A DNA stretch of 64,000 nucleotides from Haloplasma contractile SSD-17B (GTDB lineage: Bacteria > Bacillota_I > Bacilli_A > Haloplasmatales > Haloplasmataceae), in assembly GCF_000215935.2 (NCBI RefSeq), contig NZ_AFNU02000011.1, forward strand, positions 1-64,000, written 5' to 3'. The notes beneath the pieces were generated by a model. The model did no database searches. It was not told the origin of the DNA and was given only the letters and a program-made list of their open reading frames with translations. Shown here one piece after another: positions 1-64,000 of this stretch (positions within the stretch are counted from its first letter, which is position 1; each line of letters opens with the position of its first letter). Made by a program: the position numbers and the translations under genes.

Positions 1-21
1 GTATCATATTTAGGTGCAAAT

Positions 22-57
22 AAAAATACCTCTATTTTTAGAAATAGAAGGTATTTT
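22..57 (-). terminator. Terminator hairpin after the Mug gene
   Basis: An inverted repeat pairs AAAAATACCTCTATTT with AAATAGAAGGTATTTTT, with one bulged A. A T-rich flank follows on both strands, so it can act in either direction. It is the first strong hairpin downstream of the minus-strand gene that ends at 260. Between 58 and 259 I see only AT-rich sequence. Confidence 0.6.
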
Positions 58-259
58 TATTTTGTGATTCATATAGTTTTCTACTGTGTGATTAGAGATT
101 GAAAGTAATATAATTTTTCCTTTTAACTGAACGGTATGTGTAATAGCAGTACCTTCACAAGTGATTCTTATTTTTTATTTGAATTTACACGGATATAATT
201 GCTTTGATCTATGAAGTAAAAAATAATTTTATTACCTATCTCTACTTATAATGAGATTT

Positions 260-760
260 TTATTTAATCTTAGCTAGTTTACTATAAATCTTAACAACAT
301 CTTCTATCTTCATTCTTACTAACCCACTTGAAGACGGTGCTACATAATCGATTATTCCAGGGACCACCGATTCATCTTGCATTCCCCATCCTGCTTTTTT
401 CTTACCACTATATTTAAGATAAACGCCTTTTCCTACAAAACAAATAATCTTAGGTTGATAATATTTAATTTTTTCTATTAACTCTGTTTTACCTTGTATA
501 TATTCATCTTTTGTGATGTCACTTGCGGCTCTTGTTGGCCTCGATACTATGTTTGTTAGTCCGTAACCTAACTCTAATAGTTTATCATTTTCATCCGCAT
601 TGTATTTCCGTGGTGTTAAACCACTACGATATAATATTTTCCAAAAACGATTACTAGGATTTGCATAATGATAACCCGTTTCCGCGGATCGAAGGCTTGG
701 GTTATAGCCGACAAAAAGAATATTCAAGTTTCGTTTAAGATGATCATTTATTGGGTTCAT
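260..760 (-). CDS. mug: G/U mismatch-specific uracil-DNA glycosylase (Mug/TDG family)
   Basis: The 166-residue protein should remove uracil, or ethenocytosine-type adducts, from mismatched double-stranded DNA as the first step of base excision repair. Near the N terminus GYNPSLRSA (residues 18-26) matches the Mug motif GINPGLxSA that carries the catalytic Asn. It is followed by the family's NRFWKILYRSGLTPR stretch. The second active-site loop reads PSSSGLVRM, close to NPSGLS in Mug and PSSSAR in TDG. Length and collinearity match E. coli Mug throughout. The ATG lies a few bases after GAAAGAGTG, a weak ribosome site. It appears to be a single-gene unit ending at the hairpin at 22-57. Family assignment is firm; exact substrate preference is inferred. 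Confidence 0.9.
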   Translation of the reverse strand: MNPINDHLKRNLNILFVGYNPSLRSAETGYHYANPSNRFWKILYRSGLTPRKYNADENDKLLELGYGLTNIVSRPTRAASDITKDEYIQGKTELIEKIKYYQPKIICFVGKGVYLKYSGKKKAGWGMQDESVVPGIIDYVAPSSSGLVRMKIEDVVKIYSKLAKIK

Positions 761-936
761 AGTGACACTCTTTCATTATCTATATTTTATGTCATGCTTC
801 ACTCTATTATTTTATAATATTACTCGCTTCTATTATAACTATACACCTCTGTAGCTTTTATCTTTAACTCAACTTTGCAAAGATTATGCTATTTAACTAG
901 AGTATACAATTTATTCAATGAAATAAACTCATTATT

Positions 937-2613
937 TTAATGGTCCACATCAGCCGGTATAGAGAGTATTAGTTCACGAATTCCATCTTCAGTTTTAAGA
1001 TAAAAATGTCTCTCATAATGACTTTTTATAAAAACACCAAAATATTCTCCCTCTAACTCCTTATTACCTTCATTATCACAAATAATGGTGATCGGTTCAT
1101 CATCGTATAAATGGATAAGAAACTTATTATTATTCATATAGAATATATTATAAACATTACCTGATCCATAATTTTTATCATTATAGTTATATATATCAAA
1201 TAAATGCTCTTCATTTCCTTCTTCATCAATATGAAGTAATTGTTCAGTATCTGAGTCTCGTTTTGTTAAGTAAATATTACCATCCTGCTCAAATCGGATA
1301 TGACCTCTACCTATTCCATTTAAGGTACCATATGTATATTTTACATCTCCATTTTGTAATAGATATTCATAACCCATAGTAAACTCTTCAAATTGGTATA
1401 TTTGATTAAATGAAGAATCGAATACAAATAATGTAATTGTATCGTCAAAAATTTCAGTATGTTCAAAAAGAATATTTCCATTAGAAAACTTCTGAATATA
1501 TACTAGTTTATTATCAAAATCCTGTTCTGACAACACGTTCCCATCTATATCTAATTTAACAAACTTACTTGAAAAATGGCTATCACTGTCTACTAGATAG
1601 CTTCCATCTTCATATGAAGTCACAAATTTAGGGTCTGATAACCCAATAGATGTATACGTTACTTCATTAGCTATTTCTCCGTCTGAACTTATTTTAGTGA
1701 TCTTATCGCCCGTTGAAACAACTAACTGATTTTCAAACTCGAAATAGAAATGTTCGATGTTAATATCTGTGACTGTATAGATTAACTTTCTATTAAGATC
1801 AAACCTTTGTAATTCATTCTTTCTTGCATCTAATAAATAAAAAGATTGTTCTGTTACAAAATACCTATCCGGATATTCAACAATACGATTAAATATCTCA
1901 TTTCCTTTCTGGTCAAGTAATACATAATAGTAATCACCATCTCTGTACTCTCCATATACTATTTTCGTACTGTCTTTATGTGTTATATTACGGAGATCAA
2001 TAGGTCCTTTTTGCCATTCAATGTTACCATCATGGTCTATTTTTACAAAAGTAGTTTTGTGGTCTCTATTTTCTAAACCTATTAATTGATATATAGTTCC
2101 TCCATCTTCTATATCAATTACTTTCGATGATTCTCTACAGTTAAAAAACCAGTCGATATCACCTTTTAAATCAATTTTAAATAAATCGGAACCTATTTCA
2201 AATAAAATACCGTCACGAAATGTATCAATGACTATAATATTATCAAATTCTTTCTGCCATTGTTTATTACCGTCACCATCATAAGCAATAAACTCACTTC
2301 CTGATCTATTTTTAGGATAATTTTTAAATATGGTAGTTCCATCTTTAAATTGATACTTTGTGAACATATCGGTATGATCCATCCACTCGTAATCTAAACT
2401 ACTATCGTTAATTTGATAAGCTATCTCAGTTACTTCTACTTCAGATGTTTCTTCTTCGTCAGTTGTTTCTACAGCTGGTGCATCTGATTGATTACCAGAT
2501 TGATTTTGATTAGTTGATTGACCTGTTGCAGTCCCTAGTTCTCCTTGATTGTTGCATGCAGTTAATAGAAAAACAATACTTACAATTAAAGTTAAATCCA
2601 ATACCTTTTTCAT
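937..2613 (-). CDS. Secreted lipoprotein with beta-propeller-like repeats
   Basis: A 558-residue exported lipoprotein of unknown function. It begins with a signal peptide ending in the lipobox LLTAC (lipidated Cys20), followed by a low-complexity Gln/Asn/Ser/Glu-rich linker to about residue 65. The rest carries recurring blocks of the form D-x-x-G-N-x-x-W/F, for example DGDGNKQWQ, DHDGNIEWQ and DQKGNEIF. These resemble PQQ-like or quinoprotein beta-propeller blades. GGAGGGAAC precedes the ATG at a good distance. It stands alone between convergent-free intergenic regions. The likely role is binding or scaffolding at the outer face of the membrane; no enzymatic residues can be named. Confidence 0.7.
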   Translation of the reverse strand: MKKVLDLTLIVSIVFLLTACNNQGELGTATGQSTNQNQSGNQSDAPAVETTDEEETSEVEVTEIAYQINDSSLDYEWMDHTDMFTKYQFKDGTTIFKNYPKNRSGSEFIAYDGDGNKQWQKEFDNIIVIDTFRDGILFEIGSDLFKIDLKGDIDWFFNCRESSKVIDIEDGGTIYQLIGLENRDHKTTFVKIDHDGNIEWQKGPIDLRNITHKDSTKIVYGEYRDGDYYYVLLDQKGNEIFNRIVEYPDRYFVTEQSFYLLDARKNELQRFDLNRKLIYTVTDINIEHFYFEFENQLVVSTGDKITKISSDGEIANEVTYTSIGLSDPKFVTSYEDGSYLVDSDSHFSSKFVKLDIDGNVLSEQDFDNKLVYIQKFSNGNILFEHTEIFDDTITLFVFDSSFNQIYQFEEFTMGYEYLLQNGDVKYTYGTLNGIGRGHIRFEQDGNIYLTKRDSDTEQLLHIDEEGNEEHLFDIYNYNDKNYGSGNVYNIFYMNNNKFLIHLYDDEPITIICDNEGNKELEGEYFGVFIKSHYERHFYLKTEDGIRELILSIPADVDH

Positions 2614-2884
2614 ATAGTTCCCTCCATTTTATTTCATATTTTTCTTAAAATAATTCTCTGTAATTAATCTAATTATATCAAAAAACTCGTATAACTTCAT
2701 TTATCATTTTAAATTTTTCCAATTTTACATTATATATTGCTCAATAAATGACCGCTTATGTTTTTGTAAGTAAATATCTAAGGGTTGACTATTATTCCTT
2801 ACTAATCAGCTGCTCTAAGATCACTTAAAGCTAATTGAGAAAACGTATCATTTATTCCACATCCCATGATACATAAAGAAAAAA

Positions 2885-2917
2885 ATAGTGATAGTTGTTG
2901 AAACTACTTATCACTAT
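2885..2917 (-). terminator. Terminator of the oxoamine synthase operon
   Basis: A 9-bp perfect stem (ATAGTGATA/TATCACTAT) lies just downstream of the VOC gene. On the minus strand it is followed by a run of T residues (TTTTTTCTTT). It marks the end of the three-gene operon 2927-6099. Confidence 0.8.
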
Positions 2918-2926
2918 CTTTAAATT

Positions 2927-4006
2927 TTAATCTTTTATCCTATTAAACGCTAGCGCCTTTATCAACCAATTCGGTAATGGTTTTTCCGGTTTACGTTTTT
3001 TCATATTCAAGAAGAAACCAATTTTTTTGATGATCGGAATTTTATATGTTTCTACAAATTCTATTAACGTTCCGTCCGGATCTTCTGTATATGTAAAGTG
3101 TCCTGAAGCGTCCCCCATATTAAACGTTTCACTATCTGACTCATATACTTTAGGATTGCTATCAACCGTAAAAGGATGTCCACTTTTACTACAATGTTTT
3201 TTTAAATCACCCATATCATGAATATCAAAACAAATTTGTATAAAACCTAAGTCTCCCCAATAACGATCCTCATATATTTTTCTCTGTGGCCCTTCAAGAA
3301 TTTGTATTAATTCGATTTCACTTCTACCAAAAATTTTACTAAACGCACCTATTCTAGGTTTACTATGAGTTATTAGAATTCTACGAAATTCATTATATCC
3401 TCCTGGTAACAATTTAAAATCTTCGAACATTCCTTGTTCATCATATATAATCTCATCATATCCTAATACTTCTTTGTAAAAGTTTATTGCTTTTTCCATA
3501 TCAGTAACACCAATAATTGCCCCTACCACTCCACCTGTTGGCACTTTAGTTTTACTATAGACATCGGTTGACTCTACTATTTGAAATATGTTATCGTATG
3601 GATCTTTCAGAAAGAATGTTGTGTTACCTTTAGGGTCTTCTGTTATATTTCCAATTACATTAACACTTGATTTTTTAAACTGATCATACGCGCTAGGTAC
3701 ATCCTTGCACTTTAGTTTAGTTATAAAAATTCCAAGATCTCCTGCTTGGATTTCAAAAGATGCGGATTGTGGACTTCTGGATGTGTACTGCCAAAATTCT
3801 AGTCCACCTCCCCCTTGCATGTTTATTGCAATTATAGCGTGTCTATTTTGAGGTTCACCACCCGTATAACGAAGCATTAACTCAGCTACTCCTTCATCGT
3901 CGATCACAGGTATATCGAAACCCAAGTTTTTTCTATACCAATTAAAAGCCTCATTAATATTTGGAACACCAATACCCATCTGCTGTATTCCACTTATTAT
4001 TTTCAT
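2927..4006 (-). CDS. Two-domain VOC (glyoxalase/dioxygenase-fold) protein
   Basis: A 359-residue protein with two vicinal-oxygen-chelate modules: residues about 5-145 (MGIGVPNINEAFNWYRKNLGF through FQIVES) and about 160-315 (GVTDMEKAINFYKEVLGY through GTLIEFVET). The reaction cannot be read from the sequence; VOC enzymes include glyoxalases, isomerases and extradiol dioxygenases. The C terminus continues as a basic, hydrophobic tail (about residues 317-359, containing KPLPNWLIKALAF) that could touch the membrane. It is the last gene of a tight operon, 27 bp after the dehydrogenase gene, with a strong GGAGGAGAGG ribosome site. That placement suggests it modifies or protects the product of the two preceding enzymes. 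Confidence 0.8.
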   Translation of the reverse strand: MKIISGIQQMGIGVPNINEAFNWYRKNLGFDIPVIDDEGVAELMLRYTGGEPQNRHAIIAINMQGGGGLEFWQYTSRSPQSASFEIQAGDLGIFITKLKCKDVPSAYDQFKKSSVNVIGNITEDPKGNTTFFLKDPYDNIFQIVESTDVYSKTKVPTGGVVGAIIGVTDMEKAINFYKEVLGYDEIIYDEQGMFEDFKLLPGGYNEFRRILITHSKPRIGAFSKIFGRSEIELIQILEGPQRKIYEDRYWGDLGFIQICFDIHDMGDLKKHCSKSGHPFTVDSNPKVYESDSETFNMGDASGHFTYTEDPDGTLIEFVETYKIPIIKKIGFFLNMKKRKPEKPLPNWLIKALAFNRIKD

Positions 4007-4033
4007 TACCTCTCCTCCAATTAAAAATAGAAT

Positions 4034-4831
4034 CTAACCTAATTTAAAAATTAGTCTCAGAATTTTTTCCGATAACTTTCCTGGTATCATTTTATGTAGA
4101 AATGTGATTAATACTGCATTCTTTCCTACAGCATAAAACGGAGCAGGATTTTTTTGTTTAATAATTTTCATCATTTTTTTTGCTACATTACAAGGATTCG
4201 TACCATTAGAGATTCGAGCATCTCTTATATTCTTTACATTTGTAAAATCTTCAATATAACTTGATTTTTTTGAACAAATCTTTTCTTGTCTTATGTCTGT
4301 TTTAATATAAGAAGGAGCGACTGTTACAAGATTTACTCCGTATTTATAAACTTCATGTCTCATTCCACGAGTTAACGTTTCTAATGCTGCTTTACATGAA
4401 GCATAGACCGAAGAGAAAGGAACTGGCGTTTGACTAGCCAAGGATGTAATATTAATAATCGTCCCTTCACCTTGTGAACGCATAACAGGCAAAACCCCTT
4501 TAATGAGCATAACTTGACCAAAGAATAATAAGTCATAAAGTTTTCTTAATTTTTCCATCGATACTTCTTCAACAGGACCCATCTGACTTTCTCCAGCATT
4601 GTTTATTAACACATCTATAGAGTTAATACCCTTTAGAAGATTATCTATACTTTCAGTATCATATAAATCAAGAGATACGTAGTTTACGCCGGGGATTTTG
4701 TTTTTTAATCCTTCAGGATTACGGGATGTTCCAATTACACTGTATCCTTCTTTAACAAGTACTTTTGCAATAGCTTTTCCTATTCCTCTTGAAGCTCCTG
4801 TGACTAATGCAACTTTCTTTCTATCTTCCAT
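4034..4831 (-). CDS. Short-chain dehydrogenase/reductase, possible 3-ketosphinganine-type reductase
   Basis: A 265-residue classical SDR. Visible are the nucleotide-binding TGASRGIG (11-18), NNAG (77-80), catalytic Ser130, and Tyr143-x3-Lys147. The C-terminal tail (residues about 240-265) is hydrophobic and basic, as in membrane-associated SDRs acting on lipids. Its ATG overlaps the stop of the upstream oxoamine synthase by one base (TAATG), a sign of translational coupling. Since that enzyme makes a 2-amino-ketone, the plausible substrate is this ketone, which would be reduced to an amino alcohol, as 3-ketodihydrosphingosine reductase does. The SDR family is certain; the substrate is inference from the operon. 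Confidence 0.85.
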   Translation of the reverse strand: MEDRKKVALVTGASRGIGKAIAKVLVKEGYSVIGTSRNPEGLKNKIPGVNYVSLDLYDTESIDNLLKGINSIDVLINNAGESQMGPVEEVSMEKLRKLYDLLFFGQVMLIKGVLPVMRSQGEGTIINITSLASQTPVPFSSVYASCKAALETLTRGMRHEVYKYGVNLVTVAPSYIKTDIRQEKICSKKSSYIEDFTNVKNIRDARISNGTNPCNVAKKMMKIIKQKNPAPFYAVGKNAVLITFLHKMIPGKLSEKILRLIFKLG

Positions 4832-6099
4832 TATCGATCTCCATAGAGTTTTTCAACACCGCTCCAGTCAACATCATCAAGGTTTATATTTCGATCATTA
4901 CGTAAACTCTTGAATGCTACGATGGTTTTTTCAACATCTTCATCAGTATGAGAAGCGGTTGGAATCATTCTAAACATAATATAATTCCTAGGTATAACAG
5001 GATATGCTACAGCAGTAACGAAAACTCCTTTTTCTCTAAGGTATTTTATCCATTCCATTGCGATTTTCACACTAGCCTCAGGAATAAATACAGCAACGAT
5101 TGGAGATTCAACTTTTCCTACGTAGAAACCTAGTTCTCTTAAGCCCTCTGAAAGTTTTCTTGATACATCAAATAGTCTTTTCCGTCTTTCTCCTCCATTT
5201 TCGACTAAAGACAACGTCTTAATTAGACTTTTTGTGTAAATCATTGGTAAACTTTTCGCAAACACTTGAGTTCTTGCATTATATCTAATCCACTCTACTA
5301 CTTCCTTATTTGCAGCCGTAAATCCTCCTATTGAGGCAAACGCTTTTGCAAATGTCCCGAAATATAAATCAACTTTATCTTGTACTCCAAAATATTCAGC
5401 AGTTCCTCTACCATTGTCACCCATAACGCCAAAGCCATGGGCATCATCTACAAACAACCTTGCATCATATTGATCTTTAAGTCTGCATATTTCATCTAAT
5501 TTAGCAACGTCACCAGTCATTCCATATACACCTTCAGTAAGAACGATTACACCTTTTTTACGAATTTTATTAACTTTTTTTAATGTATGTTCAAGACTAT
5601 CCATATCATTATGTCTAAATACTCTTAATTTTCTTCTGTCAGATATCGCTCCACGTGCACCATCAACTATTGATGCATGAGCTAATTTATCCATTATAAT
5701 AATATCTTCCTCATCTACTATTGAATTTATTGTTCCAATTACCCCAAGATAACCATAATTAAATAAAATAGCAGCTTCTTTTTGAGCAAAACTAGCAAGT
5801 TGTTGTTCTAACTCTATATGATTCAAAGTATTTCCGCTCATCATTCTTGATCCCATAGGACCACTTACTCCCCATTCTTTTACAGTATCTACAGCAACTT
5901 GTTTAATTTCTTCATTTTCGGCTAGACCTAAATAGTTATTAACAGACCACATAATACAATCTTTTCCTTGGAATTTCATAGTTGTACCTGGAATAGATTC
6001 CAATACAGGCATTGTATAATAGCGATCACCTGCAGCACGGAATTCACCAAAATATCCTTCACTTGATTTACACTTATTAAAAATATCCTCGTAACTCAT
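4831..6099 (-). CDS. PLP-dependent alpha-oxoamine synthase, serine palmitoyltransferase-like
   Basis: A 422-residue fold-type I PLP enzyme of the alpha-oxoamine synthase family (KBL, BioF, HemA, SPT, CqsA). These enzymes condense an amino acid with an acyl thioester and release CO2. Key features: His141 in KLAHASIVDGA (cofactor stacking), Asp218 and His221 in VDDAHGFG, and Lys252 in FGTFAKAFASIGGF (Schiff base). The length and the wording around VQDKVDLYFGTFAKA recall bacterial serine palmitoyltransferases more than KBL or BioF. No biotin or threonine-catabolism genes are nearby. AGGAGG precedes the ATG. It leads an operon with an SDR and a VOC protein. Alternatives are a CqsA/LqsA-like signal synthase or KBL. 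Family is very likely; SPT activity is moderately likely. Confidence 0.8.
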   Translation of the reverse strand: MSYEDIFNKCKSSEGYFGEFRAAGDRYYTMPVLESIPGTTMKFQGKDCIMWSVNNYLGLAENEEIKQVAVDTVKEWGVSGPMGSRMMSGNTLNHIELEQQLASFAQKEAAILFNYGYLGVIGTINSIVDEEDIIIMDKLAHASIVDGARGAISDRRKLRVFRHNDMDSLEHTLKKVNKIRKKGVIVLTEGVYGMTGDVAKLDEICRLKDQYDARLFVDDAHGFGVMGDNGRGTAEYFGVQDKVDLYFGTFAKAFASIGGFTAANKEVVEWIRYNARTQVFAKSLPMIYTKSLIKTLSLVENGGERRKRLFDVSRKLSEGLRELGFYVGKVESPIVAVFIPEASVKIAMEWIKYLREKGVFVTAVAYPVIPRNYIMFRMIPTASHTDEDVEKTIVAFKSLRNDRNINLDDVDWSGVEKLYGDR

Positions 6100-6156
6100 A
6101 TTAACCTCCTAAGATTTTTAAAATATTAATATAATCATCTTCATTAATAGCACTAA

Positions 6157-6179
6157 TCCCTGTAAAATTGAAGCAGGGA
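6157..6179 (-). promoter_or_regulatory. Small hairpin in the leader of the oxoamine synthase operon
   Basis: TCCCTG and CAGGGA pair across an 11-base loop, about 60 bp upstream of the synthase ATG at 6099. There is no T-run after it, so it is not an obvious terminator. It may be a leader structure or mRNA stabiliser, or chance. Confidence 0.3.
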
Positions 6180-6284
6180 ACTTGTACATATGTCTCACTA
6201 TAATATATGTTTTAATAATGTTGTATAGTATTAAAACTTGTATATAACTACCCATGTGATCAGTTGTTTTTGCAAATAAAAAAA

Positions 6285-6308
6285 AAGCAATATCTGTCGA
6301 TATTACTT
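6285..6308 (-). terminator. Terminator after the CDP-alcohol phosphatidyltransferase gene
   Basis: On the minus strand AAGTAATATC and GATATTGCTT pair (one mismatch, GACA loop) and are followed by nine T residues. This separates the phosphatidyltransferase gene from the downstream oxoamine synthase operon, so the two are separate transcription units. Confidence 0.8.
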
Positions 6309-6361
6309 AACAAAAAACTATTTATAAAAAGTAGTATTTAAGTACCATTATGTTACTTATT

Positions 6362-6883
6362 CTATATCCATTTCTTATTTGAATTCAACTCATTTGACAC
6401 TAGGTGTATGTATAATTCTTCTAGTGCAGATATACTTGCGACTAAACATATTATGTACATCAGCACATCTGACCGAGAAAAGGCAAGTGATAGGGGATAT
6501 ATAAATAATAAAAGCCCTGTGACTTTATTTCCATAAGTATGAAGGATAACAACAGTTTTATACTTTAAATATACAACCATTATTGATAGAACTCTTATTA
6601 GTCCGATGATTATTATCCAAACAACGATCCCAATTGTTAGCTTGATTATTGGATATAGTAAAATCATAAGTACCACAATCATTATCAAATCTGCTACTGA
6701 ATCAAGTTTTTCACCTAATGTACTTGTTGTATTGGTTTTTCTTGCAATATATCCATCAAGAGCATCACTAATTCCACATATAAGATAAATTACGATAAAT
6801 TCTATACCTAATGGTTCTGTCAATGCTAATAACAAAGAAAGAAATATTCTACTAATTGAGATATAATTTGCTATTGACTTCAT
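6362..6883 (-). CDS. CDP-alcohol phosphatidyltransferase
   Basis: A 173-residue integral membrane enzyme that should transfer a phosphatidyl (or similar) group from a CDP-linked donor to an alcohol, releasing CMP. The full family signature D-x2-D-G-x2-A-R-x8-G-x3-D-x3-D is present: Asp40, Asp43, Gly44, Ala47, Arg48, Gly57, Asp61, Asp65. Around it are about five to six hydrophobic segments. A GAGGTG ribosome site precedes the ATG. Phosphatidylglycerophosphate synthase (PgsA) is the commonest member, but the protein is somewhat short and the acceptor alcohol cannot be told. It lies next to a putative sphingoid-base operon, though a terminator separates them, so a head-group role for that lipid is only a possibility. 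Confidence 0.85.
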   Translation of the reverse strand: MKSIANYISISRIFLSLLLALTEPLGIEFIVIYLICGISDALDGYIARKTNTTSTLGEKLDSVADLIMIVVLMILLYPIIKLTIGIVVWIIIIGLIRVLSIMVVYLKYKTVVILHTYGNKVTGLLLFIYPLSLAFSRSDVLMYIICLVASISALEELYIHLVSNELNSNKKWI

Positions 6884-7112
6884 TACATCACCTCATATGA
6901 TCGATTATACTTTTATTCATTAGGTATATTATCACAATAATTTAAGATTTTAGGAATTGGACAATTTTAATTCACTCTTATAGAAAAGGGATGGATGTGA
7001 TAGCTAATTCTGGAAGTCTTTCTACAGATGATTGAACACTATTAACACTGGTGCGTAGAAATGTTTGTTTGCTGTATATATCCACTCTAATCAAGTTTCT
7101 ATAAATGCTCTA

Positions 7113-7739
7113 CTACGATAAATGATTAAAGTAAAAGATAGCGAGTTGAGTTCGGTCTCTTAAATCGAGTTTTTCTAGAATAACACTTATGTAGTTTCGT
7201 ACTGTACCCTCACCTAAATATAACTCTTTTGCAATTTCCTTATTTGAGAGCCCCTTTGAAACTGAAGTTATAATCTCAAACTCTTTTTCTACAATCCCAT
7301 AGTCTCGATAATTTTTTTTATTTGAATGTTTAGACATAACGGATGGAAGCTTATTTATTATTTCCTCACCAAAGACATTCTGTCCTGAATAAACGGCATT
7401 CAGTGCCGGTATTATACTATTGTAATGTTGTTTTAAAATATATCCCTTGGCTCCTATTTTCAGTGCTTTAATGATGTATTCATCATCCATAAAAGTGGTT
7501 AAGAATAGAATCTTTGCATTAGCGAAGGTTTTTATTATTTTTTCAGCCGCCTCTAGACCGCTCATTTTATCCATTCTTATATCCATAACAAGGATATCAG
7601 GTTGATGCCTTTTATAAAGTTTTATTGCATCTTCTCCACTATTCGCTATGCCTAACACGTAAAACCCATCATATGTTTCAATGATTGTTTTTAATGATGA
7701 CGAGACAAGCTGATCGTCGTCTACAATTATTATTTTCAT
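7113..7739 (-). CDS. NarL/LuxR-type response regulator
   Basis: A 208-residue transcription regulator. The receiver domain (1-~120) has the acidic pocket IVDDD, phospho-acceptor Asp53 in ILVMDIRMDKMSG, and Lys in the ILKQH region. A LuxR-type helix-turn-helix follows (GLSNKEIAKELYLGEGTVRNYISVILEKL). The start is placed at 7739: an ATG at 7754 exists, but the ribosome site GGAGG lies inside that extension, six bases before the second ATG (MKIIIVDDD). It is paired with the kinase gene just upstream (58-bp gap). By analogy with LnrK, LiaR or DesR, it probably activates the divergent ABC exporter through the repeats at 8931-8966. Confidence 0.92.
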   Translation of the reverse strand: MKIIIVDDDQLVSSSLKTIIETYDGFYVLGIANSGEDAIKLYKRHQPDILVMDIRMDKMSGLEAAEKIIKTFANAKILFLTTFMDDEYIIKALKIGAKGYILKQHYNSIIPALNAVYSGQNVFGEEIINKLPSVMSKHSNKKNYRDYGIVEKEFEIITSVSKGLSNKEIAKELYLGEGTVRNYISVILEKLDLRDRTQLAIFYFNHLS

Positions 7740-7797
7740 AACAAGCCTCCACATCTTATTGATTAATTCAAAATTCTAAGTGGTACATTATAGAAGT

Positions 7798-8862
7798 TTA
7801 GGATTTCATAAATGATATAAATAGTTTAAACCCTTTTGATTGATTAATATTTATGATTCCATTTAATAACGTGACGCGTTGTTTTATACTTTCAAGACCC
7901 ATTCCCTTACTATTTTCTATATTCTTTTTTTTCTTTCCATTATCATAGATAACAAGTTGAAAAAGCTTAGGATGTTCATATAGAGTTATAGAAACATAAT
8001 CACCATCAGAATGTTTTATAACATTAGAAAGGGCCTCCTTGATGATCGCTATAATTGCGTATTTAGTCTTCGCAGGTAATTCACCATATATATCATAATT
8101 TAACTTTACTTTACAAAATGCGAAATTTCTAATAATCTTCTTGATTTCTGCGTAAAGATCGATCGACTCCTCATGTAAGTCATGAACACTATTTCTTATG
8201 GAATTCATTCCTTCATTCAAGGTATTTTTAACAACCTCAAGGCTTTTTACAGTATCTTCCTCTTTGCTTACAGCTATAATAGCTCCAATTTGTAAAATAG
8301 AACTTGATAGTAGGTGCCCTACATTATCATGAATCTCTCGTGCAATTCTATTTCTCTCGTTTAGCGTAGCAAGGTGAACCTCTACATCCTGATTAATAAT
8401 CAACTCATTATTCTTTTTTTCAAGGGATATGGAAAGCTCCGTTAAGTAATCTCTTTGATTGATATAATCTTCTCTTAGTTTGCTTTCATTCATTGCTCGT
8501 AATTTTAATAGGTATACCATTAAGTAGATCACAATTAATCCTCCTATGGTGCCTAAAGAAAACTCATTGAAGTGAAGCGCGAAAGGAATAATTGCAATCA
8601 GTGTTAGTAGTTGACTTTTAGACTTAAATAGGTCATAGCTTATTAGGGGTAAAAAGAATACAAACTGAGGATAAAATCCTGACAGTATTAAATAAGTTGT
8701 AAATAACGCTTTAACCACTTTTTCATTATTAAAATAGTCTAATAGTCCACTTATAGCAACGGCAACCATCAAAGCAATAACTGCTTGATAAGGAGTAAAT
8801 TCAAATAAAAGAATAACAATTGCTCCTAATAAAATTAATAGTTTGTTTAATATATTCCCCAT
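7798..8862 (-). CDS. DesK/NarX-type sensor histidine kinase
   Basis: A 354-residue membrane sensor kinase. About five hydrophobic segments occupy residues 5-120 with almost no extracellular loop, typical of kinases that sense the membrane itself. A coiled-coil linker (~125-165) leads to the HisKA_3 box RNRIAREIHDNVGHLL with phospho-acceptor His178. A HATPase domain with DNGKKK and KGMGLESIKQRV follows. AGGAG lies seven bases before the ATG. Together with the response regulator and the divergent three-gene ABC exporter, the layout matches Bacillus LnrJK (linearmycin/polyene sensing). The actual inducer is unknown. Confidence 0.9.
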   Translation of the reverse strand: MGNILNKLLILLGAIVILLFEFTPYQAVIALMVAVAISGLLDYFNNEKVVKALFTTYLILSGFYPQFVFFLPLISYDLFKSKSQLLTLIAIIPFALHFNEFSLGTIGGLIVIYLMVYLLKLRAMNESKLREDYINQRDYLTELSISLEKKNNELIINQDVEVHLATLNERNRIAREIHDNVGHLLSSSILQIGAIIAVSKEEDTVKSLEVVKNTLNEGMNSIRNSVHDLHEESIDLYAEIKKIIRNFAFCKVKLNYDIYGELPAKTKYAIIAIIKEALSNVIKHSDGDYVSITLYEHPKLFQLVIYDNGKKKKNIENSKGMGLESIKQRVTLLNGIININQSKGFKLFISFMKS

Positions 8863-8893
8863 GGTGCACTCCTATTTACATGTCTTTACTTTC

Positions 8894-8922
8894 ATTATAG
8901 CATACGACTATTTATTAGCAAA
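8894..8922 (-). promoter_or_regulatory. Promoter of the kinase/regulator operon
   Basis: On the minus strand TTTGCT (8917-8922) and TATAAT (8894-8899) are separated by exactly 17 bp. This is a credible housekeeping sigma promoter about 30 bp upstream of the kinase ATG. It lies beside the operator-like repeats, so one regulator could control both directions. Confidence 0.6.
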
Positions 8923-8930
8923 TATAGGAA

Positions 8931-8966
8931 ATGACAAATGTCATATTAAACTATGACAAATTGCAC
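8931..8966 (+). promoter_or_regulatory. Operator-like repeats at the ABC exporter promoter
   Basis: A perfect dyad ATGACAAATGTCAT (8931-8944) is followed 22 bp later by a half-conserved copy starting ATGACAAATTG (8953). A TATAAT -10 box sits at 8990-8995 with no recognisable -35 at the right distance. The two sites would be centred near -64 and -42 from the expected start, two helical turns apart. That is the usual geometry of activation by a dimeric NarL-family regulator. The binding protein is inferred to be the regulator encoded at 7113-7739. Confidence 0.6.
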
Positions 8967-9021
8967 TGCCCATTGCTATAGACTTTTAATATAATAGAGT
9001 TATAAAGAAAGGAATGGTGTT

Positions 9022-9954
9022 ATGATTGTTAAAATTGAAAACTTAGTAAAACGATATGATGAACTAATTGCTCTTGATCATTTAAACCTTGTTATTAACG
9101 AGGGTGAGATCTTTGGGCTTTTAGGACCAAATGGATCAGGGAAAACGACAGCTATAAACTGCTTGCTATCTCTCCTTAAATTTAATAAAGGGACCATCGA
9201 AATCTTTGGAAAAGAGATGAAGCCTTCTGCCTATGACATAAAACGTGATATTGGCATTGTTATGCAGAATGTTGCTGTTTTTGATGAACTGACTGTTTAT
9301 GAGAACATTGATTACTTCTGTGGTCTTTATGTTAAGGATAAAAATACACGGAAGGATTTAGTAAAAGAAGCAATAGAATTTGTAGCATTAAAGGATTATG
9401 TGAAATTTTATCCCCCAAAATTAAGTGGAGGATTATTAAGAAGACTTAACATTGCTTGTGGAATTGCACATAAACCTAAATTAATTATCTTAGATGAACC
9501 GACGGTTGCCGTTGACCCTCAAAGTAGAAATAACATTCTAGAAGGAATAAAAAAACTTAATGAACAAGGGGCAACTATTATTTACACTTCTCATTATATG
9601 GAGGAGATAGAACAACTTTGTTCTAGACTTGCTATTCTAGATAAGGGTAAAGTCATTGCATCGGGTACTAAGGAAGAAATTAAAGGAATGATTTCAATAG
9701 GTGAAAAAATTGTTGTTGAAACGTTTAATATAAACGAAAATCATATCGATAAAATACGTGATATACCAAACGTAATTGACGTTGAACTAAGAGATAATAA
9801 TCTAACAATTAGACAAAAAAATGGTGCAAGCAACCTTATTAATATCTTGAGTTTTATAACTGATCATGATATTAGCTATGGAAAAATTTATTCAGAGTTA
9901 CCAACTTTAAATGATGTATTCCTTGAAATAACAGGGAAAGAATTAAGAGATTAA
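9022..9954 (+). CDS. ABC exporter ATP-binding subunit (LnrL-like)
   Basis: A 310-residue ATPase powering export. Walker A GPNGSGKT lies at 35-42, Q-loop in VMQNVAVFDEL, signature LSGGLLRRL, Walker B KLIILDEP, D-loop, and switch His in YTSHYMEE. A C-terminal extension of about 80 residues is typical of CcmA/DrrA-type drug-export ATPases. AAAGGA precedes the ATG. It is the first gene of a three-gene plus-strand operon with two ABC-2 permeases, 11 bp before the first. It is divergent from a DesK/NarL two-component system, the arrangement of Bacillus LnrJK-LnrLMN. Antibiotic or membrane-active compound export is therefore the best guess. Confidence 0.92.
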   Translation: MIVKIENLVKRYDELIALDHLNLVINEGEIFGLLGPNGSGKTTAINCLLSLLKFNKGTIEIFGKEMKPSAYDIKRDIGIVMQNVAVFDELTVYENIDYFCGLYVKDKNTRKDLVKEAIEFVALKDYVKFYPPKLSGGLLRRLNIACGIAHKPKLIILDEPTVAVDPQSRNNILEGIKKLNEQGATIIYTSHYMEEIEQLCSRLAILDKGKVIASGTKEEIKGMISIGEKIVVETFNINENHIDKIRDIPNVIDVELRDNNLTIRQKNGASNLINILSFITDHDISYGKIYSELPTLNDVFLEITGKELRD

Positions 9955-9965
9955 GGGGGTATTCG

Positions 9966-11081
9966 ATGTCATATCATATTTTCAAATATAGTTTTAAATC
10001 CTTATTAAAGGATAAAATGGCCTTATTCTGGATGCTTTTCTTCCCTATTATTTTGGCAACATTCTTTAATTTAGCGTTTGAGAATCTAATGTCTGGTGAA
10101 GCCTTTGATCAGGTGAAGATTGCCATTACCACAGATGAGGAAATGCCTGAAGGACTAGAGCAGGCAATGGTAGATAGTAATCTATTCATAATATCCTACT
10201 TAACAGAAAAAGAAGCTATAGAACACTTAACTGATGAAGACATTACAGGTTATATAAAATATACAGATGGGCTTGAGCTTATTATATTAGAGTCAGGTCT
10301 TAATCAATCGATTGCAAAAGTATTTTTAGACAATTACGTTCAGGTCTCCACTACAATCTATACGATTATAGAAGGGAATCCCCAGTTAGTACAAACAGGC
10401 TTTTTAGAAGACATTAATTTAAACGAAGACTTTACAGAAGAAATACCTATAAATAATACTATGAATATGATCGTAGTATATTACTATGCGTTATTAGCTA
10501 TGACTTGCTTATTCTCAGCTGTTGCAGGTTGTTATATTTGTACACTAATTCAGGCAAACCAAACTCCACTTGCAGCAAGAATTAATCTTGCTCCCACTCA
10601 CAAACTAAAGTCTTTTTTATCGATGATCTCTGCTACAATTGTTTTTCAATTCATGTCCGTTATTATATTAATTACCTATATTACACAAATCTTAAATGTA
10701 GACTTCGGTGATCGAATAATCCATATTGGGGCACTTTGTTTAATAGGATGTTTTACCGGTACCATGTTTGGTGCTATGTTTGGTTCTCTTACGAAACTTA
10801 AGACTGATGTCAAGGAAATGCTTGTTTCCAATATGGTTATGATCATGTGCTTTTTATCTGGATTAATGATTCCACAAATAAAATATCTTGTTCAAGAAAA
10901 AGCGCCATTTATTGCCTATATTAATCCGGCGAATCTTATTACCGATGGTCTTTACGCACTTTACTACTATGAAACTTTTGAGAGATATTACCTTAACCTA
11001 GTTTTATTAGGAATTCTAGGGCTGATCTTTTGTGCCATTACCACCCTCGTTTTAAGGAGGCAAAAATATGCAAGCATTTAA
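9966..11081 (+). CDS. ABC-2 type permease (LnrM-like)
   Basis: A 371-residue ABC-2 membrane subunit. It has one N-terminal transmembrane segment (about 18-40), a soluble extracytoplasmic domain of roughly 120 residues, then five hydrophobic segments from about residue 170 to the end. This is the DrrB/YhgE-like pattern. AAGGGGG precedes the ATG, and the 3' end overlaps the next permease gene by 14 bp. It forms a heterodimer channel with that gene's product, driven by the ATPase upstream, in the inferred model. Confidence 0.88.
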   Translation: MSYHIFKYSFKSLLKDKMALFWMLFFPIILATFFNLAFENLMSGEAFDQVKIAITTDEEMPEGLEQAMVDSNLFIISYLTEKEAIEHLTDEDITGYIKYTDGLELIILESGLNQSIAKVFLDNYVQVSTTIYTIIEGNPQLVQTGFLEDINLNEDFTEEIPINNTMNMIVVYYYALLAMTCLFSAVAGCYICTLIQANQTPLAARINLAPTHKLKSFLSMISATIVFQFMSVIILITYITQILNVDFGDRIIHIGALCLIGCFTGTMFGAMFGSLTKLKTDVKEMLVSNMVMIMCFLSGLMIPQIKYLVQEKAPFIAYINPANLITDGLYALYYYETFERYYLNLVLLGILGLIFCAITTLVLRRQKYASI

Positions 11082-12225
11082 ACTTTTTTATAAAATTGTC
11101 CCTCGAAAATTTTTAGGAGTATTTATTATCTATACTATTATTTTTGTTGGACTTATGACCTTTTTCACAAAGAGTGGCTTTACTCAGGGAGATGATGTTT
11201 TTGAACTTTCAGAAGTTAAGGTTTCTGTTATAAATAATGATAACAGCACTTTAGCTAATGGATTAGAGCGTTATATTAATGACATTTCAAAACCTGTAGA
11301 AATTAAAACGGACGAAGAAAGTATGAAAGATGCACTATTCTTTAGAGAAACAGAATTTATTGTTATTATTCCTGAAGGATTTGAAAACAAATTTACAGCA
11401 TCAGACCAACAAGTCATACAAACGATGTCTGTTCCTGATTCTGCAAGTTCAGAATATGCAAAGACAATTATTGACCGGTATTTAAATACTGCTAAGGTTT
11501 ATGTTTTAGCAGAACCTGAAATGTCAATTCAAGAAATCAATGATATGGTTCTTAACGATTTATCAATGAAGGCTACTGTGTCCTTATATGATCATGTTCA
11601 AAGCAATAATTTATCTAGTCTTAATACCTACTTTAACTTTTTATCCTATATTTTATTAGCAATGCTTATATCCATGATCGGACGAATAATGTTAATTTTT
11701 AATAATAAGGACATTAAAATGCGCAATTATTGTGCACCACTAAGTAGTAATAGGTATAACTATCAACTAATTTTCAGTAATCTCTTACTTGCTTTTATAG
11801 TTTGGATCATCTTTGTTATTCTGTCTTTTATAGTAACTAATGCTACGCTATTACAAACAAGCTCATTCTTGTTTATAGTCAATTCACTTGTGTTAACTAT
11901 TGTTTGTATAAGTATTAGTTTTCTAGTATCATCCTTTGCAACAAAGAAATCAATTGATCCTATTGGGAACTGTATCTCCCTTGGATTATCCTTTTTAGGT
12001 GGTTCATTTGTTCCTCAAGTACTTCTTAGTGATTACTTAAAAACAATTGGAACCTTCAATCCAATATTCTGGTATGTAAGAGTTAATGATACAATTGCAA
12101 GTACTGGTAATACTTACTCCACGCTTGAACCGATTATTTATGGGATTCTCGTTCAACTTGCCTTTGCTGCTGCACTTTTAGCTATCTCCTTAGTGATCAT
12201 TAAACAAAAACGACAAGCTCATTAA
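11068..12225 (+). CDS. ABC-2 type permease (LnrN-like)
   Basis: A 385-residue second membrane subunit with the same layout as its neighbour: one N-terminal segment (about 13-33), an extracytoplasmic domain to about residue 185, then five or six transmembrane segments. AAGGAGG precedes the ATG, which lies inside the previous gene, so the two are co-translated. Two distinct permeases plus one ATPase and a divergent two-component system is the LnrLMN/YfiLMN arrangement. The operon ends at a strong hairpin at 12249-12293. Confidence 0.88.
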   Translation: MQAFKLFYKIVPRKFLGVFIIYTIIFVGLMTFFTKSGFTQGDDVFELSEVKVSVINNDNSTLANGLERYINDISKPVEIKTDEESMKDALFFRETEFIVIIPEGFENKFTASDQQVIQTMSVPDSASSEYAKTIIDRYLNTAKVYVLAEPEMSIQEINDMVLNDLSMKATVSLYDHVQSNNLSSLNTYFNFLSYILLAMLISMIGRIMLIFNNKDIKMRNYCAPLSSNRYNYQLIFSNLLLAFIVWIIFVILSFIVTNATLLQTSSFLFIVNSLVLTIVCISISFLVSSFATKKSIDPIGNCISLGLSFLGGSFVPQVLLSDYLKTIGTFNPIFWYVRVNDTIASTGNTYSTLEPIIYGILVQLAFAAALLAISLVIIKQKRQAH

Positions 12226-12248
12226 TTAAAAAACTAGTTTTGATACTA

Positions 12249-12293
12249 AAAACAAACAGCAGTTCGGAATTATCTCGAACTACTGTTTGTTTT
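12249..12293 (+). terminator. Terminator of the ABC exporter operon
   Basis: AAACAAACAG-C-AGTTCG pairs with CGAACT-A-CTGTTTGTTT, followed by TTTTTG. The long stem 24 bp after the last permease stop may also insulate the convergent gene at 12357. Confidence 0.85.
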
Positions 12294-12356
12294 TGTCTTA
12301 TTAGGATTAAAAAATGTATGATACATTTAATACCGAAACCCTATTATTAACGAGTA

Positions 12357-12842
12357 TTATTTAATTGGTACAAAAAAGTATATTTTCGAATTTTTATCAT
12401 TTGGTTTAAAGTTTTCTTTGTAGTATTCAAAATCATAGTGATCAGCTATTTCAAGTCCCAACTCTGGTAACCGATTTTTATAAATATTTCCTACCATCTC
12501 TCCTACATCCTCTAAGATCGAACCGATTGTAAATACTGCATATTTATTACACGGTACCTTGATGCAAGTCATACCCTCTGGTACATGTGTGTCACTTTCT
12601 ACTTTAACACCTGCAATATAAGTAAATTCACCCGTATCATTTATTTTTTCTGTCCAAGTATCATAACCATAACTTACATTAGGGATTGTTCTATTTTTAA
12701 TTTCTTTTACTCTTTCTGATAGTCTTTGCCATAACTTTATTATTTCATTGTTCTCGTTTCTTCCTTCATATTTCAGTCCTATAATTGTAAAACTTTCTTT
12801 TATTACAATCTCTGGATTCAACGTATAAAAACCTACTTTCAT
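12357..12842 (-). CDS. GyrI-like small-molecule-binding protein
   Basis: A 161-residue stand-alone effector-binding domain of the GyrI/AraC-E-bind (SOUL-like) fold. The pattern fits: N-terminal strand and helix (LWQRLSERVKEIKN), SYGYDTW, YIAGVKVES, then CIKVPCNKYAVFTIGS and a closing PIK strand. Such domains bind hydrophobic cations or toxins; some inhibit gyrase toxins, others are sensors. There is no DNA-binding domain. The ribosome site is weak. It stands alone, convergent with the ABC exporter; a link with drug resistance is only suggested by position. Confidence 0.75.
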   Translation of the reverse strand: MKVGFYTLNPEIVIKESFTIIGLKYEGRNENNEIIKLWQRLSERVKEIKNRTIPNVSYGYDTWTEKINDTGEFTYIAGVKVESDTHVPEGMTCIKVPCNKYAVFTIGSILEDVGEMVGNIYKNRLPELGLEIADHYDFEYYKENFKPNDKNSKIYFFVPIK

Positions 12843-12997
12843 TTTGCAAATCTTTAGATCAAGATTCTATAGACATTTTCTCAACTTGTAGAATGATTGA
12901 ATTACTTTCGTATTCCAAACTTTTAATGCATGCCAATACAATACTATAGTTTCTACTATAATACTGTAATTCTAGCCCACTTATTTATCACATAAAT

Positions 12998-13504
12998 TTA
13001 CTTTTTAAATTTCAGAGCTAATCGGTCTAAAGCCTGATCATGTACTCTATAAACTGTCCATTCATCCATCGGAACTGCTCCCATTTGTTTGTAGAATTTA
13101 ATTGAGGACTCATTCCAATCCAAGCACACCCATTCTAATCTTCCACAATTCCTTTCAACAGCTAGCTTTGCAAGAAAAGAAAGCATAATCTTTCCCATTC
13201 CCTTGCCACGCATCTCTGGTTTCACATATAAGTCTTCCAAGTAGATGCCCGGTCTTCCCACGAATGTAGAAAAATTATGAAAAAACAATGCAAAAGCTAC
13301 AGGTTTATTTTCATACTCACCTATAATTACTTCAGCTGCTTTTCTCTCAAATAGGGATTCTTTTAGAACTTCTTCTGTTGCCTCTACCTCATTTAACATT
13401 TTTTCATAACTAGCTAATTCCTTTATAAACTTCATGATTAATGGAACATCACTTTCTTCTGCTAATCTGATTGTGAAATTATTCAACTTAGTATCCAGTG
13501 TCAT
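12998..13504 (-). CDS. GNAT N-acetyltransferase, diamine acetyltransferase-like
   Basis: A GNAT enzyme of about 168 residues using acetyl-CoA. The acetyl-CoA loop reads LYVKPEMRGKGMGK, and the segment EWVCLDWNESSIKFYKQMGA resembles the spermidine/spermine or thialysine acetyltransferase (SSAT) subgroup. An in-frame ATG at 13525 would add seven residues, but GAGGAG lies between the two ATGs and no ribosome site precedes the first; I therefore place the start at 13504. Polyamine or lysine-analogue acetylation is a subfamily guess. Confidence 0.85.
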   Translation of the reverse strand: MTLDTKLNNFTIRLAEESDVPLIMKFIKELASYEKMLNEVEATEEVLKESLFERKAAEVIIGEYENKPVAFALFFHNFSTFVGRPGIYLEDLYVKPEMRGKGMGKIMLSFLAKLAVERNCGRLEWVCLDWNESSIKFYKQMGAVPMDEWTVYRVHDQALDRLALKFKK

Positions 13505-13748
13505 TTGATTTATATCTCCTCTCATAGTAATTAATTAGTCAATTATCTACCTCTAAATTTCATCATTTTTAATATAATTTTAGCTTAGCTTACTACTCTT
13601 TTTATCACTATTCAATACTAATCAATATTTTTTTGTTACTCACATAATAATTGATTAAATTAGTTTAATTAACAAATCATTAAGTCAAGATACTAACCGA
13701 TTAAATACGATCAAAACATCATACGTACCCTCATATATATCGCGTAAG

Positions 13749-14519
13749 CTACAATTTTATAGCTTTAGTAGCAATTGATCCATTCATGTACTGATCAAGC
13801 ATAGTACCACCTATATCTTCATAAAACCCTGCAATAGCAAACCCGGCTGATATCTGTCCTTGTATCTGATTTTCTAATGTATGCGAAAAACAAATTCCTT
13901 CTCCTTGATTTAATACAAGTTCTTGAAGCTCTTCTTCCGAAATACTTGTTAGATCTGAGTAAGGAAGTTTATGACGTACAACTAGTCTTCCATCCAACAT
14001 TTCTTTTAAGTCAAATATAAATTCTACTGGGTTTGAAAATCCAGATATCAATGTACCACCCTTTTTTAGTACTCGGTATGCTTCTTTCCATACAGGAAGG
14101 ACATCATCAACATAACCATTCGACCAAGGATGTACAATTAAATCAAAACTCTCATCCTCGAATACAGATAAATCCCTCATATCACCTTGTATAGTTCTAA
14201 TATCTAAACTATCCCGTTCTGCAACAAGTCGATCTTGCCCTAGTTGCGCTTCACAATAATCAAAAACTGTTACCTCTGCACCTGTAGCTGCTAAAATGGG
14301 CCCTTGCTGTCCTCCGCCTGAAGCTAAGCATAACACTTTTTTTCCTTCTAAACTCTTGGGAAACCAGTCTTTGGGAACATGTTTTTTAGGCGTTAAAACA
14401 ATATTCCAATCTCCATTTTTAGCCTTCTCCACTTCTTCACTTGTAACAGCCTGACTCCATATGTAATTGTCTGCTACCTTTTGTTCCCATACCTTTTGAT
14501 TAACCTTTAAAAAATCCAT
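13749..14519 (-). CDS. Class I SAM-dependent methyltransferase
   Basis: A 256-residue Rossmann-fold methyltransferase. The SAM motif is KVLCLASGGGQQGP, followed by VTVFDYCEAQLGQD (acidic ribose-binding Asp), RTIQGDMRDLSVF, and DLIVHPWSN in place of motif IV. AAAGGGAAATTAT precedes the ATG. The family is the common small-molecule methyltransferase seen next to other accessory enzymes in Firmicutes; substrate unknown. It is a monocistronic unit, divergent from the GNAT gene at 14702. Confidence 0.85.
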   Translation of the reverse strand: MDFLKVNQKVWEQKVADNYIWSQAVTSEEVEKAKNGDWNIVLTPKKHVPKDWFPKSLEGKKVLCLASGGGQQGPILAATGAEVTVFDYCEAQLGQDRLVAERDSLDIRTIQGDMRDLSVFEDESFDLIVHPWSNGYVDDVLPVWKEAYRVLKKGGTLISGFSNPVEFIFDLKEMLDGRLVVRHKLPYSDLTSISEEELQELVLNQGEGICFSHTLENQIQGQISAGFAIAGFYEDIGGTMLDQYMNGSIATKAIKL

Positions 14520-14701
14520 ATATAATTTCCCTTTCTATTTGAATGATCTTTTATATACCATATCCTATTATATCAAATTTTCATCAAATTTCAGTAAAAT
14601 TATGGTAAAACCACTTTATCTTTAATATGATGTGATAAAATAATAGTGTTTTTAAATAAACAAATAACGTTTTATACTATAAAAATGAACGAGGTGTCGT
14701 T

Positions 14702-15205
14702 ATGAATTATTATTTTCGTAGGATTAAGTCTTTAGATATAGACAGTATCTGGTCATTAATTGAGCGATTAAAAGCAGAAAAGGCTGAAATGTCTTTTACC
14801 GATTATACAAGTAAAGAAGATATTATGAATTTAGTAGACAATCCATCGCAACTTACCTATGCTGCTGTAACTAAGGAAGAGCCCTTCCGTGTTTTATGTC
14901 TTGTAAAAGGAAGGCGTAAAATGAGTATTGAACGATCCCATTGTGTATTCTTATCTGCGGCCACTCATCCTGATGCTCGTGGTTCTGGGCTCGCTGCAAA
15001 TCTAACTAATTTTGCTTTAAATCAAATGAAGAACGAAGGAGTTACCATAGCCAGAATCTATGTTTATAGCAATAATAAAGCTTCTATTAATGCTATTAAA
15101 AAACTTGACTTTGTTCACGCCGGAACCGTATTAAGACATTATATGGATCCTCTTACTGGTGACTACGTTGATGACCTTATTTTTCATAAAATTCTTGATG
15201 ATTAA
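14702..15205 (+). CDS. GNAT-family N-acetyltransferase
   Basis: A 167-residue acetyltransferase. The acetyl-CoA-binding motif is SAATHPDARGSGLAANLTNFAL, preceded by a beta strand and followed by VTIARIYVYSNNKASINAIKKLDFVHAG, the usual C-terminal GNAT helix and strand. GAGGTG precedes the ATG. The substrate cannot be identified. It is a single-gene unit ending before the hairpin at 15367. Confidence 0.82.
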   Translation: MNYYFRRIKSLDIDSIWSLIERLKAEKAEMSFTDYTSKEDIMNLVDNPSQLTYAAVTKEEPFRVLCLVKGRRKMSIERSHCVFLSAATHPDARGSGLAANLTNFALNQMKNEGVTIARIYVYSNNKASINAIKKLDFVHAGTVLRHYMDPLTGDYVDDLIFHKILDD

Positions 15206-15641
15206 CATTTAACGAATTATTAGATATACGATTATAAACTAACTTTATTTAATCAAATTTAGTAATTATTATCATTGTAAGAAAATTTATCATACTATTG
15301 GTAAACACACTGTACACCTAATATAAAATCCAACTCATATCTTATTAGTTACATAAGCTTCTTAAAAAAATACCTCCCACTATAAAAATATTAAGAGGTA
15401 TTTTAATTTGTTCTACGATATATAGATTGTATAAAATTTTCATTCTATCTTAGATAATTTCTATTGATCAATAGCTCAATCGTTAATAATTATCTTCTTT
15501 ACAATAGTTTAATATTAAGTTCACCTAACTTATATTGAAACGTTTCTATTATTATTTATTACGCCGTAAAACGACATTATTATACAACCTTATGCGTTAT
15601 AATATTTTTAGATTTAGTCTAATTAGGGAGAGTGCTGACGA
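15206..15641. other. Intergenic region with a terminator and a promoter
   Basis: AT-rich DNA between the GNAT gene and the solute-binding lipoprotein gene. It holds a terminator at 15367-15404 and a TATAAT box at 15598-15603 that probably starts the lipoprotein gene; its -35 is poor. No further open frame is convincing. Confidence 0.5.
15367..15404 (+). terminator. Terminator downstream of the GNAT gene
   Basis: A 10-bp perfect stem (AAAATACCTC/GAGGTATTTT) with an 18-base loop and T-rich flanks on both strands, about 160 bp after the GNAT stop codon. Confidence 0.65.
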
Positions 15642-17336
15642 ATGAAAAGGTTTAAAATATTTTTATTTTCAGTAAGTATAGTAGGCTTATCAGCGTGTTC
15701 ACTTTTTAACGAAGCACCTGTAATAACATTAAATAAATCTTTCGAAACAACATACGACTTAGGTTCTACTGAACCTAACTGGATCGATGCAGTAGAGGTA
15801 ACCGATAAAGAGGATGGAACTATAGCACTAACAGATGATCAAGTCAATACGATAGATGTAGATATGAATACTGCAGGCTCATTCGATGTTATCTATTCAG
15901 TTACTGATTCAGGTGGAGCTACTACTGAAAAAACAATACGTATTACCATTCTTGACAAATTAATCGTATGGTCGATTACAGATGAATTACAAACACAAGG
16001 TGACATAGCTTACTGGGAAGAAAAATACAGTCAAAAATACAATGGTTTAGAGGTTGAGTTCAAGGTTATTCCAACAGAGGATTACGTATCTACGATTTTA
16101 CCACTATTACAATCTGGCGAAGGTGCACCTGATGTATTCACAGGTCTAATAGATATGATTAAACAGTTTATACAAGAAGGTTACCTGGCTGATTTAGAAC
16201 AAATGATTAAAGATGATGTAGATATTGATATCAGCACAGTAGAATCTGACTTCATTGATTATGTTTGGGAGTCTGGTATGGATAAGAGCGGTACTCTAAG
16301 AGCTTTATCATTTGATTCGACTCCTGGCGCTATATTCTTCAGAACCGATTTAGCCGAAAAAGTTTGGCCTGAATGGGACTTGGTAACACCATCTGAACAT
16401 GCACCAACTAATGTTGTAACGGATGACGATGGAACATATATGTATATATATGATTTTATGTCTTATGAAAAGTTTAACACAATTGAACAATTAGCAGTCA
16501 CAGCTAAAGAAGTTGTTGATTCAGAACAAAACATTAAACTGTTCCCTAATGAAGATTCGATTCGTTTCTTCGATAGTGGGCGAGAACCAAAAAGATGGAT
16601 TGTTAATGGAAGTCTAAATCCTGAACATATGCATGATGTGATCGATTACATGCAAGTTGCAAAACAATTCCATAGTGAAGATTTAAAATCCACATACACT
16701 GCTAATACACCCGATTGGTCTCATGAGTGGTTTGCTGGGATGAGGGGTCCAATTAAACCAGTCGATTCAGACCAAGAATATGAGATTATGGCTTACTCAT
16801 TACCCACTTGGGGTTTATTCCATGTTATAGAGCCAAACGCTAAGAAGAACGATAATAATAGTAACGTTAATGATGGTACATATGGAAAATGGCGTGTAGC
16901 TAATGGACCTAATGCTTACTTCTGGGGTGGAACATTCTTCGGAATTTATAATAAATCTGAAAAAAAGGATGCTGCATACGATTTTGTTAAGAGTATTACA
17001 CTAGATACTGAGCGAATGTATGAAAGAGCACAAAGTAATGGAGATATGTACTCTAGAATATCTATCATGGAAAGGATTGCTGATCAATATGAGGGTAATC
17101 CACTCTTAGGAGGACAAAATCATTTTGATTACTTTCTAACAGAAGCACAAAAGATTGATGTTTCTCATGTTACAGAATATGACCGTCAACTAGATACTAT
17201 ACTCCGTACATACGTTGACCAATACAAAAAAGACGAAAAAACACTTCAAGAAGCTTTAGATGATTTCTATTCTGAAGTTAAAGCGACATTTGGAGATGAT
17301 TTTATACCGAATAATTTACCAACATCACCAGAATAG
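15642..17336 (+). CDS. Solute-binding lipoprotein with N-terminal Ig-like domain
   Basis: A 564-residue lipoprotein. The signal peptide ends at lipobox LSAC (Cys19). Residues about 25-105 form a DUF5011/HYR-like immunoglobulin domain (DLGS..., VTDKEDGTI, AGSFDVIYSVTDSGG, RITI). The remainder is an extracellular solute-binding protein of the carbohydrate (MalE-like) class, with SGEGAPDVFTG and a C-terminal DTERMYERAQSNGD region. Such receptors deliver sugars or oligosaccharides to an ABC importer, but no permease or ATPase gene is adjacent. It is an orphan that either uses a distant transporter or serves as a surface binding protein. The Ig-like extension is unusual and may lift the receptor from the membrane. 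AGGGAG precedes the ATG. Confidence 0.85.
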   Translation: MKRFKIFLFSVSIVGLSACSLFNEAPVITLNKSFETTYDLGSTEPNWIDAVEVTDKEDGTIALTDDQVNTIDVDMNTAGSFDVIYSVTDSGGATTEKTIRITILDKLIVWSITDELQTQGDIAYWEEKYSQKYNGLEVEFKVIPTEDYVSTILPLLQSGEGAPDVFTGLIDMIKQFIQEGYLADLEQMIKDDVDIDISTVESDFIDYVWESGMDKSGTLRALSFDSTPGAIFFRTDLAEKVWPEWDLVTPSEHAPTNVVTDDDGTYMYIYDFMSYEKFNTIEQLAVTAKEVVDSEQNIKLFPNEDSIRFFDSGREPKRWIVNGSLNPEHMHDVIDYMQVAKQFHSEDLKSTYTANTPDWSHEWFAGMRGPIKPVDSDQEYEIMAYSLPTWGLFHVIEPNAKKNDNNSNVNDGTYGKWRVANGPNAYFWGGTFFGIYNKSEKKDAAYDFVKSITLDTERMYERAQSNGDMYSRISIMERIADQYEGNPLLGGQNHFDYFLTEAQKIDVSHVTEYDRQLDTILRTYVDQYKKDEKTLQEALDDFYSEVKATFGDDFIPNNLPTSPE

Positions 17337-17366
17337 AGGTCCCTTATTAAAACTATAATAACCTAT

Positions 17367-17408
17367 AAAAGTTAGGATTGACTGCATCGTCAGTTCCTAA
17401 CTTTTTTT
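17367..17408 (+). terminator. Terminator of the solute-binding lipoprotein gene
   Basis: AAGTTAGG pairs with CCTAACTT and an inner ACTG/CAGT extends the stem; seven T residues follow. It lies 30 bp after the stop codon. From 17409 to 17670 I see no gene. Confidence 0.85.
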
Positions 17409-17670
17409 GTGAATATAGCATGGCAACTGCTCTAACACTTGAGAAATGGAATAATCCCAATAAATATTCCAGAAATGCGTTGAAAAATGACTTTATACCT
17501 TATGCGAAACAATCAAAACAATTAACAGACATTACCTAGTTTTATACACAGGACAATCTAGAGTTCATAAAGATATTTAAATATAATATCCAGTAAATTT
17601 TATATTTCCATTTTTAGTTGTTAAACAAAAAAGAGGGTATAACCCTCTAATAGACAATTTATTATTCATT

Positions 17671-18438
17671 TTAACTTTGTGTAGTTCCTGGAATAACGCA
17701 ACCTTCTGGACCACAAACTTGATCTCCTTTTAATTGCGCTTCTTCACTCTTTTCTTTTTCTAACTGTTTTTGTTGCCATTCTGTATCAATAGTTGGTGAA
17801 AACTTCTCAGGGTAACGTATATACCAACGTTGTTTTCTTATTAAGAAATTCTCTGTATCTAGTAATAAGGCTTCATCCAATTCCTTTAATGCTGCTTCTT
17901 TCTTACCATTTTGGGAATATTCCATTCCCAACTTAAATTTAGTTTGTGCAAGTTGTTTTTCAAGTTCGCTCGATGAATCTGAAGCGTTATAATATTGATC
18001 ACCAAGTTCCACTTTTTCTACTTCATTAAAAATTAACTTTCGAACAGCTTCAACATGTTCTTCATTTGCAACTGAAAATCCTTGCTTAATGAGGCGTATG
18101 ACTCCTTCTTTATCAATAAAGATTCCATTAGGAACAATTTTAAATCCAAATAAATTTGCAAATTTATTTTCTGAATCTATAACAGTGGTGAATGGCTTAT
18201 CTTGTGCATACGGTTTTACAACTTCCGCGCCCTGAATATCAACGGATACAGATAAAATTTCAAAATCAGCCTCTTTATATTTTTTATAAAAATCCTGCCA
18301 CCCTGGCAGTTGCTCCCTACAACGTCACCAAGAAGCCCACATAAATATTAATGTATTCTTACCACGGAAATCTTTTAAGGATACAGTGTTTCCGTTCAAA
18401 TCAGAAAGTTCAATGTTTTGAATTTTCTGTAGTAGCAT
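17671..18438 (-). CDS. TlpA-like thioredoxin with in-frame TGA at the catalytic Cys (candidate selenoprotein, or nonsense pseudogene)
   Basis: Read from the ATG at 18438, which has AAAGGTG upstream, the frame is open for 255 codons except one TGA at 18325-18327 (codon 38). Around it the protein reads WASW-TGA-RCREQLPGW, where TlpA/ResA-type thiol oxidoreductases have WASWCxxCREQLP. The first redox Cys is thus replaced by UGA. Only one residue separates it from the remaining Cys40; the family norm is two. Downstream the thioredoxin fold is intact (ILSVSVDI, GFKIVPNGIFIDKEG), then a TPR-like helical stretch and a C-terminal CGPEGC. Fifteen bases after UGA is a 6-bp hairpin with a GGG loop (18295-18309), as bacterial SECIS elements have. 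The fragment after the stop (17671-18012) lacks its own ribosome site. Either Sec is inserted or the gene is broken. Confidence 0.6.
18295..18309 (-). promoter_or_regulatory. SECIS-like hairpin after the in-frame TGA
   Basis: CTGCCA-GGG-TGGCAG forms a perfect 6-bp stem with a G-led three-base loop. It starts 15 bases after the TGA, with the loop 21 bases away, inside the usual range for bacterial SECIS elements. The codons making it (CTG, GGG, CAG) are GC-rich choices in this AT-rich genome, which suggests selection on RNA structure. It may still be coincidence. Confidence 0.45.
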
Positions 18439-18948
18439 TTAACCCACACCTTTCTATATTAGTTTGTTGCTTAATAGACCTTTTAGAATAATTTACATAC
18501 TGATTCCTGATTTCGATAACTTTACCGTTTATTGTATATGTATATGTGGATATTGTCAATAAAAACGATAAGGTACGAATCATAGCAGATTTTTAAAAAA
18601 GATATACTATTCATTTTCAATATGTTTATTTGGTTAAAAAACATACAAAAATACCCTATAGAGGACACTATGTTTTTTATGTGTTCACTCTATAGGGTAC
18701 ATTTTATTAGGCATCCCTTTCTGTTTTTAGTTCAGTGTAGTCATAAATTAACCGACAGCCCTTATTTATTCATTTGTTATAATTTGTTTATTTCCTTATT
18801 CAAGTTATTTAATAAATTATATTGTAATAGATTGGTCAGTCAATTATTTATTGAGTATTTATATAAATCAGTATTAAATATTGCTTCAAACATCAATCTA
18901 AAATTAAAGATTTATTTTTTTCATTATTTATACGTACGAATTTCATTA
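18439..18948. other. Intergenic region upstream of the thioredoxin gene
   Basis: AT-rich spacer of about 510 bp. It contains the long hairpin at 18652-18699. I see no credible coding sequence; an open plus-strand frame across 18622-19077 has no protein-like features. Confidence 0.5.
18652..18699 (-). terminator. Long hairpin terminator after the Cys-rich Ig-like gene
   Basis: A perfect 12-bp stem (TACCCTATAGAG/CTCTATAGGGTA) with an additional ACAC/GTGT inner pairing. On the minus strand it is followed by TATTTTTG. It lies 250 bp after the stop of the gene at 18949, the only plausible client. Confidence 0.7.
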
Positions 18949-20232
18949 TTAAGCACAATCTGCTATAAAAGATTGTGGAGAACTTTCAGTAACAAATGGT
19001 ACATTAGTTTCGAATATGAATCCATTTCCATTATTCGCATAAATTTCCCATGTTATTTTATCAGTTGTTTCATCTAATGTAGCAGTTAATGTAGCTTCAA
19101 ATGTAATGGGTGGACCACCATTTTGTGATAACTGAACAAATCCATTGACGATTGCAGTGTCTTCATTAGGACATGATATGTCTTGACGTCTTCCTTGTGT
19201 AAATGCATAAGTAGCACCATTTGATGCATTAAAAGTAAAGTTAAAGTTATCTATTGCAGGATTACATGGAGCCTGAGAATTTCCTGTTGCACCACATTGT
19301 AACACATTAATGTTCATCGTTCCTGCTAATAGTTCTTCATTACCATTTTCTAAAACACGAACTTCAGCTCTTGGTTGTGCTCCCCCTGATGTTTCAAGTC
19401 TGAATCTACACGGACATTGAAGAGGTGGTTGCGGGCAATCGACACTGACCGTAAATGGTCCCGCTGTTACTTCATTTCCACCCACTGTTGTTCTAACTGT
19501 TATCTTGATGTTTTCATCAACTCCCGGTGTACTTCTTATAGTGGCGTCAAAGAATCCCATATCATCTGTTCTTGCTGGATTAGGTAACACTACAACATTA
19601 TTACCCGCTGATTCTACATCAAAAAATATAAGTGTATTTTCTATTGGTGTATCATCACATAGTAGAGATCCTGTAATTTCTCCTTCACATTCAATGGTGT
19701 CTTCTACATTAACCATAAGGCTTGGATTGATACATTCGATACATTCTACTAAGAAAGTGGCAGTATCGAATACTTCACGACCTTTTACAGTAGCAACAGC
19801 CCGAATCTCTACTTCTGTGAGCGGCGTAGTATTAGGGATGAAAACTTGAGTTGAGAACATTCCATTTGAGAGTGTTTCTGGACTTGAATCTATAAATTCA
19901 ATAATTCCTGGTATACTGGTTAACTGTACGGTTACATTAGATACAGGTTCGTTATTACATGTTACTTGACCTTGTATTGTTCCTTCACAACTGATCGTTT
20001 CTGAATTATTGAGTTGAATATTACAAATTATATTTTCTCTGCATTTCCTTTTCACTGCTGATACCTTGTGACAATCAATGATTGTGCAACCACAAGATGT
20101 TAATAAATATAAACAGCCTTCACATATTTTAATAAAATTTCCATGTAATTTGGTCCCGCAATCAATAATAACTTCTATTTCTGTATTTGGCTTAAATTCT
20201 TTTTTGATTGTTTCGCAAATACATTTTCTCAT
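18949..20232 (-). CDS. Cys-rich protein with Sm-like N terminus and tandem Ig-like domains (possible spore/surface layer protein)
   Basis: A 427-residue protein without a signal peptide. Residues 1-62 hold many cysteines and a small Sm/DUF2642-like barrel (EVIIDCGTKLHGNF, GCTIIDCHKVSAV), as seen in spore coat proteins. Two tandem repeats follow, at about 78-163 and 175-262, each beginning with a pattern like CEGxIxGxxxCxxxPxxN and folding as bacterial Ig-like modules. The remaining 165 residues form a separate beta-rich domain. A very strong AGGAGGTG precedes the ATG. Disulfide cross-linked coat or exosporium material is one interpretation; sporulation in this organism is not established. Gene family not otherwise recognised. 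Confidence 0.7.
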   Translation of the reverse strand: MRKCICETIKKEFKPNTEIEVIIDCGTKLHGNFIKICEGCLYLLTSCGCTIIDCHKVSAVKRKCRENIICNIQLNNSETISCEGTIQGQVTCNNEPVSNVTVQLTSIPGIIEFIDSSPETLSNGMFSTQVFIPNTTPLTEVEIRAVATVKGREVFDTATFLVECIECINPSLMVNVEDTIECEGEITGSLLCDDTPIENTLIFFDVESAGNNVVVLPNPARTDDMGFFDATIRSTPGVDENIKITVRTTVGGNEVTAGPFTVSVDCPQPPLQCPCRFRLETSGGAQPRAEVRVLENGNEELLAGTMNINVLQCGATGNSQAPCNPAIDNFNFTFNASNGATYAFTQGRRQDISCPNEDTAIVNGFVQLSQNGGPPITFEATLTATLDETTDKITWEIYANNGNGFIFETNVPFVTESSPQSFIADCA

Positions 20233-20653
20233 TTATTTCACCTCCTATACATATTTACATTATTATATGTCTTTCTTATAGGAGATGAGCATTAACTTTG
20301 ACTTAATACTAATATACAATTAATCATAGTACATTAATAATAACTAGATCAAAGTTGAAGGTATTTCGGTAACACTATATCCGTAAATATACTAAATGAT
20401 GACTGGTTTCACTACACATTTACTACTGTATTCACCTAGAAATAAACTGCTCACTATGAATATCTACTTGCTCTTAGGTCTCATTCATTTCAAGCCGTCT
20501 GCCAACTGTATAATACAATTGAAAAACTAAATACATTACAATAACACCACATAGTAAAATTATCTAAACAACATCTTTCTATTTAAATTTAATGATCTAT
20601 CTACCAATTTTCTTTATATCTATTCATTTTAATTCATAAACCTAATAATTACA
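20233..20653. other. Intergenic region, no feature seen
   Basis: About 420 bp of AT-rich DNA between two minus-strand genes. It presumably contains the promoter of the Cys-rich gene. No hairpin of note, RNA gene or open frame is convincing. Confidence 0.4.
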
Positions 20654-21679
20654 TTAATGATTTATTTCTAATCCATCTACTACAACTTCGACCACTTTAT
20701 AATACCAAGAATACATATCATCTGGACGTAATGATAATAATTTTTCCTTATCTAATACAATAGTATCATCTTGTATACTTACAATCTTGTGGAATGGGTC
20801 ATTATTAAGCATACTTAAACTTGATTTCTTCTTCCACTCATCGATACTAACCCTTTCATATTTAATTAAATCTTTTAATAGCTCATAAAAGTATTTATAC
20901 ATCATAGGAATAGGTAACTCTTTAAAGAATTGTTCTCTTGTATATTCATCAACTTCATACCAAAGTTCACTAATTATCTCTTGTCTATCCTTAAGACTAT
21001 TAATGCTTAGATCACCGGTACTCATCGCCTTATTTAAACATTCTTCCCAGTTTTTTGGCTTCCAATTTAACGTTCTACTCATATGAATAAGCCATTTTTC
21101 ATGTGGTATAAATTCTTCATTTGCGATAAAGACTGCTTTAATTAGTACTTCTATTGCTTTATTAAAGATCATATGTCCTTGCAATACATCAGCACGATGT
21201 ATCCATATATCTCCTGCTAAGCGATAGTACCACCAACAGCTAAATAATAAATTTTCTATTTGATTTATATTATTTTTGTTTTTTTGTTTATCATTATAAA
21301 GCTCTTTTAACCGTAGTTCAGGATCATATATAATCTTAGCATAAGATCCATCCCACTGATCTATATCATTCCATACCCGGTTTTCCTCTGCTTCAATATC
21401 AATGATTTTTAAATCATATAACGTTTCTTTAATCATTGTGATCCCTAGAGTAATAGGTGAAAATCCGTTATTCCATGTCATATAGGTTTTAGGGTTTAAA
21501 TAAATGGTTAAATCGACCTCAGACAAATGATCAGAGTACTCTCTTGAAAGTCCTCCATTTAAAGTAATACCTACTACACCAGTCAAACTAGTAAAGTAAT
21601 CTAGGTTTTTTCTTACCTTTTGATACATCTCGTTAAATTTATTATCACTTTTCAGTTTAACATACGGTCTTTTAGTCAT
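20654..21679 (-). CDS. Nucleotidyltransferase-superfamily protein (DUF4037-like)
   Basis: A 341-residue soluble protein. Residues about 30-70 (GVVGITLNGGLSREYSDHLSEVDLTIYL) resemble the Gly-Gly/Ser plus acidic-pair core of the Pol-beta/MNT nucleotidyltransferase superfamily. The second acidic residue of the usual D-x-D appears as Thr, so catalysis is uncertain. The C-terminal two thirds is helical with several Trp, like the DUF4037 helical domain of aminoglycoside-adenylyltransferase relatives. AGGAGGG precedes the ATG. It stands alone; substrate unknown. Confidence 0.6.
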   Translation of the reverse strand: MTKRPYVKLKSDNKFNEMYQKVRKNLDYFTSLTGVVGITLNGGLSREYSDHLSEVDLTIYLNPKTYMTWNNGFSPITLGITMIKETLYDLKIIDIEAEENRVWNDIDQWDGSYAKIIYDPELRLKELYNDKQKNKNNINQIENLLFSCWWYYRLAGDIWIHRADVLQGHMIFNKAIEVLIKAVFIANEEFIPHEKWLIHMSRTLNWKPKNWEECLNKAMSTGDLSINSLKDRQEIISELWYEVDEYTREQFFKELPIPMMYKYFYELLKDLIKYERVSIDEWKKKSSLSMLNNDPFHKIVSIQDDTIVLDKEKLLSLRPDDMYSWYYKVVEVVVDGLEINH

Positions 21680-21850
21680 ATCAATCCCTCCTTGTTATGG
21701 TTAATAATATAATTATTGAAAATAATAACAGCCATAGATTTACGCTATGGCCATCGAAATAGTAGTTTTTATAATAAATAAAAGTTTGTTTTTAAATAGG
21801 TATCATAGAAAATTATGTACTAACAGACATTATTCCTATTCAATCAAATG

Positions 21851-22348
21851 TTATTTAACATCTCTTGTATGATACAGTTTTTCTTCAAATAAAGTAACAA
21901 CCTTTTGATGACCTTGTCTCTTCGCTAGATCTAATGGAGTAAATCCACCACTATTTTCTGCTAATGGATTTGCACCCTGAGCGAGTAAAAGGCTTGCAGG
22001 CTTATGATGTCCTGTCCAAGCAGCCCAGTGTAATGGCGTTTCATATAAATGATCTCGTGAATAAATATCTGCATCCTTACTTAACAAATATTCCACTATC
22101 TCCTCATTATCATATTCAACAGCCCAATGTAAAGGACTTATTTTCTCATCACTCTGTAAGTTTACATCGGCACCTTTTAGAACCAGTAATTTTACAAGAT
22201 CATAACGGCATTTTGCTACTATACATAATGGTGTTTGACCTTCCTCGTTCTTAATGTTAAGATCATCACATGCTTCAATCGCCTGTTTTAAATCAGATAC
22301 ATTTCCTGTGATGCACGCTTCAAAAAGCTTTTCATTTTTTGTTTTCAT
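21851..22348 (-). CDS. Ankyrin-repeat protein
   Basis: A 165-residue protein made almost entirely of four to five ankyrin repeats. Each shows the consensus TPLHWAA...GHxxxxxxLLxxGAxxxxx, for example SPLHWAVEYDNEEIVEYLLSKDADI and TPLHWAAWTGHHKPASLLLAQGANP. The function should be protein binding; there is no signal peptide or catalytic domain. TAGGAGAAG precedes the ATG. No partner gene is evident next to it. Confidence 0.9.
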   Translation of the reverse strand: MKTKNEKLFEACITGNVSDLKQAIEACDDLNIKNEEGQTPLCIVAKCRYDLVKLLVLKGADVNLQSDEKISPLHWAVEYDNEEIVEYLLSKDADIYSRDHLYETPLHWAAWTGHHKPASLLLAQGANPLAENSGGFTPLDLAKRQGHQKVVTLFEEKLYHTRDVK

Positions 22349-22873
22349 AATCTTCTCCTACTCTTAAAAATTTCTCTTTTTAGCAAAGGGGGCTTTGTAA
22401 ATATATAAATATCCTTAGTTCAAAATGATCGATCACTATATTTACAATATCATTTTTATACATAACCAATAATGGAAGCCCTAGTTTTCTTACTTTCATA
22501 CTTCTCTTATAATGCATTAATTTTATTAAATATGTTAACAATTGATATGAACAATTTATTCCATTAATTATAATATCATATTTTTAAATATTGCACCATA
22601 ATTTTCCATACTATGTTTGTGATACTTATATAAATATTAGCTGAATTATTATCGTTTAGTCATTACTGATCGTTTTTTTATTTATAATAAAGTATAAATT
22701 TTTATTTCCTTTTTAAATCAACCATTTATAGTTATTATAATCAGGTACAAAATCACAATTTATCTAAATATAGTTATTCATATAGTCTTAATAGTCTTTA
22801 CAAAATACTATAATATTGAGAATATAGTTTAAAAAAAGCTATATTCAAAATCAAAAAGAAAGGTGGATAAAAT
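22349..22873. other. Intergenic region with likely promoter of the small Cys-rich gene
   Basis: About 525 bp of very AT-rich DNA between divergent genes. TATAAT at 22809-22814 is placed about 60 bp before the gene at 22874 and may be its -10; no matching -35 is clear. Nothing else is recognised. Confidence 0.4.
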
Positions 22874-23188
22874 ATGGCAGACTCAACTACTTCAAAAAGT
22901 TTACATGAAAAGCATGATCATGAACATGAGATTGCTTGTGGAAAAGTAGTTCGTCAAAACTCAAGAGTATCAGTTCCTGTATCAGTACATCCATTTGCTA
23001 TACCAGGAAAAATTAGAACCAAATGTTGTGGTGAACCTAAAATCATAAAAAGAGAGTCCAAAGATTCATGTGATTTTATCATTACTCAAGAACTTTCTGT
23101 AGAGGTTCCTATACAGTTTGGAGCACTAACAGAAACTTATGAAACTGATATTGACTGTGAAAAGCCAACTGTTGAAGGATGCGAATAA
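22874..23188 (+). CDS. Small Cys-rich protein of coat/DUF3794-like type
   Basis: A 104-residue protein. The N terminus is His-rich (HEKHDHEHE). It then contains ACGKVVRQNSRVSVPVSVHP, a CCGEP motif and CDFIITQELSVEVPIQFGA, ending in two more Cys residues. Similar small proteins with CEFxITQxxCVEIPVxFG occur in spore-forming Clostridia and Bacilli as surface proteins; the match is from memory and tentative. AAAGGTGG precedes the ATG, and a strong terminator follows. The Cys-rich Ig-like protein 2.6 kb away may belong to the same structure. Confidence 0.6.
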   Translation: MADSTTSKSLHEKHDHEHEIACGKVVRQNSRVSVPVSVHPFAIPGKIRTKCCGEPKIIKRESKDSCDFIITQELSVEVPIQFGALTETYETDIDCEKPTVEGCE

Positions 23189-23773
23189 AATATCTTAAAT
23201 TAAATTAGTTTGTAATGGCATTAAATTTTAAACTTAGATAAATTGTACAAATATTCGTGAGATATTTTAAAAAATTATTAGTATACGATTGGGCTAATTC
23301 TTATTGATAAACTTTTACTTAAATCAATGAGAATTCAGCCCTTTTTTTATATTTATTATTAAAAAATATTAACAGTTATTATTGTTGTTATTATATTATT
23401 AATAAACTTCATCTTAGATACTTTTTTTGCCATTAGATGATATAACAGTTTCGATGTTTAGTTAAGGCATAAGAATTAATGATTTTCTTCATTTTGCTGA
23501 ACAGTTAGGTGTTATCTGCGATTTTTGTCACTTATAAATTGTCTATGTTATATTACCGATGCGTTTATGTTTATTAAGGAGGCGCTTTTAGCATGATTAT
23601 TCCATATTTTTAGTAGAATAGTTTATAAATTCATTTAACTGTGCATTGCTACTTCAAAACGTTAGAATTAAATTATTTTAATAATAATAACTCCTCATAT
23701 GGTAATAATAAGAATTATTAGATTGGGTTTCTAATGATTAAAGTTTACTAAGTTTTAAAGTGAGGTACATAGC
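23189..23773. other. Leader region of the Mrp operon
   Basis: This 585-bp stretch holds the terminator of the small Cys-rich gene (23291-23347) and then the promoter and leader of the antiporter operon. At 23577-23583 a perfect AAGGAGG is followed 10 bases later by ATG and a six-codon frame (MIIPYF, 23594-23614), a possible leader peptide. I recognise no known riboswitch. Confidence 0.4.
23291..23347 (+). terminator. Terminator of the small Cys-rich gene
   Basis: GGGCTAATTCTTATTGAT pairs along almost its whole length with ATCAATGAGAATTCAGCCC, followed by seven T residues. About 100 bp after the stop codon. Confidence 0.9.
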
Positions 23774-24274
23774 TTGAAAAAAACATTATTAACATTTATT
23801 CTAACACTAGCCTTATGGATTGTTTTTGTAGGACGCTTCAATATTCAGATGTTTTTATTAGGCATTTTTATATGTTCAATTATTTCGGTTAGCTTATCTA
23901 ACCGTGTATTTAAACTGGTAAATAAAAAATATAAACCAAAAGACTATTTCTTAAAAGTATATTACCTATTAAGGGTAACAATCTCCCTTTTCTATGATGT
24001 ATTTTTATCTGCATTCAAAATATCGAGACATGCATTTGAAATTAAGCCTTCATTTTCTCACCGAACAGTAAGAATAGAAACATCTCTTAAAAATGCAAAT
24101 AGTATAGCATTTTTAGTCAATTTTATAACATTAACACAAGGGTCCCTAGTTTTCAATATTTTTAATACTCTCTATTCTGTTCATTGGATCGATGTTCACA
24201 GTGATGATGAAGTAGAAGTTAAGAAAGCACTGATCAATAAACATGAGAATTTAATAGCAAAACTATTTGATTAA
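23774..24274 (+). CDS. mrpE: Mrp antiporter subunit E
   Basis: A 166-residue MrpE/MnhE (MbhA-type) subunit of a multisubunit cation/proton antiporter in the cell membrane. Two N-terminal transmembrane segments are followed by a soluble domain with the family's LRVTISLFYDVFLSAFKISRH and ANSIAFLVNFITLTQGS. The start is TTG, with GTGAGGT upstream. It is the first gene of an eight-gene operon E-F-G-D'-B-C-D-D2. The complex exchanges Na+ or other cations for H+ and serves pH and salt homeostasis. Confidence 0.9.
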   Translation: MKKTLLTFILTLALWIVFVGRFNIQMFLLGIFICSIISVSLSNRVFKLVNKKYKPKDYFLKVYYLLRVTISLFYDVFLSAFKISRHAFEIKPSFSHRTVRIETSLKNANSIAFLVNFITLTQGSLVFNIFNTLYSVHWIDVHSDDEVEVKKALINKHENLIAKLFD

Positions 24275-24337
24275 TCATTCAGTTTAAGTATCTTATTATG
24301 TTATGTTTTTTCATATTCATTCTGGAGCGTGATCGTA

Positions 24338-24601
24338 TTGCTTTATTTAATACTGGCAATTGTCCTATTCTCTATTTTAACTTTTTATAGAGTAGTTAAG
24401 GGTCCTAGTGTACCTGATAAAATAATTGCTTTCTATTCTATAGGTATTATGTTTTTATTAGTTTTAGTTTTATTAAGTTTTTATTTTGAACGAGACATTT
24501 ATATTGATGTTGCTCTAGTTTATGGGTTTTTTTTATTTGTAACTGTTTTAATTATGGCAAAATATATTAGAAATCTAAATAAAGGAGGGGTTGGTGATTA
24601 A
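24338..24601 (+). CDS. mrpF: Mrp antiporter subunit F
   Basis: An 87-residue MrpF/MnhF subunit with three transmembrane segments; VVKGPSVPDKIIAFYSIG matches the family's RxxxGPTxxDRVVA core. A GTG at 24329 would give three more residues, but GGAG ends one base before it. I therefore prefer TTG at 24338, ten bases from that ribosome site. The stop overlaps the start of subunit G. Confidence 0.88.
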   Translation: MLYLILAIVLFSILTFYRVVKGPSVPDKIIAFYSIGIMFLLVLVLLSFYFERDIYIDVALVYGFFLFVTVLIMAKYIRNLNKGGVGD

Positions 24602-24923
24602 TATATTAAGACAACTATTTGTTTATATGCTTCTAATAACAGGATTTTATTTTTTGTTAAGCAATACTTTGGGAATGATTCGTTTTCATGATTTGTATAC
24701 TCGCTTACATGCTGGTTCAAAATGCCTGTTGGCTGGAGGTATTTCAGTTTTAATGGGCTGTATCATTATGGAAGGAATTAGTTTTGTTTCTTTTAAACTT
24801 ATTGTAATACTAATTTTTTTATTAATCACTAATCCAGTATCAATTCATGTCATAGCCAGTTTTGCAAGCAATTACAACATAATTCCTAAAACTAATACAG
24901 AACACGATATTGATGATCAATAG
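24594..24923 (+). CDS. mrpG: Mrp antiporter subunit G
   Basis: A 109-residue MrpG/MnhG subunit with three transmembrane segments and the conserved GMIRFHDLYTRLHAGSKC (family: GxxRxPDxYxRLHAxTK). The start is GTG at 24594, five bases after AGGAGGGG; the preceding TTG at 24591 is too close to it. It overlaps mrpF by eight bases, so translation is coupled. A basic-acidic tail ends the protein. Confidence 0.88.
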   Translation: MINILRQLFVYMLLITGFYFLLSNTLGMIRFHDLYTRLHAGSKCLLAGGISVLMGCIIMEGISFVSFKLIVILIFLLITNPVSIHVIASFASNYNIIPKTNTEHDIDDQ

Positions 24924-24934
24924 GAGGAAAACTC

Positions 24935-25168
24935 GTGATTGATTTAATACTTAATATATTAATGATATTTTTAATTTTTACCGCATTTTTTATGGTATTT
25001 ACTAAAGATCTATTAAACTCTGTTATTACTCTCCCCCTATTCGGTGCGATTCTAGTCGTTGTTTTTGTAATTCTTCAGGCTCCTGGAGTTGCTCTGGCTG
25101 AAGTGGTTATTGCTACTGGCTTAACTACCGGTTTTTTTGTAATTACTTTAAATAAAACAGGAGCTTGA
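24935..25168 (+). CDS. Mrp antiporter MrpA-C-terminal-like subunit (DUF4040/MbhD type)
   Basis: A 77-residue subunit corresponding to part of the C-terminal domain of the large MrpA, encoded here as a separate gene as in MBH-type complexes (MbhD). Three transmembrane segments with LLNSVITLPLFGAILVVVFVILQAPGVALAEVVIATGL; the Glu in ALAEVVI is a conserved membrane acidic residue of this domain. GTG start after AGGAGG. It ends with TGA directly followed by TAA. Confidence 0.85.
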   Translation: MIDLILNILMIFLIFTAFFMVFTKDLLNSVITLPLFGAILVVVFVILQAPGVALAEVVIATGLTTGFFVITLNKTGA

Positions 25169-25172
25169 TAAA

Positions 25173-25889
25173 ATGAGTAGGCTTAATGAAATCGTCAATA
25201 AATTATATAAAATAAGTCTTGTTTTATTGTTGGCTACTTGCTTATTATTTATATTTTATAAAGTACATAATATCGATCGTAATCGGTATTTATCCGAACA
25301 CTATATAAATGAAGGGGTGGAGGAAACCGGGTCAATCAATTTAGTTACTTCAGTGCTATATGATTACCGAAGTTTTGATACTCTGGGTGAAGCAACTGTG
25401 ATTTTAATTGCTGCTGCTATTTTAGTTTTTTTGACTCCCCCAAAAAAAGGTGTCATGATGAGTAATGAATATACAATTATTGTTTATCAATATCTACTAT
25501 ATATTATTCCATTTTTAGTAGTTTTAGGAACATATCTAATGTTATTTGGACATCTAAGTGCTGGTGGTGGTTTTGTTGGAGGCGTTGTTATTGCTATGAT
25601 TCCCATTCTTTTGACAATAACTTTTGGTATTGAATTTTCAGAATATAAAATTGGGCCCGCTAAGAAATCGTTGTTAGAAAATATAGGAGCTATCGGGTTT
25701 ATTTTACTTGGATTAGTCGGTGTATTTATTGGAGGTAATTTTCTAGCTGGTGGACAAGCTAATATCAATCTCGGAAATCCGGGTGAATTGATCAGTGCCG
25801 GATTAATACCATCCTTAAATTTGGTGATCGGTCTAAAAGTAGCAGCTGGTCTGACTACAATTTTTAATAGTTTGATTAAGGAGGAATAA
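25173..25889 (+). CDS. mrpB: Mrp antiporter MbhE-MrpB fused subunit
   Basis: A 238-residue subunit. The first about 95 residues correspond to the end of MrpA (MbhE-like: VTSVLYDYRSFDTLGEATVILIAAAILVFL). The rest is MrpB (IIPFLVVLGTYLMLFGHLSAGGGFVGGVVIA). The HLSAGGGFVGG loop is the hallmark of MnhB. Seven or so hydrophobic segments. Four bp separate it from the previous gene. The split-and-fused layout is like archaeal MBH/MRP modules rather than the Bacillus seven-gene mrp operon. Confidence 0.85.
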   Translation: MSRLNEIVNKLYKISLVLLLATCLLFIFYKVHNIDRNRYLSEHYINEGVEETGSINLVTSVLYDYRSFDTLGEATVILIAAAILVFLTPPKKGVMMSNEYTIIVYQYLLYIIPFLVVLGTYLMLFGHLSAGGGFVGGVVIAMIPILLTITFGIEFSEYKIGPAKKSLLENIGAIGFILLGLVGVFIGGNFLAGGQANINLGNPGELISAGLIPSLNLVIGLKVAAGLTTIFNSLIKEE

Positions 25890-25891
25890 TA

Positions 25892-26227
25892 GTGGAAATA
25901 CCCTATTTTGCAGTAATAGTTTTGTTCTGTTTGGGAATCTATACAATTATTATAAAAAAAAATTTGATAAAAATTGTTATTGGATTTACTATTATAGAAT
26001 CTTCTCTAATTTTATTATTAATATTGATCAGTTATAAACCGGGTGGTACTGCTCCTATTTTAAACAGGGACTATAATTTAGTAGTTGATCCTATCCCTCA
26101 GGCACTTGCATTAACAGCCATTGTGATTGGAGGGAGTATTACAGCTGTAATGCTTTCGCTAGTGATGAAAATCAATAAACGATATGGAACTTTAAACGTC
26201 GATGAAATCCGAAAACTAAGAGGCTGA
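25892..26227 (+). CDS. mrpC: Mrp antiporter subunit C (NuoK-like)
   Basis: A 111-residue MrpC/MnhC subunit homologous to complex I NuoK, with three transmembrane segments. The conserved VDPIPQALALTAIVIGGSITAVMLSLVMKI ends the third segment, and IGFTIIESSLILLLI holds the membrane Glu. GTG start after AGGAGG. It ends with a TGA stop. Confidence 0.92.
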   Translation: MEIPYFAVIVLFCLGIYTIIIKKNLIKIVIGFTIIESSLILLLILISYKPGGTAPILNRDYNLVVDPIPQALALTAIVIGGSITAVMLSLVMKINKRYGTLNVDEIRKLRG

Positions 26228-26248
26228 ATTTTATTTAGGAGGCTAACA

Positions 26249-27718
26249 ATGGAACTAATAGTCTGGGTGATTATTTTACCTTTATTAACCGCATTTTTTC
26301 TTGGAATTTCGAAGTTATATTTTAAAAAGAGTTTATATCCTCTGGTAATCGGTAGTACGACCATTTATGTTTTTTTATTAATTTTAGTTATTAATACTAG
26401 TAATCCCCCTGTTGTTTACAGTATTGGTGATTGGGGGCTACTCGGAATAAATTTAATGGTCGATGCTTTTTCCGCCATGTTTTTATTAATTATAGCTTTA
26501 TTATTTATGCCTGTTATTATTTTTTCCCTGAAATACATTAAAGTTGATAAATATAAATACTTTATTTTTACATATTTAATGATCGCTGGTATTGCCGGAA
26601 TGGTTCTTACAACTGATTTATTCAATTTATATGTATTTCTAGAAGTAAGTTCTCTGAGTTCTTGTGCACTGGTGGCACTTAAGAAGACTGATAAAGGAAT
26701 AGAAGGTGCATTTAAGGAACTAATCATGTCTACATTGGGGAGCTTTTTTATTTTACTAGCAACAATCTTAACTTATTATTTGACTGGAACTCTAAATATA
26801 GCAGAAATTGCTCTACAATTTGATGAAATTCCCTTTGTAATTAAAAGTACTCTTATGTCCTTTTTTGTGCTTGGCTATGTAATAAAGATAGGGTTAATTC
26901 CTCTACATGCCTGGCTTCCTGATGCTTATGAAGATTCTCCTATCCCTTATAATGTTCTGTCTTCAGGACTGGTAATGAAATCTGCTATTTATGCACTTAT
27001 CAGAGTATTGTATATTATTTTTGGAATTGAATTTCTGACTGAAACTGGGTTTTTAAGTGTTGGTGTATTCTGGGGAGTCATTACATTTATTATTGCCCAT
27101 TCATTAGCCTATCAACAATCCAATTTAGTCCGACTGCTTGCGTACTCTAGTATTGCCCAGATCGGGTATATCACCATTGGATTATTTGTAGGCAGTGAAG
27201 GAGGATTAATAGGTGGAAGTTTTCACATTCTAAATCATGCAATAATGAAAGGAACCTTATTCTTGGTTACAGGAATTTTTTATTATAGCCTAAGGGCTGT
27301 TAAAATAGAAGACATTAAAGGATTAGGTTATAAATTCCCCATACTTTCATCTGTTGTTGCAGTTGCTGCATTTGCAATAGTGGGCCTGCCTCCTTTCAAT
27401 GGATTTATTAGTAAATGGCTTATTATTGAAGCAACTCTTGAAGCTGGTTATGTTTATGCTGCCTTTTTTATTCTAGTAGGAACGTTTTTATCTTTAACCT
27501 ATTATTTAAAAGTAATTGTTGCATTATATACAAAAACTGATAAAAAAATAGTAATAAAAGAACCAGATCTATCTTTACGATTACCGACTCTATTTCTTGG
27601 GAGTTTATGTATTGTATTTGGTATAGTACCTTCATTACCTTTAAGTCTAATTAATAATATTCCGGATTCTTTACTGGATCATAGTGAATATATAAAACAA
27701 TTACTAGGAGGTAAATGA
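26249..27718 (+). CDS. mrpD: Mrp antiporter subunit D (NuoN/NuoL-like)
   Basis: A 489-residue ion-translocating subunit with about fourteen transmembrane segments (proton_antipo_M domain). Key polar residues are visible: Glu in YVFLEVSSLSS, Lys in VIKIGLIPLHAWLPDAYEDSP, Lys in GLVMKSAIYALIR, and His/Lys in HILNHAIMKGTLFL. AGGAGG precedes the ATG. The TGA stop overlaps the start of the next gene. With no full MrpA in the operon, this and the next protein are the two pumping-type subunits. Confidence 0.92.
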   Translation: MELIVWVIILPLLTAFFLGISKLYFKKSLYPLVIGSTTIYVFLLILVINTSNPPVVYSIGDWGLLGINLMVDAFSAMFLLIIALLFMPVIIFSLKYIKVDKYKYFIFTYLMIAGIAGMVLTTDLFNLYVFLEVSSLSSCALVALKKTDKGIEGAFKELIMSTLGSFFILLATILTYYLTGTLNIAEIALQFDEIPFVIKSTLMSFFVLGYVIKIGLIPLHAWLPDAYEDSPIPYNVLSSGLVMKSAIYALIRVLYIIFGIEFLTETGFLSVGVFWGVITFIIAHSLAYQQSNLVRLLAYSSIAQIGYITIGLFVGSEGGLIGGSFHILNHAIMKGTLFLVTGIFYYSLRAVKIEDIKGLGYKFPILSSVVAVAAFAIVGLPPFNGFISKWLIIEATLEAGYVYAAFFILVGTFLSLTYYLKVIVALYTKTDKKIVIKEPDLSLRLPTLFLGSLCIVFGIVPSLPLSLINNIPDSLLDHSEYIKQLLGGK

Positions 27719-29280
27719 TGATTACTCCAGGTTTCTTATATTTAACAGGGGCATTACTTTTGTTTTTAGCCATTAATAATAAAATAAAGTACATAATTTC
27801 ATTTCTTATAACTTCCGGAGCTCTTATAGTTACTTTCTATTTACTGCCTGATAATCGTGTGGAACTAAATTTTCTAGCTTATACTCTAGTTCCTTTTGAA
27901 GTAAACAGGATCCGTATATTAACCGGATTAATTTTTGCTGTCGGCGGTCTTGCCACTGTCATCTATTCAATTAAGATCTGTTCCCGAACTAATTTAATGT
28001 TGATCTTTGTGTTTATTGGAAGTGCCTTGACCGTGGTTTTTTCAGGTGATTTGTTTACTCTGTATGTTTTCTGGGAACTAATGACAATCAGTTCCTCTAT
28101 TCTTATTATAACGTCAAGTAATTTAACTAAAAGGGTGGGCTATTATTATTTTCTAATGCACGTAACTGGAGGTTTAAGCTTACTATGGGGGATATTTTTA
28201 CAGTATTCTGCTACAGGTAGTTTATCATTAAATGCTATAGAGGCTGGTATTCCTTTTTTTATGATTGCGATTGGGATTAAACTCGCCTTTGTAGGGTTCC
28301 ATACTTGGCTACCACTCGCTTATGGCAAAGTTCCTTTCTATGTCACAGTTATTTTATCAATATATACGACAAAAGTAGGTGTATATGTAATGTCTCGCTT
28401 ATTGTCTGGTATGACCATTTTGGCATATTGCGGTCTTATTTCAGCTTTATTTGGAGTTGTAATGGCTTTGAGGCAAAAGCAGGTCCGTAAATTTTTGAGT
28501 TATTCCATTATAATTCAGGTAGGCTATATGATTATTGGTATTAGTGTTGGTACTACAACTGGAATATCAGGTGCTATTTTTCACTTAGTTAATCACATAT
28601 TATATAAAACAGTATTATTTATGGCAGTAGGGATTGTCATGTATACGACAGAGGAAGACGATCATTTTAAAAATTTAGGGATCATGGGCCGTAAACTTCC
28701 CCTAACTTCGATCGCTACATTGGTAGCTTTTATGGGAATAGCAGGAGTTCCTTTTTTTAATGGCTATATGAGTAAAACCGTTATTAAAGAAGCAGTAGAG
28801 GACCCACTATTAATCTGGGGTTTGAACCTGATGAGTTTTGGAACTTCTCTGATCTTTTTAAAATTTATATATTATGCTTTTTTCAAAAATAGTCATATTA
28901 AATTAAATAAAAAACCAGCTATAAGCATGCAGCTAGGATTAGGATTTTTAACTGTTATTATGATAGCAGTTGGTATTTATCCTCATCTGTTAGAAAAAAT
29001 AATTAATGTTGAATTAGCTATTAATTATTTCGACAAGAAACATATGTTAAGTGGTATTCAACCATTTCTCTGGTCAATTCTTACATTCTTTTTATTTAAG
29101 AAGTATATAGTGAAGGACTATAAGAAGAAAGTTCTAAATTATGATCTTTATCGTATGATGGGTAATTTATTCGTGACGACAGGCTCTAAACTAAGGAAAC
29201 TTCATGATGGAAATTTGAATAGATATTTGGTATGGGCAACTACCACGTTAATAATACTATTGTTATTGTTAATGTTTTAA
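27718..29280 (+). CDS. Second MrpD/MrpA-like antiporter subunit
   Basis: A 520-residue paralogue of the preceding subunit with about fourteen transmembrane segments. It keeps LYVFWELMTISSS (Glu), IGIKLAFVGFHTWLPLAYGKVP (Lys), TKVGVYVM (Lys) and HLVNHILYKTVLFM. It lacks the long MrpA C-terminal extension, whose parts are supplied by the small separate subunits. Two adjacent ATGs exist: the one at 27715 is only three bases from AGGAGG, so 27718 is preferred. It is the last gene of the operon. Confidence 0.88.
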   Translation: MITPGFLYLTGALLLFLAINNKIKYIISFLITSGALIVTFYLLPDNRVELNFLAYTLVPFEVNRIRILTGLIFAVGGLATVIYSIKICSRTNLMLIFVFIGSALTVVFSGDLFTLYVFWELMTISSSILIITSSNLTKRVGYYYFLMHVTGGLSLLWGIFLQYSATGSLSLNAIEAGIPFFMIAIGIKLAFVGFHTWLPLAYGKVPFYVTVILSIYTTKVGVYVMSRLLSGMTILAYCGLISALFGVVMALRQKQVRKFLSYSIIIQVGYMIIGISVGTTTGISGAIFHLVNHILYKTVLFMAVGIVMYTTEEDDHFKNLGIMGRKLPLTSIATLVAFMGIAGVPFFNGYMSKTVIKEAVEDPLLIWGLNLMSFGTSLIFLKFIYYAFFKNSHIKLNKKPAISMQLGLGFLTVIMIAVGIYPHLLEKIINVELAINYFDKKHMLSGIQPFLWSILTFFLFKKYIVKDYKKKVLNYDLYRMMGNLFVTTGSKLRKLHDGNLNRYLVWATTTLIILLLLLMF

Positions 29281-29343
29281 TATCCATTTACACTTTCATA
29301 CGTGCCTGTTTACATATACTAAAGTCTTATTAATTAAAATAAA

Positions 29344-29361
29344 AAAGCCCCGAAGGGCTTT
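29344..29361 (-). terminator. Terminator between the Mrp operon and the cation ATPase
   Basis: AAAGCCC-CGAA-GGGCTTT. On the minus strand a long T-rich tract follows, so it mainly serves the P-type ATPase gene; the plus-strand operon also ends 60 bp before it. Confidence 0.85.
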
Positions 29362-29471
29362 ACTCAATAAGTGAAGTATGGAAAATCCTAACGATCATGC
29401 TATATAAGACAGGAATTATAACTTTTTTATAGCATCTGGGAATTTAACATTTTTTAATCTTAGGAATCTAA

Positions 29472-32177
29472 TTACTTTCTTCTTTTCATTTGTATTATTG
29501 CATTTGCTTGTATTATGATCATAGGTATTAAAGCTCCTATTACCACATATGCCCACATATACAAAGAAAGACCTACCGTACCAAGTATTTTCTGTAACAT
29601 AGGAGTATATATTGCTACAATTTGAAGTGCAAAAGTTAATGCTAATGCACCAATTAGGTAAGGATTCTGGAAAATCGTTTTATCAAATCCTAGACCATTC
29701 TTTCTTCTAACATTAAACACCTGTAGTAGATGCACCATAGCCAAGGTCATAAATCCGATCGTTCTGGCCTCGCTTATATCAATCCCCTGGTGTAAGGACA
29801 AGAGATAAGCAATTAAAGGACCTATAGCAATAATAAATCCTTGAGAAGTAATCAGAGATTTATATCGATTCGTAATAATTGGATCATCAGGATTACGTGG
29901 AGAGTTGCTCATAACTCCTTTTTCTGGCACCTCATAGGCCATAGCTAAAGCCGGAAATACTCCAGTGACTACATTAAGCCATAATATTTGGAGGGCAATA
30001 AGGGGCACTGGTACTCTAAATATGATTGATAAGAAAATAAACAAAATTTCACTAAGATTACAAGAAATCAAATAGTGAATAAACTTACGAATATTATCAA
30101 AGATCACTCGACCTTGTCTTACTGCTTCTACAATTGTACTGAATCGATCGTTTAACAAAATCATATCTGATGCTTCTTTAGCCACAGTGGTACCTCGTAT
30201 CCCCATAGCAACTCCTATATCAGCCTTTTTTAATGCTGGCGCATCATTTACACCATCACCTGTCATCGCAACAATTTCATTGCTATTTTTTAAAGCAGTT
30301 ACAATACTTAGTTTATCCTTTGGAGTTACTTTAGAGTAAATGGAGTTCTCCTTTAAGTTTTCTTCAAGTGATTCAGTAGACAAATCACTTATAGCAGTAT
30401 CTTTTAACAACTTTTTTTCATTAAATTCAATACCAATATTCTTTGCTATTCCTATAGCAGTTTCCTGTTGATCTCCGGTTAGCATAATAGTTCGAATACC
30501 TGCTTTGGAAGCTATCTCAACAGACTCTTTAATATCTTCTCTAGGGGGATCCATTATTCCAACAAGGCCAAGAAATATCATTTCATTTTCAATTTCGCTT
30601 TCAAGAGCCCCATCATTATTTACCTCTTCTCCCTTGTAAGCAAGTGCTAAAACACGAAAACTCTCCTTTGCAAGATGTTTATTTTCACTTTTTAATTCCT
30701 GCTTTCTCTCCTGGGAGAGACTTACTACTTTATTGTCTTGATATACTTTGTCACACATTTCAAGTACTACATCAGGAGAACCTTTTAAAAATAGTTCATT
30801 ATTGTTATTTTTTAGATCTTTATAATGAACAGCCATAAACTTACGTTCAGAGTCAAAGGGAATTTCATCTTGACGATCATAAACTTCCTCTAAGTCCTGC
30901 TTTTTAAAACCTGCTTTCCTAGCAGCTACTACTAATGCTCCTTCTGTCGGATCTCCTATCATTTCCCATTCATCATCAGCTTTTTCTTTTAATACTGCAT
31001 CAGAACAAAGAATTCCCGTTTTTAGAAGCAACGATACTGCATCATCTTGATTTGGGTTTATCTTTTCTTCGTTCTCACGAAACTCTCCTTCAGGCTTATA
31101 TCCGGTTCCTGTAATGTTAATATCTCGATTATCTATACTTATTCTTTGTAGTGTCATTTCATTTTCTGTTAATGTACCGGTTTTATCTGTACAAAATACA
31201 GTAGCAGATCCTAGGGTCTCAACTGCAGGAAGATTTTTAACTAATGCTTTTTTCTTTACCATGCGATTCATTCCGATGGCTAGAGTAATAGTCGCTGCCA
31301 CAGGAAGCCCTTCTGGAACTGCAGCAATTGCAAGGGCAGTAGACGTCTTTAACATTTCCTCTAGGGGTTTTCCCGTAAAATAACCGATAACACCAACTAT
31401 TCCCGTTATAACTAAAGTTAAAACGATTAAATATCGTCCAGTTTGCTCTAAACGTTTTTCCAAAGGTGTCGCTTCAGTGTCTGTATCTTTCAACATCTTT
31501 GATATCTTGCCTATTTCTGCATCATTACCTGTAGCTGTAACAATAAATTTACCATTCCCTTTAAGAACTGCAGAGCCCATAAAAACCATATTATCACAAT
31601 CCCCGATATCCACCTTTTCATCACGATCAATAACTTCAATATCTTTTTTTACAGGGTCTGATTCACCAGTAAGCATCGATTCATCAACAGCAAGTTCATC
31701 GGTTTTCACCAGACGACCATCTGCAGGAATTTTATCGCCCTCTTCTAATACTACAAGGTCTCCACAAACAAGATTTCTAGTGGAGATGCTAGAAACCTCT
31801 CCGTTTCTTATTACCTTAGCTTCTCTGTGTACCGACTTTTTTAATGCCTCAATAGACTTTCCTGCTTTATATTCCATAATTAAGCCAAGAATTGCAGTAA
31901 ACAAAATCACAACCAACACCGCAAACCCTTCAATAATCTCTCCGATAAAAAAGGATGCAATAGCTGCTGCCATAAGTAAAAGCATTACGATGCTTTTAAA
32001 TTGTCGAATAAAAATTCTCCACATAGATATATTACGTTCTTCTTCTAGTCGATTTTCACCATTCTTTTCTAATCGTTTTTTTACATCATCAAAAGAAAGT
32101 CCCTTGTTTCGATCAGCAAATAAACTTGTTTCAATTTCTTCAATTGTTTTTGAGTAAATTGACTTTTCCTTTTGCAT
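29472..32177 (-). CDS. P-type (P2-like) cation-transporting ATPase
   Basis: A 901-residue P-type ATPase that pumps cations across the membrane. Visible: N-terminal cation-ATPase domain, TGES actuator loop, PEGLP in TM4, phosphorylation site DKTGT, nucleotide domain KGSPD, TGDGVNDAPAL hinge, and C-terminal transmembrane bundle. TM5 carries CNLSEI, equivalent to Asn768/Glu771 of SERCA. TM6 reads LWLNVVTGVFPALA, where calcium pumps have LWVNLVTDGxPA; the Asp800 equivalent is Gly. The start is taken at 32177 because AAAGGAG sits between an upstream in-frame ATG (32213) and this one. The ion may be Ca2+ with one site, or another cation. It is convergent with the Mrp operon. Confidence 0.9.
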   Translation of the reverse strand: MQKEKSIYSKTIEEIETSLFADRNKGLSFDDVKKRLEKNGENRLEEERNISMWRIFIRQFKSIVMLLLMAAAIASFFIGEIIEGFAVLVVILFTAILGLIMEYKAGKSIEALKKSVHREAKVIRNGEVSSISTRNLVCGDLVVLEEGDKIPADGRLVKTDELAVDESMLTGESDPVKKDIEVIDRDEKVDIGDCDNMVFMGSAVLKGNGKFIVTATGNDAEIGKISKMLKDTDTEATPLEKRLEQTGRYLIVLTLVITGIVGVIGYFTGKPLEEMLKTSTALAIAAVPEGLPVAATITLAIGMNRMVKKKALVKNLPAVETLGSATVFCTDKTGTLTENEMTLQRISIDNRDINITGTGYKPEGEFRENEEKINPNQDDAVSLLLKTGILCSDAVLKEKADDEWEMIGDPTEGALVVAARKAGFKKQDLEEVYDRQDEIPFDSERKFMAVHYKDLKNNNNELFLKGSPDVVLEMCDKVYQDNKVVSLSQERKQELKSENKHLAKESFRVLALAYKGEEVNNDGALESEIENEMIFLGLVGIMDPPREDIKESVEIASKAGIRTIMLTGDQQETAIGIAKNIGIEFNEKKLLKDTAISDLSTESLEENLKENSIYSKVTPKDKLSIVTALKNSNEIVAMTGDGVNDAPALKKADIGVAMGIRGTTVAKEASDMILLNDRFSTIVEAVRQGRVIFDNIRKFIHYLISCNLSEILFIFLSIIFRVPVPLIALQILWLNVVTGVFPALAMAYEVPEKGVMSNSPRNPDDPIITNRYKSLITSQGFIIAIGPLIAYLLSLHQGIDISEARTIGFMTLAMVHLLQVFNVRRKNGLGFDKTIFQNPYLIGALALTFALQIVAIYTPMLQKILGTVGLSLYMWAYVVIGALIPMIIIQANAIIQMKRRK

Positions 32178-32577
32178 TGAATACTCCTTTCTTTCATTGT
32201 AGTTGTATTTCAAATTCTAATATAAGCTATAATATATAACCTTGTTAACACTCTTAATTAGTAAAAATCTCAATTCAAAATCTACATATTTCTGACCTCT
32301 ACCTTGTATACTTTAGACAACATTTTATCAGAAAATTTTTGTATCCTTCTTCGTAAATTAACATAATCATAGATCATTCTTAATCTTAAGTTTAGGACAC
32401 TATCGAATTGATAAACACAATCATCCTCTAAAGAAACAAGATGAGAAAATTGAGATTATATATAAAATCGTACTATATAATCAACGCACTTATTGTATAG
32501 TATACGACTTATAAATTATTAGTTTATGCCTTCAGTTATTACTGTCATTGTAATATATATAATATTAAGGGTCAAAT

Positions 32578-32611
32578 AAAAAGCAATGTCCCATAAGTAT
32601 CCATGCTTTTT
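32578..32611. terminator. Isolated terminator-like hairpin
   Basis: AAAAAGCA pairs with TGCTTTTT across an 18-base loop, with T-rich DNA after it on the plus strand. No intact gene ends nearby on either strand, so it is probably a relic of a lost gene. Confidence 0.4.
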
Positions 32612-32851
32612 CGGTTTTTATGTATTATAACTAATATTCAACAGATATTTAGATAGTCTATTTTTATACTTAAGGCAATAGTTTATACCCAATAACTGTG
32701 TATTGAAATGTCTTACTAGTACATACCATGAAAACTCCTCCAATACGCCTAGTATGAGGGATACATAAATATCTATATTATAATAATTTGAGAATTGGTT
32801 ACCAATTGTAGTTTTCCCTATCCACGTAGGTCAAATCAGGGTATTAACTAT

Positions 32852-32941
32852 ACTATACCAAAAAGGCACTGCATAAACAGTACCTTTTTTCATATATTTC
32901 TATTTCCCTTCAAACACTCTATACACTACAACTTCGACATT
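32852..32941 (-). repeat. rlmD-tail repeat, copy A
   Basis: Homologous over about 90 bp to the 3' end and terminator of rlmD (copy C, 45052-45147). Minus-strand order: a coding-like tail that would read NVEVVVYRVFEGK-stop, then hairpin AAAAAGG-ACTG/CAGT-CCTTTTT, then TGGTATAGT. No methyltransferase body precedes it. Confidence 0.75.
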
Positions 32942-33201
32942 AGAATAGAGTGATTTTGCTCTAAACATAACTTTAAATTAACTGTTTCGTATATTATACC
33001 TTTAATTCTTCAGGTATAATCCTACCTTGTTCCATCTATTCATATCTTTAGCGTTTTGATCACTATTATTTAATATAATATTAGTTTATTGTTCTATTAC
33101 TTTAATTTTTTTCAAATAAGCACTAAGACCATTATAGTACCAATAATTAATCTGTTAATTAACAATCTAACCGTAATACAAAAGATATATTTGATAACAC
33201 C

Positions 33202-33900
33202 TTAAGTTTTTAAATTATGTTTCATATATTCCTCAATCTTCTTTACTCGGTCATTCCTACCTCGTGCCTTATTAGGATAAATGTGCAATTCAACTGGTGG
33301 AACATATATGGAATACCCTTTCCATTCAACAACTTCAAGGTTATTCATAGCATAGCATCCAAAGTCTACCTTTTGATCTGCATCGCTTGACTCTTCTGGT
33401 TCAAATGCTATATCTACTCTACCCTTTAGATATACCACTCCAAAGCCTTTAACAAACCAGTCTGTGACATAATGGAATGGTTCAATAGTCGTATCCTTAA
33501 ACCCTTTTTCTATCTTCTTGATTTCTGTTTTATAGGTCATCACATCTATATCCTTGGGAATAATATTGATTCCCCTAATAGCACAGGCAGCACTACCTGC
33601 TAACCACCATTTTATATTATTCTTCTCCATCCTACAAGCTATAACTTCTAATGATTTCTCCCAGTCCATCGTTGTCTTTCCCAGTGTATGATTCACAACT
33701 TCTTGCAAACAACTCCTGAAATTTTTTTCAAGCATTTCCTTATCCTGAGCATACATGAAAGTGTTCTTGTTATATGATTTAATTAATAGATGATTTTTTT
33801 CTTCAAAACCATAATGTAATAAAGCTTCTTTATATTCGTCTCCTGCATTATTTATTTGATATTCCATCATATCTTTATCAACTACTAGATTGATCTCCAT
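33202..33900 (-). CDS. Nucleotidyltransferase-like protein
   Basis: A protein of about 232 residues. Residues from about 95 (WWLAGSAACAIRGINIIPKDIDVMTY) carry the G-S plus D-x-D signature of MNT/aminoglycoside-type nucleotidyltransferases. The remaining sequence resembles AbiEii/LinB-like proteins that modify small molecules or proteins. It follows the RibD-C-like gene directly. An in-frame GTG at 33910-33912 touches that gene's stop, but TAGGTG lies nine bases before the ATG at 33900, which I prefer. Substrate unknown; resistance or toxin-type activity is possible. Confidence 0.65.
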   Translation of the reverse strand: MEINLVVDKDMMEYQINNAGDEYKEALLHYGFEEKNHLLIKSYNKNTFMYAQDKEMLEKNFRSCLQEVVNHTLGKTTMDWEKSLEVIACRMEKNNIKWWLAGSAACAIRGINIIPKDIDVMTYKTEIKKIEKGFKDTTIEPFHYVTDWFVKGFGVVYLKGRVDIAFEPEESSDADQKVDFGCYAMNNLEVVEWKGYSIYVPPVELHIYPNKARGRNDRVKKIEEYMKHNLKT

Positions 33901-33912
33901 ATGATTAAACAC

Positions 33913-34686
33913 CTACTCGACGTCATCAAATCCTACTACTTTATACCTCAACCATATATGTCCATCAGACTTATTAGTAGAAGTGATTAACTTAAGTTTT
34001 GCAGGTAACTCATCTGGCTTTAAATCTGGGGAGTCAAATAACGAAGGAGTGTCAAATCCACCATATAAAAGAGGTTTTAAAATTATATTCACTTCATCAA
34101 CTATCCCTTTTCTTAAAAGTGCTCCACCTAATTTACCTCCTGAGGATGTCGTTAAGCAATCTATACCTAACTTCGTCTTTAAAGTTTTCATGGCACTTCT
34201 GAGGTCAACTTGTTTTTCTCCTGAGATAATATATGGAATGTTGTTAGTTCTAAGGAAATGTAGATATTCAGGCGATACTCCATATGATACTAAATGCAGC
34301 ATATAGCTTCCACTACCTTCATCCCCTTTATAGCCACTTCTGATTCTTCCCCTTCCATCGATAACGATTAACCACTTTTTTAAATTTGGGTTTTTTACAA
34401 TCTCCTCTGGTAGATAATCATGATATAGCGCATCACGATCACCTTTAAAATCTGCAAGTTCTTTTATAGGCTCCCCTTCTTTTACAAGAGAGTTACTTCC
34501 TAACATATCTGCTTTAGGAGCATACATGAATTCAATTTTATTTTCAAGCTCTTCCCAAATTTCAGTTCCCCCCTCGGTGTGGGTACGAGAATCATCCATC
34601 TCTTCCCACATTGTAATGTTAGGATTTATTGCAATCCTCCCATCTGCAGAACAAGATACCATCACTACAATAAACGGTCTATCCAT
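33913..34686 (-). CDS. RibD C-terminal / dihydrofolate reductase-fold protein
   Basis: A 257-residue single-domain reductase of the RibD_C family, NAD(P)H-dependent. It begins FIVVMVSCSADGRIA, has LVIDGRGRIRSG and the cofactor-binding SSGGKLGGALLRKGIVDEVNIILKPLLYGG, the classic RibD_C signature. No deaminase domain and no other riboflavin genes are present, so it is one of the stand-alone 'dihydrofolate reductase family' proteins of unknown substrate. GGAGGAAAA precedes the ATG. It is probably co-transcribed with the nucleotidyltransferase gene, and the MerR-type gene upstream may regulate it. Confidence 0.82.
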   Translation of the reverse strand: MDRPFIVVMVSCSADGRIAINPNITMWEEMDDSRTHTEGGTEIWEELENKIEFMYAPKADMLGSNSLVKEGEPIKELADFKGDRDALYHDYLPEEIVKNPNLKKWLIVIDGRGRIRSGYKGDEGSGSYMLHLVSYGVSPEYLHFLRTNNIPYIISGEKQVDLRSAMKTLKTKLGIDCLTTSSGGKLGGALLRKGIVDEVNIILKPLLYGGFDTPSLFDSPDLKPDELPAKLKLITSTNKSDGHIWLRYKVVGFDDVE

Positions 34687-34760
34687 AAAAATTTTCCTCC
34701 TTAAGTATAAGATAATATAAGTATACTATAAAGGAGGTAGGGTGGTGTATTAGTGGAGGG

Positions 34761-35522
34761 TTATATAATTTCCTCTTTTATTTCGTTTATTAACGATAAT
34801 ATGTTTTTTGCTCCTTCTGATGCATTTTCAAGTCCAGTAATCCAACGATCACCGACACTTATCCAGGACTGATATTCTTCATGTTTAGGTGTGTTCAGTG
34901 CATTAATTACTCCTTTAATATTATCTGGACTTTCATCATAATGTTTTAAACTTTGTAGTATTGCTGAAATACTGAACCTCGCTTGCCTTAACATATAGAT
35001 GATTCTAAGGCGCTCTATTTCTTTGTTTCCATATACTCGCGTATTGTTAGGTCCTACCCTTGGTACTTCTATAAGTCCATTTCTATCCCAGTTTCTAAGC
35101 ACTTCTGGTGTTACTCCGATTAAATTAGCAACCTCTTTTCTTGTATACGTTTTTAATTTAATTTCGTTTTCTTCTTTTAATACCCATTTCTCTAAAATTT
35201 TTATAGTTTTCTGTGCCTTTAAATAATCTTTATCTATTAATTTTATGTACGTTTGAGTAAACCCCCATGCTTGTTCTAAGTCCCATTCAGCCACGGATTT
35301 GATTATTTTTAATGATGCTGATCGTAATGTTTTCCCTAACCAATCATAATCAAATATGCATCTAATAATTTTAATTTGATATAAATGCCGCTGGCTAAAC
35401 ATTCTATACCCATTATAATCTCTTGGTACTGGTGATATAAAACCATTTTTTTCATATAACCGAACTGTATTTGTATGAATATTACCTTCTCTAGCAAGGT
35501 CTATAGTTCTATAGGTAGTCAC
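34761..35522 (-). CDS. MerR-family regulator with two DNA-binding domains
   Basis: A 253-residue regulator with two MerR helix-turn-helix modules: residues 1-70 (TIDLAREGNIHTNTVRLYEKNGFI...YRMFSQRHL) and about 122-190 (YTRKEVANLIGVTPEVLRNWDRNGLI...RVYGNKEIERL). A helical linker joins them. Tandem MerR domains in one chain are uncommon and suggest binding to a longer or asymmetric operator as a monomer or dimer. The C-terminal about 60 residues would be the sensor. It lies 75 bp upstream of the RibD-C gene on the same strand and is its likely regulator. A copy of the rlmD-tail repeat with an extended -10-like sequence lies 140 bp upstream. Confidence 0.85.
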   Translation of the reverse strand: MTTYRTIDLAREGNIHTNTVRLYEKNGFISPVPRDYNGYRMFSQRHLYQIKIIRCIFDYDWLGKTLRSASLKIIKSVAEWDLEQAWGFTQTYIKLIDKDYLKAQKTIKILEKWVLKEENEIKLKTYTRKEVANLIGVTPEVLRNWDRNGLIEVPRVGPNNTRVYGNKEIERLRIIYMLRQARFSISAILQSLKHYDESPDNIKGVINALNTPKHEEYQSWISVGDRWITGLENASEGAKNILSLINEIKEEII

Positions 35523-35663
35523 AGGGCATTTCTCCTCTCATGTGTTTTATAAAATTAATAATTCCAATACATATATTTACTATAACTATAATTTAACTAT
35601 GTTAGATTTAAATTGTAATATTCTATAATAATAGTTATCTTACTTCTTTATTTTATTTCTTTA

Positions 35664-35760
35664 ATTATACCAAAAAGGCACTGCATGAACAGCACCTTCT
35701 TGTCATATATCTCTATTTTTTTCCTTTATAAACCATAGACACTACAACCTTAACATGTGA
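35664..35760 (-). repeat. rlmD-tail repeat, copy B
   Basis: Closest relative of copy C. The minus-strand tail would read SHVKVVVSMVYKGKK-stop, compared with SHVECVVSMVCEGK-stop in rlmD. It is preceded by a stop codon in frame, so no gene body remains. The hairpin AAAAAGG.ACTG follows, then TGGTATAAT, a consensus extended -10 about 140 bp upstream of the MerR gene. Confidence 0.8.
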
Positions 35761-35815
35761 TTAAAACCTAAGCCAAATAGTTTTCCACAAGTTTAACGAT
35801 TAGCGAAATTGCTAA

Positions 35816-35835
35816 CCCCCTTTAGATTAGGGGGG
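35816..35835. repeat. C5/G6 hairpin
   Basis: CCCCC-TTTAGATTA-GGGGGG is a GC-only stem in very AT-rich DNA, without a T-run on either side. Function unknown; a similar CCCCCTTAATAATAGGGAG occurs at about 41538. Confidence 0.4.
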
Positions 35836-35929
35836 AATATTAACGTAAAAGATTATTATAAAAATTATTAGGGTCAATATCTTCATATTTAAAATTTACA
35901 TCCATTAATAGGATTAACGAAATAAATAA

Positions 35930-36035
35930 TAGAAAATGCTTGAATAACTGAATACAGGTAATAAGATTACGATTTTACTGGTAAAATTGAAAGAATATTA
36001 CTCCAAATTGTACGTAATTTTTCCTGGTTTTCAGT
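35930..36035 (-). pseudogene. Remnant of a serine hydrolase 3' end
   Basis: On the minus strand this reads EKLRTIWSNILSILPVKS-stop, next to the intact gene's KEILRTIWSDILPILTSKS-stop at 39635. The similarity continues past the stop (SVIQAF in both). Only the gene's tail remains; the rest of the duplicate is lost. Confidence 0.75.
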
Positions 36036-36225
36036 TAAGTAATCTTAGTTTTACACATAATATAAGTATTGCGATTAGGTTAGCACCCTTAAGATCTAGA
36101 TTTAAAGGCACTAAAATACATAAACCTATCGGTCATGTATAACTTTTTATGAAATTTGTAATTTTGTTTTTTTACTATATTAAAACAGTCAGTTAATAAA
36201 AATATCATATTCATTTTTTTTATTT

Positions 36226-36261
36226 AAAATACCCACTTTCGTATTTGAAAGCGGGTATTTT
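36226..36261 (-). terminator. Terminator hairpin after the 36427 membrane protein gene
   Basis: AAAATACCC-A-CTTTC pairs with GAAAG-C-GGGTATTTT. T-rich DNA follows in both directions; the only gene ending nearby is the membrane protein at 36427, on the minus strand. Confidence 0.7.
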
Positions 36262-36426
36262 GGTTTTTTATTTAATTAATCGTTCTATATTTATCAAATT
36301 GACTTTAAAATCATTCTTATATCAAGTTAGTTAGAACTTTCATTTTAGAATTCTAGTATGTAAAATGAACATATTATAAATCGATCTTTAAGGTTGAGTA
36401 ATAGATAATAAATTTTCAACTTCAAT

Positions 36427-37290
36427 TTAGGATTTTAATTTTTTTAAAAACATAGTGGATAGTATAATAGCAACAAGAGATATCGTTGGCATTATAAATA
36501 TTGGTGGAATAATGGATTGCCCTTCAATCCCCATAAAAATTACCTTGACTGTTAAAGCAACCATCAATAAAGCTAAAAAGATTAAAAATACAGGCCCAAT
36601 TAAAAATCCAACTGGTTTTTTACGCAATAAAAAAACTCCTGATACAAATGAAATTGGTAACATTAACCCAAGATCCATTCCTTGCACAATTAAAGTAGTA
36701 TAATGTTCTAGTTGTGTTGGATAAATACTACCATCTAATAACGGTGGTATTACTACACTAAGCCATAATAACCCTATTAAAACAGCATTAAATATTAGAA
36801 ATTTACCGGCTAGTTTATTTGGTGTATTATCCTTAAAATAATCTTGTAGCTGACTTATATTAAATGATAACAATGTTATTACCAATGCAAAAAATGAAGC
36901 TCCCATTAAAAATGCATACACTAAAAATAGTTCATTATACATAGCCATAATTAAATAAAATAAATAAGTTAAAAGAAAATAGGCTAAAGTACCTGAAAGT
37001 ATAAATTGACCTCTTAATGAACCCTTCTTAACCAAATATAACGAGATAAGAAGTAAAGGTACACCCACAAATAGTGTTACATAATCCTGTGCAATACCTT
37101 GGATTGCAACATCCCCAGACATATGCTTATATAATCCTATACCATAAATTTCTATAGACTCTCCCCGTATGGAAATATATTCATGTGGTCCAGGTCCACC
37201 TTTAGTAAAAATTCCCAATGTTGTTGCTATTGTAGAAAAAATAGCTATAAGTATTCCTAAAATACAAACTGCTTTTTTGTGTTTCATCAT
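36427..37290 (-). CDS. Integral membrane protein of unknown family
   Basis: A 287-residue polytopic membrane protein with about eight hydrophobic segments and one early extracytoplasmic loop (residues about 30-65, GGPGPHEYISIRGESIEIYG). There are no recognisable transporter or enzyme motifs. AAAGGAG lies five bases before the ATG. It is a single-gene unit in the accessory region. I do not recognise the family. Confidence 0.7.
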   Translation of the reverse strand: MMKHKKAVCILGILIAIFSTIATTLGIFTKGGPGPHEYISIRGESIEIYGIGLYKHMSGDVAIQGIAQDYVTLFVGVPLLLISLYLVKKGSLRGQFILSGTLAYFLLTYLFYLIMAMYNELFLVYAFLMGASFFALVITLLSFNISQLQDYFKDNTPNKLAGKFLIFNAVLIGLLWLSVVIPPLLDGSIYPTQLEHYTTLIVQGMDLGLMLPISFVSGVFLLRKKPVGFLIGPVFLIFLALLMVALTVKVIFMGIEGQSIIPPIFIMPTISLVAIILSTMFLKKLKS

Positions 37291-37572
37291 TTTAGCTCCT
37301 TTATAAATTTATGTGCATCGTATTAACCTAGTCAAATTTTACTAAAAAGACATTTTATTAATTATATATTATTTTTGAAGATATATCAAACGTAGAATAA
37401 ATCATCTTAATGACCGATCCCGCATCAGTGAACACTGGTGTTATATATCTAGCTTTTAATATCTTCTTCAGATAATTGTCTTTCTCCTAGAATATTATTA
37501 AAAATTATGAAAGTATAATCAGTTAATTTGTTATACCATATATTTTATTTTTCATTAGGGATTATTAACAGC

Positions 37573-38391
37573 TTATCTATTATTATCTATTGCATTTATT
37601 TCAATATCAATAATAAATAGATCGCCTTCTAAATCTAAATAGTTTTCACGAATCCATATTTTACAGTTACCAATTTTTATGGGTTCTTTAAATAACTGTG
37701 TATTAAATAAATAGGATGAATTATTAAGTATTTGACCATAAACTGGATACTTTAGAGTTATATACTTTACTTCTCCTTGAAATTCAAAAGGATCTATTTG
37801 AAATGGTTTGTTAAAATCTACAAAACATTTCGCAAGTACTTCTTCTAAACTTTGTAAAACTTCATCCTGAAGTAAATTCTTAATTTGATCATCCTTACTC
37901 TCTAATTCTTTATAAAAGACATTAGTCTTATTTGGAATTACATTCACTTCTATTTTATCTATTTCTACAGATACTGAACCTTCAATTTCTCCTGTTAAAA
38001 GTGTTTGATATGCCAACTTTAAATAGAATTTCCAATTTCTTTTGGGTGTTAAATTATAAGTCGAGTATCTGTATTTTTTTAATTTATCAATTATCTGATC
38101 AGCATTGTCTAGATAATTTTCTAAACAATATTTAATCCTTGATTTTACTCTTAATTCCATCAGATAAACAATCCCTATTAACCCTAGAAAAAAGATTCCT
38201 TGAGATACTAGTACTGCAACCATGATCCAATCGTTATTATCCATCGGAAGATTTGTAACCATACCGAAGATAAAAGGTGACGCTGCTAAAGGTAGTACAG
38301 CAATATACTATATAAAATAATAAATAGTTCGGTTTCTAAGAGCAACAGAAGCCTCTTTTAAAAATAATTCAAAACGCATTAATGAATTCAT
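37573..38391 (-). pseudogene. Two-TM membrane protein gene interrupted by an amber codon
   Basis: A 229-residue frame (37573-38262) starts MVTNLPMDN without a ribosome site. Upstream the same frame stays open to an ATG at 38391 (MNSLMRFELFLKEASVALRN...), broken only by a TAG at 38308-38310 (codon 28) inside a hydrophobic stretch. The parts join to a natural protein of 272 residues: a cytoplasmic start, a first membrane segment spanning the TAG, a second at WIMVAVLVSQGIFFLGLIGIV, and a soluble C-terminal domain. The simplest reading is a recent nonsense mutation. The family is not recognised. A start at the internal ATG remains possible. Confidence 0.65.
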
Positions 38392-38570
38392 AACCCTAAC
38401 CACTCCCATATTCTAAATCTTTCCTATATATTATTGTATCATGTTTTGATTAAAAAAGTTGCATCAATTTATCATAGTTTAGTTCATTATTCCATTTTGT
38501 TAAATTATTTAATTTATTTAATTTAGGTCTTGATCATTGGTATTTATTTTAGATCATCTTTTTATATATA

Positions 38571-38589
38571 AAAGCCCCGAAGAGGCTTT
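38571..38589 (-). terminator. Terminator of the toxin-antitoxin operon
   Basis: AAAGCC-CCGAAGA-GGCTTT, followed on the minus strand by a T-rich run. It lies 80 bp after the toxin gene. Confidence 0.75.
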
Positions 38590-38670
38590 ACTGTAATCAT
38601 ATTTTCGTTCCTGCCATTTCTGTACACATTATTGTAAACATTAAAATAGTTTTCACTTGTTTGAAACAAT

Positions 38671-39000
38671 CTAATCATCAGCAGATGTTGAATTACATAC
38701 AAGTAGTTGTTGTATATAGTCCTGTTTTTCATTTAAAATACGTACAACTCGAACCTTATTTGATTGTAAGTGATAAAATATATAGTTTTTTTCCGAAATT
38801 AAAAGGCGGTAATCCGTTGGTACATCAATTATTTTTCCCATATCAATACCCAATAAGGGAAACCTCTCTAATTTTCTAATATCAGAAGTAACCTTTATTA
38901 AAATTTTTTTTGAAAGATCCTCTCCAAAGTTTTCTAAAACATACTTTCTAAGACGTTGCAAATCTTCTAACGCCTGTGGAGCGTACTCAATTTTAAACAT
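38671..39000 (-). CDS. RelE/ParE-family toxin
   Basis: A 109-residue toxin of the RelE/ParE superfamily, with FKIEYAPQALEDLQRLRKYVLENFGE, LERFPLLGIDMG and YRLLISEKNYIFYHLQSNKVRVVRILNEKQDY in family order. The ParE subgroup (gyrase poisoning) fits the sequence pattern better than mRNA-cleaving RelE, but this is not certain. It is downstream of the antitoxin with a two-base gap, the standard co-translated arrangement. Confidence 0.88.
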   Translation of the reverse strand: MFKIEYAPQALEDLQRLRKYVLENFGEDLSKKILIKVTSDIRKLERFPLLGIDMGKIIDVPTDYRLLISEKNYIFYHLQSNKVRVVRILNEKQDYIQQLLVCNSTSADD

Positions 39001-39002
39001 AC

Positions 39003-39248
39003 TTATAGTCCTAATGTGGCTTCAACATCAGCAGCTGACAGCCACCCTTTCTCTCTTGCTGATTTCTCCCCTTCTTCCAGTTTAGATAACAACTTAATTA
39101 TAGCCTTAAGTTTATCTAATTCAGAAAGCTTGATAATCGCATATTCTCCACGACCATTTCTAGTTAAATAAACAGGACTTCCCTCATTTACTTCATTAAG
39201 TACATCTGTATAATTCCTTAAATCTGAAACTGGTTTAATATTTGGCAT
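39003..39248 (-). CDS. Phd/YefM-family antitoxin
   Basis: An 81-residue antitoxin. The N-terminal DNA-binding Phd/YefM fold shows IKPVSDLRNYTDVLNEVNEGSPVYLTRNGRGEYAIIKLSEL; the C-terminal helix (KLEEGEKSAREKGWLSAADVEATLGL) would wrap the toxin. The start is placed at 39248: AAAGGAG abuts an in-frame ATG at 39257 and is nine bases from this one. It should repress its own promoter through the palindrome at 39302-39323. Confidence 0.9.
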   Translation of the reverse strand: MPNIKPVSDLRNYTDVLNEVNEGSPVYLTRNGRGEYAIIKLSELDKLKAIIKLLSKLEEGEKSAREKGWLSAADVEATLGL

Positions 39249-39271
39249 AAGAATCATCTCCTTTTACTAAT

Positions 39272-39323
39272 ATTATAATCCATCTAACCGTTATTATCAA
39301 TGCAAATTAACACGCTAATTTGC
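39272..39323 (-). promoter_or_regulatory. Toxin-antitoxin promoter and operator
   Basis: On the minus strand TTGATA (39295-39300) and TATAAT (39272-39277) are separated by 17 bp. Immediately upstream of the -35 is the inverted repeat GCAAATTA-N6-TAATTTGC (39302-39323), a likely site for antitoxin or toxin-antitoxin binding. Confidence 0.7.
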
Positions 39324-39426
39324 AGCAAGTTAGTTATTAAACAAATCAACTAACATTCTAAATTTTACAATTGTTTTCAATTGTATTTGATTAAAGGGTT
39401 ATATTTAAGTACATAATTCAATATAA

Positions 39427-39465
39427 AAAACGCATTAATCAATCATGTGATTGACTATGCGTTTT
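39427..39465 (-). terminator. Terminator downstream of the serine hydrolase region
   Basis: AAAACGCAT and ATGCGTTTT pair, with inner ATCAATCA/TGATTGA extending the stem. It follows the short open frame after the serine hydrolase stop. Confidence 0.75.
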
Positions 39466-39475
39466 AATAGTCAAA

Positions 39476-39634
39476 TTAGACTATTTTACTATTCTCTTTT
39501 TGTTCGATTATCTGATCGATATGTGCGAAATTGTCATATGTATCTTTACTACCATTAGATTCATTAATATGAACAGTGATATAAACATTATCAATAATGA
39601 CAAATGCTTGAATAACTGAAAACAAGCGATAAAA
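39476..39634 (-). pseudogene. Open 52-codon frame directly after the serine hydrolase TGA
   Basis: After the TGA at 39635-39637 the same frame continues for 52 codons (SVIQAFVIIDNVYITVHIN..., ending KENSKIV) to a TAA at 39476-39478, then a terminator. It has no start codon with a ribosome site. It looks like the tail of another gene left behind by recombination. Read-through is possible but unlikely. Confidence 0.45.
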
Positions 39635-40537
39635 TCACGATTTAGATGTTAAAATTGGAAGAATATCACTCCAAATTGTACGCAATATTTCCTTATGCTC
39701 AATTTCATTATGAGCGGTAACCGTAACAACAGCATCATAATCTTTAAGCACGACACATAATTGGCCATACATTCCATCTGCTCGATATGTACCAGGCGGT
39801 GTACATTTAAAAACTTGATAACCATATCCACCTCTGGTTTCAGGATCATTTTTTGATGAGGTATCTACGAAATCCATATGGAGACGGTTTACATAATCAT
39901 CCGGTACAATTTGTATGTCCTTATATACTCCATTTTGAAGTAAGGTTATACCGATACGAGAAAACTCCTCCGTTGTTAGATACAAGCCTCCTGAACATGA
40001 GGTATGACCATTTTGACAGGTGTGCCACTGAGGATTTATGATTTCTAATGGTTCAAATAAACGAGGTTTTAAATACTCTAACATGGTTTTTCCAGTTACC
40101 TTTTCTACAATGCGGCCAAGCATATAAGAGCATAAATCCTCATAATAAAAATTAGAACCAGGTTCTGCTTTCATTTCAGAAATAAAAAAAAGTTCTGCTC
40201 GATCTTTTTTATTATATTGGCTAAAATCCTCTGAACTATGTCCAGAACTCATTTGCAACAAATTCTTTATGGTTATTTTTTCAGAACCTGGGTAAGCAAT
40301 TGTTTTATATTCTGGGAAAAAGTTCAACACCTGATCCGATAACTGAAACCTACCTTCATTTTCAGCAATACCGATTTCTACAGATGCAAAAGTTTTTGAT
40401 GCCGAGTAAAGATTTTCTCTGTCGTTGCTACGGAAACGATATTCCGCAAGTGTCTTTCCGTTTTGATAAACATGAATCCCGTATACACCGAGATTTTTTT
40501 CGATAACTGAATGTTTAAAATTTGTTAGAAGTTCCAT
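39635..40537 (-). CDS. Serine hydrolase, beta-lactamase/PBP-like
   Basis: A 300-residue protein of the class C beta-lactamase-related serine hydrolase family. The nucleophile motif S-x-x-K is SASK in ENLYSASKTFAS. A Tyr-containing second motif lies in FYYEDLCSYMLG, and GGYGYQVF lies where the third motif is expected. There is no signal peptide, so it is cytoplasmic: an esterase or amidase rather than a secreted beta-lactamase. The start is placed at 40537, five bases after GAGGGTG; an ATG at 40564 lacks a ribosome site. The extended -10-like TGGTATACT of repeat copy D lies just upstream. Tails of two paralogues are found at 35930 and 44151. Confidence 0.82.
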   Translation of the reverse strand: MELLTNFKHSVIEKNLGVYGIHVYQNGKTLAEYRFRSNDRENLYSASKTFASVEIGIAENEGRFQLSDQVLNFFPEYKTIAYPGSEKITIKNLLQMSSGHSSEDFSQYNKKDRAELFFISEMKAEPGSNFYYEDLCSYMLGRIVEKVTGKTMLEYLKPRLFEPLEIINPQWHTCQNGHTSCSGGLYLTTEEFSRIGITLLQNGVYKDIQIVPDDYVNRLHMDFVDTSSKNDPETRGGYGYQVFKCTPPGTYRADGMYGQLCVVLKDYDAVVTVTAHNEIEHKEILRTIWSDILPILTSKS

Positions 40538-40984
40538 TAAATCACCCTCGTTTGCAATATACATAGTATACCAGAAAAACCGCTAATATTCAGCGGTTTA
40601 TAAATACATTTCCATATTTAGTGACAATCAGTCAGTTACTTTCCCACATATTATGTTTGAACAACAACTTCGACATATGCTAGATACTGTTAGCCTAGTA
40701 TTACGCATTAAGTTTTTTTCGTGCTTTTGCACGACTCCCTTAAATCGTAGAGGGACTTTTTTCTAGGTGTTTAAACCTTTACGCAATTAAATAATATGTT
40801 TCTACAACCAACAAGTGCCTGGACCTCAGTATAGCTAGCTTTTTACGAATGTAATAGATGGGTAAGATTGTACGACTCCCTTAAGCAGAGGAATCGATAA
40901 TTTTATGATATTAGATCTTCGAATTAATACCAACTTTTATTATGATATTTTTTATTGATATTTCATAATAGAATTCTAAAAACT
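40538..40984. other. Non-coding region with repeats
   Basis: Contains repeat copy D (40565-40680), a hairpin CGTGC-TTTT-GCACG (40720-40733), and a 13-bp direct repeat ACGACTCCCTTAA at 40731 and 40872. TCCCT/AGGGA with six T residues after it (about 40735-40763) resembles a plus-strand terminator without a gene. Otherwise nothing. Confidence 0.45.
40565..40680 (-). repeat. TrmA-tail repeat, copy D
   Basis: Homologous over about 110 bp to copy E (42646-42760). On the minus strand its coding-like part reads AYVEVVVQT-stop, again like a TrmA-family C terminus, then hairpin CCGCT/AGCGG and TGGTATACT. The last motif sits about 25 bp before the ribosome site of the serine hydrolase gene and could be its promoter. 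Confidence 0.7.
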
Positions 40985-41377
40985 CTATTTTAGGTACGTA
41001 TATCTTTTTATTGTAAAGGTTACTATAACACTAAATAGTATAAAGGCCGTTAAACTAGAAAAAACTGTTAAAAATCCCTGTGTCCAAGGCGGATTAACCT
41101 TTCCAATCGTAGAGTTAATCGATAAAATAATAAACCACGTTACAACTCCTGATATTACTGCGAATATCCATATATTGATTTTACCTTCAACTTTAAATTT
41201 CTTCATAATAAATAATAGTATAAAACCAATAATTTGACCAACTAATACATGCGTTAGTAGTTGCATAATAGTAAATTTAGCACCTAAGTTAGAAATACCT
41301 ATAGTTTCAGTTACTATAATTATTAATGCCTGAATGATTGATGCTATTAAAAAGCCCATAGAAAATTTTAGATACAT
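40985..41377 (-). CDS. Four-TM membrane protein (DUF3021-like)
   Basis: A 130-residue membrane protein with four hydrophobic segments separated by short loops, one containing KVEGK. It resembles DUF3021-type small membrane proteins often paired with LytTR regulators, but no LytTR gene is near, so the assignment is weak. The ATG follows a weak ribosome site (GGAGATGG). Confidence 0.55.
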   Translation of the reverse strand: MYLKFSMGFLIASIIQALIIIVTETIGISNLGAKFTIMQLLTHVLVGQIIGFILLFIMKKFKVEGKINIWIFAVISGVVTWFIILSINSTIGKVNPPWTQGFLTVFSSLTAFILFSVIVTFTIKRYTYLK

Positions 41378-41753
41378 ACATAACCATCTCCATTTATTTA
41401 TTAGTATCCCTATTAGTGAAGAAAATAACTACAATTTCTCTACAAAAAAATGTCAATTAATCCTTAAAACTATAAACATTATTTTTCTAATTAAGAAGTA
41501 ATAAAAAATGCTACAATAAATTTGCGATGAGGTATGACCCCCTTAATAATAGGGAGACGTGATAAATATTGGTGATAAAAAAACTTATTATTAAAATCTG
41601 CTCTTCTACAGATCGATCATTCTAATAAATAGTTTTAAAATACTAGTTAAACTCTTCTTGAAACCATAAAGTGAATTTCTATTTGAGATAACAGTTAATT
41701 CTCAATTCAATTTTATAAATAAAAAGTTAGAATATTAATTAATAGATTACTAA
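41378..41753. other. Intergenic region before the transposase relic
   Basis: AT-rich DNA, including the GC-rich patch ACCCCCTTAATAATAGGGAG near 41537. No frame carries the missing 5' half of the transposase. Confidence 0.35.
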
Positions 41754-42156
41754 CTATATGGTCGTATAAAAACAGAAATAGTTGACCAGATATTTAGTGA
41801 TAAAATTAACGGAGCATCTATCCTATGTTCAGACGCTATTAAAGGTTATAAAACATTAGCCGAGAAACATAATTTAAATCATAAGGTTATTAAATCTGGC
41901 ACATACAAAAATGGAATCTATCATATTAATGGTGTGAATTCCCTACATAGTAGATTTAAATCACGGATTGAAGGATTTAAAGGTGTCTACTAAACATCTA
42001 CAGAATTATGTCACGTGGTTCAAATGGATTGAAAAGTTTAAAGAACTAAGTCACATTAATAAAATCAAAGAATTTTTAATTCATAGTAAATCTATATTTA
42101 AAGGAACTAAGTATATTGAGGTTACAAATCGAAATTACAAGATATTATTCCAATGA
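41754..42156 (+). pseudogene. IS1595-family (ISXO2-like) transposase relic
   Basis: C-terminal part of an ISXO2-like DDE transposase, about 130 codons. The first frame reads SDAIKGYKTLAEKHNLNHKVI...YHINGVNSLHSRFKSRIEGFKG. Near 41975-41985 the frame shifts and continues as VSTKHLQNYVTWFKWIEKF. The NGVNSLHSRFK and NYVTWFKW phrases are family hallmarks. The N-terminal half is missing and no terminal inverted repeats were found. It ends at a terminator shared with the opposite gene. Confidence 0.85.
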
Positions 42157-42182
42157 AAAAAGGCTTGAAATCAAGCCTTTTT
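42157..42182. terminator. Bidirectional terminator
   Basis: A 12-bp perfect stem, AAAAAGGCTTGA/TCAAGCCTTTTT with an AA loop. It serves the transposase relic on the plus strand and the small membrane gene at 42193 on the minus strand. Confidence 0.9.
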
Positions 42183-42192
42183 AGTAAACAAT

Positions 42193-42408
42193 TTACTCAT
42201 CTTTTTTTAGTGAGCCTATAATGATAGATTGAAAACCTATTAGTGCAAAAAACATGGACCAAAGAAGCATTTCAATATAATTAACATTAATTACGTCGCT
42301 AAATCCTAAATAGGCGTTTCGTTCATTTCCTTTAATAAAATATAGAATAACTGAAATAAAAAGTAAGAATCCCCCTAAATAAAAGTAATCTTTACTTTTT
42401 TTTAGCAT
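42193..42408 (-). CDS. Small two-TM membrane protein
   Basis: A 71-residue protein with two hydrophobic segments (YFYLGGFLLFISVILYFI and MLLWSMFFALIGFQSIIIGSL) and charged ends. Family not recognised. GTG and ATG codons at 42420-42415 lie on the ribosome site AAAGGGTG itself; the ATG at 42408, nine bases on, is the better start. Confidence 0.55.
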   Translation of the reverse strand: MLKKSKDYFYLGGFLLFISVILYFIKGNERNAYLGFSDVINVNYIEMLLWSMFFALIGFQSIIIGSLKKDE

Positions 42409-42753
42409 TAAAACCATCACCCTTTTTAAATTTTGTATATCTCTATTATAGCATAGAGTTATTTAAAGTAAATATCTGTTAAATCATGACATTATTATTT
42501 ATTTATATAACAACATTTATCGCTAACAGAGCCTTTAAAATAGAACATAAGCCGCATGTTTTTTACCTCTAATACCCGAGTAGATCATCAGATCTGAAAG
42601 TATACTCTAATCGAAACTCCTAAATTTGTCATTACTAATACCAATAGTATACCAAAAAAAACCGCTTCACTTCAGCGGTTTTCCTATATAATTCCATATT
42701 ATGTGACAACAATCATTGAATTACTTCCCCACATATTCGTTTGAACAACAACC
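42409..42753. other. Intergenic region with repeat copy E
   Basis: About 345 bp. The right third is repeat copy E; the rest is AT-rich and presumably contains the promoter of the small membrane gene. No other feature. Confidence 0.4.
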
Positions 42754-42760
42754 TTAAACC
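42646..42760 (-). repeat. TrmA-tail repeat, copy E
   Basis: About 110 bp similar to copy D: hairpin AACCGCT/AGCGGTT, ATTCCATATT, CCCCACATATT, TTTGAACAACAAC. The stop codon of the hydrolase gene at 42754 lies inside the repeat, so this copy provides that gene's 3' end and terminator. It ends with TGGTATACT on the minus strand. Confidence 0.75.
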
Positions 42761-44010
42761 GTTACAGATTTTATTACGGTTGTTCCATCATTTAATACAA
42801 CTTCAGCAGTCCATTTCTTATCATCTTTTTTTATCTTCCAAGGCTTTTGTATCCAAGTTGTTTCTCGATACATAAAAAATGGCTCATCATAACTTCTATA
42901 AATAAACTCATCATTTCTATAGAAATTTACATAATCAATCCGTTCAGGATATTCAGCTGCAAGACGTATCCACCGTTTTCCCTGCCAATGCGTATTGTTT
43001 TCAAGCCCCTGTAGATAAAACTGGTCTTCGAGACGCAGTTCTGGTACTTTAATTCCTAGAGACGTTGCCATTCTACGGGCAAAAAATAAATCATGTCCTT
43101 CTGTAATACTCCAGTCACATGGTGGTTCTTGCTTTGTAAAGTTATCATAATGTCCCCAGGATGTATGAGTTAGTTTAGCAATTTCCAATCTAGATATACA
43201 CGGTGAATCTTCATTGCAAAGTATTGGCTTATTAGGTGCCATCTCTTGCACTTTTAATATAAAGTCATAATACTCTCCCCTTGTTAGTCCATTTCCATGA
43301 ACGATAACAACATCACTGGCCTTTACTACTTCCTTATCAACAAGGCCACCACCACCGCTAGCTCCTACAAGCATCCCGCCTGATTCTTTTCTAACAAGAT
43401 TGATCAACTGCTGCATACTATCAGGATTTTTTACAAGAGGCATGTCCTTCCACATATCAATATTATATTCATTGGCTACATCAATAATTACATTGGTATA
43501 TCCGCCTTCCTTGAGAAATGAAGCTGCACATTTTAAAGCAGACATGATAGCATCGTCGTTGCTTAGCCTTAAAGTCTGCGCCCAATAAAGAATATTGACT
43601 ATAACTACCATTCCCAAATCATCTGCTGCTTTAATAATTTTGTCCAGCCTTCTGGCATATGCTTCATCTAGCTTAACACCATCAGTGCCGAAAGGATTAT
43701 TATCGATTGTTTCAACATCAATAGTAAACACTGGCATTCCACCTTGAATACCTACTGTTACAGCTCTCAACCCATATTCATACCATTTAGGCAATGCCGA
43801 AATAAAATCATCAGTATGTGCGTCTGCATCAAAGATTTTATAAAATCTATTAAACCTTTCACGGTCAGATTGATCATCAAAAATTCCTTGAATGAAACGT
43901 GCATTCATTAATAGCCCCTTTGAACTACCACTACCTTCTATTTCATCATAAACGGGTTTGTCATTAATATAAAAATCTCTTCCTTTAATACTGAGGTTCG
44001 TTTTTCCCAT
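42754..44010 (-). CDS. Clan GH-A-like glycoside hydrolase
   Basis: A 418-residue TIM-barrel protein resembling GH5-type enzymes. The barrel strands carry GLRAVTVGIQGG, MVVIVNILYW, VIIDVANEYN (Asn-Glu, acid/base) and KPILCNEDSP (second Glu, nucleophile position). A C-terminal strand domain ends the protein. No signal peptide, so it would act in the cytoplasm, perhaps on imported oligosaccharides; the substrate is not evident. The start is set at 44010, eight bases after GAAGGA; an ATG at 44034 precedes the ribosome site. It ends inside repeat copy E. Confidence 0.75.
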   Translation of the reverse strand: MGKTNLSIKGRDFYINDKPVYDEIEGSGSSKGLLMNARFIQGIFDDQSDRERFNRFYKIFDADAHTDDFISALPKWYEYGLRAVTVGIQGGMPVFTIDVETIDNNPFGTDGVKLDEAYARRLDKIIKAADDLGMVVIVNILYWAQTLRLSNDDAIMSALKCAASFLKEGGYTNVIIDVANEYNIDMWKDMPLVKNPDSMQQLINLVRKESGGMLVGASGGGGLVDKEVVKASDVVIVHGNGLTRGEYYDFILKVQEMAPNKPILCNEDSPCISRLEIAKLTHTSWGHYDNFTKQEPPCDWSITEGHDLFFARRMATSLGIKVPELRLEDQFYLQGLENNTHWQGKRWIRLAAEYPERIDYVNFYRNDEFIYRSYDEPFFMYRETTWIQKPWKIKKDDKKWTAEVVLNDGTTVIKSVTV

Positions 44011-44150
44011 AACGATCGTCCTTCTTTCATACATTATTGAAATTCTAAGTATTTGCTACAATTTCATAAACATCCATACTAACTCATTTTAGTAATTATT
44101 ATTTGACTTCATATTATTAAATGTTCGCATAACTTAATATAGTATATAAC

Positions 44151-44177
44151 ATCACGATTTCAATGTTAAAATTGGAA
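44151..44177 (-). repeat. Short relic of a serine hydrolase 3' end
   Basis: A 27-bp stretch with ATCACGATTT, two unmatched bases, then ATGTTAAAATTGGAA matches the stop-codon region of the serine hydrolase gene at 39635-39660. It sits between two unrelated genes and carries nothing else recognisable. Confidence 0.5.
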
Positions 44178-44245
44178 TCATATAACAATTGTCAAATTTT
44201 TTATTTAATCATATGAAATATCTTTTGTTTATTTGATAAACATTT

Positions 44246-44746
44246 TTAATATGATTTTGAGATAATTAATTCTACCACTTGTTCAGGAAGTAGGTTACTT
44301 GTATCAATAACATGTGAAGTTTCTCTGTCATTATAACTTTTGATTGATTGTATACTTTGCTCTAGTAATTCATTTATACGCCACTCTGTCTTCATATCAT
44401 TATGCCATCTTTTCGCCAAGGATTCTTTGTCACATATTAGAGAGATATTGTAAATCTCTAAATCTAAATCTGAAACACTAAGCATAATTTTGTTTACTGT
44501 ATTGATACTCATTACCCAACTTAATACAATTTGGTTGCACTCTGAACAATGATAATAATTACGAATCATATGAATGATATTATTAATTGCCATCCCTTTT
44601 GTTTCCTTATTACCAATGAAAGGATGAATATCTATACACCAATCGCCATCGATAAATGCTGTTTTATTAATTGTATTACTTAATAATTTTCCGACAGTTG
44701 TTTTTCCTACACCCATTGGACCAGTGATAAGATATAATTTTTTCAT
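44246..44746 (-). CDS. P-loop kinase-like NTPase (AAA_33)
   Basis: A 166-residue P-loop protein with Walker A GPMGVGKTT near the N terminus, DGDWC, and a lid-like region LAKRWHNDMKTEWR. This is the pattern of small shikimate/gluconate-kinase-like or nucleotide-kinase-like NTPases used for antibiotic or metabolite phosphorylation. The start is taken at 44746 because GGGAGAGGTG lies just before it; an ATG at 44785 would place this ribosome site inside the gene. Substrate unknown. Confidence 0.75.
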   Translation of the reverse strand: MKKLYLITGPMGVGKTTVGKLLSNTINKTAFIDGDWCIDIHPFIGNKETKGMAINNIIHMIRNYYHCSECNQIVLSWVMSINTVNKIMLSVSDLDLEIYNISLICDKESLAKRWHNDMKTEWRINELLEQSIQSIKSYNDRETSHVIDTSNLLPEQVVELIISKSY

Positions 44747-45101
44747 AACTCTCACCTCTCCCTTATAATTTTCTATGTTGAACACAATACTATCATCACT
44801 TAGTTTTCTTTCACATTAATAGTATATTTCAACTAATTTTAAATATTGTTAATTAAATTAGACAGTTGTTGCTTGATAAGTTTGTTTAACCTATCTAATA
44901 AAGAAAAATAGTGACGGAAGAAATAAATGCTATTGTTCCATGCCCGTTACATGTATTCTCTATCGATATGATTCTTAGAAGCCATTCCTTTTGAAATATT
45001 CTATTAAACGCTTCAATCACCCATAACCCACAAATATTAAACTTTATTTGTATTATACCAAAAAGGCACTGCATTAACAGTACCTTTTTGTCTTTATATC
45101 T
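44747..45101. other. Intergenic region upstream of rlmD repeat
   Basis: About 355 bp, AT-rich. It contains the terminator of rlmD (within copy C) and no gene. The right boundary of the accessory region is placed here. Confidence 0.45.
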
Positions 45102-45147
45102 TTATTTTCCTTCACAAACCATAGACACTACACACTCCACATGTGAC
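45052..45147 (-). repeat. rlmD-tail repeat, copy C (in place, with terminator)
   Basis: The 3' codons of rlmD (SHVECVVSMVCEGK-stop) followed by hairpin AAAAAGG-ACTG/CAGT-CCTTTTT and TGGTATAAT. This is the functional version of the module found as copies A and B, and more distantly D and E. The hairpin is the natural rlmD terminator. Confidence 0.85.
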
Positions 45148-46481
45148 GTATGAGGGAACATATCCACAGGCTGCACTTCGCGAATCGCGTACCCACCGTC
45201 TTCTAAAATTCGTAAATCACGTGCTAGTGTTGCTGGGTTACACGATACGTATACCATGCGTGGAATCTGCATTTCAATGATCGTATTAAGTAACGATTCA
45301 TCACACCCTTTACGAGGCGGATCAACGATTAGAGCATTGGCTTCAATCCCTTGCTTACGCCAGTCAGGAATCACAACTTCTGCTTTCCCTAATTCAAAGT
45401 GTGTGTTTTTAAACCCATTAAGCTCTGCATTATACTTTGCATCTTTAATTGCATCTTTTACAACTTCGACTCCGTATACTTTCTTCACACGGTTTGCAGC
45501 GAATAAAGCAATGGTTCCAATTCCACAATAGGCATCAATCAACGTATCTTCTTTTGTTAAATTTGCATACTCTAACGCTTTTTCATATAACACTTTCGTT
45601 TGAACCGGATTAATCTGATAGAATGATCGTGCAGATATTGCAAATTTCACATCACCTATATAATCATAAATATATTCTTGACCATATAAAACAAGTGTCT
45701 CATCACCAAGGATGACATTTGTCTTTTTTGTATTGACATTCTGTACAATTGACTTAATCATCTTAAATTCACTAGAGAGTACATCTACAAAAGGTTCTTT
45801 CTGTAGAAAACGTTTCTTATTAGTTATAAGCGTCACCATGTATTCATTTGTAGCGTGACCCTTGCGTACAATTACATGACGTAAGAAACCTTTATGCTTA
45901 AATTCATTATAAGGTTCAATATCATATTCAGCTGATAACTGACGTATACGATCGATAATTTCATCAGCAGTATCATCCTGAATATCGCAGCGTTCCATGT
46001 TCACAATATCGTGACTTCTTGGTTTATAGAATCCCGCTACGACTTCCCCAGCTTCGGTTAAACCAAACGGTACTTGTGTCTTGTTACGGTACCTCCAAGG
46101 ATCCTCCATACCGATACATGGATTAACGTCTACCTCTAAATGTCCAATTCGTTTTAAGTTGTCCACAACTAGGTCTGTCTTATTTGCTAGTTGTTGTTCG
46201 TAGCTAATGTGTTGGACATTACACCCACCACACTCTTTATAGAGTGAGCAACGTGGTTCGACTCTGTGTTCACTTTCATTTACCACTTCTAATAGTTTTC
46301 CGTATCCAAAGTTCTTTTTTGTTTGTACGACTTTTAACCTGACTGTTTCACCTTGCATAGCACCTTTTATAAATAATGGATAGCCTTTAAATTTAGCTAC
46401 ACCTTCACCTTTATGGGTAATACCGGTTATATCGGCCACTAGTTCTTCATTTTCTTTTACTGGTAATTCACGTTTCGCCAT
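45102..46481 (-). CDS. rlmD: 23S rRNA uracil-C5 methyltransferase (RlmD/RlmCD, TrmA family)
   Basis: A 459-residue RNA methyltransferase that forms 5-methyluridine in 23S rRNA. An N-terminal TRAM domain (about 1-70) precedes an iron-sulfur site with Cys78, Cys84 and Cys87 (CSLYKECGGC) and a later Cys in MERCDIQ. The SAM domain has DAYCGIGTIALFAA and VDPPRKGCDES. The catalytic Cys lies in VYVSCNPATLARDL, and the C terminus ends MFPHTSHVECVVSMV. AGTAGGTG precedes the ATG. In Firmicutes this type is usually RlmCD; the exact uridine is not determined. Its 3' end is the parent of the repeat family in the neighbouring island. Confidence 0.92.
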   Translation of the reverse strand: MAKRELPVKENEELVADITGITHKGEGVAKFKGYPLFIKGAMQGETVRLKVVQTKKNFGYGKLLEVVNESEHRVEPRCSLYKECGGCNVQHISYEQQLANKTDLVVDNLKRIGHLEVDVNPCIGMEDPWRYRNKTQVPFGLTEAGEVVAGFYKPRSHDIVNMERCDIQDDTADEIIDRIRQLSAEYDIEPYNEFKHKGFLRHVIVRKGHATNEYMVTLITNKKRFLQKEPFVDVLSSEFKMIKSIVQNVNTKKTNVILGDETLVLYGQEYIYDYIGDVKFAISARSFYQINPVQTKVLYEKALEYANLTKEDTLIDAYCGIGTIALFAANRVKKVYGVEVVKDAIKDAKYNAELNGFKNTHFELGKAEVVIPDWRKQGIEANALIVDPPRKGCDESLLNTIIEMQIPRMVYVSCNPATLARDLRILEDGGYAIREVQPVDMFPHTSHVECVVSMVCEGK

Positions 46482-46574
46482 TCTTTCACCTACTGTAATA
46501 GTTTATTTTGATGTTTCTATTCTTATTCTACCATAATTCTCACGTTACATGCTACGACATTATAAAATCAAAGT

Positions 46575-46608
46575 AAAAAGAGATGTTAGTTGGTCAACAT
46601 CTCTTTTT
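46575..46608 (-). terminator. Terminator downstream of the split surface gene
   Basis: A 13-bp perfect stem, AAAAAGAGATGTT/AACATCTCTTTTT, with T-rich flanks, 28 bp after the stop at 46636. Confidence 0.9.
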
Positions 46609-46635
46609 AAGTTTCATGTATATTAATTACTATTA

Positions 46636-47937
46636 TTAGTTTAAGTCTAATTCCATTTCATTAGGAACATCTGTAAAGAATCCCTTATGTAATACAACCA
46701 GGTATGTATCAAATTCTTGATTGTTGTAAGTAATTGTATATCGATACCCACCTTCAGGTGTTCTCGTCTCTACAAACTCAGACTCAATTATATTTTCTTC
46801 CTGAATACTATAAAAGTATTCTTGCTTTTTACAAATCACAAATTGTAACTGCTCATCACTTGAAAGTATAACCTTATTCTCACCTTGAGACTGCGTATAA
46901 CCTTCCATTTCATACCCATTATCCTCCGAATTTAATTGGATTAGTTCATTATTAATAGGGAACGCACCGTCTTCAAAATCATATATATTTCGCATCGAAT
47001 ACTTAAAATTACTTAGTTTAAATTTTAAACTATGATCTAAACCTTCATAATTAAGCGTGAAATCTAGTTCAATAGTGTTATCATCGATATCTGTAACGAT
47101 TGATGACCTAAGTGAAGTTGTAGGGGGAGTTCCGCCTTCTTGAGTAATCTGATAATCAATTATATCTACATACTTATTATACACATTTTCAGGAGATATG
47201 CCTCTCTCAAAGTCTTCTAAATCATTAACCTTTAGAGTTCCTTCGATCGTTGCTTTGTCACCGTATTGCTCAAATTTTTTAAGTTTTATTTCAGTTCCTT
47301 CATGTGAAATAGTTTGGTCGATATCTTTTTTAAATTCTCTAGAAACATATGCTGATGAACGATCTAGCCTTATTCTTAATTTTTCCTCTGTCACCTTTTT
47401 AATTTAAAAATCTTCTATCTTCTCCATCACAACTTTAAATTTTATTGATCGATCAACAATTAAAGGCTTATTTAATTCATAATATAATTTAGTTGTATAG
47501 CCATTTCGTTCATAAACGTGATAGTGGGCACCTGACTCTCGGTATAACCTTGATTCTATATTGTGATTCAAAAAACCATCCATATTAACTCTAAGATTCA
47601 TTTCATCTACATTCTTTAGTGTAGCAAAAACATACATCCTACGCTCATCAATAATAACCCCATCAATAGTCATTGATACATCACCGGTAAGTTTAATTTG
47701 TTCATCTACTCTATGACCTTTACCTTCTTTAAATAACTCCTCAACTTTAGTTCCAAGTTCTAGTGAGGGAGGATTTATTATTCTTTTACCAGTAAAAGCA
47801 ATTGCATCAAAGCACTGGAACAATAGAATCCCAATCAGTAATACAAAAATAAAATTTCTACTGTATTTATAGAACTTTCTTAATTTTAGATTTCTTCGCC
47901 CCTTAATAATTACATAATCTCTAACTCTAATTTTCAT
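46636..47937 (-). pseudogene. Anti-sigma/DUF4179-like membrane protein gene split by an ochre codon
   Basis: Two open frames, 47404-47937 (177 codons) and 46636-47394 (252 codons), are in the same frame. Only a TAA at 47404-47406 separates them, with three codons before the GTG of the second. The first starts after GGGGAG, has a cytoplasmic stretch, one membrane segment (FIFVLLIGILLFQCF) and an extracytoplasmic domain. The second is clearly extracytoplasmic in character but has no signal, membrane segment or ribosome site. Together they form one single-pass protein resembling DUF4179/DUF5643 anti-sigma-type proteins. A recent nonsense mutation, or less likely read-through, explains the layout. 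No sigma factor gene is adjacent. Confidence 0.7.
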
Positions 47938-48053
47938 AATACTCTCCCCTTGACAATATAGTTATATACTATTATATCAAATAATTACCACTTTTTTACT
48001 AATATTTTAATATATAACTATATACTTATTCTATTCATTATTGCTTAACCTAA

Positions 48054-48085
48054 AAACCCACGCCAGTAACAACTAGCGTGGGTTT
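48054..48085 (-). terminator. Terminator of the serine dehydratase gene
   Basis: AAACCCACGC pairs perfectly with GCGTGGGTTT, loop of 12 bases, 14 bp after the stop codon. Confidence 0.9.
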
Positions 48086-48098
48086 CATTTCTTATCTC

Positions 48099-49316
48099 TT
48101 ACTCATAACTATAACATCCAGGAATGTACTTAGCGAGACCTCCCATTGATGTCTCTTTATATTGATCTGGTAAGTCTTTTCCTGTTTCACCCATTGTCAC
48201 AATTACTTTATCAAGACTGATAATATGGGTTCCATCTGTTAACATTGAGTACTTCGCTGCATCGATTGCGCGTTTTGCTGCTATTGCATTTCGTTCAATG
48301 CACGGAACCTGTACCAGTCCGTTAACCGGATCGCAAGTCAATCCTAAGTGGTGTTCTAGTCCTATTTCAGCAGCATATTCAATCTGAAGCAGTGTTCCGC
48401 CCATTAGGTACGCAATTGCTCCACCTGCCATACAGCATGCTGAACCAACTTCGCCTTGGCATCCTACTTCTGCTCCTGATATTGATGCATTTTCCTTAAT
48501 TAGGTTCCCAATTAACCCAGCAACGGCTAATGCCTTTATAATTTGTTCATCACTATAGCCGTATACTTGTTGTAAGGCATATAAGGCTCCTGGTAATACA
48601 CCGCTTGCCCCGCATGTTGGCGCAGTGACTACCTTACCTGCTGATGCATTCTCTTCAGATACTGCAAGTGCACAGGAATAGATTAACGTATCGAAATCTT
48701 TAACATCTGATTCCTGATAACGGTCATGCATCATTTTTGAACGGCGTTTAACTTGAAGGGCTCCTGGTAAGCGTCCATCTTTATTAAGGCCGTCTTCGAC
48801 GACTTTTTTCATAACGTTCCAGACATGTTCTAAATAGTTAAGTATTTCTTGTCCTTCTACTTCATATACATATTCCCAAAGTTCAGCATTGTTTTCACGG
48901 CACCAAACCATAATTTGTCTCATTGTATTTAATTTATAGATACGAGCAGTACCTGTTCGTACATCGGTCGATGTCATGACTTCTCCCCCACCTACTGAAA
49001 AGGCTAGATAGTCATCTAACAGGTTATCATCTTGATCGTATGCATAAAAGCGTAATCCATTTGTATGAAACTCATAGACAGTCTCTGGTTTGAATACCAC
49101 TTCTGTACGATCTTTTCCTAACGTTTTATGAATTATATAATCAGTTAAGTGACCAATACCCGTAGCTGCTAAACTACCGTATAAATCAACAACGAATTTT
49201 TCAACTGGTAAATCTTTTGTCTTCTCTAAAAACTGTTTTGCTGCTCGTTGTGGTCCCATAGTGTGAGAACTAGAAGGTCCAAATCCTATTTTGTATAGCT
49301 CTTTTAATGTATCCAT
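48099..49316 (-). CDS. sdaA: L-serine dehydratase, iron-sulfur type, single chain
   Basis: A 405-residue enzyme converting L-serine to pyruvate and ammonia with a [4Fe-4S] cluster. The beta domain comes first (GFGPSSSHTMGPQRAA, DLYGSLAATGIGH), followed by the alpha domain (APTCGASGVLPGAL, SGAEVGCQGEVGSACCMA, GLTCDPVNGLVQVPCIERNA). The Cys residues of these last motifs hold the cluster. It is one chain as in E. coli SdaA, unlike the split SdaAA/SdaAB of Bacillus, and somewhat shorter than the E. coli protein. AAAGGGTGGTG precedes the ATG. It is monocistronic. Confidence 0.95.
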   Translation of the reverse strand: MDTLKELYKIGFGPSSSHTMGPQRAAKQFLEKTKDLPVEKFVVDLYGSLAATGIGHLTDYIIHKTLGKDRTEVVFKPETVYEFHTNGLRFYAYDQDDNLLDDYLAFSVGGGEVMTSTDVRTGTARIYKLNTMRQIMVWCRENNAELWEYVYEVEGQEILNYLEHVWNVMKKVVEDGLNKDGRLPGALQVKRRSKMMHDRYQESDVKDFDTLIYSCALAVSEENASAGKVVTAPTCGASGVLPGALYALQQVYGYSDEQIIKALAVAGLIGNLIKENASISGAEVGCQGEVGSACCMAGGAIAYLMGGTLLQIEYAAEIGLEHHLGLTCDPVNGLVQVPCIERNAIAAKRAIDAAKYSMLTDGTHIISLDKVIVTMGETGKDLPDQYKETSMGGLAKYIPGCYSYE

Positions 49317-49458
49317 TTAGAACACCACCCTTTATAGTAATTTCAATATGTTATATGTCGATCAATGGTTTAATAATAAACCGACTCCTTCTAATTTGTT
49401 TAAAATTTATTTATTGTTCTCATTTCAAATATGTTATAATTAATATTGAGGTGAGCGT

Positions 49459-49809
49459 ATGATTGACGTTATATCAGTTTGTATAGACGGTTTTGAATAT
49501 AAAAAATTTGGTTTAATTACAGAAAACATTGATGATGATTGCTTATTTTTAACTTCAAAATCACAACCCGTTTTAGGGAAAGCAAAGATTGTTAACTATT
49601 TCGAACGTATACATGATACATATACTAATTTAAGCTTTAATCTTTTAAATTCCGCTATTGATTCAGATGATACTGTCTTAATATCTTGGGCGTTTAGAGG
49701 AACAAAGAAATTAGACGATTCATCTATTTCGTTATTCGGTACCTCAGTCGTCCATTTTAATAAAGATAAAAAAGTAAGACATGTTAAATCTACAGTGATC
49801 AATGCATAA
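49459..49809 (+). CDS. SnoaL/NTF2-like protein
   Basis: A 116-residue single-domain protein with the alpha+beta NTF2-like fold: a cavity-forming helix, VLGKAKIVNYFERIHDTYTNLSFNLLN, DTVLISWAFRGTKK, and a final strand FNKDKKVRHVKSTVI. Such proteins act as small isomerases or ligand-binding proteins; the function here is unknown. GAGGTGAG precedes the ATG. It is the only plus-strand gene in this part of the window. Confidence 0.75.
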   Translation: MIDVISVCIDGFEYKKFGLITENIDDDCLFLTSKSQPVLGKAKIVNYFERIHDTYTNLSFNLLNSAIDSDDTVLISWAFRGTKKLDDSSISLFGTSVVHFNKDKKVRHVKSTVINA

Positions 49810-49825
49810 GTTTAATCCTGAGTAT

Positions 49826-49857
49826 AAAGGAATTACCCATCTGGTAGTTCCTTTTTT
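49826..49857 (+). terminator. Terminator of the SnoaL-like gene
   Basis: AAAGGAATTACC pairs with GGTAGTTCCTTT (one mismatch), followed by T residues. It also faces the end of uvrB. Confidence 0.8.
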
Positions 49858-49917
49858 AGTTGCAGTAAACTCACCACATTTATTATATGTAAGAGGTAGT
49901 GGTTGTTACAACTAAAT

Positions 49918-51900
49918 TTAGCCTAGTTCTGTTTTTAACTCAAAAATCACATCTCTTAGTGATGCAGCACGTTCAAAATCAAGTTCTCTTGCTGCCTGTT
50001 TCATTTCTACTTCAAGTTCTTCAATCATATCGCGTTTCTCTTGCTTAGTCATCTTCTTAATTGGTTTGTTGTCAAACGTAATTTTATTATCTTTAACTTC
50101 TGTAGCCTTAATTAAGTCTCGAATCTCTTTATTAATCGTCTTAGGTGTTATTCCATGCGCCTCATTATGTGCTTTTTGTATTTCACGACGTCTGTTTGTT
50201 TCATCAATTGCAATCTGCATAGAATTCGTCATTCGATCTGCATACATAATAACGCGTCCGTTTTCATTACGAGCCGAACGACCAACAGTTTGAATAAGTG
50301 ATCGCTGACTTCTTAGGAATCCTTCTTTATCCGCATCTAAAATGGCAACTAAAGACACCTCTGGAATATCGATTCCTTCACGCAGGAGGTTAATTCCTAC
50401 TACAACGTCATACTTACCAATACGCAAGTCACGAATAATTTCGATTCGTTCTAGTGTTTTAATTTCAGAATGTAGATAGGCAACATTAATTCCAACATCC
50501 TGTAGGTAATCCGTTAGTTTCTCAGACATCTTAATCGTCAACGTTGTAACTAGTACACGTTCATTACGGTCAATACGAACCCTTATTTCATCAAGTAAAT
50601 CATCAATTTGTCCTTCGGATGGTCTTACATCAATAATTGGATCGAGTAATCCCGTAGGACGAATGATTTGTTGAACCGGTTTTGGTACACGTGCAAGTTC
50701 ATAATCACCAGGTGTAGCTGATACATATACTGCTTGATTAATCTTCTTTTCAAATTCACCAAACTGTAACGGTCTATTATCAAGTGCTGATGGTAGCCTG
50801 AATCCAAAGTCTACTAGCGTTGATTTACGAGCACGGTCACCGTTATACATTCCTCTTACCTGTGGGAGCGTTACATGGGACTCGTCTACAACTATTAGCC
50901 AATCCTCTGGAAAGAAATCAAGTAATGTATAAGGAGTTGAGCCAGGTTCCCGTAATGTTAAATGACGCGAATAATTCTCAATTCCATTACAGAATCCCAT
51001 TTCCTTAAGCATCTCTATATCGTAATGCGTACGCTGTTCAATACGCTGGGCTTCAATTAATTTATCTTCTGCCTTAAACTTCTCAATTGTTTCTTCTAAT
51101 TCCTTTTCGATTGCAGTTACGGCACGTTCAATCTTTTCATCACTTGTTACGAAGTGTGAGGCAGGAAATATGGCTACATGCGTTCTGTCTCCTAAAACTT
51201 CACCTGTAACAGAGTCAACCTCACGAATTCGATCAATTTCATCTCCAAAGAATTCAACGCGCATTGCATTGTTTTCATGTGAGGCTGGCATAATTTCGAC
51301 TACATCCCCACGGACTCTAAAGGTCGCACGATGAAAGTCAATATCATTTCGTTCGTACTGAATACGGACAAGTTCCGATAATAAAGTATCACGGTCCATC
51401 TCCATTCCCGTACGAATCGATACGACGAAATTTTTATATTCTTCAGGATCCCCTAAACCATAGATACAGGATACTGAGGAGACGATAATGACATCATTGC
51501 GTTCAAATAACGATGATGTTGCTGAATGTCGTAACTTATCAATTTCATCATTAATTTTTGCATCTTTTTCGATGTAAGTATCTGATGATGGCACATATGC
51601 TTCAGGTTGATAGTAATCATAGTAACTTACAAAGTATTCAACTGCATTTTCAGGAAAGAACTCCTTAAACTCTGAATACAACTGACCTGCTAATGTTTTA
51701 TTGTGCGCTAATATTAACGTTGGTTTATTCACTTGTTTAATTAAATTCGATATTGTAAATGTTTTACCCGTACCTGTTGCACCGAGTAAGATCTGTTCTT
51801 TTTCTCCATTATTAATACCTTCTACTAATTGTTCGATTGCTTTTGGTTGATCTCCGGTTGGTTTATAAGGAGACACTAATTTAAATTCATTTTGTTCCAT
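49918..51900 (-). CDS. uvrB: Excinuclease ABC subunit B
   Basis: A 660-residue UvrB, the damage-verifying helicase-like subunit of nucleotide excision repair. It has Walker [11 protein letters not shown], the beta-hairpin [40 protein letters not shown], helicase motifs RIG...[29 protein letters not shown] and QTVGRSARN, and a C-terminal UVR domain (about 620-660) that binds UvrC. Length matches the family. AGTAGGTGATGAA precedes the ATG. uvrA does not follow within the window; the gene is alone here. Confidence 0.97.
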
Positions 51901-52264
51901 TTCATCACCTACTTAACATCAATTATAATAACATATTAAAGCGTTTTCATCTACCTATTTAATAAAAAGGTTTTGACAATTTTCATTGTAACAAAAAAGC
52001 TCGTATATTGTTATCCTTTTACAGATGATATCGTTTTTATTTTCATATGTTTTCTCATTTTGCTTAATAATTCTTAGTTTCGTTTATTTAGGTGCTTTTC
52101 ATACTTACAATTACAGAAAATAACTTGTATTTTATGAGTCTTTAGTTTGACATTATCCCTATAATTCTGATGCTATGATCAATTTAAATAAAAAAAGCAC
52201 ATCCTCGACTATAAAGTCTAGGACATGCATATGTTATACGTCACTCAATTTATTTTAACCAAAC
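51901..52264. other. Intergenic region upstream of uvrB
   Basis: AT-rich spacer of about 360 bp with the uvrB promoter region and the terminator of the GGDEF-EAL gene at 52197-52228. I see no clear LexA box or other element. Confidence 0.4.
52197..52228 (-). terminator. Terminator of the GGDEF-EAL gene
   Basis: On the minus strand GCATGTCCTAGACT pairs with AGTCGAGGATGTGC (two mismatches) and seven T residues follow. Confidence 0.85.
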
Positions 52265-54154
52265 CTATACCGCTTTTGTTCTTTTTTCATTTTTTAGCTT
52301 TAACTCTGCTAACATTTGTTTAAGTTCATTAATTGGTTTTGGTTTCGATATATAATAGCCCTGTATTTGTTTACAACCTAGCGTTTTTAGCTCGATAAAC
52401 TCTTCTATCTTCTCAACACCTTCACCAATTACTTCCATTTTAAATTCATTTGCTAAATTAAGTATTGTTTTTAACATTTTTTTCTTCTTTATATCTTCAT
52501 TACACATCATAACAAATGATTGATCAATTTTGATTAAATCTAAAGGAAGCTGATATAGGTATCCTAATGATGAGTAACCCGTACCAAAATCATCAACGTA
52601 AATTTTCATTCCTAACCGCTTTATTCTTTCAAGTAGTGCTTCTGAATGTTTAAATTCATCAATAACAACACTTTCTGTTATTTCTAAACTAATTAACTCA
52701 GGTCTTATTCCTGTTTGATCAATAACATCTACAATTTGATCATAAATACTTGGATTTAATAGTTGAATTGGAGAAACATTAATACTAATCGTAAGGGTGT
52801 TATTATTTAACTCCTCTTGCAAAATTAATAGTTTTGAGCAGGCCTCTTCCATAATCCATTTCCCAATTGGAATAATTAAGCCCGTCTCTTCAGTAATAGG
52901 AATAAATTCAGTTGGTTTGATAAGTCCATAATCTGGATGATTCCATCTGATTAATGCCTCAAATCCAGTTACTTCATCGGTTTGCAGGTTATAAATTGGT
53001 TGGTAATAGAGTTCTAGTTGTTCTCTCTCTAAAGCATAATGAAGATCTCGTTCAAGTTTAACATAACGATTATTTCGCTTTTTATACTCATTGCTAAATA
53101 CAACATACCGGTCCTTACCTTGCATTTTAGCCTGATACATAGCTAGGTCTGAGTATTGCAAGTACTCCTCAGGCGTATTATAGTCCTGATCTGCAAAACA
53201 AATCCCAATACTCGCCGTATTAGCAATATAATGCCCTGCTATTTTCACCGGTACTTTTATATTGACTAAAATATGATCTATTAACTCAAACACGGCTTCT
53301 TTATCATCATACTGATCAAGGAGAATAATAAATTCATCTCCACCAAACCGGCTAACTGTTCCCTTATTTTCCATTAGTTGAGTAATTTTATCGACTTGTT
53401 CTTTTAATGCTTGATCCCCTATGTGATGACCTAGCGTATCGTTTATATGCTTAAATTGATCTAAATCAACGAATAAAACCGCAAAATCAAAATCAGGATC
53501 CTCTTTATAATGAGTAATACAGTCTTTAATTTTCTTTAAAATAATATCCCTTTTCGGGAGTCCTGTTAACGAATCATGCGTCGATTTATATTGCAGTGAA
53601 TCATTTAACTGTTTAAGTTCATAACTTAACATCTTATAGTGTTTTGTTTTATCTACTAATGAGTGAATCATTTTAGAAACCAATGTAACAAGTAGGCTGT
53701 TAATAAACGCACCTATTGCTAATCCATGCAATAACTGATCTGGAATGTTAGAGTTATTTGGTTTTAAAAAGAATGTGTAGACATAGGTAGATAATACCAA
53801 ACTCGATATAATTCCAGTATATCTTTTTTGAGAAACAATAATATATAACACTGGTATGAGATAAATATATCTAGATATATATACTATTGATATAGACTGT
53901 ACAACCATATGACTCATGAACAATATAAGTGCACAATACAGTAATAAATCTTTAATGTTATCGTTCTTTAGTATATATGCAACAACTAACATAAATAGGA
54001 ATGCAAAATTAATAAGTAATGACGTAACATTTGAATATGTCATTACACTACTCAAAATAATATAGCCTAAAATAATAACGAATATCCATGGTGTTCCATA
54101 TTTAAACCAATATTTTTGCCAATTCATATAGCCCTCTTTTAATAGTTGATACAT
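52265..54154 (-). CDS. Membrane-bound GGDEF-EAL protein (c-di-GMP turnover)
   Basis: A 629-residue protein. About six transmembrane segments fill residues 15-185, followed by a coiled-coil link and a GGDEF domain with the intact diguanylate cyclase signature RFGGDEF. An EAL domain follows with EALIRWNHP, NVSPIQL, ITESV, DDFGTGYSSLGYL and KIDQSF, the metal and catalytic residues of c-di-GMP phosphodiesterases. Both activities look possible. The start is taken at 54154, just after AAGGGGGGG; a TTG at 54172 would include that site. No adjacent c-di-GMP target is seen. Confidence 0.92.
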   Translation of the reverse strand: MYQLLKEGYMNWQKYWFKYGTPWIFVIILGYIILSSVMTYSNVTSLLINFAFLFMLVVAYILKNDNIKDLLLYCALILFMSHMVVQSISIVYISRYIYLIPVLYIIVSQKRYTGIISSLVLSTYVYTFFLKPNNSNIPDQLLHGLAIGAFINSLLVTLVSKMIHSLVDKTKHYKMLSYELKQLNDSLQYKSTHDSLTGLPKRDIILKKIKDCITHYKEDPDFDFAVLFVDLDQFKHINDTLGHHIGDQALKEQVDKITQLMENKGTVSRFGGDEFIILLDQYDDKEAVFELIDHILVNIKVPVKIAGHYIANTASIGICFADQDYNTPEEYLQYSDLAMYQAKMQGKDRYVVFSNEYKKRNNRYVKLERDLHYALEREQLELYYQPIYNLQTDEVTGFEALIRWNHPDYGLIKPTEFIPITEETGLIIPIGKWIMEEACSKLLILQEELNNNTLTISINVSPIQLLNPSIYDQIVDVIDQTGIRPELISLEITESVVIDEFKHSEALLERIKRLGMKIYVDDFGTGYSSLGYLYQLPLDLIKIDQSFVMMCNEDIKKKKMLKTILNLANEFKMEVIGEGVEKIEEFIELKTLGCKQIQGYYISKPKPINELKQMLAELKLKNEKRTKAV

Positions 54155-54490
54155 ATGACCCCCCCTTACCAATATAATCCCTAATATTTATTGTAAACGA
54201 TCTACTAGTGTAGTCCATAAACTAATAATACTATACCATATTTTGCTAATTTATAAAAGATAATCATAGGTAAATAAGTTATATTGCGACCTTTAAAATT
54301 ATACATTGATTCACTTTTATAAACATTAACAAATACGGACCACTAAATGCTAACATCAAGCGGTCCTAGTCACGTTTATATAATCACTAGCTGGTTACTA
54401 GGGCTGTGGATAAGTATGTAAAAGTTCCTATATAATACACATCTAGTTGTTGATAACTAGTCCAATCTGTGGAAAACATTCTGAAACGTA
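54155..54490. other. Intergenic region with DnaA-box-like sites
   Basis: About 336 bp between minus-strand genes. TGTGGATAA at 54405-54413 is a perfect DnaA box on the minus strand (TTATCCACA), and TGTGGAAAA at 54468-54476 a near match. Nothing else recognised. Confidence 0.4.
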
Positions 54491-55156
54491 TTAGACATCA
54501 TACACATTCATAATATTCCCTTTATCTAGGGTCACAATGCGATCTGATAATGCCTTTGCAACCGCAACATCATGTGTAACTAACAGGGTGGTTGTACTAG
54601 CTTTTTTCAGAATATCCTTAAGTTCTGTTCGAATACTCTCCTGCAGTTCCGCGTCAAGGTTACTAAACGGTTCATCTAGTAGAATGAGGGATGGTAAAGG
54701 AGCTAGTGCCCTCGCTAGTGCAACACGTTGTTGTTGTCCTCCACTTAGTTCATGTGGATAGCGCTTTTCATAACCGACTAAATTAATGAGTTCTAATAAA
54801 TCATTTACACGATCTTTTTTTGACTTTCTATTCCCTTTATTAAGTCCAAACATGATATTTTTCTCGACTGTCATATGTGGAAATAAAGCATAATCTTGAA
54901 ATACCATCCCAATCCCACGATCTTCTGGTTTTATGAAAATTTGGTCATTAACCATAATCTGACCGTTAATATAGATCTGACCCTTAGATGGTGACTCAAG
55001 CCCTGTTAATAGTCTTAATATTGTACTCTTTCCGCTACCACTTCTACCTAATATTGAAATGATTTCACCTTTGTTAACGGTAAGATTAAAATCGGTAATC
55101 GTCTCTTGTTTCGTATTGCTATATTTAAAATGTAATTGTTTAATGTTTACGTACAC
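54491..55156 (-). CDS. fbpC: Iron(III) ABC transporter ATP-binding subunit
   Basis: A 221-residue ATPase of the FbpC/PotA type. Walker A GRSGSGKST, Q-loop VFQDYALFPHM, signature LSGGQQQRVALARAL, Walker B LILLDEPFSNLD and switch His in VTHD are all present. There is no TOBE extension, so it is shorter than typical FbpC. The start is GTG at 55156, six bases after AGTAGGTG, and it overlaps the permease gene; another GTG at 55165 lies inside that ribosome site. It energises uptake through the permease at 55140-56789. Confidence 0.9.
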   Translation of the reverse strand: MYVNIKQLHFKYSNTKQETITDFNLTVNKGEIISILGRSGSGKSTILRLLTGLESPSKGQIYINGQIMVNDQIFIKPEDRGIGMVFQDYALFPHMTVEKNIMFGLNKGNRKSKKDRVNDLLELINLVGYEKRYPHELSGGQQQRVALARALAPLPSLILLDEPFSNLDAELQESIRTELKDILKKASTTTLLVTHDVAVAKALSDRIVTLDKGNIMNVYDV

Positions 55157-56789
55157 GAGATTCACCTACTTTATAAAAGAAATAGATTGCGAGCGCACTA
55201 ACTACGATAATAATTAATGAGGGAATTGATGCCTCTTCTATCATTTCATCACCTGCATAATCATACGCTTTAGTAGCTAAAGTATCATAGTTAAATGGTC
55301 TTAAAATTAATGTTAGGGGTAGTTCCTTTAAAACATCAATAAACACTAAGATTGCTGCATTAAATATCGAAAATTTAATCATCGGAAAGTCAACTTTAAT
55401 CAAAGTTTTAAATAAATTATTCCCTAGTGTTCTTGACGCCTCACTAAATTTATTGCCAACCTTATCAAACCCCGCTTCAATCGAATTATATCCAATTGCC
55501 ATGAACCGTATGGTATAAGCAAAAATGAGCGAATATATACTAAAGGACAGTAGTAGTTTCTTTGAATCTGGATTAATCAATTGATACACGCTATATAGCT
55601 TGTCATCAATTGAAATAAAAAGTAGCATTACAGCTATCGCAATGATTGCTCCTGGTATTGAGTATCCAATCGTAATAATACGCGAGAAAATTCTAGAGAT
55701 TGTCGACTTATAGTTTCTGGAATAGTTTGCTATAATGATCGCTATTAAGAGGATTATTATTGTAGTCGTTAATGCAAGAGTGACTGAATTAATTGTTACA
55801 TATATAAAATCAATCCTATAAAATAACTGGTAACGATTAATACTGTATGCAATTAATTGTAGTGTAGGAATTATGAACCCCGCACCTAATATGAAGAGTG
55901 GAAAAAGCATAGTTAGTGTTTTTTTGTAACCATTAAGCTCTATTCTATGGATCGGCTTCACTACTGTATTTGTATAACTATAACTTTTTCGACTTCTAAG
56001 TAGCTTTTCTAATATGAGTATAATAATTACTAGGACCAATAACATACCCGATAACCGAACGGCAGATAGAATATCACCAAATGAACGCCATGCTGTAAAG
56101 ATAGCAGTACTAAACGTTCTAACACCAAAGTAATGAACAACACCATAATCATTTAATACTTCTAGAATAACCAGAATGACACCACCTATTATTGCATTAC
56201 GTAGCAGTGGTACTCCTACTTTTAAAAAAATAGATAGTTGCCCTTTCCCTAACACTCTAGCACTCTCAATTAATGATGAAGATTGTTTCTGTAAAAACGA
56301 TTTGCTGATTATATATACGTATGGATACAAGAATAATGTGAAAATAAATATGGTCCCACGGACCGACATAATATCTAAATAGTGTGGTGGTATTTGCACT
56401 TGAAATAAATGTCTAGCTGTCGTCTGTACTACACCTGTATAACTCACCATCTCACTATACGTGTAGGCTGCTATATAAGGTGGAATCGCAAGGGGTAAAA
56501 TCAATCCCCATTCAAAAGTGCGCCTCAAAGGAAATTCATACATTGTAACTACCCATGCCAATGACACCCCAATGATCGCCGATAAAAAACCTGTTGAAAT
56601 AATAATTATGAGTGTATTCTTAATATAATACGGTAATAGATGCTCTTTAATATGAAACCATACCTCACTCGGTTGTTCAAAAAGTCTCATCATAATATTG
56701 GCAGTTGGTAATATTACAAGTAGGACTGCAATTAGACTTAATATAAACCAGATATTTAAATATGTTTTAAGGTCTCGGAGTTTAAACAT
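55140..56789 (-). CDS. fbpB: Iron(III) ABC transporter permease, two fused halves
   Basis: A 549-residue permease made of two homologous six-segment halves (about 1-260 and 285-549), as in FbpB/SfuB. Each half has the EAA-type loop contacting the ATPase: ESARVLGKGQLSIFLKVGVPLLR in the first and EASRTLGNNLFKTLIKVDFPMIK in the second. AAGGATGTG precedes the ATG. Its 3' end overlaps the ATPase gene. A 310-bp gap with a hairpin separates it from the binding-protein gene upstream. Confidence 0.92.
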   Translation of the reverse strand: MFKLRDLKTYLNIWFILSLIAVLLVILPTANIMMRLFEQPSEVWFHIKEHLLPYYIKNTLIIIISTGFLSAIIGVSLAWVVTMYEFPLRRTFEWGLILPLAIPPYIAAYTYSEMVSYTGVVQTTARHLFQVQIPPHYLDIMSVRGTIFIFTLFLYPYVYIISKSFLQKQSSSLIESARVLGKGQLSIFLKVGVPLLRNAIIGGVILVILEVLNDYGVVHYFGVRTFSTAIFTAWRSFGDILSAVRLSGMLLVLVIIILILEKLLRSRKSYSYTNTVVKPIHRIELNGYKKTLTMLFPLFILGAGFIIPTLQLIAYSINRYQLFYRIDFIYVTINSVTLALTTTIIILLIAIIIANYSRNYKSTISRIFSRIITIGYSIPGAIIAIAVMLLFISIDDKLYSVYQLINPDSKKLLLSFSIYSLIFAYTIRFMAIGYNSIEAGFDKVGNKFSEASRTLGNNLFKTLIKVDFPMIKFSIFNAAILVFIDVLKELPLTLILRPFNYDTLATKAYDYAGDEMIEEASIPSLIIIVVSALAIYFFYKVGESRVRKH

Positions 56790-57099
56790 GACGACACATC
56801 CTTGTTTTTCAATCGCTTTAAGTTTGAAGTAGGCTATGAGGTTACTGTTACTGTATTGTTAAATCAATATAACAGTGTCTCAATCCTTAATATTATGTTT
56901 TTATATGTATAAAAAAAGGCAATATTTGAATGAGTATTTTAAAAATATAGTAGACTTAATTCATGAAATACTTAAATCTATGGCGCTTGCAGTAATTGAA
57001 TAAAGATTTAACTTTCAAAAAATATCATAAAAATAATTAATGAACGCCCTGTATGCTGATATACAGGGCGTCTATTATACGAACGGTTATGTATTTTTA
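56790..57099. other. Spacer between fbpA and fbpB
   Basis: About 310 bp with the hairpin at 57044-57071 and AT-rich DNA. It may hold a weak internal promoter; none is clear. Confidence 0.4.
57044..57071 (-). terminator. Hairpin between fbpA and fbpB, likely partial terminator
   Basis: An 11-bp perfect stem ACGCCCTGTAT/ATACAGGGCGT. It is followed by TTCATTAATTATTTTT, a weak T-tract. Such hairpins after the binding-protein gene often reduce transcription of the permease and ATPase genes. Confidence 0.7.
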
Positions 57100-58134
57100 T
57101 TAGTGACCACTTGTATCCCATTTCACTTCGTTGAATATTTCTACTGCTTTAGTATTAAATTCACCTAGTTGTGAAAGATTAATATCTTGTGTATTAAAAT
57201 CTCCCCATGAATTTAGCAATGCTGATGGTTCAACATTTTGATTAACAGGATATTCATAGTTTTCTTTCGCATAAACATTTTGTGCTTGTTCACTCGATAA
57301 GAATTCTAGTAACTTAGTCGCATTATCTTTATTAGAAGCATATTTTGTAACCCCTGCACCACTAATGTTTACGTGTGTGTTTTCTGGGAATAAAATTGCT
57401 ACTTGTTTCGCTGCTTCTTTTTGATCTTCTCTAGCAAGCATTTTTCCAATATAATAAGTATTCATGATTGCTAAGTCGCCTGTACCCTCAGCAATTGCCA
57501 TCGCCTGTGCACGGTCATTACCTTCAGGGTCACGAGCCATATTATTTGCCACACCTTGTGCCCATGCCTTTGCATCATCTTCTCCATTTATTGCAATGAA
57601 CGATGCTAATAGCGATTGGTTGTAGATGTTTGAAGAGGCACGTACTAGAATACGATCATTCCACTTTGAATCTGCCAAATCATCATATGTATTTAGACCA
57701 TCTACTTCTGGGTTAACACGATCTTTAGAGTAAACAATTACTCTAGCTCTCATTGTTAAACCAAACCAATGATCATCAGTATCCTGTAAATTTGCAGGAA
57801 CATTTGCTTCTAATACATCGCTATTAATTGATTGGAATAAATTTTTGTCTTTAGCTCTTACTAAACGTCCTGCGTCTGCAACAACTAGAACATCGGCTTC
57901 TGTATCTTCGCCTTCTGTTTCTAGACGATTTATTAATTCATCCGCTTTTGCCTTTACAATATTTACTTTAATTCCCGTTTCCTCTGTAAATAAATCATAA
58001 ATATATTGATCCGTATCATAGTGTCGATCCGTATACACATTGACAACTTCTCCTTCTTCTTGTTGCCCTAATGTGCATCCTGAAACAATAAAGACAGTTA
58101 CTAAAACAGTAAACATACTAAGAAACTTTTTCAT
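57100..58134 (-). CDS. fbpA: Iron(III)-binding lipoprotein of ABC transporter
   Basis: A 344-residue solute-binding lipoprotein of the FbpA/SfuA class. The signal peptide ends in the lipobox VSGC (Cys20). The body has VVNVYTDRHYDTDQYIYDLFTEETGIKVN, LVVADAGRL, GLTMRARVIVYSKDRV and NTYYIGKML, including the Tyr-Tyr pair that usually holds ferric iron. AGGAGG precedes the ATG. Two perfect Fur boxes upstream show iron repression. It is the first gene of fbpA-B-C. Confidence 0.93.
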   Translation of the reverse strand: MKKFLSMFTVLVTVFIVSGCTLGQQEEGEVVNVYTDRHYDTDQYIYDLFTEETGIKVNIVKAKADELINRLETEGEDTEADVLVVADAGRLVRAKDKNLFQSINSDVLEANVPANLQDTDDHWFGLTMRARVIVYSKDRVNPEVDGLNTYDDLADSKWNDRILVRASSNIYNQSLLASFIAINGEDDAKAWAQGVANNMARDPEGNDRAQAMAIAEGTGDLAIMNTYYIGKMLAREDQKEAAKQVAILFPENTHVNISGAGVTKYASNKDNATKLLEFLSSEQAQNVYAKENYEYPVNQNVEPSALLNSWGDFNTQDINLSQLGEFNTKAVEIFNEVKWDTSGH

Positions 58135-58193
58135 CTTTTATGAACCTCCTGATTTTATATATTTTAAAGTGATAATATTTACTACAAGTTAAT

Positions 58194-58257
58194 TGATAAT
58201 TATTATCACTTATTCAATCACAAGTATTATTATAGTTGATAATAATTATCATTGCAA
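58194..58257 (-). promoter_or_regulatory. Fur-controlled fbpABC promoter with two perfect boxes
   Basis: Promoter on the minus strand: TTGCAA (58252-58257), 17-bp spacer, TATAAT (58229-58234). A perfect 7-1-7 Fur box TGATAATAATTATCA (58237-58251) lies wholly within the spacer. A second perfect box TGATAATTATTATCA (58194-58208) lies just downstream of the expected start. Binding of Fur-Fe to both would block initiation completely. PerR or Zur boxes are similar, but the iron transporter context favours Fur. Confidence 0.88.
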
Positions 58258-58359
58258 GTAATATAATAACAATATTCAATATTTTACTTTTTTTAAAAAA
58301 ATTAACTTATATGAGGAGTTCTACTTTTTGTTCAATACATTACTCTTATCAATACAAAA

Positions 58360-58390
58360 AAAGCCATAGATTTTATAATCTACAGACTTT
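58360..58390 (-). terminator. Terminator of the S41 peptidase gene
   Basis: On the minus strand AAAG-TCTG-TAGATT pairs with AATCTA-TGG-CTTT (wobble pairs in the middle), and seven T residues follow. Confidence 0.75.
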
Positions 58391-58434
58391 TAATATCAAT
58401 CTCTTTGTAAACCGCTACAAATTTGTCTATTTAC

Positions 58435-59901
58435 TTAATCTTGAGAATACTCACAAGCTTCGCCCTCATCAATCTTACATTTAAGAACAAGTTTTGCTTT
58501 ATTTAATTGAACATCCTCTTCCTTACTTTCAAGTAGTTCCATAAGTTTAATATTCAGGTGATAGGCAGTTTCAAAGTTCAGTTCGCCAGTAACGTCTATT
58601 TGATAATCTTCTTGAAACTCTTGCAATGCATTCTTTGTTTCTAAATCGAAATAACCATCTGTTCGAATCGTGTCACTATAGTCTAACTTTTTAAGCAAAG
58701 CTTGCATTTCACTTATTTCGGTATGAACTGTATCATATTTCAACGGTTCAAAGAAGTCAATAAATCCAATTTCTTCAAGTGCAGCAGGATCAATTTCTAC
58801 AGTTGGTGCTACTCCTACATCTTGAATCCAGTCTTTACCTGGGGTCAACCAAGTCTCTACTGTTAGCTTTACAGCAACTTCTTGATCCTGAGTAAAGAAA
58901 AATGTATTTTGAACCGTTCCTTTACCATAAGTCGTTTTACCAACTAATTCGTGATCACCGTAATATTCAAGTGTAGCCGCAAATATTTCAGAAGCTGAAG
59001 CACTATTTTCATTAATTAAAACAACAATTTCCTTACTAATTTCTGAATCGATACTATTTGCATACTCGCCAACAGGTTCTTCATCAATCTTTTTACGGTA
59101 TAGAATTGGCTCATCTGTATCTATGAAATAGTCGATCATTTTCTTTACCGTCGTTAACATCCCTCCTGGATTATTTCTTACATCTAAAATATATCCATTA
59201 AGATTGTTATTTGTATTCAATGCTTCAATGTCCTTTTTCATTTCTTCATAGGTTCCTTCTGAGAACATGCTGATCGATACATAGCCATATTTATGACCAT
59301 CCTGTGTAAGTACTTCTGTCGTAACCGTTTCTTGACTAATAATATCAACGTTCAGTTTTATTTCAATGGAGTTATCGAGACTTCCACGATAGATACGCAT
59401 CGATCTCTCGGCTCCCTTTTCTCCTTTAATGAGTGCTGCAATCTCACTTGTGGTCAAATCAGCTACACTTTGTCCCTCTACTTCATAAATCACATCACCG
59501 CGTTGTAGACCAGACTTGCTTGCAGGCGTGTTTTCATAGACTGTATTGATGACTGGGTATTTTCCATTTTGTATAATCATAATCCCTGCACCAGCATATT
59601 GAGCATAGATATGGTCATAAAATTCCTTTAACTCTTCTTCATTAAGGTAACTAGAGTATGGATCCTCAAGCGCTGCTACAATTCCATGCATTGCTCCATC
59701 AATTAAAGGATCTTTCTCTTCATAGTACATACTATATTCCTCTATTGCATCAAGCAGTTGGTTAATTTCATCGATGGGATCACTTTTAAAGTTAGGTATA
59801 TTTGGTATTTTCACTTCTTCACCCGTTAAAAAAAATCCTCCCAAAATAACCCCAACAATTAGCGTCCCGATGGGTATCAAATAACGTTCTAAATGTTTCA
59901 C
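58435..59901 (-). CDS. C-terminal processing peptidase, S41 family (CtpA/CtpB-like)
   Basis: A 488-residue exported protease anchored by an N-terminal membrane segment (about 7-27). A PDZ domain follows at about 95-180 (GAGIMIIQNGKYPVINTVYENTPASKSGLQRGDVIYEV). The S41 domain has GYVSISMFS, LRNNPGG-like LDVRNNPGGML, catalytic Ser in NENSASASEIFAATL and Lys in VGKTTYGKGTVQ. A peptidoglycan-binding-like domain ends the protein (about 400-465). The start is GTG. Such proteases cut the tails of exported proteins, for example in signalling or cell-wall control. Confidence 0.93.
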   Translation of the reverse strand: MKHLERYLIPIGTLIVGVILGGFFLTGEEVKIPNIPNFKSDPIDEINQLLDAIEEYSMYYEEKDPLIDGAMHGIVAALEDPYSSYLNEEELKEFYDHIYAQYAGAGIMIIQNGKYPVINTVYENTPASKSGLQRGDVIYEVEGQSVADLTTSEIAALIKGEKGAERSMRIYRGSLDNSIEIKLNVDIISQETVTTEVLTQDGHKYGYVSISMFSEGTYEEMKKDIEALNTNNNLNGYILDVRNNPGGMLTTVKKMIDYFIDTDEPILYRKKIDEEPVGEYANSIDSEISKEIVVLINENSASASEIFAATLEYYGDHELVGKTTYGKGTVQNTFFFTQDQEVAVKLTVETWLTPGKDWIQDVGVAPTVEIDPAALEEIGFIDFFEPLKYDTVHTEISEMQALLKKLDYSDTIRTDGYFDLETKNALQEFQEDYQIDVTGELNFETAYHLNIKLMELLESKEEDVQLNKAKLVLKCKIDEGEACEYSQD

Positions 59902-60013
59902 TAACGATCACATCCACTCCATATTATATATTCTTTATACTTATCTAATTAATAATATGTAATTATTATTAAGTTATACATTTGATTTCATATTATTCTT
60001 AAGCTTATCATTA

Positions 60014-61012
60014 TCACCAAAGGTTGGTATCGTTTCTCTTAGAGTGACTCATATGTTGCGCGTTTAATTTCTTTTTTTGTCTCTTAAATCGTTTTAAGAA
60101 TCGTGTGTTTATTCGTGAACGCTCCTCTTCATATTGTTCTCCATCAATTTCAGAAGCATTTGTCATAAATAACAAGGCACGATTATCAATTTCATTAATA
60201 TAGCTTTTCAAAACCGGTACTTCTCGACTATCCATTAAACAGACTAATAAATTACGGTTAATTCCATTATAACCACCAGATACATTCAATATTGAAGCAT
60301 CTTCATCTACTTTGTTAATAATGAGGTCCTTGAACTCTCGATATTTTTGGGACACAATATAGACTGCAACTTTCTTATGTGGACCCATCTGTACTAAATC
60401 GATTGCCTTTGTCGTTGTATAAAGCGAGATAAGAGCAAGTAATCCTTTTTCTACGCCAAAGAAAACGAGTCCAGTTGTAATAACGACGACATCAAACACT
60501 GCAATTGAAACACCTAATGTTAAACTAGAATATTTGTGTAAAATTTGAGCAGGAATATCAAGTCCTCCTGTTGAACCATTTGCTCTGAAGATTAAACCCA
60601 GACCAAGACCTATACCTACTCCACCAAATACAGCCGCAAGTAAAGGTGCTAACTGTTCATTTTCAAGGACTACCACATAGTCCTCTGTAATTAATACAAA
60701 AGCTGGTAACATAATAGTCCCATATATACTCTTTACGGCTACTTCATTCCCGAGTACAATCCAACCTAAAAAGAATAACGGTAGGTTCATCACCCACTGG
60801 GAATAAGCAGGTTTAATGTGAAACAACTTCTCAATCACCGTACTAAGACCCGTTACACCACCAGGAACAAAATCATATTTATTCAAGAACACATTAAAGG
60901 CAACTGCCATTATGTAACACCCTATTGTCAAGATTGAATATGACTTGAAAAAGTCCCATATCTTCTTTTTAGATAATTTCTTGTTCTCTAGTACCACTGT
61001 TGCATCAGCCAT
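60014..61012 (-). CDS. YitT-family membrane protein (DUF161-DUF2179)
   Basis: A 332-residue protein with five to six membrane segments (about 25-200) of the YitT/DUF161 type: VAFNVFLNKYDFVPGGVTGLSTVI and RANGSTGGLDIPAQIL are family hallmarks. A C-terminal cytoplasmic DUF2179 domain (about 215-300, VAVYIVSQKYREFKDLII...GGYNGINRNLLVCLM) follows, then a basic tail of about 30 residues unusual for the family. The stop is TGA followed by TAA. AGAGGTGAC precedes the ATG. Function of the family is poorly known. Confidence 0.9.
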   Translation of the reverse strand: MADATVVLENKKLSKKKIWDFFKSYSILTIGCYIMAVAFNVFLNKYDFVPGGVTGLSTVIEKLFHIKPAYSQWVMNLPLFFLGWIVLGNEVAVKSIYGTIMLPAFVLITEDYVVVLENEQLAPLLAAVFGGVGIGLGLGLIFRANGSTGGLDIPAQILHKYSSLTLGVSIAVFDVVVITTGLVFFGVEKGLLALISLYTTTKAIDLVQMGPHKKVAVYIVSQKYREFKDLIINKVDEDASILNVSGGYNGINRNLLVCLMDSREVPVLKSYINEIDNRALLFMTNASEIDGEQYEEERSRINTRFLKRFKRQKKKLNAQHMSHSKRNDTNLW

Positions 61013-61105
61013 TTGATGTCACCTCTTATATACGTAATCTCTCTCAATGTTAACGTAGTAAGTATGTTCTGTCAAAAAATTTGAATTTTTATCATGTAGC
61101 TTTTA

Positions 61106-62215
61106 TTAACTATTTTCTAATCGCCATCTTAGATAGGCATCAATGAATTGATCTAGATCGCCATCCATAACGGCTTGAGTATTCCCAACATCTAAATGAG
61201 TACGATGGTCCTTAACCATGGAATACGGATGGAAAACATATGACCTTATTTGGCTTCCCCATCCAATTTCCTTCTGCTCTCCTCGAAGATTAGCAATCTC
61301 TTCCTGTTTTTTCTCTACTTCAACTTGGTATAACTTTGTCTTTAGCATTTGCATTGCTCGTTCACGGTTTTTGATTTGTGAGCGCTCGTTCTGGCATGTC
61401 ACAACTGTGCCTGTTGGAGTATGGGTAATTCGCACTGCCGAGTCTGTCGTATTAACGTGTTGTCCACCAGCTCCACTCGCGCGATAGGTATCCACTTTTA
61501 TATCTTCTGATTTTACTTCAATTTCAATATCATCATTTATTTCTGGCATAACATCGACTGATACAAATGATGTATGTCTACGCCCTGATGAATCAAATGG
61601 TGAAATTCGAACCAGGCGATGAACGCCCTTTTCGGACTTAATGTATCCATACGCATTTTCCCCTTTTAAAATCAATGTCACACTTTTGATTCCTGCCTCG
61701 TCACCATTTTGATAATCCAGAATTTCAACTTTGTAACCCTTCTTCTCTGCATATCGCGTATACATTCTTAAAAGCATCTCGCCCCAATCCTGTGATTCCG
61801 TTCCACCAGCACCAGGATGAAGTTCAACGATCGCATTGTTCTGATCATAGGGTTCTGTCAGTAATAGTTGTAAATCAAACTCATGTATTTTCTGCTTAAA
61901 TTCTTCAGTCCCGTCAACTAACTCTTTTTTTAAGGTTTCATCCATTTCTTCATCATTTAATAACGAATAGGTAACCTCTAATTCTTCATAAAGGGTCACT
62001 AGTTCATCATAGCGTTCCTTCTTAGATTTTAACAGATTTGCTTCATCAATAACGTTCTTTGCTTCTCTCCTGTCAGACCAAAAATCAGGAGAACTCATTT
62101 CTTCTTCATACGTTGTAATTGTCTTGGTGATTTTATCTATATTAAATGATTTTGTAATTTCATCTAACTTCTCTTTTAACGTGTTTAATGCTTGTTTTAC
62201 CTCTATTAATTCCAT
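61106..62215 (-). CDS. prfB: Peptide chain release factor 2, without programmed frameshift
   Basis: A 369-residue RF2 that terminates translation at UGA and UAA. The codon-recognition tripeptide SPF lies in [15 protein letters not shown], and the catalytic GGQ in [18 protein letters not shown]. In most bacteria prfB has an in-frame UGA near codon 25 read by +1 frameshifting. Here the N terminus [20 protein letters not shown] runs on unbroken, with no CTTTGAC site. The start is set at the ATG 62215, ten bases after AAGGAT; a TTG at 62236 lies before it. It follows secA, the usual order secA-prfB. Confidence 0.96.
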
Positions 62216-62241
62216 AGAATCGACATCCTTAATCAAAATTT

Positions 62242-62269
62242 AGACTCTTGAAACTAGTTCCAAGAGTCT
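62242..62269 (-). terminator. Hairpin between secA and prfB
   Basis: A 9-bp perfect stem AGACTCTTG/CAAGAGTCT between the two genes. On the minus strand it is followed by AAATTTTGATT, a poor T-tract, so it probably attenuates rather than stops transcription into prfB. Confidence 0.6.
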
Positions 62270-62289
62270 TACGAATCATTCTTATTTGA

Positions 62290-64000
62290 TTATAATCCAC
62301 AACATTTTTTATATTTCTTTCCACTTCCACAAGGACACGGGTCATTTCTGCCCACTTTATCCTTTTTCACAATTGGTTTTTTCTTTTGATTAGTTTCTTC
62401 TTTACCTGATGTTGCTTTTGTTGGTTTAGCAACCTGTTCACGTTGCAAGTTACTTTTAATCTGAGCTCGTATTATATATCTGGTTACATCTTCTTCAATT
62501 GATATAATAAGATTTTCAAACATGTCAAATCCTTCTAATTGATATTCATTTAGTGGATTTATTTGTCCATACGCTCGAAGTCCAATACTTTGTCTTAAGG
62601 CATCCATTTGATCGATGTGAGCAGTCCACTTCATATCAATCACACGCAATGTAATTACCTTCATGAACTCTTTAAACATATCGTCTTCAATCATTTCACG
62701 TTTTTCATCCAAGGTTTCATTTGCCTTCAAGTAGATTTTCTCAACGATATCAGATGAACTTAATTCAGTGAAATCACTTAGTTTAAACGCATTTTTACCG
62801 AATACGTTATTATTGTAATAATTAACTAACGACTCTAAACGCCAGTCACCTTTATCCGTTCCTGGGTCACAATATGTATAAACGATACGTTCAATTGAAG
62901 ATTTAAACATCTTTTCTACAATTGGTCTTATATCGTCATTATCTAAAACTTCAAATCGTTGTTCATACATGACTTCTCGTTGCTGTCTAATTACATCGTC
63001 ATACTGAAGTAATGTTTTACGACTATCAAAGTTGTTACCCTCAACTCGTTTTTGAGCTCCTTCAACAGAGCGACTAATCATTTTACTTTCAATCGCTTCA
63101 TTTTCTTTAAATCCTAACGTACCAAGTAAACCTTGTAAACGTTCAGAACCAAATCGTCTCAAGAGTTCATCTTCTAGTGATAAATAAAATCGTGAATAAC
63201 CAGGATCTCCCTGACGTCCTGAACGACCTCTTAACTGATTATCGATACGTCTAGATTCATGTCGTTCTGTACCAATAACCGCCAGTCCGCCTACTTCTTT
63301 AACACCTTCACCTAGTTTAATGTCGGTTCCACGACCTGCCATATTGGTTGCGATCGTTACCGCTCCTTTTTGTCCTGCGTTTAGGATAATATCCGCTTCT
63401 CGTTCATGTTGTTTTGCATTTAATACGTTATGGCTGATCCCTTTTCGTTTCAGTAACCCAGAAAGTAACTCTGATGTTTCAACCGCAACCGTACCAATTA
63501 ACATAGGTTGTCCTATTTCATGGCGTTCTGCAATGTCTTCAGCTAACGCTTTAAATTTAGATTCCATAGTTGGATAAATCAAATCTGGTTTATCCTCACG
63601 AACAATTGGTTTGTTGGTTGGAACCTCAACCACATACATATTATAAATGTTTCTAAATTCTTCTTCCTCAGTTTTTGCAGTACCTGTCATACCTGATAGT
63701 TTTTGATACATTCTAAAGAAGTTCTGGAATGTGATTGTTGCTAATGTTTGTGTTTCCTTTTTAATGCTGACATCTTCTTTAGCCTCGATTGCCTGGTGTA
63801 ATCCTTCGCTCCATTGACGGCCTTTCATCTTACGTCCTGTAAATGGGTCTACGATTACGATTTCACCTTCTTCAACAACGTAATCAACATCACGCTTCAT
63901 AACGACATTCGCTTTAAGAGCGTTGTTGATATTATGAAGGAGTCCCGCATACTGTACATCAAATAAGTTTTCTATATTAAAGAATCGTTCTGCTTTTGAA
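62290..64000 (-). CDS. secA: Preprotein translocase ATPase SecA (3' part, continues beyond the window)
   Basis: The C-terminal 569 residues of SecA, the motor that drives proteins through SecYEG. The frame is open to the edge of the window (its first codons read [16 protein letters not shown]), so the N-terminal ATP-binding half lies outside. Visible are [39 protein letters not shown], the second helicase domain [17 protein letters not shown] and [10 protein letters not shown], the helical scaffold/wing [18 protein letters not shown], and the zinc-binding SEC-C tail [13 protein letters not shown] that contacts SecB or membrane lipids. prfB follows 70 bp downstream. Confidence 0.97.

Follow-up and report, generated by a model that had tools for sequence, protein, structure and literature searches.

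ResA, StoA and TlpA, which share the thioredoxin fold, act outside the membrane. A selenocysteine (Sec, U) separated by a single residue from a cysteine (U-x-C) is known from catalogued UGC-type selenoproteins, and a 2026 catalogue of 119 families contains an entry for UGC-containing TlpA and no family with the layout described here (PMC13188914). A 2006 survey counted three selenoproteins in Bacillales, whose names are not given in the passage concerned, and some members of the family that we describe may have been noticed earlier under the UGC heading.

An in-frame TGA in a thioredoxin-like gene

The window, by which we mean the whole stretch of DNA analyzed, spans the opening 64 kb of contig C11 of the Haloplasma contractile genome (3.40 Mb, 34 contigs). 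On its minus strand, the frame 18438-17671 comprises 255 codons and is interrupted before its terminal stop by just one in-frame TGA (codon 38), as a preliminary description of this DNA had reported, and the active site of the product reads WASW-U-R-C. We consider the TGA at 18325-18327 almost certainly a conserved selenocysteine codon and not a product of decay, and we put the probability that selenocysteine is inserted at codon 38 of this thioredoxin-like gene, making its product a selenoprotein, at roughly 95%. The features of the locus are as follows.

17671-18438, minus strand: putative selenoprotein gene, ResA-like thioredoxin fold with TPR-like helices and a Cys tail (frame, homologues and structural model)
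18325-18327, minus strand: TGA, codon 38, almost certainly read as selenocysteine (TGA in 34/34 distinct genes compared and in all further copies covering the site)
18319-18321, minus strand: Cys40, putative partner of Sec38 in the U-x-C site (invariant in the alignment)
18295-18309, minus strand: SECIS-like hairpin CUGCC-AGGGU-GGCAG (paired in 34/34, with covariation and synonymous constraint)
18127-18132, minus strand: Pro103-Asn104 (both invariant in the alignment)
17698-17715, minus strand: tail CGPEGC with Cys242 and Cys247, predicted to be disordered (conserved in the alignment, low pLDDT)
17632-17648, minus strand: intrinsic-terminator-like hairpin 3' of the gene, AGAGGGT-TAT-ACCCTCT followed by TTTTTG (from the sequence)

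The host genome encodes a tRNA-Sec (selC) on contig C2 (67.2 bits, anticodon tca), a SelB that scores 325 bits, above the curated cut-off, and SelA and SelD beside selC and selB. We read the host's other selenoproteins from the stretch around this sel cluster, where SelD (CGGGUAAKVG), GrdA (ECFVUTAAGAM) and GrdB (UGTCTRCG) each have an in-frame TGA that, read through, puts Sec at the position canonical for the respective family. It is therefore very probable that H. contractile makes canonical proteins with selenocysteine. The preliminary description had held against its own proposal that no selA, selB, selC or selD was in view, which is true of the 64-kb window but not of the genome, where the whole-genome search that it suggested finds all four, including the selB and selC whose absence it had regarded as decisive. 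The region (G000:C2:292000-311000, L017) forms one cluster of glycine-reductase-type genes (GrdA and GrdB with TGA), trxA, trxB, selB, selA, selD and selC.

Conservation of the TGA and of the hairpin that follows it

A scan of 84,980 species genomes recovered 7 full-length homologues, 69 to 81% identical, in Aquibacillus, Cytobacillus, Bacillus and Litchfieldia, with TGA at codon 38 in 7/7; the Cys-demanding pattern IFMWASWC found no Cys relative among the same genomes, these patterns requiring an exact match. By profile search the family is present in 31 of 397 genomes of the Aquibacillus order, with TGA at the site in each full-length copy, and 5 further carriers came from 280 sampled genomes of the class, while among 392 genomes of its phylum H. 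contractile was the sole carrier. The total is thus ∼41 genomes (∼40 Bacilli beyond the host), and TGA stands at this codon in every copy that extends over the site. The aligned homologues are 56 to 81% identical and share the motif WxSW-U-[RK]-C; no Cys form of the family was found across the ∼41 carrier genomes, nor a Cys or Trp codon at the site in any relative. The alignment at codon 38 suggested in the preliminary description accordingly gives UGA throughout and Cys in no copy, and the combination of CxxC relatives with a decayed gene, which it had envisaged as the contrary outcome, is not what we see: all close relatives have TGA, and dN/dS downstream of it is low.

Two apparent exceptions dissolved on inspection. 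A copy in G820 seemed to lack the TGA, which sits just upstream of an assembly gap, and an extra TAG in the G318 copy disappeared when the locus was read, its frame being intact. A weak TGA match in G124 (L118) was rejected, because the protein there is ResA-like with CPPC and the TGA after it is an ordinary stop.

Several loci deserve separate mention. In Bacillus sp. FJAT-27251 (L053) a second in-frame TGA (4100-4102) replaces the conserved Trp34 codon, 12 bases 5' of the Sec codon and ∼33 bases from the hairpin loop, and may encode another Sec, or else reflect a recent nonsense mutation or a sequencing error. The second copy in G423 (L114), FVWGSWURCRDQLP, is divergent; it retains the UGA and the hairpin but is devoid of the CGPEGC tail. 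Apparent gene remnants occur in Alkalihalobacillus deserti (L055, 4001-4066, a 22-residue match) and in G152 (L115, ∼2472-2816, the C-terminal piece only), with selB still in both genomes. The minus strand of the latter locus also encodes a small thioredoxin, probably a Sec-thioredoxin, in which an in-frame TGA takes the place of the first redox Cys (ADWUPGCKQ).

SelB is encoded in 179 of the 397 genomes of the Aquibacillus order, and all 31 family carriers are among these 179 (hypergeometric p = 4e-12, a value that is overstated in treating related genomes as independent). SelB and tRNA-Sec both score above the cut-offs in all 8 named genomes of the first scan.

Downstream of the TGA, the minus strand carries the hairpin CTGCCAGGGTGGCAG (18309-18295), which begins 15 bases after the TGA, where the preliminary description had placed a SECIS-like element. 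In the H. contractile sequence an A-U pair extends the stem to 6 pairs, leaving a GGG loop. The evidence from this one sequence is only moderate (the 61-nt stretch with the hairpin folds at -13 kcal/mol, z = -2.55, with 2 of 200 shuffles as good) and becomes strong through conservation. The five-pair stem forms standard pairs in 170/170 cells across 34 distinct sequences, 4 of which are compensatory, CUG..CAG having become UUG..CAA in three sequences and CUU..GAG in one with pairing kept; this covariation score was reached by 0/500 shuffles, slid versions of the stem score well below it, and a further copy in G156 (L112) retains the stem through another change. Codon choice within the stem is constrained as well: CTG encodes Leu+6 in 28 of 34 sequences against 4.0 expected, and CAG encodes Gln+10 in 30 of 33 against 12.7 expected. 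Of the three codons called unusual in the preliminary description, CTG and CAG hold up under this comparison but GGG does not, the Gly codon in the hairpin being unconstrained.

The bacterial SECIS model calls for an upper stem of 4 to 16 bp, an apical loop of 3 to 9 nt with G in the first two loop positions, a distance of 16 to 37 nt from the UGA and an MFE of at most -7.5 (PMC13188914). The hairpin at this locus has a stem of 5 to 6 bp and a loop of 3 to 5 nt with a leading G, 20 to 21 nt from the UGA; its MFE is -13 kcal/mol in the window stretch and -7.85 when the consensus is folded. Rfam scans of the gene returned no SECIS family and no other RNA family. Owing to the T-rich stretch behind it, the hairpin (18295-18309, minus strand) is additionally scored as terminator-like, and automatic annotation is likely to be misled by it.

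Constraint at the protein level persists past the TGA, with dN/dS downstream of it of 0.03 to 0.24, a range in which many dS values are saturated, and of 0.03 to 0.10 in four close pairs with unsaturated dS. An ordinary nonsense mutation in a pseudogene would account for a single stop within a redox gene, and apparent remnants of this family exist (L055; L115 in G152), but a pseudogene would hardly share its TGA with every homologue covering the site, stay under strong constraint on both sides of that TGA, keep a covarying hairpin and belong to a family strictly linked to SelB, and we give this explanation practically no weight. Readthrough without selenium, whether the codon is read as Trp, Cys or some other standard residue or is skipped, deserves slightly more attention, since UGA followed by C is a leaky stop context and C follows the UGA here and in most homologues. 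It is nevertheless highly improbable: the family occurs exclusively with SelB, the hairpin at SECIS distance is under selection, the UGA sits at the catalytic Cys position of the fold, canonical selenoproteins are encoded in the same genome, and no relative has a Cys or Trp codon at the site. The original proposal of a UGA-decoded selenocysteine in a TlpA-like thioredoxin is thus supported by the machinery, the shared TGA, the low downstream dN/dS and the covarying hairpin.

Predicted fold, possible function and origin

When codon 38 is translated, the product has AhpC-TSA as its best Pfam match and also matches Redoxin. An AlphaFold2 model built from 33 sequences (mean pLDDT, 87.7) consists of a thioredoxin fold (residues 1 to 136), helices (158 to 208) that match designed TPR proteins in a profile search, a long helix (219 to 238) and a disordered tail (239 to 255, pLDDT under 50). 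Among solved structures, Foldseek places ResA (1st9, TM-score to target of 0.85) and DsbE-type oxidoreductases closest, with Bcp and AhpC2 at lower rank, and the Sec occupies the redox-active position of the ResA-type fold. Sec38, Cys40 and Cys247 do not vary across the alignment, and Cys242 is almost as constant (absent in one member, L108); Pro103 is likely the cis-Pro of the thioredoxin fold, judging from the model. The spacing is U-x-C in all members, in place of CxxC or UxxC. Read by eye, the sequence opens directly with the initial strands of the fold, ahead of which we see no signal peptide or membrane anchor, and the 255-residue selenoprotein is probably cytoplasmic.

We propose that SelB with Sec-tRNA(Sec) would recognize the hairpin after the UGA and direct selenocysteine to codon 38. 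By analogy with thioredoxin-fold proteins, Sec38 would then attack the substrate and Cys40 would resolve the intermediate via an Se-S bond, while the tail Cys pair, the thioredoxin system or both might recycle the Sec-x-Cys site; for the CGPEGC tail, it is conservation that suggests such a part, and the missing Cys242 of L108 and the missing tail of the divergent L114 speak against it. A thiol-disulfide oxidoreductase acting by selenol-based reduction is the role we somewhat favor. The alternative of a peroxiredoxin-like peroxidase is less likely but a genuine contender, given that AhpC-TSA is the best Pfam match, that Bcp and AhpC2 appear in the Foldseek results and that the UGC relatives are catalogued as Prx-like. 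The peroxiredoxin motif PxxxTxxC/U is absent, however, with TLIFMWASW preceding Sec38 where a peroxidase would show PxxxTxxU (PMC13188914), and both WASW and the invariant Pro103 resemble those of ResA/TlpA, the nearest solved folds being of the ResA and DsbE types. Within the oxidoreductase reading, a more speculative and rather doubtful extension is that this is a selenium-dependent redox family with no viable Cys form, whose own C-terminal Cys pair recycles the Sec-x-Cys site, and so a self-contained selenol relay and not the Sec version of an ordinary thioredoxin-like protein.

The H. contractile protein groups among Bacillaceae sequences, nearest to that of Aquibacillus albus (81%), in a tree in which its exact position is unsupported. 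The gene is absent from all 7 other genomes of the host's family that we examined, 4 of which encode SelB. Such a pattern could arise if a Bacillaceae genome had contaminated the assembly, and the reported contamination of 2.24% lends this some color, yet UvrB on the same contig is 75 to 79% identical to same-family genomes versus 73 to 75% to Bacillaceae, and the GC content of the gene (0.339) is close to that of the window (0.320) and the sel region (0.335), so that we regard contamination as quite improbable. With UvrB nearest to its own family the contig looks native, which makes transfer from Bacillaceae the likely source, and the gene was probably acquired from that group. No viral contigs with relatives were found, and plasmid matches were all under 60% identity, with none covering 80% of the query. 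There is no conserved gene neighborhood, most flanking genes being common only to two Cytobacillus oceanisediminis strains, and no conserved neighbor that points to a substrate; together with the terminator-like hairpin 3' of the gene, this makes it seem a stand-alone unit.

Genes with an in-frame TGA are prone to annotation as broken or truncated, so that a conserved selenoprotein family of Bacillaceae may have been concealed. Selenoproteins are rarely retained by aerobic bacteria (PMC13188914), in contrast to the frequency of selB in the sampled genomes of the Aquibacillus order (179/397), where Sec decoding looks common; the present gene, in 31 of these genomes, is one candidate for keeping the trait and cannot explain the rest. 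Widespread Cys homologues gave rise to many of the redox selenoproteins (PMC13188914), and a family for which no Cys form was found makes the question of why selenium, and not sulfur, is used testable by a Sec38Cys exchange.

Comparison with known systems

No family library that we searched recognizes this selenoprotein family. The nearest entry is NF041054 (WAxxUGC_long, ResA-like WAxxUGC motif-containing protein), with which the H. contractile protein shares a WAxxU-x-C site at equal spacing and a thioredoxin fold followed by a C-terminal helical part. The whole-protein score is 120 bits against a curated cut-off of 300, the Gly between U and C is replaced by Arg (or Lys) in this family, the N-terminal extension of ∼110 residues is missing, and the CGPEGC tail belongs to this family and not to NF041054. 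Long-form relatives with the motif WASWUGC occur beside the short form in G259 (L116) and G327 (L117), score 268 to 292 bits and carry the same SECIS hairpin, and one of them aligns to the H. contractile protein over 218 residues (28%); the cut-off of 300 may be too strict for Bacillaceae. Because of the below-cut-off score, the hairpin shared with the long-form relatives and this alignment, we place the gene, on sequence grounds, in a family beside NF041054 with which it would share U-x-C and SECIS. Of the earlier assignment to TlpA-like proteins, the thioredoxin fold is retained, but we place the protein, which looks cytoplasmic, beside NF041054 and not in TlpA/ResA proper. ResA, StoA and TlpA have the same fold and a W-C-type active-site environment but use CxxC, where the present family has U-x-C and a C-terminal extension, and the H. 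contractile protein begins directly with the fold, no signal peptide being visible by eye. Thioredoxin selenoproteins of bacteria (UxxC) likewise have Sec in place of the first redox Cys and differ in spacing and architecture. The UGC-containing TlpA/Prx-like selenoproteins (PMC2398784; PMC13188914) have UGC where this family has U-R/K-C; the likeness lies in fold class and U-x-C spacing. The preliminary description had described that spacing correctly and had counted it against selenocysteine, whereas it is a trait of the family and recurs in the catalogued UGC selenoproteins. Our verdict from these comparisons is that the gene represents a putative new subfamily of a known selenoprotein type, spread through Bacillaceae.
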